A DNA stretch of 37,812 bases from Spirochaetota bacterium (GTDB lineage: Bacteria; Spirochaetota; Spirochaetia; Treponematales; UBA12059). The notes under the pieces are model-generated. The model worked only from the letters and a program-made list of their open reading frames with translations, was not told where the DNA came from and made no database searches. Both the position numbers and the translations under genes were made by a program. The stretch lies in NCBI GenBank assembly GCA_003247225.1, contig QKAK01000191.1, forward strand, positions 1-37,812. The letters run 5' to 3'. Positions 1 to 37,812 of this stretch are shown here, in pieces (position 1 is the first letter of the stretch; each line of letters begins with the position of its first letter).

Positions 1-446
1 TAGGGCCGTCTTGAGCGACGCCGCGGGAGAAGCGCGAGCTATGCGTCGGAGTTCCGACTTGGATGCATCCGATAGGGCGGTCGATGAAGGCGTGATAAAG
101 AACTGGTCGCCCTCGAGCCGCAACGGCTCGCCTGGTTCGCCGTCGACGGCGATCATCGGATGGTCCGAGAACGCCGCGTCGTCGGGTAAGGATGCGCCGT
201 ACGAGGCGATGCGGACTATCGAGTCGACCCGCCTCGAATAATACCCGGCCCACGGAACGCCGGCGGACGAAAGGGCCTCGAGCGCCAGCCTGAGGCCCAG
301 GTAGCGGTTATCTATGCCCTTAAGAAGGCCGTCGAGAGGCTCGCGATGGCCATCCGAGGCTTTTTTTTTTGGCTTATGGCCAGGAGGCCTTCGTTCCTAG
401 CGGCGAGCGCGCTTGAGCGGCTCGCCGCCTTCTCCAGTAATCCCAT
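1..446 (-). pseudogene. Unknown conserved-looking protein, 5' part, frameshifted at an A10 tract and cut by the window edge
   Basis: I do not recognise the family. An ATG at 446-444 overlaps the inferred stop of the acidic gene upstream as TAATG. It opens with MGLLEKAASRSSALAARNEG and reaches an A10 tract (T10 at 361-370 on the given strand). Read literally, the frame then leaves and stops at 312. One extra A, or two fewer, would join it to a second frame that is open without a stop from 360 to 1 (120 codons). That frame has ordinary protein composition, for example the stretches LLKGIDNRYLGLRLALEAL and VPWAGYYSRRVDSIVRIA. The simplest reading is one gene interrupted by a homopolymer change: a sequencing error, a phase-variable tract or a true mutation. 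The right-strand ORF at 11-241 is its shadow. Confidence 0.6.
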
Positions 447-2852
447 TAAAGCAACCCCAGATCGTCGAATAGGCGTTTGTACGTGTCGTAATATTCCGTA
501 ATATTCGCTGGAGGCGAATTCCTCGATTTTTTCTTCAGGTAGCGAGGCGAGCAGCTGATCGAGATAGACCAGCACTGACTTAACGTCGCGCTTCAGCTTA
601 TCAGGCACCGAATCGGTTCCGGTATCGGCCGCGGCCTTGGCCTTCGGAGGCGCCGCCGCGGGCATAGCCGGCTCGGCCGACGCTTCGGCGACGGTTTCCG
701 ACGGCTCGATAGCTTCCGGGATCTCGTCGGCTATTATTTCATCGATCGGGCTCTCGAGCTCGACGGTACCGGATTCATCGGCGATAGCTTCCTCTTCGAC
801 CGGCTCGAGTTCCTCGGCGCCCTCTTCCTGAGCGGATCCGACGAACAGCGAATCGTCGAGGCTCGTGGCGATCTCGTCAGGATGGTATGACAGATCCAGG
901 CCCTGGACCGTTTCGGGCGTTTCCAGTACGAGCGGCGTCTCTTCTACGAGAGGCTCCTCCTCCGCGGCGAGATCGTCGCTGAAATCGTCGATCGACAGCT
1001 CCTCGAGATCCTCGTCGTCCTGAAGCAGCTCCTCGACGGGCTCGGCGGGATTCTCGGCGTGCAGCTCGAGGCCGCCTAGCTCCTCCGGCTCGATGACCTC
1101 TTCGAGGTCCATCGCGTCCTCTACCTCGTCGATAGGCTCCTCGAACGAGTCGACCGTCGAGACGACCGGCGCGGCTTCGGCGTCTATGTCGAGCACCAGC
1201 TCCGTATCGTCGTCGGCGGCTTCGATGACGGGCAGGTCCTCGTCGCCTTCCTCGAAGGCTGGGGCTAGGTCGATGTCGAGGTCGGACTCGCTCGGTTCGA
1301 CGAGCGGGACGTCCTCTATCGGCATGCCCTCGAGCTCCTCGAATTCGTCCGTCTTGATCTCCTCGTCGAGGAAGCTCGTGTCCTCGGGGCCGGAGGTAAG
1401 CGGCGTGACGCCGTCGAGCGGCTCGACGGCCTCGATGCCCAGCTCGCCGTCCGCGGATATATCGGATACGTCGTCGAGCTCTATGGTCTCGATGCCGGGC
1501 TCCGACGGCTCCTCGTAGACGCCGTCCTCCGGCAGGAGCTCGACGTCGTCTGGCACCGACAGCTCGGGAGCCTCGGCCTCGGGTTCCTCGGACACGGTCT
1601 CCTCGGTGAAGTCCGCGGTGTTGAGGATATTGTCTAGCTCGTCACCGGTCAGGGCGATCGTGTCGTCGTCCTCGTCGTCGAAGAACCCGCCGGACGCGTC
1701 CGCTATCTCTTCGGCGGACTCGTCCTCGGCGTCGGCCTCTCCGACCGCGGCCCCGGCGGCCTTGATGCTGCTCAGCTGGTCGCGCAGGCTGACGAGCTCC
1801 TGCTTGATCGAAGACAGTTCGCTGGCTATCTGCTTGAGCAGGTCGGATGAGGGGGCCGAGGAGGCGAGGTCGTCGGATACGGCCCTAACGTCGTCGAAGC
1901 CCGAGTCGCCGGAACCGATCGATACGCTCTCTATCTCGAGGTCCGGGATGATGCCGATGCTCGCGTCGTCGTCGGAGTCGATGAACGAGTCGAGCGATAT
2001 CCCTTCCGAGTCGTCGACGACCTCCGGCTCGGGCCGCTCCGCGCGAGGGGCCGGGGCGGGCTTGGATTCGGGCTCGTCGACGCCTATCGAGTCGAGGTCT
2101 ACCGACTCGAACTCGGAGGTCACGTCGAGCATGTCGTCGTCTGGCGAGAACGAGCCAGCCGCTTCCTCTGACTCGGCGGACGGGATGGTGTCGTCGAACT
2201 GGAGGTCGATATCGAGGGATTCGAATTCCTCGTCGGCGGCAGGCGGCTCGGCGGCGTCCGCGGCGAACCGTTCGATGTCCTCGAGCGCGGGGCCGGCCGG
2301 GGTATCCTCGTCGAGGCCGAAGTCCTCGATGCTTATCTCGGTGGTCTCGAACGAGTCGCTCGAGGCGGATCGCCGTTCGGCCGGGGAGGGCGCGGCCTCC
2401 GGGGCTTCGGCCTTGACCTCGTCGAAATCGAGGTCGTCGAGGGACATATCGATGACGGTGCTCTCTACGACGCCTTCGTCCAGTTCGCCCTGGACCTCGG
2501 AGAGGTCCGTCTCGGCGACGCCCGACATGTCGTCGAGCGGAGCGAGCGACTCGAATTCGTCGAAGTCCACGCCCGCGGAATCGACGGCTTCGCCGCCGAT
2601 CGGCTCTTCGGACGGCGCTTCGACGGCCGTATCCAGATCCGGCAGGTCGAACGAATCGAGCAGTTCCTCTTCCTCGGCGAGCAGTACCGCGTCGGAGCCT
2701 TCGGCCGAAGCCTCGGCTGGAGACCCTTCGGCGGCTAGCGTGTCGTCGGTCAGGTCCTGAGGCTCTGCCTTGACCCAGACGCCGTATCGTTCAAGATCGT
2801 GCTCGGGGGTAGGAATGGGATCTGGCTTCCCTTGCGGGGTCTTATTCTGCAT
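312..2852 (-). CDS. Very acidic low-complexity protein (D/E/S/V-rich), 3' end frameshifted
   Basis: The literal frame gives 846 aa. It begins MQNKTPQGKPDPIPTPEHDL, then ERYGVWVKAEPQDL, followed by about 650 residues that are mostly Asp, Glu, Ser, Val and Leu. Residues ~330-360 contain a short SDLLKQIASELSSIKQEL coiled coil. A compact conserved-looking C-terminus (VPDKLKRDVKSVLVYLDQLL) ends the protein. I think the native protein is 798 aa and stops at 446: removing one copy of the 10-bp duplication at 487-506 gives SEYYDTYKRLFDDLGLL and an exact TAATG junction with the next gene. No signal peptide or membrane segment is visible, so it is probably cytoplasmic. A GGAG lies 9 nt before the ATG. 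Function is unknown. The YGVWVK and LDQLLASLPE blocks resemble uncharacterised spirochaete proteins, from memory only. Confidence 0.75.
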   Translation of the reverse strand: MQNKTPQGKPDPIPTPEHDLERYGVWVKAEPQDLTDDTLAAEGSPAEASAEGSDAVLLAEEEELLDSFDLPDLDTAVEAPSEEPIGGEAVDSAGVDFDEFESLAPLDDMSGVAETDLSEVQGELDEGVVESTVIDMSLDDLDFDEVKAEAPEAAPSPAERRSASSDSFETTEISIEDFGLDEDTPAGPALEDIERFAADAAEPPAADEEFESLDIDLQFDDTIPSAESEEAAGSFSPDDDMLDVTSEFESVDLDSIGVDEPESKPAPAPRAERPEPEVVDDSEGISLDSFIDSDDDASIGIIPDLEIESVSIGSGDSGFDDVRAVSDDLASSAPSSDLLKQIASELSSIKQELVSLRDQLSSIKAAGAAVGEADAEDESAEEIADASGGFFDDEDDDTIALTGDELDNILNTADFTEETVSEEPEAEAPELSVPDDVELLPEDGVYEEPSEPGIETIELDDVSDISADGELGIEAVEPLDGVTPLTSGPEDTSFLDEEIKTDEFEELEGMPIEDVPLVEPSESDLDIDLAPAFEEGDEDLPVIEAADDDTELVLDIDAEAAPVVSTVDSFEEPIDEVEDAMDLEEVIEPEELGGLELHAENPAEPVEELLQDDEDLEELSIDDFSDDLAAEEEPLVEETPLVLETPETVQGLDLSYHPDEIATSLDDSLFVGSAQEEGAEELEPVEEEAIADESGTVELESPIDEIIADEIPEAIEPSETVAEASAEPAMPAAAPPKAKAAADTGTDSVPDKLKRDVKSVLVYLDQLLASLPEEKIEEFASSEYYGILRHVQTPIRRSGVALMGLLEKAASRSSALAARNEGLLAISQKKKPRMAIASLSTAFLRA
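361..370 (-). repeat. A10 homopolymer inside a coding frame
   Basis: Ten consecutive T on the given strand (A10 in the coding sense). It encodes KKK in the literal reading and separates two frames that otherwise look like one gene. A pure A run is unusual here because Lys is normally written AAG. Such tracts change length by slippage, and they are also common consensus errors in long-read assemblies. Confidence 0.9.
487..506 (-). repeat. Perfect 10-bp tandem duplication that shifts the reading frame
   Basis: The unit cgtaatattc occurs at 487-496 and again at 497-506. Removing one copy restores an ending of SEYYDTYKRLFDDLGLL and a stop at 448-446 that overlaps the next ATG. With both copies the frame moves by +1 and runs 134 nt further. 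The duplication therefore looks recent. Confidence 0.9.
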
Positions 2853-2936
2853 GGCGCGCGCACTCCATCAACTGGATTGATCTCATCCAAATATCGGCAG
2901 AAACCGGCGAAATACATAGCGCATACGACTAAAATC

Positions 2937-2965
2937 ACTCTAATCGCGCTTCTTCCTATTGTCAA
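2937..2965 (-). promoter_or_regulatory. Sigma-70-type promoter for the acidic-protein gene
   Basis: On the minus strand a perfect TTGACA (2965-2960), a 17-nt spacer and TAGAGT (2942-2937). It lies about 85 nt upstream of the ATG at 2852. Confidence 0.55.
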
Positions 2966-3027
2966 CCGTATCGGAATTCCGGCCGCCGCCGGTAAAGAAA
3001 CGAGGCCGCCGTTCCGTAAATAGAGTG

Positions 3028-3513
3028 ATGAAACGAATACTATTGATCGCGTGCTGGATAGCCGTCGCGTCGTACTGCGCCGTATCGGCCGTGTGGGGCC
3101 CGAGCGGCCTGGTCGTCACGCGGCGGGCGACCGAAACGGCCGCGGCGATGCGCGGCAATATCGACGAGCTGGCGAGGCGGAACGAGCGCTACGCGGCCGA
3201 GCTCGAGAGCCTGCGCGGGGCCCCGGAGGCTACCGCCCTCGAGGCAAGGTCGTTGGGCTACCTCGCCTCGGACGAGGTCGCGGTGCGCCTGGACCTAGAA
3301 ACCGAACCGGCGCCGCCCGCCGAGGCCGGCCGGCTGCTCGAGTACGAGGGCACCTCGGCGCTCGCGGAGGCGCGCATCAAGGACATAGCCGCGGCGGCGG
3401 GCATGGCCGTCCTGTTGGCGGGCATGGCCCTGAAGGCGGCCGGGTCGGCTCGAACGGGAAGGAAGCGCGGCGGTCAGCGCGAGATCCTGGTCCAGGAAGC
3501 CTCCCGGACGTAA
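3028..3513 (+). CDS. FtsB/DivIC-like septum formation initiator protein
   Basis: 161 aa from ATG 3028 (MKRILLIACWIAVASYCAVS). The order is a short basic N-terminus, a membrane segment at ~3-22, then a coiled coil at ~35-70 (MRGNIDELARRNERYAAELESL), followed by an ARSLGYLASDEVAVRLD block like the end of FtsB/DivIC proteins. In those families the helix extends into the periplasm and joins the FtsQ/DivIB-FtsL divisome complex. Unlike the roughly 100-aa norm it continues past a second hydrophobic stretch (~124-140, AAAAGMAVLLAGMALKA) to a basic tail. An in-frame TTG at 2959 would add 23 residues but has no ribosome site; I prefer the ATG because it places the membrane helix at the N-terminus. The 3' end overlaps the convergent CsgG-like gene by 40 bp. 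Confidence 0.65.
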   Translation: MKRILLIACWIAVASYCAVSAVWGPSGLVVTRRATETAAAMRGNIDELARRNERYAAELESLRGAPEATALEARSLGYLASDEVAVRLDLETEPAPPAEAGRLLEYEGTSALAEARIKDIAAAAGMAVLLAGMALKAAGSARTGRKRGGQREILVQEASRT

Positions 3514-4409
3514 TCGTTGTCTACGAGCAGCTCCTCGCCCGAGTAGCTGACGGCTACCGATTCCTTCCTGCCGGACAGGAGCTCTCGGCCGGCGTCGAGG
3601 CGGAAGACCCATCGCATCGGCCTGGCGCGCTCGGCGATGGCCTTGGCCATCGCGAAGGTGATCGAGGACGCCTTATACAGCGCGGCGTCGTTCGCCTGAT
3701 CCTGGGCGACGATTACCTCGTCGCCGTCTATCGTCACGCGCAGCTTCAGGGTACCGCCTCCGCTCAGGACGGCCAGGCCCGCTCCGTTCGGGAAGATACG
3801 GACCGTTTCAAGGCCCTTGTCGCCGCGCCAGGTGCCGCTGACGTCCGAGACGGTCGGCTTCCCGACGAAGGCGGCGCTCGATTCGGGCTCGATAGCGTCG
3901 GCCGCGGGCGCCTGCGCCTCGTCGGCGGGCGGCTCGGCCGACGACTGGCGCTCGCTCGACGATTCGAAGCCGAACAGCCGCCTCGTGGACGCGCGAGCGC
4001 GCAGCACGATGTCGCTGATGGATTCGGCGGTATCCGATACCGATAGCATCTCGCCGTCCGACACCCTCGTGACCTCGAGGCTAAGGACGAACAGCTCGCC
4101 TATCCTGCCGAGGGAGCCGTCGACGATGAAGTCGGCGGCGAGGGGCAGGGCGTCCGCTACGCTCTCGCCGCGGCCCAGGGCCGCCTCCGTCTCAGCGAGC
4201 GCCCGATCCTGTCCCTGCGCGTCGACCACCCTGAACGAGCGCGTCTCGACGATGTACGAGACGACCAGGCGCTCGAGCATCGAGGCCTCGCTCGCGCCGA
4301 CCCCGGCGGCGGCGAACGGGCTTACCCTGACGACGGCCAGGCTTTCCTGCCCGAAGAGCCGCGCGACGCAGAGGGCCGCGACGACCGCGATAGGGAACGA
4401 TCTTCTCAT
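3474..4409 (-). CDS. Secreted CsgG/FlgO/LpoB-like protein with a C-terminal beta domain
   Basis: 311 aa. It starts with a signal peptide (MRRSFPIAVVAALCVARLFG, likely cut before QES). Residues ~24-150 match the CsgG/FlgO/LpoB/TolB-N pattern: LAVVRVSPF opening strand, ERLVVSYIVETRSFRVVDA, a Q..RALAETE helix, ADFIVDGSLGRIGE, then VTRVSDGEML. A Pro/Ala/Glu-rich linker (~155-185) leads to a C-terminal domain starting SGTWRGDKGLETVRIFPNG, which looks like a small lipocalin-type barrel and ends ASWTRISR. GGGAGG sits 6 nt before the ATG. It is the last gene of the PBP1A operon. LpoB-type proteins activate bifunctional PBPs from the outer membrane in enterobacteria, which makes that role tempting here but unproven. 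No proper lipobox is visible (Leu precedes the only Cys). Confidence 0.7.
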   Translation of the reverse strand: MRRSFPIAVVAALCVARLFGQESLAVVRVSPFAAAGVGASEASMLERLVVSYIVETRSFRVVDAQGQDRALAETEAALGRGESVADALPLAADFIVDGSLGRIGELFVLSLEVTRVSDGEMLSVSDTAESISDIVLRARASTRRLFGFESSSERQSSAEPPADEAQAPAADAIEPESSAAFVGKPTVSDVSGTWRGDKGLETVRIFPNGAGLAVLSGGGTLKLRVTIDGDEVIVAQDQANDAALYKASSITFAMAKAIAERARPMRWVFRLDAGRELLSGRKESVAVSYSGEELLVDNDYVREASWTRISR

Positions 4410-4440
4410 GCGGGCCTCCCGCGGTAGGCGATCATGCTTC

Positions 4441-4836
4441 TCACCGGTCGTCTACCCTGAACAGCCTACGGAAGAAAGCGACGACGGCGTACCAGAGGCG
4501 TCGGAAGAAGCCCGGATTGCGCATGCGATCGAGCCTGACCAGCGCCTGTTCGAGCTCGTCCCGGTCGAGGGGGGATCGCTGGACGTTCTCCTCGATCTCT
4601 AGCTCCAGGCGCTGCGCCGCGTCGCTCTTGCCTACGACGGTCGCCTCGATGGTCGACCATCCGAGGCGCCTGGCGGCCTCGAGCCGACGCCTGCCGGCTA
4701 TGAGCACGTTCCGCCTGGTTACGGTTATGGGATGCAACTGCCCGAAGCGGTCCATGCTGGTCGCGAGCTGGTCGATATCGCGAAGGTCCTTGCGTATTCG
4801 TTTGCGTATTCGGATTGAAGCGACCTCGATCTGCAC
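4441..4836 (-). CDS. Minimal ParB N-domain protein with an amphipathic C-terminal tail
   Basis: 131 aa from GTG 4836. The longer ATG start at 4893 would overlap the upstream stop codon, whereas the GTG has GGAGG 5 nt before it. The fold is the ParB/Spo0J N-terminal domain: IRIRKRIRKDLRDIDQLATS, GQLHPITV, then LIAGRRRLEAARRLGW (equivalent of the GERRxxA CTP-binding box) and LEIEENVQRSPLDRDELEQA (equivalent of the ENLQR box). The central helix-turn-helix and the dimerisation domain of true ParB are absent. Instead the protein ends in an aromatic/Arg-rich amphipathic helix (NPGFFRRLWYAVVAFFRRLF), which suggests membrane attachment as in Noc. It sits between the genes for PBP1A (49 nt upstream) and the CsgG-like protein (31 nt downstream). 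It is unlikely to be the chromosomal ParB. A CTP-switch role in wall synthesis is a hypothesis. Confidence 0.75.
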   Translation of the reverse strand: MQIEVASIRIRKRIRKDLRDIDQLATSMDRFGQLHPITVTRRNVLIAGRRRLEAARRLGWSTIEATVVGKSDAAQRLELEIEENVQRSPLDRDELEQALVRLDRMRNPGFFRRLWYAVVAFFRRLFRVDDR

Positions 4837-4841
4837 GCGTA

Positions 4842-4846
4842 CCTCC
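4842..4846 (-). promoter_or_regulatory. Strong Shine-Dalgarno that fixes the GTG start of the ParB-like gene
   Basis: GGAGG on the minus strand, 5 nt before GTG 4836-4834. No comparable site precedes the in-frame ATG at 4893. Confidence 0.7.
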
Positions 4847-4885
4847 GGCGTCGTACTGGCCTTAATGGTATCGCCGATCGGGTGG

Positions 4886-7528
4886 CTAATCAAGGATGCG
4901 GGAGCCGTCCTCGGCGCCTGGCGCCCCGCTCGACGGGTCGGGCGCCGGTTCAGGGGCGGAGGCGCCGGCGAACGGATCGAACGGGTCGAATAGGCCCGGC
5001 GATTCGGGGACCGCTACGGCGCCGTCGTCGACGCGGTAGCTCTCTATGTCGGCCGCCAGGTCGCGCAGCAGCGAATCGAGGTCGCTCGGGTCGAAGTCGA
5101 GGCTCGAGTCGACCCTGCCGCCGCCGACGACGTCCTGCTGGGAGGACAGGGTCCGGATGGTCGACTCGGCCTGCTCCGACTTGAACTCGTGCAGGTCGCA
5201 GTAGCTCTTGGGCTGCGTGCCCTCGTAGTAGGTGAGCGTCAGCGTACCCTCGTCGCAGTACTCGGTCGGGAGCAGGCCCGAGACGGAGCAGACGGTGACG
5301 TCGATCAGGCCGCTCTGGGGGCGGATGAATTCCTTGGCGGGCAGCCCCCGGTGTATCTCGGCCATGTAGTCGGCCCAGGCTATGCCCGCGATCGCGGCGC
5401 CGGACTGGCTGACGCCGAGCGAGTTGCCGGGACGGTCGAAGCCGAACCAGATCGCCGTCGTCATGTACGGGGTGAAGCCCACGGTCCACGCGTCCGCCCA
5501 GTTCTGGGTCGTGCCGGTCTTGCCGGCGGCCGGGATGGTATAGCGCTTGCCGTCGGCGTCGCGGTAGGTGAACTTGGCCCCGGACGAGGTCGGCCAGGCC
5601 AGGGTGCCGACCTTGACGACGCGCTGCAGCATGTCTGTCATCACGTAGGCGTTCTGGGGCGAGACGACCTGGATGCCGGAGCCCTTCTTCTTCTGCTCGG
5701 CGCGCAGGTCCTTCTCCGGGTCGAGGATGGGACGGCCGTCCCTGTCCTCGATGGACCGTATGGCTATCGGCGTGACCTCGCGGCCCTGGTTGGCGAACAC
5801 CGCGAATGCCCTGGCCATCCGAAGCGGCGTCACGGCGGCGATGCCGAGGGCCAGCGGGTAGACCCGCGGGAAGGTCGTGCGGATCTGCTCCGGGTCGGTG
5901 ATGTCGAGCAGGGCCGCCGCCCGGTTGATCGCGGCGTCGAAGCCTATGCCGTCGAGCACCTTGACGGCCGGCACGTTCATCGACTTGGCCAGCGCGTACC
6001 AGGTAAGCACCTGGCCCTGCCACTCGCCCTTATAGTTGAGCGGGATATACGGGGTCCCGTCCTCGTTATAGAAGACGACCGGGGCGTCGTAGATCAGCGT
6101 GCCCGGGGTAAAGCGCCTCGAGTCGATCGCGGCGGAGTAGTAGAGAGGCTTGAAGCACGAGCCGGGCATCAGCTGGGCCTGGGTCGCGCGTATCAGCTGG
6201 TTCGACTGGTCGAACTTCGATCCGCCGACTATGGCCTTGATATGCCCCGTCTCGTTGTCGATGGTGATGAGCGCGCCCTCGACGGTGTTCTTCTCCATCT
6301 CGGTCTTGGCGGCGCCGTAGCTGGCGTTGGTAGCCAGCTTGAGCGGCTCGAGCCCGAACATCAGCGCCATCGCGTCGACCGTCGGGTTGACGCTCTTCCG
6401 ATAGTATTCCATGGCCTTGCCGCGGACCTTGGTCTCCTCGAAGAAGACGCCTTCCAGGTTGAAGGCCAGCCCGAGCATCTCGGCCATCGGCGCGTAGATG
6501 CGCTCGGCCTCCTTGAGCCGGCGCGAGCTCGTCGAGGCGTAGTCGCGGTTGACCTGCGCTATGTAGCGGGTCATGTACTTGTCCGCCACGGCCTGGTAGT
6601 CCAGGTCGAGCGTCGTGTGGATCGTCAGGCCGTCCTTGTACAGGTCGATCGAGCCGTAGAGCATGTCCTCGAGCTGCCTGCGCACGTACTCGCTGAACCA
6701 GGGGGCCTTGTCGTCCCGCGCGTAGAACGCGCCGGAGGCGACGCGGGTATAGTCGTAGTTATCCCAGTACAGCGCGAACGAAGCGTCGGCGGCGTCCTTG
6801 GTCACGTAGCCGAGCTCGATCATCTGGTCGAGGACCTCGCGCGACCGCTCCCTGGCGACGTTCGGGTTCCTGAGCGGGTTGAAGCGCGTCGGGCTCGACA
6901 GCTGGATCACGAGGATGGCCGACTCGGCTATGCTGACGTCCTTGGCCGAATGCCCGAAGAAGTACTTGCTCGCCGCCTCGACGCCGTAGACCCCCGGCCC
7001 CATGATCATGCGGTTCATGTACATCTCGAGGATTTCCTGCTTCGAGAAGCGCCGCTCGAGCTGTAGCGCCCACCATAGCTCGACGAATTTCCGCTTGAAG
7101 CTGATATCCCGCCTGTCGGCGTACAGGGTGCCTGCGAGCTGCAGGGTCAGCGTGGAGCCGCCGCCGAGGTTCTTGCCGGTCAGGATGCCCACGAACGCCC
7201 TGAAATAGCCCTTGAGCGTGAAGCCGGGATGGGTCCAGAAGGTCTTATCCTCGCGGGTCACGAGGGCGTCGATCAGGTGCTGCGGCATGTCCTTGATCGA
7301 TACCAGCTCGCGTTTCTCGCTCGAGGCGAACTCGGTTATCAGCCGTCCTTGGCTATCCAGCAGCCGCGAGGGGAGGGGCGGGTCGAAGGTGGAGAAATTC
7401 TCCACCGAGACGATATTGCGCACCGACGCTATCGCGACGCCGAACGCGACGCCGAGCGCTATCGCGACGACGACGGCTGTGACGATAAGGACCTTCAATA
7501 CCTTGCTGACGGACTTCCCGGATGCCAT
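4886..7528 (-). CDS. Penicillin-binding protein 1A (glycosyltransferase/transpeptidase)
   Basis: 880 aa bifunctional class A PBP that polymerises lipid II and cross-links peptidoglycan outside the cytoplasmic membrane. Cytoplasmic basic N-terminus, membrane helix ~11-35, GT51 domain ~60-250 with catalytic Glu93 in REDKTFWTHPG, GGGSTLTLQLAG and ERRFSKQEILEMYMN. Transpeptidase domain ~415-740 with S457-x-x-K460 (SCFK), S516-M-N518 and K670-T-G. An insertion (~330-400) lies between the two domains. The C-terminus is a long Asp/Pro-rich tail of low complexity. It heads an operon with the ParB-like and CsgG-like genes. The ATG at 7528 is followed directly by the expected basic-then-hydrophobic start; its ribosome site is weak. 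Confidence 0.95.
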   Translation of the reverse strand: MASGKSVSKVLKVLIVTAVVVAIALGVAFGVAIASVRNIVSVENFSTFDPPLPSRLLDSQGRLITEFASSEKRELVSIKDMPQHLIDALVTREDKTFWTHPGFTLKGYFRAFVGILTGKNLGGGSTLTLQLAGTLYADRRDISFKRKFVELWWALQLERRFSKQEILEMYMNRMIMGPGVYGVEAASKYFFGHSAKDVSIAESAILVIQLSSPTRFNPLRNPNVARERSREVLDQMIELGYVTKDAADASFALYWDNYDYTRVASGAFYARDDKAPWFSEYVRRQLEDMLYGSIDLYKDGLTIHTTLDLDYQAVADKYMTRYIAQVNRDYASTSSRRLKEAERIYAPMAEMLGLAFNLEGVFFEETKVRGKAMEYYRKSVNPTVDAMALMFGLEPLKLATNASYGAAKTEMEKNTVEGALITIDNETGHIKAIVGGSKFDQSNQLIRATQAQLMPGSCFKPLYYSAAIDSRRFTPGTLIYDAPVVFYNEDGTPYIPLNYKGEWQGQVLTWYALAKSMNVPAVKVLDGIGFDAAINRAAALLDITDPEQIRTTFPRVYPLALGIAAVTPLRMARAFAVFANQGREVTPIAIRSIEDRDGRPILDPEKDLRAEQKKKGSGIQVVSPQNAYVMTDMLQRVVKVGTLAWPTSSGAKFTYRDADGKRYTIPAAGKTGTTQNWADAWTVGFTPYMTTAIWFGFDRPGNSLGVSQSGAAIAGIAWADYMAEIHRGLPAKEFIRPQSGLIDVTVCSVSGLLPTEYCDEGTLTLTYYEGTQPKSYCDLHEFKSEQAESTIRTLSSQQDVVGGGRVDSSLDFDPSDLDSLLRDLAADIESYRVDDGAVAVPESPGLFDPFDPFAGASAPEPAPDPSSGAPGAEDGSRILD

Positions 7529-7575
7529 ATCGTCGAAAGCCTACGCGAAAGCGCTCCGGTAGGTCAAGCTGGAAT

Positions 7576-7602
7576 AAAAAAGGCCGGTCCCGAAGACCGG
7601 CC
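7576..7602 (-). terminator. Intrinsic terminator or attenuator just upstream of the PBP1A gene
   Basis: GGCCGGTC (7582-7589) and GACCGGCC (7595-7602) form an 8-bp stem with a CCGAA loop. On the minus strand it is followed by six T (7581-7576). It lies 48 nt before the PBP1A ATG on the same strand, so it would end a short minus-strand transcript or act as leader attenuation. Confidence 0.65.
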
Positions 7603-7628
7603 CGCCCTGACAGGCTGTCCGCCTACGC

Positions 7629-7699
7629 CGCGACGAATTGGGAGGGGGGCCGCGGCGCGGCCCGACATTCAATATATCGGAACCCGGTCGCGTTTTTTT
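7629..7699 (+). terminator. Branched hairpin followed by T7, possible 3' end of a small RNA
   Basis: Outer stem CGCGAC (7629-7634) with GTCGCG (7687-7692), extended by GGG (7640-7642) with CCC (7683-7685). An inner hairpin GGGCCG (7647-7652) pairs with CGGCCC (7658-7663). T7 follows at 7693-7699. The gap from 7529 to 7831 holds no plausible gene. Besides this structure it contains the minus-strand terminator at 7576-7602 and the gap promoter. Confidence 0.4.
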
Positions 7700-7750
7700 A
7701 AGGCGAATAATTGCAAAGTCGGCGCATCATTGCGTATATTTATCCACGGA

Positions 7751-7780
7751 TTGACGAACGATTCTACTTATCGATATCAT
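7751..7780 (+). promoter_or_regulatory. Promoter of the gap gene
   Basis: TTGACG (7751-7756), an 18-nt spacer and TATCAT (7775-7780), each matching five of six consensus bases. The surrounding sequence is AT-rich relative to the genes. AGGAGG follows shortly before the ATG. Confidence 0.55.
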
Positions 7781-7822
7781 TTGTGAATAAGATACTGTTT
7801 TATCGATTCAATTTTTGCGTAG

Positions 7823-8908
<1,086 letters not shown>

Positions 8909-8923
8909 CGGCCGCCTTCGTAG

Positions 8924-8952
8924 GGCCCGCCTGAGCAGGCGGGCCTTTTTTT
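8924..8952 (+). terminator. Intrinsic terminator between gap and pgk
   Basis: GGCCCGCCTG (8924-8933) pairs with CAGGCGGGCC (8936-8945), followed by T7 (8946-8952). It lies 23 bp before the pgk start, so it probably sets gap expression above that of pgk-tpiA. Confidence 0.85.
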
Positions 8953-8975
8953 CACGCTGACCACGGAGGATAACG

Positions 8976-10235
<1,260 letters not shown>

Positions 10236-10266
10236 GCCGCGGCTACGCACAGTCAGGAGAACGATC

Positions 10267-11019
10267 GTGAGGAACTACTATATCGCCGGCAACTGGAAGA
10301 TGCATAAGACCGTCGCCGAGTCCGTGGCGCTGGCCAAGGCGCTCGTCGCGGAGCTGGGTTCGTGCGGCGAGCGCGTGATGATAGCGCCCGCGTTCACGGC
10401 CCTATCCGCCGTCGCCGACGTGGTCAAGGGCAGCCGCATCGTGCTCGGCGCCCAGAATATGGGACCGGACCTGCAGGGCGCGCATACCGGGGAGATCTCC
10501 CCGCTGATGCTCAAGGACCTGGGCGTCACGGCGGTCATCCTCGGGCATTCGGAGCGCAGGCATTCATACCTGGAGACCGACGCGCTCATCAACAAGAAAG
10601 TCCTACTGGCCCTGGCCCAGGGGCTCGAGCCGATCCTATGCGTCGGCGAGACGCTCGAGGAGCGCGAGTCCGGAAGGCTCGAGGCCGTCGTGGGCGCGCA
10701 GGTCAGGGAAGGCCTGAAGGGCGTGGACGCCGCCGCGCTCGGCAAGGTGACGATAGCCTACGAGCCGGTCTGGGCCATAGGCACCGGCAAGACGGCGACG
10801 CCCGAAGACGCCGACGCGGTCCACGCGTATATCCGTAAGGTCCTCGCGGGGCTGTACGGCGAGGCGGCCGCCAAGGCCATGTGCATCCAATACGGCGGCT
10901 CGGTCAAGGCTGAGAACGCGGCCGAGCTGATGGCGAAGCCGAACATCGACGGGGCCCTCGTAGGAGGCGCCTCGCTCAAGGCCGAGAGCTTCGGCCCCAT
11001 AGCGAAATTCAGGTCGTAG
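10267..11019 (+). CDS. tpiA: Triosephosphate isomerase
   Basis: 250 aa, normal family length, GTG start with AGGAG upstream. It interconverts dihydroxyacetone phosphate and glyceraldehyde-3-phosphate. Active-site residues are Asn9 and Lys11 (GNWKMHKT), His94 (ILGHSERR) and Glu166 (AYEPVWAIGTG). The phosphate-binding QYGGSVKAENA and DGALVGGASL loops follow. Last gene of the glycolytic cluster, closed by a strong terminator. Confidence 0.97.
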   Translation: MRNYYIAGNWKMHKTVAESVALAKALVAELGSCGERVMIAPAFTALSAVADVVKGSRIVLGAQNMGPDLQGAHTGEISPLMLKDLGVTAVILGHSERRHSYLETDALINKKVLLALAQGLEPILCVGETLEERESGRLEAVVGAQVREGLKGVDAAALGKVTIAYEPVWAIGTGKTATPEDADAVHAYIRKVLAGLYGEAAAKAMCIQYGGSVKAENAAELMAKPNIDGALVGGASLKAESFGPIAKFRS

Positions 11020-11027
11020 GCGGAACG

Positions 11028-11055
11028 GCCGCGGGCGCGTCGCCCGCGGCTTTTT
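11028..11055 (+). terminator. Intrinsic terminator after tpiA
   Basis: GCCGCGGGC (11028-11036), loop GCGTC, GCCCGCGGC (11042-11050), then T5 (11051-11055). Confidence 0.85.
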
Positions 11056-11069
11056 AAGCCCCGCGCCCC

Positions 11070-11097
11070 TTGCGCGGCCGCTTCGATCTGGTATAGT
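11070..11097 (+). promoter_or_regulatory. Promoter of secG, with a hairpin-rich leader
   Basis: TTGCGC (11070-11075), 16-nt spacer, TATAGT (11092-11097). The leader to 11197 contains two copies of the palindrome CGGCGCGCCG (about 11125-11155) that can pair with each other. GGAG is 9 nt before the ATG. Confidence 0.5.
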
Positions 11098-11197
11098 ATC
11101 GCGCGAGGCGGCGTCTACCCGACGCGGCGCGCCGAATAGGCGCGGCGCGCCGTTAAGGGCGCGTAAGCCAGACCCAATACAAATCGGAGTCAAACAG

Positions 11198-11536
11198 ATG
11201 GGTGTTTTCGGCATAGTGCTTCTCGTTCTCTTCGCGATCGTCTGCCTGTTGCTCATATTCATGGTCGTCATCCAGGATCAGGAAGGCGAGGGGCTCGGCG
11301 GTCTATTCTCCGGAGCCGGCAACGCGGCGTTCGGTTCGCGGTCGTCGAGCGTGGTCGTCCGCTTCACCTACATCCTCGGCGGCCTGTTCTTCGTCATCGC
11401 GTTCGGCCTCGCCGTGCTGAACAAGGGATCCGTCGGCAACGTCGAGGACGCCGTGCGCGCCCAGGACGGCCAGGCTACGGAATGGTGGAGCCAGGATTCC
11501 GCGCCCGCTACCGAGACCGCTCCCGCCACCGAATAG
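11198..11536 (+). CDS. secG: Preprotein translocase subunit SecG
   Basis: 112 aa small membrane subunit of the SecYEG channel. Two hydrophobic helices (~3-25 and ~54-74) are separated by the typical QDQEGEGLGGLFSGAGNAAFGS loop, in which Gly-Leu-Gly and Phe-Gly-Ser are family hallmarks. The tail after ~80 is polar and Ala/Thr/Glu-rich. It starts a plus-strand run with the EIIA and J-domain genes, 7 nt from the next start. Confidence 0.93.
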   Translation: MGVFGIVLLVLFAIVCLLLIFMVVIQDQEGEGLGGLFSGAGNAAFGSRSSSVVVRFTYILGGLFFVIAFGLAVLNKGSVGNVEDAVRAQDGQATEWWSQDSAPATETAPATE

Positions 11537-11543
11537 GACGCAC

Positions 11544-12032
11544 GTGCCTTCGGGGCCGCTCTCCCTCAGCGACCTGTTCCCTAGGGACAGGATCTGCGTC
11601 GACCTCTCGAGCGTCGAAAAGGAAGCCTTGTTCGTCGAGCTCGTCGATCTGATAGGATCGACGGGCTCGACGCATTTCGACCGCGAGGACGCGCTCGCCT
11701 GCGTGCTCGAGCGAGAGAGCCGCATGTCTACCGGCATACGCCCGGGCGTCGCGTTGCCCCACGGCAAGACCGACGGCGTCGACCGCTTCTTCGGCGCGAT
11801 AGGCGTATCGAGGCTAGGGGTCGACTACGACGCCCTGGACGGAGAGCCGGTGCGGATCGCGTTCATGCTCATATCGCCGCGGTCGATGGCGAACGAGCAC
11901 CTGGCCATCCTGAAGCGGCTCGCCGGGTTGCTCGACGCCCCGGGCTTCGTCGCCGCGATGCTGTCCGCCTCGGACCCGTCGGAGGCCCATAGGGTCATCG
12001 AGCGCTACGAGGCTAGAATAACAAAGGTTTAA
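11544..12032 (+). CDS. PtsN-type phosphotransferase EIIA domain protein
   Basis: 162 aa, GTG start. A single EIIA-fructose/nitrogen domain: LSLSDLFPRDRICVDLSSVEKEALFVEL, then phospho-acceptor His73 in GIRPGVALPHGK, then VRIAFMLISPRSMANEHLAILKRLA. His73 falls at the same number as in E. coli PtsN. The protein has no EIIB or EIIC part, so a regulatory rather than sugar-transport role is likely, as in the PTS-Ntr branch. No partner Hpr or EI gene lies in this window. It follows secG by 7 nt. Confidence 0.85.
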   Translation: MPSGPLSLSDLFPRDRICVDLSSVEKEALFVELVDLIGSTGSTHFDREDALACVLERESRMSTGIRPGVALPHGKTDGVDRFFGAIGVSRLGVDYDALDGEPVRIAFMLISPRSMANEHLAILKRLAGLLDAPGFVAAMLSASDPSEAHRVIERYEARITKV

Positions 12033-12042
12033 CGATACCAAC

Positions 12043-12855
12043 GTGAAAGATTTCTACGCTATCCTCGGGGTCCACCAAGAGGCCACCCAGAAAGAGATCA
12101 AGAGCGCGTTCAGGAAGCGGGCCAAGGCCCGCCATCCCGACATAGGCGGGGACGACGACGAGGCGATGCGCCTGTCGATAGAGGCCTACAAGGTCCTATC
12201 CGACCCCGCCTCGAGGCGGGAATACGACAGGGGACGGCTACGCATCGTCAAGGGCGAAGCGGAGGGCTCCTTCGATTACCGGCGCTGGCTGATGGAACGC
12301 CTCGACCAGAGCGAGTACGTGGCCAAGCTCGTCTTCTACGACCTGCTCCACGATAAGGAAGACGAGGCGCTCGAGCTGTACGAGAGGATCCGCGACGCCG
12401 ACGACGGGCGCCTCGAGCGCTTCTTCGAGAGGCCCGAGGCGATGGACGCCGAGTACTGCATCGCGGAGGAATACGCCGCCCGAGGGCGATTCGTCGACGC
12501 GTTCCGCGTCATGCTCAAGCTCATCGCGATGGAGCAGCGGGCCTCCGGCTTCGGCTACTTCTACGAGGTGGTGCTGGCCCGCTTCAGGCGGCTGGTCCTC
12601 GAGGATCTCTATCGCGTGCTGGAGACCGAGGCCTACCTCGATACGCTCGCGGAGGCCGTCGAGCTGCGCAGCTCGGCCGAGAACGACGCCCAGTTCCTGC
12701 GGAGGCGCGCCGAGCTGCTGCTGCGCCTCGGCAGGGCCGCGGAGGCCAAGGCCGCGATGGCCAAGGCCTGGGCCCTCGCGCCGAGGATGCCCGGCCTCAA
12801 GAACCTGGCCAGGAAGCTGTCGTCCGGCATGGCCAAGCCGGCGAGCCTTGAATAG
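12043..12855 (+). CDS. J-domain (DnaJ-like) protein with helical-repeat C-terminus
   Basis: 270 aa, GTG start. The J-domain fills ~1-68: DFYAILGVHQEATQKEIKSAFRKRA, the HPD motif at 31-33, and AYKVLSDPASRREYDRGR. HPD proteins stimulate the ATPase of DnaK-type Hsp70s. There is no Gly/Phe region, zinc finger or DnaJ C-domain, so this is a type III (adaptor) J-protein. The rest is alpha-helical, with TPR-like pairs (EDEALELYERI, RFVDAFRVMLKLI, RLGRAAEAKAAMAKAW) that may bind its client. No clear ribosome site: the gene is 10 nt after the EIIA stop and probably coupled to it. Confidence 0.85.
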   Translation: MKDFYAILGVHQEATQKEIKSAFRKRAKARHPDIGGDDDEAMRLSIEAYKVLSDPASRREYDRGRLRIVKGEAEGSFDYRRWLMERLDQSEYVAKLVFYDLLHDKEDEALELYERIRDADDGRLERFFERPEAMDAEYCIAEEYAARGRFVDAFRVMLKLIAMEQRASGFGYFYEVVLARFRRLVLEDLYRVLETEAYLDTLAEAVELRSSAENDAQFLRRRAELLLRLGRAAEAKAAMAKAWALAPRMPGLKNLARKLSSGMAKPASLE

Positions 12856-12867
12856 GCTCGCCGTTTT
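12839..12867 (+). terminator. Intrinsic terminator overlapping the J-domain gene stop
   Basis: CGGCGAGCCT (12839-12848) and AGGCTCGCCG (12854-12863) form a perfect 10-bp stem with a TGAAT loop, then T4. It ends the secG-EIIA-J-domain unit. Confidence 0.75.
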
Positions 12868-12952
12868 CCATTAACCTGGAGCGTCCGCCGTTTGTTATCC
12901 TGCGTCGTCGGCGTAGAACCGGCGCCTAAATCGATAGGTCCTGGAGTATACG

Positions 12953-13984
12953 ATGCGTACTAGAATGATCGCGATAGCCCTGTCGCTCCTCGCGACGATG
13001 CCGATGATAGCGCAGCCGATGAGCGGCACGAGCCTCGGCGCCCCGCTCGCCACCGTGAAGCTGATCAAGACCGAGGTCGTCTCGGACAAGGCCTTCAAGG
13101 AGGACGTCGTCAAGCTGGAGAAGACCCTCGGCAAGACCCTGAGCGCCGATGAGCGCAAGGCCTACCTGGACGACGTTATCAACGATCTCCTTTTCTACCA
13201 GATGTGCGAGCGCGACGGCGTCAAGGTCTCGGACGGGGAGATCGACTCGTATATCGCCAAGCTGCGCTCGCAGCGCCCGGCCGGCGAGAGCGACCAGCAG
13301 TTCGCCGCCTACCTGGCCTCGCAGGGCATACCCTTCGACGACCTGAAGGACTATTACCGCAAGCAGGTGCTCATCCAGCGCTGGCTCATGACGGCGCGCT
13401 CCGCGGAGATCGCCGCCATCAAGCCGATCTCCGGCGAGGAGATCGCGTCCACCTACGAGCTCTATAAGTCGCGCCTCGTCAGGCCCGATACGGCCAAGGT
13501 GGCGTTCCTGTTCTACCAGTACCGCGATTCGAGCGCCGCCGAGCGCGCCAAGGGCGCCGAGGTCATGAAGGGCCTGTCCGCCCGCCTGGCCAAGGGCGAG
13601 TCGTTCGACGTACTCAGGCTCACCGCCAAGGACGGCGGCTACGCCGCTAACCAGGACCCGGTCTATTTCGAGCGCAGCGACGTGTTCCTGACGAGGTTCG
13701 GCAAGGCCTTCTACGACACCGTGTTCGCCCTGTCGGACGGCCAGGCCTCGGCCGCCTTCGAGAGCGAGGCCGGGTGGTGGATAGTCAAGCGGCTCGAGTA
13801 CCTGCCGCAGAAGCAGCTCGAGCTGTCCGATCCGTACCGCCTCGGCCAGGAAGGCACCGTGCAGGACTACATAGGCCAGCTCCTGGCCAAGCAGCGCGAG
13901 AACGACTTCCTCCAGAAGACCTTCGGCGAGCTGTTCGTCAAGCTCCGGGCCCAGGCCGAGATCAAGATCCTGGGGACGCCCTGA
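12953..13984 (+). CDS. SurA/PpiC-like periplasmic chaperone
   Basis: 343 aa with a signal peptide (MRTRMIAIALSLLATMPMIAQ). Residues ~40-160 match the SurA-N helical chaperone core: VVKLEKTLGKTLSADERKAYLDDVINDLLFYQMCERDGVKVSDGEID and GIPFDDLKDYYRKQVLIQRWL. Residues ~185-285 correspond to a parvulin domain (LAKGESFDVLRLTAKDGGY...WWIVKRLEYLPQKQ), but it lacks the usual S.D..S...GGDLG stretch and may not isomerise prolines. Role by family: escorting unfolded outer-membrane or lipoprotein clients through the periplasm. GGAG precedes the ATG by 7 nt. Its stop overlaps the nusB ATG as TGATG. Confidence 0.85.
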   Translation: MRTRMIAIALSLLATMPMIAQPMSGTSLGAPLATVKLIKTEVVSDKAFKEDVVKLEKTLGKTLSADERKAYLDDVINDLLFYQMCERDGVKVSDGEIDSYIAKLRSQRPAGESDQQFAAYLASQGIPFDDLKDYYRKQVLIQRWLMTARSAEIAAIKPISGEEIASTYELYKSRLVRPDTAKVAFLFYQYRDSSAAERAKGAEVMKGLSARLAKGESFDVLRLTAKDGGYAANQDPVYFERSDVFLTRFGKAFYDTVFALSDGQASAAFESEAGWWIVKRLEYLPQKQLELSDPYRLGQEGTVQDYIGQLLAKQRENDFLQKTFGELFVKLRAQAEIKILGTP

Positions 13985-14409
13985 TGGCTTCGAGGCGCAA
14001 GGCGAGGATACTCGCGTTCCAGGCCCTCTACGCTTGGGACGCCTCTCAGATGGGCTATGACGAGCTGCTGTCCTTCTCGTGGCTCGGCGAGGATAGCCTC
14101 GCCAGCAGCGACGAGGAGCTCAAGACCTTCGCCGGGCTCATTGTCTCGGGTACGATAGAGAACGTCGAGGCGGTCGACGCCGCGATCAAGCGGCACCTCG
14201 AGCATTGGGCCTTCGAGCGGCTCAAGAGGGTCGACCTGGCCATCCTGCGCGTGTCGATCTACTCGCTCATCTACCAGCCGGATATCCCGGCCCAGATAAC
14301 GATAGACGAGGCGATCGAGATAGCGAAGGAATTCGGGTCGGAGGATTCGTACCGCTTCATCAACGGCGTGCTGGATGCCGTATGGAAAGAACGGGGCGCG
14401 GAAGCCTGA
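13984..14409 (+). CDS. nusB: Transcription antitermination factor NusB
   Basis: 141 aa, standard size. All-helical NusB pattern: ASRRKARILAFQALYAWD at the start, LKRVDLAILRVSIYSLIYQPDIPAQITIDEAIEIAKEFG in the middle, and SYRFINGVLDAVWKE at the end. NusB binds boxA RNA with NusE (S10) for processive rRNA transcription. The ATG overlaps the TGA of the chaperone gene, so the two are coupled. Confidence 0.95.
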   Translation: MASRRKARILAFQALYAWDASQMGYDELLSFSWLGEDSLASSDEELKTFAGLIVSGTIENVEAVDAAIKRHLEHWAFERLKRVDLAILRVSIYSLIYQPDIPAQITIDEAIEIAKEFGSEDSYRFINGVLDAVWKERGAEA

Positions 14410-16004
14410 CGCGAGGCGGCCCGCGGAGGACCGCGCTCGCGATCGCGGCCGGGGCGTCCGCGACCCTCTGCGTCGCGGCGATCGTCGCGATCGCGCTATA
14501 CGCTCGCCCGGGCTCCGACAGGTCCTTCGGGGCCTTATTGGCCAAGATAGACGCCTCTCCGGCGACGGCCTCCGCGGCGGCGTACCTGAACGCCGCCGCG
14601 CTGGCGAAAGGCTCTGAGGAGCGCCTGCGCGTCCTGAAGAGGGCCTCGTCGCGCGATAGCGCGCTCTACGCCGACGTAGCCGCCGCGATGGCCGGAAACC
14701 AGCTCTCCGAGCCGGTGGCCTTGGCCGCGCTCGACGCCTTCCTCCTGGCCGGCCGCTACGATGAGGCCCTGTCGCTCTTCGGCGGCCCCCTGGATCCCAG
14801 AGCCGACGCGCCCGAGCTCGCCGAGACCATCGTCATGGCCGCCCGGGCCGGCGTCGCGCTCGCGCCGTCGATCGATCAGCTGGTCGCATGCTCCGACGCC
14901 ACCGGGGATCCGTCGTTCATGGCGCGAGCCGCGGTCGACGCCATGCGCGGCGGCGACCGCCAGGCCGCCAGCGCGCTGCTTATCGACGCCGAGCGCGCCG
15001 CGATCGCCTCCGGACGATCGAGCGGCGTACCGTATCGCCTTCTTTGGGACGCGGGCGCGCTCGAAGCCCTGGCTCGCGGTGCGCCAGAATCGTCCGATCC
15101 GCTCGAGCTGGCCGTCCGGGCCGACGCGGAGCGGCTGCTCGGCGACTTCGTGGCCGCCGCCGCCTCCTACGCGTTCATCGTCGAGAACTATCCCGATTGG
15201 TCATGGAAGCCATACGCGTCGCTCGCTCGCCTCTGCGGCGTCGGCGACGACGACGAAACCCCGCGCTGGCCGTACTCGGCGCTACCCGGCTCATCCGAGA
15301 GCCTAGCCAACCCGACGGCCATCGCCGAGCGCCTGCACGCAGAGATGCTCGGCCGCTCGGACGGCGATCCCGAGGCCGTCATCGAGCGGGCCTCCTGGCT
15401 GTTCGCCGACGCTAGGTCGGGGGAGGCCTCGCGCCTGCTTGCCGGGATCGGCGGCGAACGGGCGGCGATAGCCAGGCTGACCTACGGCTCGCCGGATCGG
15501 GCGGTGCCAGACGCCTCGCGCCTCGCCGCGACGTACCCGCTATCTCCGGCCGCCGTCGACGCGGCCCTCTACGCGTTCGCGAGGGCGGGCGCGTGGGAAC
15601 GCTTCTCGGCCGCGTTGGACGGGGCCGAGGCGGCGGGGCTCGCGTTGCCTCGGCTGTGGTTCTGGGAGGCCGTCTCCGGCGCGCTGAGCGGCGAGCCGGC
15701 CGAGGCCGCCGCCGCTCTCGGGCGCCACGGCTCCGCCTACGCCGACTATGCCACGGCCTACGATATCGGTATCCTCGAACTGGCCGCCGGCGACTACGCT
15801 TCGGCGGCCGAGGCCCTCGCCGCGGCCGCGACGATCGCCGGATCGGACGAGGACTCGGCCGAGGCCTACGTGCTGCTCGGGGACGCGCTCTCGGCGTCGC
15901 GGCGGACGCGCGACGCGCGGATCGCCTACGAGGCGGCGCTCGGGGCCGATCCGGCTAACCGGGACGCCCGGTCCAGGCTGTACCGCCTCGACGCTTCCCC
16001 TTGA
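14382..16004 (+). CDS. Membrane-anchored Ala-rich helical-repeat (TPR-like) protein
   Basis: 540 aa from ATG 14382, which overlaps the end of nusB by 28 nt. Upstream sequence in this frame is nusB in another frame, so longer starts are wrong. N-terminus MERTGRGSLTRGGPRRTAL is basic, then one membrane helix (~20-42, AIAAGASATLCVAAIVAIALY). The rest is repeated helical pairs rich in Ala, typical of divergent TPR arrays: GRYDEALSLFGG, RLLGDFVAAAASYAFIVENYPDW, and YVLLGDALSASRRTRDARIAYEAALGADPANRDARSRL near the end, which is the clearest TPR. Most of the chain should be periplasmic. Specific function is unknown; the position next to a periplasmic chaperone suggests an envelope scaffold. Confidence 0.75.
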   Translation: MERTGRGSLTRGGPRRTALAIAAGASATLCVAAIVAIALYARPGSDRSFGALLAKIDASPATASAAAYLNAAALAKGSEERLRVLKRASSRDSALYADVAAAMAGNQLSEPVALAALDAFLLAGRYDEALSLFGGPLDPRADAPELAETIVMAARAGVALAPSIDQLVACSDATGDPSFMARAAVDAMRGGDRQAASALLIDAERAAIASGRSSGVPYRLLWDAGALEALARGAPESSDPLELAVRADAERLLGDFVAAAASYAFIVENYPDWSWKPYASLARLCGVGDDDETPRWPYSALPGSSESLANPTAIAERLHAEMLGRSDGDPEAVIERASWLFADARSGEASRLLAGIGGERAAIARLTYGSPDRAVPDASRLAATYPLSPAAVDAALYAFARAGAWERFSAALDGAEAAGLALPRLWFWEAVSGALSGEPAEAAAALGRHGSAYADYATAYDIGILELAAGDYASAAEALAAAATIAGSDEDSAEAYVLLGDALSASRRTRDARIAYEAALGADPANRDARSRLYRLDASP

Positions 16005-16082
16005 GCCCCGGGCTCGACTGATCGCATGATATACGCGCCGCGACTAAGGCGGCCGGGCTCCGAAGCCCAGAAAGGCACTCGC

Positions 16083-16841
16083 GTGATACGCTTAAAGAAC
16101 GAGAAGCAGATGGCCGGCATCAGGGCGTCCTGCAAGCTACTGTCGGAGATGTACGCCGAGCTACGGCCCAGGATCGCGGCCGGAGTGACGACCGGAGAGC
16201 TCGACCGCTTCGCCCACGCCTATATAGTCGAGCATGGAGGCGCGCCGGCCTTCCTGAACTACGGCGACCGATCGAACCCGTTCCCCGCGACGCTCTGCGT
16301 GTCGATCAACGAGGAAGTGATCCACGGTATACCGGGGAACCGCGTCATCCGCCCGGGAGACATAGTCGGCATAGACAGCGGCATAGAGCTCGACGGCTTC
16401 TACAGCGACGCGGCCTTCAGCGTCGCCGTCCCGCCGGTCGCGCCGGAGACCCGGAAGCTGCTCGAGGTTACCCAGGAATGCCTGCGGCGCGCGATCGCCG
16501 CGGTCAAGCCCGGCGCCAGGATCCACGACGTCTCCCGCGCCGTCTTCTCCCACGCCCGCGCCAACGGGTTCGGCGTCGTCAGGCAGTTCTGCGGCCACGG
16601 CGTCGGCTTCTCCCAGCACGAGGACCCGCAGGTCCCGAACTACGTCGGCTCGGGGCCGAACCCGCGGATCGTGCCCGGCATGGTCTTAGCCATCGAGCCG
16701 ATGATCAACGCCGGCGGGGACGGCGTCGTCGAGCTCGACGACGGCTGGACCATCGTCACCATCGACGGATCCGCGTCGGCCCACTTCGAGCATACGGTCG
16801 CCGTGACCGCGGCCGGCGCCGAGGTGCTGACGGCCTGGTAG
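16083..16841 (+). CDS. map: Methionine aminopeptidase type I
   Basis: 252 aa from GTG 16083, which gives the usual MIRLKNEKQMAGIRASCKLL beginning and has AAAGG 6 nt upstream. The longer ATG at 16026 would add 19 residues unlike the family. It removes N-terminal Met from new proteins. The five metal ligands are all visible: Asp98, Asp109 (DSGIELDGFYSDAAF), His172 (CGHGVGFSQHEDP), Glu205 (LAIEPM) and Glu236 (HFEHTVAV). His81 matches the substrate-contacting His. Complete domain without an N-terminal zinc extension. Confidence 0.93.
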   Translation: MIRLKNEKQMAGIRASCKLLSEMYAELRPRIAAGVTTGELDRFAHAYIVEHGGAPAFLNYGDRSNPFPATLCVSINEEVIHGIPGNRVIRPGDIVGIDSGIELDGFYSDAAFSVAVPPVAPETRKLLEVTQECLRRAIAAVKPGARIHDVSRAVFSHARANGFGVVRQFCGHGVGFSQHEDPQVPNYVGSGPNPRIVPGMVLAIEPMINAGGDGVVELDDGWTIVTIDGSASAHFEHTVAVTAAGAEVLTAW

Positions 16842-16951
16842 CCGCGGCGCCCGTCGAGTAACCGAAGGCCGCCGTAATTAGTTATCTTTACGATAGCGGC
16901 CGCCGCGGCGCGGCGGCCGTACATTCCCTATAGTCGTCCGGAGGTTCGCAT

Positions 16952-18457
16952 ATGTCCTTCACGAGGAAGCTTTTCTCCAAGAGAATATTCCTGGTAAACC
17001 TGGTGCTCGTAGGCATCATGATAGGCTTCGCCGCCGCGTTCGCGATACTGGCGCGCGCCCCGGCTTCAGACGGCCCGGCGGTCGCGCACGCCGAGACCGT
17101 CCAGTCCATCGACGCGTCGACCGCGGTCGGGCAGGCCAAGTCTATACAGACGGCCTTCAACGACGTCGCGCGGACGGTGCTCCCGTCGGTCGTCGAGCTC
17201 GACGTCGTCGGCACCTCGTCCGCGCCGCAGGGCGACGAATTCCCGTGGCGCTTCTTCTTCGGCGACCCGGACCAGGCTCCGGACGAGAAGTCCCAGCCCA
17301 AGGAATACGAGGAGCGAGGCCTCGGCTCCGGCATCATCGTCAGAAGGCAGGGCAAGCTCGCCTACGTGCTGACGAACAACCACGTCGTCGCGGGGGCCAA
17401 GAAGATCACCGTGAAGCTGTACGACGAGAGGGAATTCCCCGGCGCCGTCGTCGGGATCGACTCGCGGCGCGACCTGGCGGTCATCTCGTTCGAGAGCCAG
17501 GACGCCGATATACGCGTCGCGTCGCTCGGCGACTCGGACGCCCTCGAGGTCGGCGACTGGGCGATAGCGATAGGCAGCCCCTTCGGCCTGTTCTCCTCGG
17601 TGACGGTCGGCGTGATCAGCGCCATCGGCCGCGACGGAGGCCCCGACGGCAATATCAGCGACTTCATCCAGACCGACGCGGCGATCAACCGCGGCAACTC
17701 GGGCGGCGCGCTCGCCGACATCGACGGCCGGGTCGTCGGCATCAATACCTGGATAGCGTCGAACACCGGCGGCAGCATCGGCCTCGGGTTCTCCATCCCG
17801 ATCAATAACGCCAAGAAGGTGATCGACGATATCATCGCCGGCGGCGCCGTACGTTACGGCTGGCTCGGCGTCCTCCTGTCCGACGCGCCCAAGTCGACGC
17901 TCGCCGAGCTCGACCTCGGCTCGACGAAGGGCGCCTTCATCGGCCACGTGTTCAGCGACGGCCCGGCGGCCAAGGGCGGCATCAAGCCGGGCGACTACGT
18001 CGTCGAGATCGACGGCAAGGCCGTCTCGTCGATGGACCAGCTCGTACGCATCGTCGGCGACCTGCCCGTCGGTTCCAAGTCGTCGTTCGCGGTGATCCGC
18101 GACGGGAAGCGGCTCCAGCTCAAGGTGACGATAGACGAGCGCAAGGAGACGAGCGCCGCCGACTACTCGAAGCTGTGGCCGGGCCTCGAGATAGCGCCGC
18201 TCGACGAGGACGCCAGGAAGGAGCTCGGCCTAGACGCCAAGGTCGACGGCGCGCTCGTCACGAGCGTGATCGCCAAGAGCCCCGCGTCGACCATGGGACT
18301 CAAGGCCGGCGACGTGGTCACCGAGGTGAACGGGACCGCGATCGGCTCCATAGCCGAGTACTACCGCGCGCTCAACGATCCGAAGACCCAGAAATTCCAG
18401 TTCACGGTACTGCGGGAGGGCCAGACGCTGACCACGCTTGCCTTGATACGCAAGTAG
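16952..18457 (+). CDS. DegP/HtrA-family periplasmic serine protease
   Basis: 501 aa. N-terminal membrane anchor or uncleaved signal (~11-34, RIFLVNLVLVGIMIGFAAAF). S1C trypsin-like domain ~65-300 with the triad His144 (TNNHVV), Asp174 (RRDLAVISF) and Ser250 (GNSGGAL). Two PDZ domains follow (~300-390 and ~400-495), giving the DegP/DegQ layout of envelope proteases that degrade or refold misfolded proteins. A roughly 25-residue Pro/Asp/Glu-rich loop (GDEFPWRFFFGDPDQAPDE) precedes the catalytic His, corresponding to the LA loop that controls activity. GGAGG lies 7 nt before the ATG, with TATAGT at 16929-16934 as a possible -10. Confidence 0.93.
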   Translation: MSFTRKLFSKRIFLVNLVLVGIMIGFAAAFAILARAPASDGPAVAHAETVQSIDASTAVGQAKSIQTAFNDVARTVLPSVVELDVVGTSSAPQGDEFPWRFFFGDPDQAPDEKSQPKEYEERGLGSGIIVRRQGKLAYVLTNNHVVAGAKKITVKLYDEREFPGAVVGIDSRRDLAVISFESQDADIRVASLGDSDALEVGDWAIAIGSPFGLFSSVTVGVISAIGRDGGPDGNISDFIQTDAAINRGNSGGALADIDGRVVGINTWIASNTGGSIGLGFSIPINNAKKVIDDIIAGGAVRYGWLGVLLSDAPKSTLAELDLGSTKGAFIGHVFSDGPAAKGGIKPGDYVVEIDGKAVSSMDQLVRIVGDLPVGSKSSFAVIRDGKRLQLKVTIDERKETSAADYSKLWPGLEIAPLDEDARKELGLDAKVDGALVTSVIAKSPASTMGLKAGDVVTEVNGTAIGSIAEYYRALNDPKTQKFQFTVLREGQTLTTLALIRK

Positions 18458-18466
18458 TGCTACAGT
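18438..18466 (+). promoter_or_regulatory. Candidate promoter for the phosphoribosyltransferase gene
   Basis: TTGCCT (18438-18443), 17-nt spacer ending in TGC (extended -10), then TACAGT (18461-18466). It lies across the degP stop codon. Confidence 0.35.
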
Positions 18467-18487
18467 AAAGAACAAAGAGAGGTCTCG

Positions 18488-19093
18488 ATGAGCAAGGAAT
18501 TCATATCGTACAACCAGGTGCGCAACAACGCCCTCAAGCTGGCGCACAGGATACACCTGGACGGGTTCGTCCCCGACATCATCTACGTTTCCTTGCGAGG
18601 CGGGGCCTATCTCGGCAACGTCATGAGCGAATACTTCAAGGCGGTCAGGAGCGACGCGCGGCCGGTGTTCTACGCGGCCGTCGTCGCCCGCTCCTATACC
18701 GACATCCATAAGAACGAGCAGGTCCGCGTCGACGGCTGGACCTATAGCCCCGAGTACCTGAGGAACGGCGACAAGGTGCTGCTCGTCGACGATATCTACG
18801 ACACCGGCAGGACCATCAACCACCTCGCGAGCGTCATACTCGAGAAGGGCGTGCCGCGCCGCGACCTCAAGATCGCCGTGCACGACTACAAGATAGTCGA
18901 CTACCGCGGCGAGCAGCCGGCCATCAAGCCGGATTACTGGTGCAGGCTCCACGAGGTACGCAAGCCCGAGGACGAGCGCTGGATCCACTACATGAGCCAC
19001 GAGCTGATCGGGCTGACCGAAGAGGAACTCAAGGAGTACTACTATCCAGAGGATCCGGAGCTCCAGGAGATCCTCTCGGTACTGAAGGGCTGA
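18488..19093 (+). CDS. Purine-type phosphoribosyltransferase
   Basis: 201 aa. The PRPP-binding signature KVLLVDDIYDTGRT is at 97-109, and a type I PRTase core surrounds it (DIIYVSLRGGAYLGNVMSEY, VFYAAVVARSY). The hood includes PAIKPDYWCRLHEV and WIHYMSHELIGL. This hood is like that of hypoxanthine/xanthine-guanine PRTases of archaeal/spirochaetal type, so nucleobase salvage is likely. The exact base cannot be told from sequence alone. AGAGAGG is a good ribosome site. The next gene starts 2 nt after its stop. Confidence 0.75.
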   Translation: MSKEFISYNQVRNNALKLAHRIHLDGFVPDIIYVSLRGGAYLGNVMSEYFKAVRSDARPVFYAAVVARSYTDIHKNEQVRVDGWTYSPEYLRNGDKVLLVDDIYDTGRTINHLASVILEKGVPRRDLKIAVHDYKIVDYRGEQPAIKPDYWCRLHEVRKPEDERWIHYMSHELIGLTEEELKEYYYPEDPELQEILSVLKG

Positions 19094-19094
19094 T

Positions 19095-22091
19095 GTGTCG
19101 GCCGCCGGGCTTCGACCGCTAGCGCTCGCCGCGCTGCTCGCGGCGGCGGCCCTATGCCACGCCGACCCGGACCCGGACCCGGCGACGGCCTACGAGCCGG
19201 CTCCGGGCGTGCTCGGCCCGCGGCCCGGCGCCTACGCGTCCGCGCAGGTCCTCGTGCCGGCGACCCTGTCGGCCGGTTCCCGCGCCGCCTACCGCTTCGC
19301 CGGCCAGGAGGCGTGGCAGCCGTTCGACCGTCCGCTCTACCTGTCGGCCTTCCCCGGCGAGGAGCGCCGCTACTCGATCGAGTTCGCCGATCCGCGTTCC
19401 GGCCCCCCGTCCTCGCTGACGTATACGATAGACCTGCGCCCCCCGGAGCCGCCGACCTTCAGCGCCCCGCCCGGGGACGCCGGCTCCTACCTGTCCGTAT
19501 CGATAGCGTCCGATGGCGCCGCCTTCGTCAGCGTCGACGGCGGCCCCTTCGAGCCGTCGACGGCCGGCTCGCCGCTCGAATTCCATGCGCCCGCCGACGC
19601 CACCGCAGTGGTATCCATCGCCGCGTACGCCGTCGACGCCGTCGGCAACGCGTCCGGGGTGGCGTCGGCGCGCTGGCGCCTGTGCCCGGACGGCGTCGAG
19701 CCGTCGTTCCCGTTCGACGCGCCGGCGGCGGTCCGCGCCGTGGCGAAGGCGGACGCCGGAGCCTACCTGTCGGCCGAGGTGGCCGACCTCGTCGGCTCGG
19801 CCAGGCTGACGGTCAGGGCGCCCGCCGGCACCGTCCCCTGCGTGGCGGTGAACCCCGCCGACGCCTCGTCGCCCGCGTCCTTCGTCGAGCTGTCGGGGGG
19901 ATCGTCGGCGGCGTCCTGCGTCGTGCCGTTCCCCTGGGGCTATGAGATACCGATAGATATCCGCTACGGCTACGTAGACGACGGCGTCGTCTTCGCGGCG
20001 GCCGACAGCCTCCGACTGCTGCCGCGCTTCCCGGCCGAGGAGGCGTCGATGGCGCCGGCCGAGGCCTCCGCGCCGGAGATACGAGCCTACGGGTCGGCCG
20101 CCTTCGTCCATTGGCCGGTCGGTCCGTGGGCCGTCATGTATTCGATCGGGGACGGGGAATTCGTCCAAAGCCGACAGCCCCTGCGCGTGGCGCTCGGAAC
20201 GGAGCCCATACCGATACGCTATTACGCCGTGGGGCCGGACGGCGCCCGCTCGGCGGTCTCGACGGCGACGCTGCCGCCCGGGTCGTCGTCGGCGCCGCCT
20301 ACGATCGTAGGCGTAAAGCACGGCGGAGCCTACGGAGGCCCGGTCATCGTCGTCCCGGGAGGCGCTTCGAGGCCCCGGTACGAGCTGTCCGACGACGGAT
20401 CGGCTCCGCCGCCCGTCGACGAATCCAGCCCGGCCTTGCCAGCCGCCGGCCTGGCTGTAGAGGGGCGCCCCGGAGAGACGGTCTCATACCGGCTGCGCGT
20501 CGCCGACGGCCCGGAGGCCGAGCGATTCGTCAGCTTCACGATAGACAGGGAGGCGCCGGCCGTCCCCGCGATCGCCCAGAGCCTGAGCGGCTACGCGGCC
20601 TCCGACACGGTCGTGTCGTTCAGGCAGCAGGAAGGCGAGGTGTTCGTATCGATATCCGAGGACGGCGCGGGTCCGTTCGAGCGCTACGTCGGGCCGATCG
20701 CGATGGCCGGTTCGGACGAGGGCCGCAAGCGCTACGTCGTGCGGGCCTACGCCGAGGACGAGTTCGGCAACCGCTCCGACGAGATGCCCCCGTTCGGCCT
20801 GATGATAGACCGCTCGACCCTGTACGTCGACGCCCGGGGCCGCCCGGGCGCCTCCGGCGCGCCCGACGACCCGATGCCCGGTCTCGACGACGCGATAGAG
20901 GCGGCTCAGCGCGCCGGGAAGCGCTTCGTCTACGTGCGCGGTTCCAGCTCCATAGGCCGCGCCGTCGTCGTGGGCGGCCGGCTCGAGGTCAGGGGCGGCT
21001 TCGACGAGCGATGGAACGAGGCTCCTAGCGTCAATGCCGACGTTTCGGTCCGCGTGCCTCCGACGTCGTCCTCGTACGCCTTCGTCGTCGACGGAGGCGA
21101 GCTGGCCCTCTCGTCGATTTCGTTCTCGCTCAAGGCGGACGGCGCGGGCGGGCTCGTCCTGGCGCGCTCCGGATCGCTCGAGGTCGACCGATGCTCTATA
21201 TCGGCCTCCGGCGGCATCGAGGTAGCGGCCGTCAGGTCCACCGGGGCCGACGTCACCGTCTCGTCGTCGATCCTGCGCGCCTCGTCCGTGGTCACCGGGA
21301 GGGGCATAGACCTGTCCGGCGGCAGGCTCGTCGTCTCCGACTCGACGATAGGCTGCGATAGGTCGGTCAGGCTGTTCGACGCGATCCGCGTCAGCGACGC
21401 GGAAGCCTTCGTCTCCGGACTGCGCATCGACGCCGAGCCGTCGCACGCGTTCTCTGCCTTCAGCGCGTCGCGCTCGACGGGGTCGATAGAGCGCTGCATC
21501 GTCGACGTATCCGGAGGGTCCTCGTCGTGCAGGGCGTTCAGCGCCGTCTCGTCCGAGCTTACCGCCTCGTCGGTATACGTCCGCGCCGCCTGGAAGGGCT
21601 CGGTGGAGCTGTTCAGCGCCGGATCCGCCTCGACGCTGCGCCTCGCCCACGTGACCGCGATCGCCGACGCTCCGGCGGCCCTGTTCGTCTCGTCGTCGGC
21701 CTCGACCGTCGACGTAGCCAACTCGATAGCATCGTTCTCGGGCGGCGCTTCGGTATTCATGCGCGTAGACGGGGCCGCCGGGTCGGCCAGGCTGGCGTCG
21801 AACTGCCTCTGGGGCTTCGAGCGCCTGGCGGAGCTGTCGTCGCCCCGTCGTACGATCGCCTCCGTCGACGAACTGAACGGCGCATTCGGCTCTGGCCGGG
21901 CTCCGAACAGGATCGAGCGCCCGTCCGATACCTTCCGGTCCACGGTCAAGGGCCTGTATCGCCTATCCCCCGCGTCGGCCTGCGCCGGCGGAGGCCGGGC
22001 GGTGCCGTGGGCGGCCGGGACCGACCTGTTCGGCACGCCGAGGCCGACGGGCGACGGGGCGACCGTGTCGATCGGGGCCGAGGAGCTATGA
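19095..22091 (+). CDS. Large secreted protein with chitobiase-C-like repeats and a beta-helix
   Basis: 998 aa, GTG start with AAGGG 5 nt upstream. N-terminal signal peptide (GLRPLALAALLAAAALCHA). Residues ~40-570 contain several Ig-like modules resembling the CHB_HEX_C/FN3-type repeats of spirochaete surface proteins, marked by phrases such as VSIAAYAVDAVGNASG, IPIRYYAVGPDGARS and YVVRAYAEDEFGNRSD. From ~575 a DUF1565-type opening (LYVDARGRPGASGAPDDPMP) leads into a right-handed beta-helix (~600-930) rich in Ser, Val and Ala, with repeated GGELALSS-, SGSLEVDRC- and GGRLVVSDS-like turns. No catalytic motif is recognised. A cell-surface or adhesin-like role is plausible. Not a clear lipoprotein, since Leu precedes the Cys. 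Confidence 0.75.
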   Translation: MSAAGLRPLALAALLAAAALCHADPDPDPATAYEPAPGVLGPRPGAYASAQVLVPATLSAGSRAAYRFAGQEAWQPFDRPLYLSAFPGEERRYSIEFADPRSGPPSSLTYTIDLRPPEPPTFSAPPGDAGSYLSVSIASDGAAFVSVDGGPFEPSTAGSPLEFHAPADATAVVSIAAYAVDAVGNASGVASARWRLCPDGVEPSFPFDAPAAVRAVAKADAGAYLSAEVADLVGSARLTVRAPAGTVPCVAVNPADASSPASFVELSGGSSAASCVVPFPWGYEIPIDIRYGYVDDGVVFAAADSLRLLPRFPAEEASMAPAEASAPEIRAYGSAAFVHWPVGPWAVMYSIGDGEFVQSRQPLRVALGTEPIPIRYYAVGPDGARSAVSTATLPPGSSSAPPTIVGVKHGGAYGGPVIVVPGGASRPRYELSDDGSAPPPVDESSPALPAAGLAVEGRPGETVSYRLRVADGPEAERFVSFTIDREAPAVPAIAQSLSGYAASDTVVSFRQQEGEVFVSISEDGAGPFERYVGPIAMAGSDEGRKRYVVRAYAEDEFGNRSDEMPPFGLMIDRSTLYVDARGRPGASGAPDDPMPGLDDAIEAAQRAGKRFVYVRGSSSIGRAVVVGGRLEVRGGFDERWNEAPSVNADVSVRVPPTSSSYAFVVDGGELALSSISFSLKADGAGGLVLARSGSLEVDRCSISASGGIEVAAVRSTGADVTVSSSILRASSVVTGRGIDLSGGRLVVSDSTIGCDRSVRLFDAIRVSDAEAFVSGLRIDAEPSHAFSAFSASRSTGSIERCIVDVSGGSSSCRAFSAVSSELTASSVYVRAAWKGSVELFSAGSASTLRLAHVTAIADAPAALFVSSSASTVDVANSIASFSGGASVFMRVDGAAGSARLASNCLWGFERLAELSSPRRTIASVDELNGAFGSGRAPNRIERPSDTFRSTVKGLYRLSPASACAGGGRAVPWAAGTDLFGTPRPTGDGATVSIGAEEL

Positions 22092-22107
22092 TCGGGCCGT
22101 AGCCGGC

Positions 22108-22791
22108 TCAACGCTCCTCGGACTCCACGTACGCGCGCACGAGGCGCAGCGGAGCCGCGGCCAGGAATTCCGACTCGACGACGTGCCCGCCGCAGACGCC
22201 CCTGGACGCGAACAGCGCCGCGTCGTGCTCGTCCTGGTTATAGTCGGCCTGTCCGTCCTCCACGTGCACGACGGTGAAGCCGCGTTCGGACGCCTGCCTG
22301 GCGGTGGTGTCGACGCACTGGCTCGTGGCCAGCCCGGTCATCACGACCGCCGAGACGCCGAGGCCGCGCAGCGCCTCCTCGAGCCGCGGGTTGGAGAATC
22401 CCGAGTAGGTCGACTTGTCCAGCACCACGTCGCCGGGGCGCGGGGCGATCTCGTCCGGCACGTCGGCCATCGCCTCTCCGCTGAGCGGGTAGGCGCCCTC
22501 GTAGCCCTGGCGGGCGGCCGACTCGTTGAAGGTCCGGAAGAAGCGGTGCAGGTCGCTGCGGTCGGGGGCCGAGGCGCAGAGCCGCAGGTAGACGGTCGGC
22601 CAGCCGACCGCGGAGAACGCCTGCCTGAGCCGGGTCACCGCGGGGAACACCGACGCCTCGACCCGCCGGCCTATGTAGCCCATGCAGCCGGGCCAGCATC
22701 GCTCCGAATAGCGATGGAACGACGAGCCGGGGTCGAGGTAGTAGTTCTGCACGTCGACGACGAGCAGCGCGGCGGACGGATCCTTCCGCAT
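22108..22791 (-). CDS. Cysteine hydrolase of the isochorismatase family
   Basis: 227 aa. The family triad is present: Asp13 (LLVVDVQNYYLDPG), Lys126 (LDKSTYSGF) and Cys159 (GLATSQCVDTTARQA). The cis-peptide region before the Cys (VVMTGLAT) is also typical. Members hydrolyse amides such as nicotinamide, ureidoacrylate or N-carbamoyl compounds; the substrate cannot be assigned here. The LDKSTYSGFSNPRLEEALRG segment is closer to nicotinamidase-like and unknown-substrate members than to isochorismatase proper. It starts 4 nt after the glgC stop without its own ribosome site, so it is probably translated by coupling. Confidence 0.85.
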   Translation of the reverse strand: MRKDPSAALLVVDVQNYYLDPGSSFHRYSERCWPGCMGYIGRRVEASVFPAVTRLRQAFSAVGWPTVYLRLCASAPDRSDLHRFFRTFNESAARQGYEGAYPLSGEAMADVPDEIAPRPGDVVLDKSTYSGFSNPRLEEALRGLGVSAVVMTGLATSQCVDTTARQASERGFTVVHVEDGQADYNQDEHDAALFASRGVCGGHVVESEFLAAAPLRLVRAYVESEER

Positions 22792-22795
22792 GGGG

Positions 22796-24067
22796 CTAGA
22801 TGATGCTGCCCGGCAAGACCACCGCGTTCTTCGGGATCACGATGACCCCGTCGACTATGTAGTAGTTGCCGTACTCGCCGTCGGGGCGATCCCTCGCGTC
22901 GATGCCGATGCGGCAGTCGGCTCCTATCCTGGCGTTCTTGTCGATGATGGCGCCCTTGACGATCGATCCGCGGCCGATGCCTATGTTCGGCACGCCGCGC
23001 TCGGCGTTCTCGCGCTTCTGCGCGTCGGTCTCGTAGTAGTCGGCGCCCATGCAGACCACGCCGTCGAAGCTGGCCCCGGTCTCGATGATGGTCCTGATGC
23101 CGACGATGGACCGGGAGATCGACGCGTTCGTGATGATGCAGCCGTCGGAGGTTATCGCCTGGTTCATCGTGCTATAGTTGATCTTAGACGACGGCAGGTT
23201 GCGGCGATGGGTATAGATCGGGCTCGTCTCGTCGTAGAAGTTGAACTCCGGGGCGATGTCGGTCAGGTTCAGGTTCGCCTCGTAGAACGATCGCACGGTG
23301 CCGATGTCCTCCCAGTACCCGTCGAAGATATACGAGTTGACCGGACGGCCGGCCAGTATCTCGGGGATGATCTCCTTGCCGAAGTCGTTCGACTCGTTGT
23401 CGAGGGCCGACTCGAGCAGCTCGGCGTCGAAGATATAGATGCCCATCGAGGCCAGGTACTCCTTGGCGCCCCGCCGCTCCTTGAGCAGCGACTTCGGTAT
23501 CTTGTAGTCGGAGATGTCCTTGACCGGGCCAGGCTTCTCCTGGAACTCGACTATGCGGCCGTCCGAGTCTATCTTCATGATGCCGAACGCGCTGGCGTCC
23601 TCCCGAGACACGGTGGTGCAGGCGATGGTCAGGGCCTTGCCCGATTCCAGGTGACGCTGGAACATGTCCGCGAGGTCCATGCGGTATAGCTGGTCGCCCG
23701 ATACGATCAGGTAGTGGGACGGCTTCTGGGTCCTGAAGTGGACGAGGTTCTTGCGCACCGCGTCGGCGGTGCCCTCGTACCAGCCCGAATGGGTGAGCGT
23801 CTGCTCGGCCGCGAGTATCTCCGCGAAGCCGTTCGAGAAGGTGTCGAAGACGTAGGTCTTGGCTATGTGCAGGTGGAGCGACGCCGAGTTGAATTGCGTC
23901 AGGATGTATATCTGCTTGAAGCCGGCGTTGATGCAGTTCGAGATCGGGATGTCGACGATCCGGTAGCGGCCGCCGAACGGTACCGCCGGCTTCGCCCTGT
24001 CCTTGGTCAGCGGGAACAGCCTCGTACCCTTGCCGCCCCCGAGCACGATCGACAGCACCTTATGCAT
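22796..24067 (-). CDS. glgC: Glucose-1-phosphate adenylyltransferase
   Basis: 423 aa. It makes ADP-glucose from glucose-1-phosphate and ATP, the committed step of bacterial glycogen synthesis. Nucleotidyltransferase domain with GGGKGTRLFPLTKDRAKPAVP at ~10-30, YRIVDIPISNCINAG, GTADAVRKN, SGDQLYRMD and EFQEKPG. The C-terminal left-handed beta-helix (~300-423) has the hexapeptide pattern (GASFDGVVCMGADYY, IGRGSIVKGAIIDKNARIG). It resembles the plant/spirochaete subgroup (NSASLHLHIAKTY). GGAGGAG precedes the ATG by 4 nt. No other glycogen gene is in the window. Confidence 0.95.
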   Translation of the reverse strand: MHKVLSIVLGGGKGTRLFPLTKDRAKPAVPFGGRYRIVDIPISNCINAGFKQIYILTQFNSASLHLHIAKTYVFDTFSNGFAEILAAEQTLTHSGWYEGTADAVRKNLVHFRTQKPSHYLIVSGDQLYRMDLADMFQRHLESGKALTIACTTVSREDASAFGIMKIDSDGRIVEFQEKPGPVKDISDYKIPKSLLKERRGAKEYLASMGIYIFDAELLESALDNESNDFGKEIIPEILAGRPVNSYIFDGYWEDIGTVRSFYEANLNLTDIAPEFNFYDETSPIYTHRRNLPSSKINYSTMNQAITSDGCIITNASISRSIVGIRTIIETGASFDGVVCMGADYYETDAQKRENAERGVPNIGIGRGSIVKGAIIDKNARIGADCRIGIDARDRPDGEYGNYYIVDGVIVIPKNAVVLPGSII

Positions 24068-24106
24068 CGCTCTCCTCCATTCCGTAGTAAGCCCTCAGCG
24101 CCGCCG

Positions 24107-24115
24107 AGTATAGCA
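24107..24115 (-). promoter_or_regulatory. Extended -10 promoter element for glgC
   Basis: TGC-TATACT on the minus strand (24115-24107), about 40 nt before the glgC ATG. No good -35 is visible. It is divergent from the mrfA promoter. Confidence 0.4.
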
Positions 24116-24139
24116 CGACCGGGCCGCCTCCGGCATCGA

Positions 24140-24168
24140 TTTACCAATCTCGCCGTTTACCGTATCAT
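24140..24168 (+). promoter_or_regulatory. Promoter of mrfA, predicted start at or next to the ATG
   Basis: TTTACC (24140-24145), 17-nt spacer, TATCAT (24163-24168). Only 9 nt separate the -10 from ATG 24178 and no Shine-Dalgarno is present, so the mRNA should be leaderless or nearly so. Confidence 0.45.
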
Positions 24169-24177
24169 AGTATAGCC

Positions 24178-26505
24178 ATGATCAACGAAGACGCCAGAGA
24201 CCCCATCGACGGATTCCTCGCCGACCCGGACGTATCGCCCCATATAGCCTTCGTAAGGCGGGTACCCGCCGCCGAGGCCCGCTGGGCGGAACTGCCCGGG
24301 CGGCTCGACGACGGCCTGCGCGCGGCCCTGCGCTCCCGAGGCGTCGAACGGCTATACAGCCACCAGCGGGCCGCCTGGGACGCCGTCGAGGCCGGCGAGG
24401 ACGTCGTCGTCGTCACGCCGACGGCGAGCGGCAAGACGCTCTGCTACAACCTGCCGGTAGCCCAGGCCCTGATCGACGACCCGGAGGCCCGCGCCCTCTA
24501 CCTCTTCCCGACCAAGGCCCTGTCGCAGGACCAGCAGGCGGAGCTGAACGCCCTCGTGCTCGGAGGCGGCCTCCCGATCAAGGCGGCGACCTACGACGGC
24601 GACACCCCGCAGTCGACCAGGAAGGCCGCCAGGGACTCGGGCCGCATCGTCATCAGCAACCCCGACATGCTCCACTCGGGCATACTCCCGAACCACGCCA
24701 AGTGGATCAAATTCTTCGCGGGCCTGCGCTATATCGTGGTCGACGAGATGCACGCCTACCGCGGAGTCTTCGGCAGCCACGTCGCGAACGTGTTCCGCAG
24801 GCTCCTGCGGGTGGCCGCCCATTACGGCTCGTCGCCGCGCTTCATACTGTGCTCCGCGACGATAGGCAACCCGGCCGAGCTCGCCGAGGCGCTGACCGGC
24901 CGCCACGTCGTCGCCATCGCCGAGAACGGCGCGCCGCGCGCGCCCAAGGCCGTGGCGTTCTACAACCCGCCGCTCGTCGACCCCGTGCAGGGCATCAGGC
25001 GCAGCTCCGCCGACGAGTCGATGTCCTTGGCAGCCAAGCTGCTCGCCTCCGGCACCCGTACCATCCTGTTCGCGCGCTCCAGGCTGCGCGTCGAGATACT
25101 CGCGTCGTACCTGAACAAGCGCTTCGAGAACGTCTACAACGACAATAACCGGATCCGCGTCGAGCCGTACCGCTCCGGCCTCCTGCCGAACGAGCGCAGG
25201 CAGATAGAGCGAGGCCTGAGGGACGGCTCCATCCACGGCGTCGTCTCGACGAACGCGCTCGAGCTGGGCATAGACATCGGCGGCCTCGACGCCGCGGTGA
25301 TAGCCGGGTGGCCCGGCAACCTGGCGTCGTTCTGGCAGCAGGCGGGAAGGGCCGGCCGTCGCTCTGGCGCCTCGATGGCGGTCTACGTCGCCTCGAGCTC
25401 TCCTGTCGACCAGTACATGCTCGAGCATCCGGAGCGCTGCTTCGGCACGGGCGCCGAGAACGCCAGGATAGACCCCGACAACCCGTACATCTACGCAGAC
25501 CACGTCAAGTGCGCCGCCTTCGAGCTGCCGTTCGCCGAGGGCGAGCGATTCGGGTCCGATCCCGAGGCCGTCCTGTCGTTCCTCGAGGAGGAGGGCGCGG
25601 TCAGGCTGGCCGCCGGGCGTTATTACTGGTCGGACTCCGGCTATCCGGCCGAGAAGATATCGCTGCGGTCGGCCACCGCCGACAACGTGGTCATCATCGA
25701 TACGACGGCCGGCAGGAACGAGGTGCTCGGCGAGATGGACCGCCCGAGCGCCAAGGAGCTCGTCTTCGACGACGCCGTCTACATCCACCGCGGGCGGCAG
25801 TTCGTCGTGCTCAAGCTCGACATAGAGAACCGCCAATGCCTCGTCGAGGAGCGCGAGACCAACTACTATACCGACGCCGTCGTCAAGACCGATATCAAGG
25901 TCCTGTCGGAGGACGAGCGCTTCGGCTCCGACTCGCTGCCGATCGTGCTCGGCGACCTCCTCGTGCGCTCCAGCGCCGAGAAGTTCAAGAAGCTGCGCTT
26001 CCATACCAACGAGAACGTCGGCTACGGGGAGATATACCTGCCGCCCGAGGAGATGCAGACCCGAGCCATCGCGCTGCTCTTCCCGGAGAGCGGAGCGGCG
26101 GGTTCCGCCCTCGCGGCGATGCGCGACGGCGAACGCGCCGCGGCGCTGTCGGCGTTCTGCGGCATACTCAGGGCGCTCGCTCCGGTGGAGCTCCTATGCG
26201 ACAGGGGCGACATAGGGGCGACCTGGAGGCTGAGGGACGACCATTACGCGGTGCCGGCGGTGTATATCTGGGACCGCTACCCAGGGGGCACGGGCCTGGC
26301 CGAGGCCCTATCGGGCGGCCTGGCCCCGGTGCTCGAGGCCGCCGCCGGGCGGATAGCGGCTTGCGACTGCGACGACGGCTGCCCCTCCTGCGTCGGGCTC
26401 GCGGACGACTCCCTGCAGGCCGCGGGCCGCAGGAAATCGGGCGGCCTAGCCATCGTGCGCCTGGCCCTCGAGGCCCTGGCCGGCCCGTCCCGGAGCGGCG
26501 ACTGA
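24178..26505 (+). CDS. mrfA: MrfA (YprA)-like DEAD/H-box helicase with C-terminal zinc-binding domain
   Basis: 775 aa superfamily 2 helicase. ATP-binding TPTASGKT (Lys86), FPTKALSQDQ, DEMH box, CSATIGNPAELAE, helicase-C part with STNALELGIDIGGLDA and QQAGRAGRRSG. The C-terminal DUF1998 region carries the metal-binding CDCDDGCPSC cluster near 725-735. This layout is that of B. subtilis YprA/MrfA, an ATP-dependent DNA helicase that acts with the exonuclease MrfB in a UvrABC-independent repair of mitomycin C lesions. The MrfB-like gene follows by 4 nt here, which strengthens the call. No DNA-damage (LexA) box was seen upstream. Confidence 0.88.
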   Translation: MINEDARDPIDGFLADPDVSPHIAFVRRVPAAEARWAELPGRLDDGLRAALRSRGVERLYSHQRAAWDAVEAGEDVVVVTPTASGKTLCYNLPVAQALIDDPEARALYLFPTKALSQDQQAELNALVLGGGLPIKAATYDGDTPQSTRKAARDSGRIVISNPDMLHSGILPNHAKWIKFFAGLRYIVVDEMHAYRGVFGSHVANVFRRLLRVAAHYGSSPRFILCSATIGNPAELAEALTGRHVVAIAENGAPRAPKAVAFYNPPLVDPVQGIRRSSADESMSLAAKLLASGTRTILFARSRLRVEILASYLNKRFENVYNDNNRIRVEPYRSGLLPNERRQIERGLRDGSIHGVVSTNALELGIDIGGLDAAVIAGWPGNLASFWQQAGRAGRRSGASMAVYVASSSPVDQYMLEHPERCFGTGAENARIDPDNPYIYADHVKCAAFELPFAEGERFGSDPEAVLSFLEEEGAVRLAAGRYYWSDSGYPAEKISLRSATADNVVIIDTTAGRNEVLGEMDRPSAKELVFDDAVYIHRGRQFVVLKLDIENRQCLVEERETNYYTDAVVKTDIKVLSEDERFGSDSLPIVLGDLLVRSSAEKFKKLRFHTNENVGYGEIYLPPEEMQTRAIALLFPESGAAGSALAAMRDGERAAALSAFCGILRALAPVELLCDRGDIGATWRLRDDHYAVPAVYIWDRYPGGTGLAEALSGGLAPVLEAAAGRIAACDCDDGCPSCVGLADDSLQAAGRRKSGGLAIVRLALEALAGPSRSGD

Positions 26506-26509
26506 CCGT

Positions 26510-27703
26510 ATGGCCGGTAACCTGCGGGCCCGGCTGGCGAGGATCCGCGAGGCGACGGACCGGGGCTCCCGTCCGGCCGCTTCGCGCCCCGCGCCGGGCG
26601 AGTCGCCCGACGCCTCGCCGGTCGGCGCCTCCGAATTCCCCGATGGTTGGGAGACGATAGCCCCCGGGCTCCGCTTTCGCGAGAGCGTTCGGCGCGACGG
26701 CGCGACGGCCTCGCCCCGTTCGGCTATCAGCCTTCCGGTCTTCTCGCCCCGCCTGGTCGGGACGGTCGAGGCCGGGGGCTTGCTGTTCTTCGACCTGGAG
26801 ACGACCGGCCTGTCCGGCGGCGCCGGCACCGTCGCGTTCCTGGCCGCCTTCGGCAGCCTGCGAACGGACGGTTCGCTGTCCGTTCGCCAGTATTTCATGG
26901 ACGACTACCCGTACGAACGGGCGCTGGTGGCCGCGATGGGCGACGAGTTCGCCAAGGCGTCAGCCGTCGTCAGCTACAACGGCTCGTCGTTCGACCTGCC
27001 GCTCTACGCGGTGCGCCGCGCTATGGCCGGGCTAGGCCCGGCGCCGAGCCCGCCGCACGCCGACGCCCTGCACGCGGCCAGGCGGCTATGGCGCCGATCG
27101 ATGCCCGACTGCTCGCTCGGGTGCCTGGAGGCGGGGATACTCGGGGTGCGCCGCGTCGGCGACATCCCCGGGAGCGAGGTACCGGCCGTCTGGTTCGATT
27201 TCCTCCGAAGCGGCCGGACCGAGCGGCTGGGCCGGGTCTTCTCGCATAACGAGCAGGACATCGCGTCGCTCGCGTCGCTGGCCTTCGCGATGCACGACGC
27301 GGCCCGCGGCGAACGCGAGCTGCCGTCGGCAGACCCGATAGGCCTCGCGGAGCTGCGCTCCAGGGTCGACGAGGGCCTGGCCGAGCGCACCCTGTCCGCG
27401 GCGCTCGAGGCCGGCGACGCAAGGGCGACGCGCCCGCTGATGCGGCTGTACAGGCGGACGGGCCGGGCGGACGGCATAGCGCCCCTCGTGCCGTTCCTCC
27501 CCGACGATCCGGCCGGGCTGTTCTCGAAGTCGGTCTACGCGGAGCGGCGCCTCCGCGACCCGTCCGAGGCGCTCCGGCTGGCGGAGCTGGCGGCCGAACT
27601 GGCCGCTGAACTGGGGCGCGGGGGCGTTCGGGATAGAGCCTTGAAGAGGGCGGCCCGCCTGCGTGCCAGGCTGACGACGGCCGTAATACAGTCCCCTAGC
27701 TAG
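26510..27703 (+). CDS. mrfB: MrfB (YprB)-like DEDDh exonuclease
   Basis: 397 aa. RNase H-like exonuclease domain (RNase_H_2 type) ~85-265 with the five active-site residues Asp95 and Glu97 (FFDLETTGLSGG), Asp162 (SYNGSSFDLP), His246 and Asp250 (SHNEQDIASLA). The C-terminal ~130 residues are helical and TPR-like (AERTLSAALEAGDARATRPL, RDPSEALRLAELAAELAAEL), as in B. subtilis MrfB. N-terminal 45 residues are Pro/Ala-rich and probably disordered. Four nucleotides downstream of mrfA, so one operon. The last 8 bp overlap the convergent rlmN end. Confidence 0.85.
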   Translation: MAGNLRARLARIREATDRGSRPAASRPAPGESPDASPVGASEFPDGWETIAPGLRFRESVRRDGATASPRSAISLPVFSPRLVGTVEAGGLLFFDLETTGLSGGAGTVAFLAAFGSLRTDGSLSVRQYFMDDYPYERALVAAMGDEFAKASAVVSYNGSSFDLPLYAVRRAMAGLGPAPSPPHADALHAARRLWRRSMPDCSLGCLEAGILGVRRVGDIPGSEVPAVWFDFLRSGRTERLGRVFSHNEQDIASLASLAFAMHDAARGERELPSADPIGLAELRSRVDEGLAERTLSAALEAGDARATRPLMRLYRRTGRADGIAPLVPFLPDDPAGLFSKSVYAERRLRDPSEALRLAELAAELAAELGRGGVRDRALKRAARLRARLTTAVIQSPS

Positions 27704-28790
27704 TCGCCTCGTCGTCGTCGGAATCCAGCCAGGACTCGAGGCTGCGCGCGGCTCCGAGCGTGTCGCCGAGCTGGCCGCAGGCGCCGGAGACGCCCCTGCC
27801 GCGCCGAGCCCTGCGCACCGCGTTGACGCCCCTGCGTTCCAGCTCCGCCTCGAAGGCGCTCGCCTCGCCCCTGGCCGGCTCGCGATGGGGCAGGCCGGCC
27901 ACCGGGTTCCATGGGATCACGTTGACCTGGGCGTTGAGTGGGCGTATCCACGCGGCCATCGCCGCGGCGCTGTCGACGCCGGAGTTCTCCCCGCCCATGA
28001 TGGCGGCCTCGAGCGTAATGCGGTCTCCGGTCTTGGCCTGGTAGTAGAGCAGCGCCTCCTTGAGCGAGGCCAGGTTCCAGGAGCGGTTGACCGGCATCAG
28101 CGAACTCCGCAGCGCGTCCTCGGCCGCGGTCAGCGACACGGCCAGGCGTACGTGCGGGCCGTTATCCGCGAGGTCGACGATGCCAGGCACGATGCCGCAG
28201 GTCGAGATGGTTATCTTGCGCCTGGAAACGCCGAAGCCGTCCGGGTGCATCAGGACGGAGATGGCCTTCCTGAGGGCCGGGAGGTTGTCGAGCGGCTCGC
28301 CCATGCCCATGAACACGATGTTCGACGGCTTGCCTCGCAGGGCCGACAGGTGCACGAACTGCTCGACGATCTCGTCGGGGCCGAGGTTCCTCAGCAGCCC
28401 GAGGGTACCGGTCTTGCAGAACGCGCAGGCCATGCGGCAGCCGACCTGTGTCGACAGGCAGGCGGTGCGGCGTCCGTCGGCGTCGGTCAGCAGGACGGCC
28501 TCGACCGCGGCGCCGTCCTCCAGCGCTATCTTGAGCTTGACCGATCCGTCGTCCGCCTCGAGCCTCTCGGCGACGCGCGACGAGTAGAGCGGGATCGACG
28601 ATAGTCGCTCCCTGTCGGCGGCCGGCAGGTCGGTCATGTCGGCGAAGCTAGCCGCCCCCTTGGCTATCCACTTGAACACCTGCTTGCCGCGGAAGGCCGG
28701 CGACAGCGGCAGGGTAGAGGATATCTCCGCGGGAAGCAGGCCGGCGGCGCCGACCCGGCGGGCCCGAGCGCCTCCGGTCCCGGCGCTCAC
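27696..28790 (-). CDS. rlmN: Dual-specificity 23S rRNA/tRNA m2A methyltransferase RlmN
   Basis: 364 aa from GTG 28790, whose GTGA overlaps the TGA of the TPR gene. The frame is open further upstream only as a shadow of that gene. Radical SAM enzyme that methylates C2 of adenine in 23S rRNA (A2503) and some tRNAs. The CxxxCxxC iron-sulfur motif is Cys118/Cys122/Cys125 (GCRMACAFCKTG), and the methyl-carrying Cys is Cys338 (GACGQLGD). Other marks are FRGKQVFKWIAKG, CLSTQVGC, GMGEPLDN and NVIPWNP. Last gene of a three-gene minus-strand operon with 4-bp overlaps throughout. Confidence 0.93.
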   Translation of the reverse strand: MSAGTGGARARRVGAAGLLPAEISSTLPLSPAFRGKQVFKWIAKGAASFADMTDLPAADRERLSSIPLYSSRVAERLEADDGSVKLKIALEDGAAVEAVLLTDADGRRTACLSTQVGCRMACAFCKTGTLGLLRNLGPDEIVEQFVHLSALRGKPSNIVFMGMGEPLDNLPALRKAISVLMHPDGFGVSRRKITISTCGIVPGIVDLADNGPHVRLAVSLTAAEDALRSSLMPVNRSWNLASLKEALLYYQAKTGDRITLEAAIMGGENSGVDSAAAMAAWIRPLNAQVNVIPWNPVAGLPHREPARGEASAFEAELERRGVNAVRRARRGRGVSGACGQLGDTLGAARSLESWLDSDDDEATS

Positions 28791-29932
28791 GAGTTCTGGA
28801 TCTTGGCCATCAGATCCTGGATATGCGGGTTGCGGATGCCTAGGCGCATGAAGTCCTGAAGCGTCTCCTCGGCCTTGCGCCTGTCGCCTACGGCGAGGTA
28901 GCACTGGGCCAGCTCGAGGTGCAGGCGATAGTTCTTGGCGTCGTTCTGGACCAGGCGCTTGAGCGACTCGATGGCCGACTCGACCTTGCCCTGGAGCCTC
29001 GAGATGGTAGCCAGGCCGAGCACCGCGTAGACGTCGAACTCGATGTTCAGGGCGCGCTCGTAGTAATCGGCCGCCTCCTCGAAGCGATCCATGCTCCGGT
29101 AGGCGTCGCCGGCCCTGGTCAGGATGACCTTGTTGCGCGGGTCCTTGTCCAGGATGCGGTTCCAGTAGTCGAGCGATCGCTGCGGCTCGCCGGTGCCGCG
29201 GAAGCAATCGGCCAGCCCGAACAGCGCGTAGAAGTTATCCGGTTCCTTGACCAGCGCCTTCTCGAAGTACGGCACGCCCTGGTCGAACTGCTTGAGCTTA
29301 CGGTAGCAGTTGCCGATCGAGGTCAGCACCCTGATGTCGACCATGTCGCCCTGGGCGTCGACCATGCGCTGCCAGTAATGGAGCGCGTCGCGGTATTCCT
29401 TGAAGTCGTAATGCAGGTGGCCGAGCCCGATCAGGGCGTAGGGGTTGTCCAGCTCCATCTCGAGCACGCGCAGGTAGATTGCCTTGGACTTCCTGAAGTC
29501 GCGGACCTTGCGGTAGGCGTCGGCAATCCTCGTCAGTACCGTGATGTTCTTGTTGTCGTGGAGGAGGTACTGCTCCCAGATCTCGATCGCCTTCTGGTAC
29601 TGGTTCAGCGCCTTGTAGCAGTCCGCCAGGCCGAACAGCGCGTAGTTGTTGCCCGGATGGTAGATCAGGCACTTCTTGTAGTAGTCGACGGCGTCGCGGT
29701 GCGAGGATCGCTTCCGGGCGGCGTCCCCGAGGCCTACGAGCGCGTAATTGTTCTCGGGATCCTCCTCGAGGATCCTCCTGAAGTTCCGCTCCGCGTCGCT
29801 TATCCGGTTCTCCTTGAGGTACTGGTATCCCTTCTTGGACAGCTCCGCGATCTCGGCGAGCGCGTTGTTCTGCTGGGGGGCCGTCCCGGCGTCGAACTCG
29901 GACTCGTCATGGTGGTTGGTCTGGTCGCTCAT
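28787..29932 (-). CDS. Tetratricopeptide-repeat protein
   Basis: 381 aa. After a polar Asn/Gln-rich N-terminus (1-25) it is a continuous array of about nine TPRs (~28-370): for example KKGYQYLKENRISDAERNFR, LADCYKALNQYQKAIEIWEQ, LADCFRGTGEPQRSLDYWN and LAQCYLAVGDRRKAEETLQ. The repeats are unusually regular and many contain NNYALFGLADC or close variants. There is no signal peptide or membrane segment, so it is probably a cytoplasmic protein-protein scaffold. AAGGA precedes the ATG by 7 nt. Start overlaps the upstream gene as ATGA and the end overlaps rlmN. Function unknown. Confidence 0.85.
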   Translation of the reverse strand: MSDQTNHHDESEFDAGTAPQQNNALAEIAELSKKGYQYLKENRISDAERNFRRILEEDPENNYALVGLGDAARKRSSHRDAVDYYKKCLIYHPGNNYALFGLADCYKALNQYQKAIEIWEQYLLHDNKNITVLTRIADAYRKVRDFRKSKAIYLRVLEMELDNPYALIGLGHLHYDFKEYRDALHYWQRMVDAQGDMVDIRVLTSIGNCYRKLKQFDQGVPYFEKALVKEPDNFYALFGLADCFRGTGEPQRSLDYWNRILDKDPRNKVILTRAGDAYRSMDRFEEAADYYERALNIEFDVYAVLGLATISRLQGKVESAIESLKRLVQNDAKNYRLHLELAQCYLAVGDRRKAEETLQDFMRLGIRNPHIQDLMAKIQNS

Positions 29933-30267
29933 TCTTTTTCCTTCTCGTCGAGCATTTTTCTTATCGCCATAGCCGCTCTCTCGACCAGCTCGGCGCTTCG
30001 CGCTTGATCATGGGACAGCTTGAACATCTTCAACGCGTCGATCGGCTTGCCGGCTTCCAAATAAGACTCGCCGACTCGGATAAGGCCGTCCGAGTAGCCG
30101 GTGGTCTGGAAGATGCGGCGGGCCGTCTCTACGTCGCCGCCATTATAGAGCATATTCCCGCGTCGGTTAAGATGAGATTTCTGCTCGGCCGACAGCTCGC
30201 CGTTCGGCTCGTCGACCGTCTTTATCAGGCCGCCCTCGGGGAAATTATCGAATATGCGCTCGTCCAT
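29929..30267 (-). CDS. Small conserved-looking helical protein upstream of the TPR gene
   Basis: 112 aa: MDERIFDNFPEGGLIKTVDE, then a helical hairpin pair (LNRRGNMLYNGGDVETARRIFQTTGYSDGLIRVGESYLEAGKPIDALKMFKLSH) that reads as one and a half TPR units, and a Lys/Glu-rich tail (IRKMLDEKEKE). It overlaps the TPR gene by 4 bp, so the two proteins may work together. GGAG precedes the ATG by 6 nt. I do not recognise a named family. Confidence 0.75.
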   Translation of the reverse strand: MDERIFDNFPEGGLIKTVDEPNGELSAEQKSHLNRRGNMLYNGGDVETARRIFQTTGYSDGLIRVGESYLEAGKPIDALKMFKLSHDQARSAELVERAAMAIRKMLDEKEKE

Positions 30268-30326
30268 CGGGACTCCGTGACCGGCGCGGCGCAGAAAGGC
30301 GCGCCGATGGTTTTGGTATTACCGAA

Positions 30327-30355
30327 AATATAGTTGACTTTGTATAAATAATCAA
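30327..30355 (-). promoter_or_regulatory. Promoter of the small-protein/TPR/rlmN operon
   Basis: On the minus strand TTGATT (30355-30350), 17-nt spacer, TATATT (30332-30327). It sits in an AT-rich stretch about 60 nt before the ATG. Confidence 0.6.
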
Positions 30356-30474
30356 TTCGCCCGAGAGGATACGGGCTCGATGAAAAAAAAGGAGCGCGTG
30401 ATATAGTTTTTGGAGTAATCATCAGTATCTATCGCGCGGGGCGGCCGAAACGCCCCCCGGGACGGGAGCGCCCG

Positions 30475-30642
30475 ATGCTATGCGACGAACTCGGACTCTA
30501 CCAGGCGGATTCCATATACGCCGAGGACGCCGAACAGGCCCTGCCGCCGTTCGAGGCGCTCATCCCGGAAGAACCCGTCGGATCGGACCTGTCCGCGCTG
30601 GATCGCAGGCTGATCGCTATACTGAGGTCGTTGGATCGATAG
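30475..30642 (+). CDS. Putative 55-aa acidic small protein
   Basis: A short frame with good translation signals: GGAG 6 nt before ATG 30475, stop TAG 30640-30642. The product begins MLCDELGLYQADSIYAEDAE and ends SALDRRLIAILRSLDR, an acidic N-half and an amphipathic basic C-terminal helix. Codon use matches the neighbours (GAC, CTG, GCC, ATA). A small hairpin (GGGGCG 30438-30443 with CGCCCC 30451-30456) lies just upstream. It converges on rsmD with a 26-bp overlap. No family recognised; it is below the size cut-off of most gene callers. Confidence 0.5.
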   Translation: MLCDELGLYQADSIYAEDAEQALPPFEALIPEEPVGSDLSALDRRLIAILRSLDR

Positions 30643-31201
30643 CCCCCGACATACGGTAGAAACGCACCGTCGAACGTCCGTAGGCGCGCTCGTCCTCGAG
30701 CGCCAGCCCCGCGTGCGACTCCGGCATGCCTTCCTCGGCCGGGTAGTGGATCATCACGAGCCCGCCCGGCTCGACCACGCCGCGCTCGGCGATGGAGCGC
30801 ACGACGTCGGCCTTATGGGCGTACGGGAAGGGCGGGTCGCAGAATACGACCGAGTACCGCCTCTCGCAGCGCAGGATGAAGCGCTCGACCGGCATGCACC
30901 GGCATTCGACCCGCTCCGGGGCTATCGAGACGTTCTTGATGAGCAAACCGAGCTTGCCGCGGTCGCGCTCGACGCAGGTGACGGGGGACGCCCCGCGGCT
31001 GGCGGCCTCGAGGGCGATGATGCCGGAACCCGAGAATAGGTCGAGGAACGACAGCCCGTCGAGCGGGCCGACGATCGAGAAGATCGATTCGCGCATCCTG
31101 TCCATAGCCGGCCGGATCTCGTAGTCGCCCTGCGGCACCTGGATCCTGCGCCCCTTCAGGACTCCGCCGGTAATCCTGAGCGTGCTAGCCCCCTGGCTCA
31201 T
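30617..31201 (-). CDS. rsmD: 16S rRNA (guanine966-N2)-methyltransferase RsmD
   Basis: 194 aa. SAM-dependent Rossmann methyltransferase of RsmD type: LRITGGVLKGRRIQVPQG opening (residues ~7-24), RPAMDRMRESIFSIV, SAM loop FLDLFSGSGIIALEA and the catalytic DPPF motif (family usually DPPY or DPPF). The enzyme methylates G966 of 16S rRNA in the small subunit. Its ATG overlaps the smpB stop as ATGA, so it belongs to the SUMF1-smpB-rsmD operon. Confidence 0.92.
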   Translation of the reverse strand: MSQGASTLRITGGVLKGRRIQVPQGDYEIRPAMDRMRESIFSIVGPLDGLSFLDLFSGSGIIALEAASRGASPVTCVERDRGKLGLLIKNVSIAPERVECRCMPVERFILRCERRYSVVFCDPPFPYAHKADVVRSIAERGVVEPGGLVMIHYPAEEGMPESHAGLALEDERAYGRSTVRFYRMSGAIDPTTSV

Positions 31202-31656
31202 CGTTGCCGTTCCCTGAACTCCCGCTGGATCTCGCGCTTGACGTCGCGCTCCTTGATCGACTCGCGCTTATCGGCGAATTTCTTGCCCTTGCACAGGCCG
31301 ATCTCGACCTTGACCCGGCCCTTCCTGAAATGGAAGTCGAGGGGGACGAGGGTGTAGCCCTTCTCGTTGACCCTGCGCTCGAGGCGCTTCAGCTCGGCGG
31401 CGTGGGCCAGGAGCTTCCTGGGCCTGTCGGGGTCGTGGTTGAAGATCGAGCTGCACGAGTACTCGGCTATATGGACGTTCCGCAGCCATAGCTCGCCGTT
31501 CTCGAACGAGGCGTAGCCGTCTGGGAACGACACCTTGCCTATCCTGAGCGACTTGACCTCTGAGCCCTGGAGCGAGACGCCGCACTCGAGCGTCTCCTCG
31601 ACGACGTAGTCGTAATGCGCGCGCCTATTCAGCGCGATGATCTTGACGCCTTCCAT
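31198..31656 (-). CDS. smpB: SsrA-binding protein SmpB
   Basis: 152 aa from ATG 31656. Two ATGs are adjacent; the second has GGAG at 5 nt, the first at only 2 nt. SmpB binds tmRNA and places it in stalled ribosomes for trans-translation. Signatures: ALNRRAHYDYVVEETLECGVSLQGSEVKSLR, SFPDGYASFENGELWLRNVHIAEYS, HDPDRPRKLLAHAAELKRL, GYTLVPLDFHF, RVKVEIGLCKGKK, and the basic tail KRESIKERDVKREIQREFRE. The reading frame stays open upstream only as a shadow of the SUMF1 gene. The tmRNA gene was not found in the window. Confidence 0.95.
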   Translation of the reverse strand: MEGVKIIALNRRAHYDYVVEETLECGVSLQGSEVKSLRIGKVSFPDGYASFENGELWLRNVHIAEYSCSSIFNHDPDRPRKLLAHAAELKRLERRVNEKGYTLVPLDFHFRKGRVKVEIGLCKGKKFADKRESIKERDVKREIQREFRERQR

Positions 31657-33179
31657 CATCGCTCCGCCGGGACCATAGCGACGCGGAAGCCGAGGTACGC
31701 GTTGCAGCCGCTCGTCCTGACCGGGCCGCGCGACGACAGGGTGACGAGGTCTGCTCGGTTGGCCCAGGATCCGCCCCTGACGACGGCCTCGGGCGAGGGG
31801 AAGCGCAGCCGGCCGGCTACTCCGGCGGCGGGATGCGGTGCGTACGAGTCGGCGCACCATTCCCAGACGTTCCCGAGCATGCCCCTGAGCCCGGCGGCGT
31901 CGTATCGCAGCAACGCGGGCGCTAGAGGCGCGTCTCGTCCGCCGTCGAGCAGCGCGGCGCCCGCGGAGGCGCTGGCGCCCGAGGCGGCGGCCGCGTACGA
32001 CCACTGCGCCTCTGTCGGCAGCGCGAAGCGGTAGCCGGCCGGCGCGTACTCGGACAGCCAGTCGCAGTAGGCCTCGGCGGCCGGTTTCGAAACGTACCGT
32101 ATCGGGTCGGAATCGGCGGCCTCGCCGAAGTCGGCGAGGTACGCGTCGTCCGCGAGGCCATCGGCGGCCAGCGACGCGGCCGCCGATGGCGCCCATTCCG
32201 GCCGCTCCGCTACGAAGCGCCTATAGCGCCCGACGGTCGTCTCGGACGAAGCGAGCCAGAACGGACCTAGCTCGCTGACGGCGGGCAGGGCCGAGCCGGC
32301 TTTGACGATCGATACGCCGCCGCCCATGGGAACGAATTCCTCGCCGGCGAACATCGACGAGCGCCCGGCGACCGGTTCGACGACGGCGTCGGACGCTCCG
32401 AGCGCGGCTCGGTAGGCGCCGGTCGGCTCGAGCCGCCGCCTGACCGTCTCGGGTCCGAGCTCGGCGAGCACGGTCAGGATCGCGGGATCGTCGCGCAGCT
32501 CGCCGATCACGGCAGCGACGAGCCTGCCGGCGCTAGCCGGCGTGACCGCGGCGGATCCGCCGTAGGCGATGGAGGCGGCGCGGGCCGCGTCGCGTAACGA
32601 CTGCGAATGCCTGGCGTACGAGGCGGCGGCGCCGAGGAGGCCGTCGGCCCTGTCGCCGACGACGCCGGCGGCGCGGACGGCGTCGGACAGGTCCATGGGG
32701 ATCTGGTACGATTCGCTCGGGGTGCCGGCCAAGGCCCACGTCGCGTAGCGCTCGATCCCGCCGGAGAGGACGGCCTCGACGTCGGCGCCTCCCAGCGAGA
32801 CGAACAGATCTTCGCGCGGCTTGACGATCAGCGTGCCGAAGACCCGGCCCTTCGTCGTCATCGACGCCGCGTGGTCGGCGAAGCCCGGCCGCGAGACGCG
32901 GAGCTCGTGCTCGCCGGCCGGCACGAACAGCTCGCACGGCGCGTAGCCGACGTAGGCTCCGTCTATGAACACGGCGGAGCCGGGCGGGTCGGCGTTGAAC
33001 GAATAGGTCGCTCCGGGACGCCTGAGCCCGGGATACAGGAGGATCATGAAGACCGCGGCGATGAGGGCGAGGCCGTACAGCCCGGCTACGTACAGGCGCG
33101 GGGCTATGCCGAGGACCGGCCTGAGCCGCACTTCGGCGTCGTCTATATCCTGCTGGGTAATCATAGTATCGTCGTTCAT
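31656..33179 (-). CDS. Membrane-anchored PEGA plus SUMF1/FGE-fold protein
   Basis: 507 aa from ATG 33179. Order: cytoplasmic 1-27, one membrane helix ~28-49 (RLYVAGLYGLALIAAVFMILLYP), PEGA domain ~58-112 (SFNADPPGSAVFIDGAYVGYAPCELFVPAGEHELRV in pieces), a helical Ala-rich stretch ~120-265, and a formylglycine-enzyme-type (SUMF1, C-type-lectin-like) domain ~270-507 with ETTVGRYRRFV, YVSKPAAEAYCDWLSE, LPTEAQWSYAAA, GMLGNVWEWCADSY, RGGSWANR and NAYLGFRVA. The Cys pair of true aerobic FGE is not evident at the end, so binding rather than formylglycine formation is likely. Most of the protein is predicted outside the cytoplasmic membrane. It heads the smpB-rsmD operon; its stop overlaps the first smpB ATG. 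Confidence 0.85.
   Translation of the reverse strand: MNDDTMITQQDIDDAEVRLRPVLGIAPRLYVAGLYGLALIAAVFMILLYPGLRRPGATYSFNADPPGSAVFIDGAYVGYAPCELFVPAGEHELRVSRPGFADHAASMTTKGRVFGTLIVKPREDLFVSLGGADVEAVLSGGIERYATWALAGTPSESYQIPMDLSDAVRAAGVVGDRADGLLGAAASYARHSQSLRDAARAASIAYGGSAAVTPASAGRLVAAVIGELRDDPAILTVLAELGPETVRRRLEPTGAYRAALGASDAVVEPVAGRSSMFAGEEFVPMGGGVSIVKAGSALPAVSELGPFWLASSETTVGRYRRFVAERPEWAPSAAASLAADGLADDAYLADFGEAADSDPIRYVSKPAAEAYCDWLSEYAPAGYRFALPTEAQWSYAAAASGASASAGAALLDGGRDAPLAPALLRYDAAGLRGMLGNVWEWCADSYAPHPAAGVAGRLRFPSPEAVVRGGSWANRADLVTLSSRGPVRTSGCNAYLGFRVAMVPAER
31662..31665 (-). promoter_or_regulatory. Shine-Dalgarno deciding the smpB start
   Basis: GGAG on the minus strand, 5 nt before ATG 31656 and 2 nt before the overlapping ATG 31659. 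Confidence 0.5.
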
Positions 33180-33185
33180 CGCGGG

Positions 33186-33215
33186 ATTATATGGGCGCGC
33201 GCCGAGGCTTGTCAA
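33186..33215 (-). promoter_or_regulatory. Perfect-consensus promoter with its start at the SUMF1-gene ATG
   Basis: On the minus strand TTGACA (33215-33210), 18-nt spacer, TATAAT (33191-33186), both perfect. Only 6 nt follow before ATG 33179 and there is no Shine-Dalgarno. The mRNA should begin at or next to the A of the ATG. Confidence 0.7.
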
Positions 33216-33237
33216 CGCGAACGAAAGATGGTAGCCT
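33209..33237 (+). promoter_or_regulatory. Candidate lepB1 promoter sharing its -35 with the divergent promoter
   Basis: TTGTCA (33209-33214), 17-nt spacer, TAGCCT (33232-33237, weak). The -35 overlaps the opposite-strand TTGACA because TTGTCAA reads both ways. ATG 33245 is 7 nt after the -10, with no ribosome site. Confidence 0.35.
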
Positions 33238-33244
33238 CGAGCCG

Positions 33245-34210
33245 ATGGACGCAAGAACCGACTTCCTCGCGTCGCTGGAGTCCTTCACCGAGCGCGCCCT
33301 GACGCGCCGAAAGAAGCGCCGGCTCGCCCAGAAGAAAAAGCAGCAAGCGAAGCACTGGGTCCGCGACTGGGCCGAGGCCATCCTCTGGGCCGTCTGCATG
33401 GTGCTCCTCATTAACCAGTACCTGTTCCAGATGTACCGCATACCGTCGGGCTCGATGTCCGGAACGCTCGAGATCGGCGACATGATCTTCGTCAACAAGC
33501 TCGTCTACGGACCGGAGCTGTTGCCGGGCGTCGCCAAGATGCCCGGTTTCCGGCAGGCGCGCCGCGGCGAGGTCGTCGTCTTCGAGAACCCCGCCTACCT
33601 GTCCAAGGGCCCGGTCTTCACGATACTGCAGCAGTTCGTCTATATGGCTACGCTGACGCTCGTCGATATTGACCTCGACGAGCTGGGCCAGCCCCGGGTC
33701 CACTACCTGATCAAGCGGGCGGTGGCGGTCGGCGGCGATACCGTCCGCGTAGCCGACGGCGAGCTGAGCTTCAGGTTCCAGGGCGACGACGGGTGGATAG
33801 CCGAGCGCGATTTCCAGAAGCTGTCCGGCTTCGCCTATCCGCTGAGGCGCATGGTCGCGGCCGACGAGTATCCGGCCATCCACGAGGCCGGACGCGCGCT
33901 GGCCGAGCTCGACATGGGTATCATAGAAGCCGCCCCGGCGATGCGCTACAGCCCCTACGACGAGCGGGCCCTGCTCGCGTCGCGATACGCCGAGCTGTCG
34001 GCGGCCTATCCGCACGACCCGCGCTTCGTCTCCGAGGACAGGAAGGAGCGCTCGGGCTGGTACATCCCCGAGGACAGGATCTTCACGCTCGGCGATAATC
34101 GCGACAATTCTAAGGACGCCAGGTGGTTCGGGGCGGTGTCGCTCGACAAGGTGCTCGGGCACGCGCTGTTCAAGTACTGGCCGCTCGGCCGCGTCGGCGG
34201 GATAAAGTAG
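33245..34210 (+). CDS. lepB: Signal peptidase I (active-type)
   Basis: 321 aa from ATG 33245 (MDARTDFLASLESFTERALT). A longer frame from 33191 would run through the divergent promoter. A very basic segment (RRKKRRLAQKKKQQAKHW) precedes a membrane helix (~43-61). The catalytic dyad is present: Ser70 in RIPSGSMSGTLEIGD and Lys157 in YLIKRAVAVGGD. Box E is GDNRDNSKDARWFG near the end. The enzyme cleaves signal peptides from exported proteins on the outer face of the membrane. Between boxes D and E is a long insertion (~170-275, Ala/Glu/Arg-rich). The second signal peptidase gene follows by 3 nt. Confidence 0.93.
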   Translation: MDARTDFLASLESFTERALTRRKKRRLAQKKKQQAKHWVRDWAEAILWAVCMVLLINQYLFQMYRIPSGSMSGTLEIGDMIFVNKLVYGPELLPGVAKMPGFRQARRGEVVVFENPAYLSKGPVFTILQQFVYMATLTLVDIDLDELGQPRVHYLIKRAVAVGGDTVRVADGELSFRFQGDDGWIAERDFQKLSGFAYPLRRMVAADEYPAIHEAGRALAELDMGIIEAAPAMRYSPYDERALLASRYAELSAAYPHDPRFVSEDRKERSGWYIPEDRIFTLGDNRDNSKDARWFGAVSLDKVLGHALFKYWPLGRVGGIK

Positions 34211-34213
34211 CCC

Positions 34214-34942
34214 ATGAAGCGGGTCCAATCCTACGAGGACGCCAGGCGCCGCAGATCCTCGGCGCTCAGGCTCGTTCGCTACGTCGCCTTCCTCTACCTG
34301 GGCTTCGCGCTGGTCGTCACCTTCGGGTTCAAGGCCTACACCGTCGGGTCGAGGGCGATGAGGCCGACGCTCGAGCCGAAGGACAAGATCATCGTAGCGT
34401 CGTCGGCCTACGGCGTCGTTAATCCGTTCAACGGCCAGCGTCTCGGCTTCAGGTCGCCGGAGCGCGGCGACGTCGCGCTCGTCAGGCTGCCAGCCGCGCC
34501 GAGCCGGGACTGGAAGACGAGGCTGGCGGATTCGGTAATCGGCTTCCTGACCCTCCAGCGGGCCGACGCGCCGGGCGCCGGCGACGCGCTAGACTCGCCG
34601 GTCGTCAAGCGGGTCATCGCCCTCCCGGGCGACTCGGTCTCGATGTCGGGATACGTCGTGCGGGTCAAGGTCGCCGGCAGCGAGCACTTCCTGACCGAGT
34701 ACGAGGTCTCCGGCCGCGACTACGACATCGTCAGCGACGGCCCTACCGACGGCTGGACCTCGAGCCTCCCGCTATCCGGCGAGATGCCGGCGATCGAGCT
34801 CGGCCCCGGAGAATTCTTCGTCGTAGACGACGACCGCTCCTACTGCTCGGATTCGCGCTTCTTCGGGCCGGTCAAGGCCGAGCGCTTCGTCGGGAAGGCC
34901 CTGCTGCGCTACTGGCCGCTCGACCGGGTATCCGGCCTCTAG
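34214..34942 (+). CDS. Signal peptidase I paralogue with Ala at the nucleophile position
   Basis: 242 aa. Membrane helix ~20-40, S26 fold with box B-like YTVGSRAMRPTLEPKDKI, box D-like VVKRVIALPGDSVSMSG (Lys132 retained) and box E-like VVDDDRSYCSDSRFFGPV. In the standard S-x-S-M motif the second Ser, immediately before Met, is the nucleophile. Here that residue is Ala48 (codon GCG), while the first Ser (Ser46) is kept. It may be catalytically dead or use another residue, and may partner or regulate the upstream enzyme, which starts the same operon. Spirochaetes often carry several signal peptidases I; whether other members have this change I cannot say. Confidence 0.85.
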   Translation: MKRVQSYEDARRRRSSALRLVRYVAFLYLGFALVVTFGFKAYTVGSRAMRPTLEPKDKIIVASSAYGVVNPFNGQRLGFRSPERGDVALVRLPAAPSRDWKTRLADSVIGFLTLQRADAPGAGDALDSPVVKRVIALPGDSVSMSGYVVRVKVAGSEHFLTEYEVSGRDYDIVSDGPTDGWTSSLPLSGEMPAIELGPGEFFVVDDDRSYCSDSRFFGPVKAERFVGKALLRYWPLDRVSGL

Positions 34943-34952
34943 GAAGCGCCGC

Positions 34953-36158
34953 ATGGCCGCCGCGCCTTCGCTCTACGTGCACGTCCCGTTCTGCGCCTCC
35001 CGTTGTTCGTACTGCGACTTCTATAGCTCCACCCCGAGCGGGCCGGCGCTGGAGTCGGCGGCGCGGCTATGGCTCGAGGCGATCCGCGAGCATCTCGAGC
35101 GCCTCGAGCCGAGCTTCGGACGCGACGGCTTCGAGACGGTATACGTAGGCGGCGGCACCCCGTCGTGGCTGCCCGGCGACGCGCTCGCCGAGGCCCTGCG
35201 GCTCATCGGACGCGTCGCCCGCTCGGGCGGCCGGGAGCCGTCCGAATGGAGCCTCGAGGCGAATCCCGAGGACGTCGACGAGCGCCTCGTCGATACCCTG
35301 CTCGAGGCCGGAGTCACCAGGCTGAGCGTCGGCGTCCAGAGCCTCGAGGACGCGGCCAGGCGCCTGAGCGGCCGCCGCGGCTCGGCGGCCGACGCGCTCG
35401 GGCGGCTCGAGGGCATAGCCGCGCATTGGCCTGGGCGCTGGTCCGTCGACCTGATGTTCGGGTTGCCGGGTCAGAGCGCCGAGGGGCTGGCGGATGACGC
35501 TCGGTCCGTCATCGGGCTCGGGGCGGGGCACGTTTCGCTGTACGAGCTGACGCTCGAGGAAGGCGCTCCGATGAGCCGCGCCGTCGAATCGGGGGCCGTA
35601 TCCATGCCCGACGACGACCGACGCGCCGACCAGTACGAGGCAGCCCGATCGGAATTGCTCGCGGCCGGTTTTAGCCGCTACGAGGTGTCGAACTGGGCGC
35701 TCGACGGCCAGGAATGCGCCCATAACCTCCGGTACTGGAATCTCGACGACTGGCTAGCCGTCGGGCCCTCGGGCGTCGGGAACGTCTCGAGCGGCCCCGG
35801 AGCCTTCAGGCGGGCTGCTAACGCCGCGGATCTCGAGGCGTACTGCGCCGACCCGCAGGGCAGCGTATCGGAATCGACCGTCGACGGCAAGGACGCGGCG
35901 TTCGAATGCCTGATGATGGCAATGAGGACGTCCCGGGGCCTTTCCCTCGAGTCGTTCGAGCGGCGCTTCGGGATAAGGGCGGTGGACGCCTTCGGCCGTC
36001 TCCATGAGCGCTTCCCGGAGCTCGTACGCCTCGACGGCGACGCGTGGATCGCTACGGATCGCGGGCTCGATACGCTGAACGAACCGCTCGTCTACGCCAT
36101 GTCGGAGATAGAGCGCTCGTGGGACGATATAGCCGGACGGAGCGTCGTGTCCGTATGA
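34953..36158 (+). CDS. hemW: HemW-like radical SAM protein (coproporphyrinogen oxidase family)
   Basis: 401 aa. Iron-sulfur cysteines Cys14, Cys18 and Cys21 (VPFCASRCSYCDFYS), then YVGGGTPSWLP, SLEANPEDVDERL, RLSVGVQSLED, VDLMFGLPGQS, SLYELTLEEGAP and the HemW-specific HNLRYWNLDDWLAVGP. True HemN has a four-Cys motif with an extra Cys; here the pattern is CxxxCxxC without it, so the haem-chaperone subgroup is more likely than coproporphyrinogen dehydrogenase. AGGAAG lies 8 nt before the ATG. Its stop overlaps the pdxY start as ATGA. Confidence 0.85.
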   Translation: MAAAPSLYVHVPFCASRCSYCDFYSSTPSGPALESAARLWLEAIREHLERLEPSFGRDGFETVYVGGGTPSWLPGDALAEALRLIGRVARSGGREPSEWSLEANPEDVDERLVDTLLEAGVTRLSVGVQSLEDAARRLSGRRGSAADALGRLEGIAAHWPGRWSVDLMFGLPGQSAEGLADDARSVIGLGAGHVSLYELTLEEGAPMSRAVESGAVSMPDDDRRADQYEAARSELLAAGFSRYEVSNWALDGQECAHNLRYWNLDDWLAVGPSGVGNVSSGPGAFRRAANAADLEAYCADPQGSVSESTVDGKDAAFECLMMAMRTSRGLSLESFERRFGIRAVDAFGRLHERFPELVRLDGDAWIATDRGLDTLNEPLVYAMSEIERSWDDIAGRSVVSV

Positions 36159-37009
36159 ACATCCTATCGATACAATCGCACGTGGCCTACGGCCACGTCG
36201 GCAACCGCTCGGCCGTATTCCCCCTCGAGCGCCTCGGCTACGAGGTCTGGCCCATCAACACCGTGCAGTACTCGTGTAACGCAGGGGTGCCGGGGTGGAC
36301 CGGAACTGCGTTCGGCGCGGCCCACGTCGCCGATTTGGTAGGCGGCCTCGTGCGATTAGGCGCTATGGGCCGCTGCGACGCGGTGCTCTCGGGCTACGTC
36401 GGCGACGCGGAGACGGGCCGCGCGATCCTCGACGCCGTCTCCGTCGCAAAGCGGCTGAACCCGGCTACGCTCTACTGCTGCGACCCGGTCATGGGCGACA
36501 GGCCCGAGGGCCTGTACGTGCGAGGGGAGCTTCCCGGCTTCTTCGCGGAAGAGGCGATGCCGGTAGCGGATATAGTCTGCCCGAACGTGTTCGAGGCCGA
36601 GCTGCTTTCAGGCCGCGGGATAGCATCGACTGACGACCTGGCGAGGGCTACCGACGCGATCCACGCCAAGGGGCCGGGCGTAGTGATGGTGACAAGCTAT
36701 AGGCCGCCTTCGGGGGACAGAATCGGCTTCTACGTGAGCGACGGCGAGACGAAGCTGGCGGCGACCGCGCCTATCATCAGATTCGAGCGGCCGCCGAAAG
36801 GATCAGGCGACCTGTCGAGCGCGTTGTTCCTCGGCTACTACATGATGGGCGACGGAGTGCGCGCCGCCGTTGAGAAGACGCTGGACGCGCTGTACTCGGT
36901 GCTCGAGTCGAGCGCGTCCGGCGGCGGAGACAATCTGGCCATAGTCGCGGCGCAAGACGCCATCGCCAAGCCTGGACGGCGCTTCGCGGCCGCCGCCCCG
37001 ACCGATTAG
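36155..37009 (+). CDS. pdxY: Pyridoxal kinase PdxY
   Basis: 284 aa from ATG 36155 (MNILSIQSHVAYGHVGNRSA), overlapping hemW by ATGA. Upstream codons in this frame belong to hemW. Ribokinase-like fold: substrate-binding SHVAYGHVGN, WPINTVQYSCNAGVPGWTG, VLSGYVGDAETG, CDPVMGD, CPNVFEAELLSG, VVMVTSY and the catalytic GSGD (Asp219, PPKGSGDLSSALFLG). It phosphorylates pyridoxal for B6 salvage. The usual SNH.QYG stretch after the N-terminus is SCNAGVPG here, a small departure in the substrate loop. The C-terminal ~50 residues match the family. Confidence 0.9.
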   Translation: MNILSIQSHVAYGHVGNRSAVFPLERLGYEVWPINTVQYSCNAGVPGWTGTAFGAAHVADLVGGLVRLGAMGRCDAVLSGYVGDAETGRAILDAVSVAKRLNPATLYCCDPVMGDRPEGLYVRGELPGFFAEEAMPVADIVCPNVFEAELLSGRGIASTDDLARATDAIHAKGPGVVMVTSYRPPSGDRIGFYVSDGETKLAATAPIIRFERPPKGSGDLSSALFLGYYMMGDGVRAAVEKTLDALYSVLESSASGGGDNLAIVAAQDAIAKPGRRFAAAAPTD

Positions 37010-37018
37010 GCCTCGAGC

Positions 37019-37552
37019 TTATTTCTTGCGAGGGATGACCGGCACGAACGCTCGCGAGTCGGGTAGCGTGAAGCCGGCGGGTAGTTCGCTGGCGCTGGCG
37101 AGCATCCAGGTCTGGTTCCTGCCGAATAGGCCGCCGGTGCCCTTGAGCGAGCCTCGTACCGTCAGCCTGGAGCCTTCGCGCTTGATGGAGCAATCGTACA
37201 CCTTGCCGTCGCCCGGGTCGATGATCGAGCCCTTCCACTCCTTGCCCTTATCCTGGAGCTCGTAGACGAAGTCGAGCCCGCAGTTCGGCGGGTCGCCGGC
37301 GAGCGCGTCGGCCTTGAATTTCTTCGTGGCCAGCGTATCGTCGACGAGCCCCGTATCCAGGCTGATGGTGGCGACCATGCGGCCGTACAGCTTGCCGCCG
37401 TTCATGTACAGCATGACGTAGGCGTTCGGCTTTCCCGACTTGTCGTCGATGATCTTCCATAGGCCCAGGATATCGTCGGCGGCCCAGGCCGCGACAGCGC
37501 CGATAGCCAGCATGACGAGCATGGCGACAGCGATGATCCTCGTCTTCCTCAT
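37019..37552 (-). CDS. DUF2147 secreted protein
   Basis: 177 aa with a signal peptide (MRKTRIIAVAMLVMLAIGAVAAWA). The mature part has the DUF2147 pattern: DILGLWKIIDDKSGKPNAYV, GKLYGRMVATI, LAGDPPNCGLDFVYEL, then WKGSIIDPGDGKVYDCSI, RLTVRGSLKGTGGLFGRNQTW and the final W-containing block. Related domains form small beta-barrel proteins of unknown function in the envelope. AGGAG lies 7 nt before the ATG. Converges with pdxY, 9 bp apart. The upstream palindrome may control it. Confidence 0.8.
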   Translation of the reverse strand: MRKTRIIAVAMLVMLAIGAVAAWAADDILGLWKIIDDKSGKPNAYVMLYMNGGKLYGRMVATISLDTGLVDDTLATKKFKADALAGDPPNCGLDFVYELQDKGKEWKGSIIDPGDGKVYDCSIKREGSRLTVRGSLKGTGGLFGRNQTWMLASASELPAGFTLPDSRAFVPVIPRKK

Positions 37553-37602
37553 GCGTTTCTCCTCATGTTTCTGCGGTCGCCGGGGCGGCGCCGCGCGATA
37601 TG

Positions 37603-37639
37603 AGGTAGCAGTATAGGCATGGCCTCGGCTACCTGTAAA
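37603..37639 (-). promoter_or_regulatory. Promoter and operator-like palindrome of the DUF2147 gene
   Basis: On the minus strand TTTACA (37639-37634), 18-nt spacer, TATACT (37615-37610). AGGTAGC (37603-37609) and GCTACCT (37628-37634) are perfect inverted arms on either side, spaced 25 bp apart, one covering the -35 edge and one just past the -10. Nested inside are AGGC and GCCT. Confidence 0.4.
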
Positions 37640-37721
37640 GTAAGCTTAGTTCCTCGAACCTTGTGAGGGATGGCGCAAGCGTCGGAGCTCGGAGAGGCAT
37701 TAACATGGCGGAGGTGCCGCC

Positions 37722-37812
37722 ATGATCCCGACCTTCTGCCCGAACCCGCGTTGCGCCCATCACCACGACCGAGGCGACCAGTACTGGGGACGCTGGATAC
37801 CGATAGGCTACT
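37722..37812 (+). CDS. 5' end of an unknown gene with a CPNP..C zinc-type motif
   Basis: ATG 37722 with GGAGG 7 nt upstream. The 30 visible residues begin MIPTFCPNPRCAHHHDRGDQ and end YWGRWIPIGY before the window edge. The two Cys and three His look like half of a zinc-binding site. Several bacterial transposase and insertion-element proteins start with such a CPNP-x-C stretch, so a mobile element is possible but cannot be shown from this fragment. The 168 bp before it (from 37553) carry the DUF2147 promoter; nothing else was recognised. Confidence 0.45.
   Translation, partial: MIPTFCPNPRCAHHHDRGDQYWGRWIPIGY

Follow-up and report, generated by a model that had tools for sequence, protein, structure and literature searches.

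The window analysed in this study is a 37,812-nt stretch, contig C64 of a 224-contig spirochaete MAG with a genome size of 3.38 Mb. Two overlapping genes were found on the minus strand at its first positions. The upstream gene (446–2852, minus strand) is translated into an acidic, low-complexity protein with a C-terminus that is conserved in relatives, and no significant family was found for it in Pfam or NCBIfam. The ATG of the second gene (446–444) overlaps the TAA of the upstream gene (448–446) in a TAATG arrangement. The zero-frame ORF of the second gene (312–446, minus strand) has a predicted short product of 44 aa, MGLLEKAASRSSALAARNEGLLAISQKKKPRMAIASLSTAFLRA, and its counterparts in relatives are 24–78 aa long. 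Within this ORF lies an A10 tract (361–370, minus strand), which reads CAA AAA AAA AAG in the ATG frame and contains the heptamer A_AAA_AAG. Relatives keep A9–A12 at this site. Past the A10, a continuation frame (1–360, minus strand) has no stop codon between 360 and the window edge and can be joined to the ATG frame by one extra nucleotide. The copy of this frame in contig C27 of the same genome extends to base 904 (L005:137–904, 256 codons). The Rfam scan of the window and the comparison with the plasmid collection showed no match. An earlier note on this DNA had described the tandem 10-mer, the TAATG, the A10 and the open frame beyond it, and all of these were confirmed on the minus strand.

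Two tandem copies of the 10-mer gaatattacg lie at 506–497 and 496–487 (minus strand). The duplication (506–487) splits the C-terminal segment of the upstream gene, DQLLASLPEEKIEEFASSEYYDTYKRLFDDLGLL, which is strongly conserved among the relatives. With one copy of the 10-mer removed, the upstream gene's own frame ends in ...SEYYDTYKRLFDDLGLL at the TAA at 448–446, and the conserved C-terminus is LPEEKIEEFASSEYYDTYKRLFDDLGLL. The long ORF of 846 codons (2852–312) exists only because the duplication merges the two reading frames. The two points of the earlier note that the native arrangement is a pair of coupled genes and that the 846-codon frame is an artefact were thus borne out.

The first base of contig C27 corresponds to window 496, where the second copy of the 10-mer starts; C27 lacks the first copy and reads on with only one. 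The terminal overlap between the two contigs (1–496, minus strand) is 496 bp long with 98% identity, and contains 10 substitutions and no indel. Because ten substitutions separate them, C64 and C27 are strain variants of one locus at an assembly junction. At least two strain variants of the locus are present in the MAG on separate contigs (window 1–496 and L005 1–496), a mixing of strains at the ends of contigs. If two assembly pieces overlapped by 10 bases and were left unmerged, a contig would be expected to start precisely on the repeat boundary. The presence of at least two strain variants would also allow the duplication to be a real allele of one strain. We consider this improbable, since the start of C27 falls exactly on the repeat boundary, and the duplication would destroy the conserved C-terminus and is absent from all relatives examined, which have a single copy. 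The duplication, which the earlier note had allowed to be an assembly error, is therefore probably an artefact made where contigs of different strain variants meet, and is a matter separate from the A10.

The A10 is present in both strain-variant contigs. The only A10 or T10 in the whole 3.38-Mb genome is the one at this locus, carried by C64 and by the overlapping C27. Among the family members, A9 or T9 was found in 7 of 2264 flanking 220-nt windows, compared with 20 of 20 at the tract site. The second-gene locus is the sole A10 in five genomes (G002, G005, G010, G011 and G396), and four others (G012, G014, G015 and G021) have A10s at this locus and in dnaX and nowhere else. The longest A run at the GC-rich loci has either at most 7 or 9–10 A's, and never 8. 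Genome G019 (L188, L189) has two A10 runs, each after at least nine C's, an unusual compound homopolymer.

Orthologous loci were collected from 20 genomes of the window's family; order-wide scans and named scans supplied those of other genomes. Nearly all genomes behind the counts of tract-bearing orthologues are MAGs. An out-of-frame A9–A12 tract was found in the orthologue of 19 of the 20 family genomes and of eight genomes of other groups, about 40–145 nt past the upstream stop. The family loci comprise 17 with A10 out of frame, two with A9 out of frame and one (L078) with A10 in frame. The eight loci outside the family carry A10–A12 out of frame and come from at least three other orders; seven belong to three small orders other than that of the window, and the eighth is L101. 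The ATG frame of the tract-bearing orthologues reaches a stop after 24–78 codons, and the conserved protein goes on in another frame. Altogether, the tract is out of frame in 27 of 28 orthologues, and exactly one extra nucleotide is needed in 25 of 28, these loci being related and not independent trials. Two A9 orthologues, L035 and L053 (both MAGs), need the opposite shift direction.

Within the three small orders, the out-of-frame tract is absent from the Sediminispirochaeta-like L179/L180 and from L186. In the loci examined from other families of the window's order, the gene is in one frame or missing, and no out-of-frame tract was found apart from a doubtful one in Brucepastera. In this locus (L108, from the complete genome of Brucepastera parasyntrophica) the frame is broken twice, at an A9 and a T8. 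The breaks may be homopolymer sequencing errors or signs of a decaying gene, and the locus was left out of the tract counts because of the second one, at T8. The A runs of the AT-rich or termite-gut loci L084, L086, L088, L094 and L096 are in frame and were ascribed to composition.

The earlier note had proposed a natively intact second gene whose A10 is either an error or phase-variable. Neither proposal is supported by an A10 in both contigs and an out-of-frame tract in 19 of 20 family genomes and in eight genomes that belong to other orders. A pair of errors in assembly or sequencing within 150 bp would be in keeping with the 10-bp repeat at an assembly junction and with the error-prone nature of homopolymers, of which Brucepastera L108 may be an example. 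Against this, 26 other genomes, assembled independently, have the A10 or an equivalent out-of-frame tract, and the offset is almost always the same; this explanation is very improbable. Phase variation, in which slipped-strand mispairing at the A tract would turn the full-length protein on and off heritably, suits a long homopolymer close to the 5′-end and a tract length that varies between species (A9–A12). A contingency locus would be in frame in a fair share of genomes, and here only 1 of 28 loci is in frame against one third at random (P about 2e-4, ignoring relatedness). The offset is the same in 25 of 28 loci, and both strain contigs of this genome carry A10. We regard phase variation as highly unlikely. 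The recurrence of an out-of-frame A10 with one offset points to programmed recoding over an on/off switch or an error.

The continuation frame is under purifying selection. Its dN/dS is about 0.25 between close pairs, and 0.231/0.899 for the window genome and L034. C64 and C27 differ by 4 synonymous and 5 replacement codons, a comparison too short to be informative about selection. The truncated template frame could suggest a pseudogene with a dead remnant downstream, yet the dN/dS of about 0.25 indicates selection on precisely that frame and the gene is retained across genera, so that a pseudogene is scarcely credible. Phase variation, a pseudogene and two assembly errors are all disfavoured. 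An internal translation start past the tract was rejected for most loci, as there is no start codon near the tract in the continuation frame: the first ATG, GTG or TTG lies 204 nt beyond the tract in C27 and 100–360 nt beyond it in many loci. A start codon lies 6 nt beyond the tract in L128 and L129 and at most 60 nt beyond it in L037, L053, L035, L043 and L103, and judging from these positions an internal start may be used in the seven.

We propose that the second gene probably carries a conserved programmed-recoding site, most likely acting by transcriptional slippage, and that the 10-bp duplication is a separate assembly artefact. The gene's reading frame starts at the ATG at 446 and enters the A10. 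The template frame ends as the predicted 44-aa peptide, and the remainder of the protein is encoded in the frame that one added nucleotide opens (equivalent to a −1 shift). RNA polymerase would slip on the A10 and add A's to part of the transcripts. The default, unslipped transcripts would give the short N-terminal peptide, and the slipped transcripts a longer protein, in which N-terminal helices are followed by a GAF and a degenerate GGDEF domain. Ribosomal −1 shifting on A_AAA_AAG may add to this.

Transcriptional slippage calls for a homopolymer run of about nine or more at the frame junction, and runs of A9–A12 were found in the 28 orthologues. It also calls for a conserved out-of-frame tract followed by a selected downstream frame, as seen here (27 of 28; dN/dS about 0.25). 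Added nucleotides are the common type of RNA-polymerase indel in A/T runs (PMC5574713). The need for one extra nucleotide in 25 of 28 loci fits slippage because RNA-polymerase insertions in A runs go in that direction. Slippage matters from a run length of about nine (PMC1088944), and for this reason the run lengths of at most 7 or 9–10 in GC-rich loci also fit it. The in-frame tract of L078 and the lack of A10 in dnaX of the window's own genus speak against the slippage reading.

Programmed −1 ribosomal frameshifting on A_AAA_AAG or A_AAA_AAA, in place of transcriptional slippage, would join the same frames. The slippery heptamer is in phase: the family A10 orthologues read NAA AAA AAA AAG/C/T in the zero frame, with CAA/GAA AAA AAA AAG in most A10 loci. 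The −1 direction is the one needed and fits 25 of the 27 out-of-frame loci. Escherichia coli dnaX uses the A_AAA_AAG heptamer, and its −1 frameshifting resembles the second gene in the in-phase heptamer and the direction; the second gene differs in its over-long tract, in that no conserved stimulatory structure was seen and in the two orthologues with the other direction. We prefer slippage because all tracts have 9–12 A's, though six are enough for the heptamer, because added nucleotides are the common RNA-polymerase indel, because the shift required in L035 and L053 is the opposite one, and because the 11 tracts folded show no shared stimulatory structure. Folding of the 80 nt downstream of 11 tracts revealed no consistent structure (z −1.9 to +1.4); internal Shine–Dalgarno sequences were inspected by eye alone. 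According to Antonov et al., opposite shift directions among orthologues are a mark of slippage and not of ribosomal shifting (PMC3711429). Ribosomal frameshifting as the sole mechanism is thus possible but unlikely. Since A_AAA_AAG is also a classical ribosomal −1 site, transcription and translation are inseparable here by sequence alone.

A comparison is provided by dnaX in the same family. In 9 of 20 family genomes, dnaX has an A10 that is in frame for tau and meets a TGA almost at once if one A is added (L202–L204, L207, L209, L212, L213, L216 and L219). By analogy, an added A in these genes would give gamma, which is a Thermus-type gamma/tau arrangement. The A9 run of Thermus dnaX has the same arrangement and yields gamma and tau by transcriptional slippage (PMC1088944), and Antonov et al. 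reported A10 dnaX genes with a related arrangement (PMC3711429). Thermus thermophilus dnaX and the second gene share an A9–A10 run in a chromosomal gene where added A's alter the product, but the template frame gives the long product in the former and the short product in the latter. In L217, the dnaX of G008, the A10 is near the gene end, an unusual position, with no immediate stop in the slipped frame. The nine A10 dnaX genomes form a built-in comparison that makes the recoding mechanism directly testable.

Citrobacter rodentium tssM1 (A11) and Shigella mxiE are further known cases of transcriptional slippage; both have a truncated template frame and require slippage for the longer protein, as proposed for the second gene. 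In tssM1, both product forms and their ratio matter (PMC4256274). These two are secretion-system genes, whereas the second gene is GAF/GGDEF-like, carries its tract close to the 5′-end and is found with it throughout one family and in several orders. In a partial literature search, no paper was found on spirochaete transcriptional slippage or on frameshifting of the second gene.

The AlphaFold2 model of the in-frame orthologue L078 (pLDDT 87) contains two N-terminal helices, a GAF domain and a C-terminal domain. The GAF fold covers residues about 45–198 (Z 13.4, rmsd 3.6, 153 aligned, against 3trc). The match list of the C-terminal domain modelled alone (pLDDT 93) was full of GGDEF domains, of which the best was 4yme (Z 10.0, rmsd 4.2, 130 aligned). 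The GG(D/E)EF catalytic signature is absent from alignment A3, and for this reason an active cyclase is unlikely. The downstream protein had nothing significant in Pfam or NCBIfam, and a profile search of PDB sequences gave only matches with E = 0.15, to a GGDEF-EAL protein. On the structural models, the downstream frame is predicted to encode a PelD-like protein with a GAF and a degenerate GGDEF domain. The domain order (GAF, then a GGDEF-like domain without the GGDEF signature) is that of PelD, and PelD is among the structural matches, although it was not among the matches in the sequence-profile search of solved structures. In the L078 model, the N-terminal helices precede the tract and the GAF domain follows it; the short product would thus comprise hardly anything beyond these helices.

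The next two genes in C27, directly after the recoded gene, are MptE-like (PF01973; L005 867–2468 and 2461–4173). The MptE-like family PF01973 includes flagellin-glycosylation factors, and on this basis we would guess that the recoded gene is linked to motility. Slippage might further serve as a regulated switch. The short GLLxKA...KKK peptide would then have its own role, occupying, for example, a partner of the full-length GAF/GGDEF-like protein. The ratio of short to full-length product would be set by RNA polymerase stutter and nucleotide pools, and would tune a cyclic-dinucleotide-type signalling protein in many spirochaetes. We regard such a switch as doubtful.

To our knowledge, few chromosomal, non-mobile bacterial genes need recoding for their full-length product. 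The locus is most likely, from the sequence comparisons, a conserved recoding site of a type already known, in a gene family without a Pfam or NCBIfam name, beside a probable assembly artefact. The protein of the second gene is probably misannotated widely, because a gene caller working frame by frame would cut the gene short, divide it in two or merge it with the adjacent gene, as happened here. The proposed recoding site was found in one family, in about ten of its genera, and in at least three orders besides.
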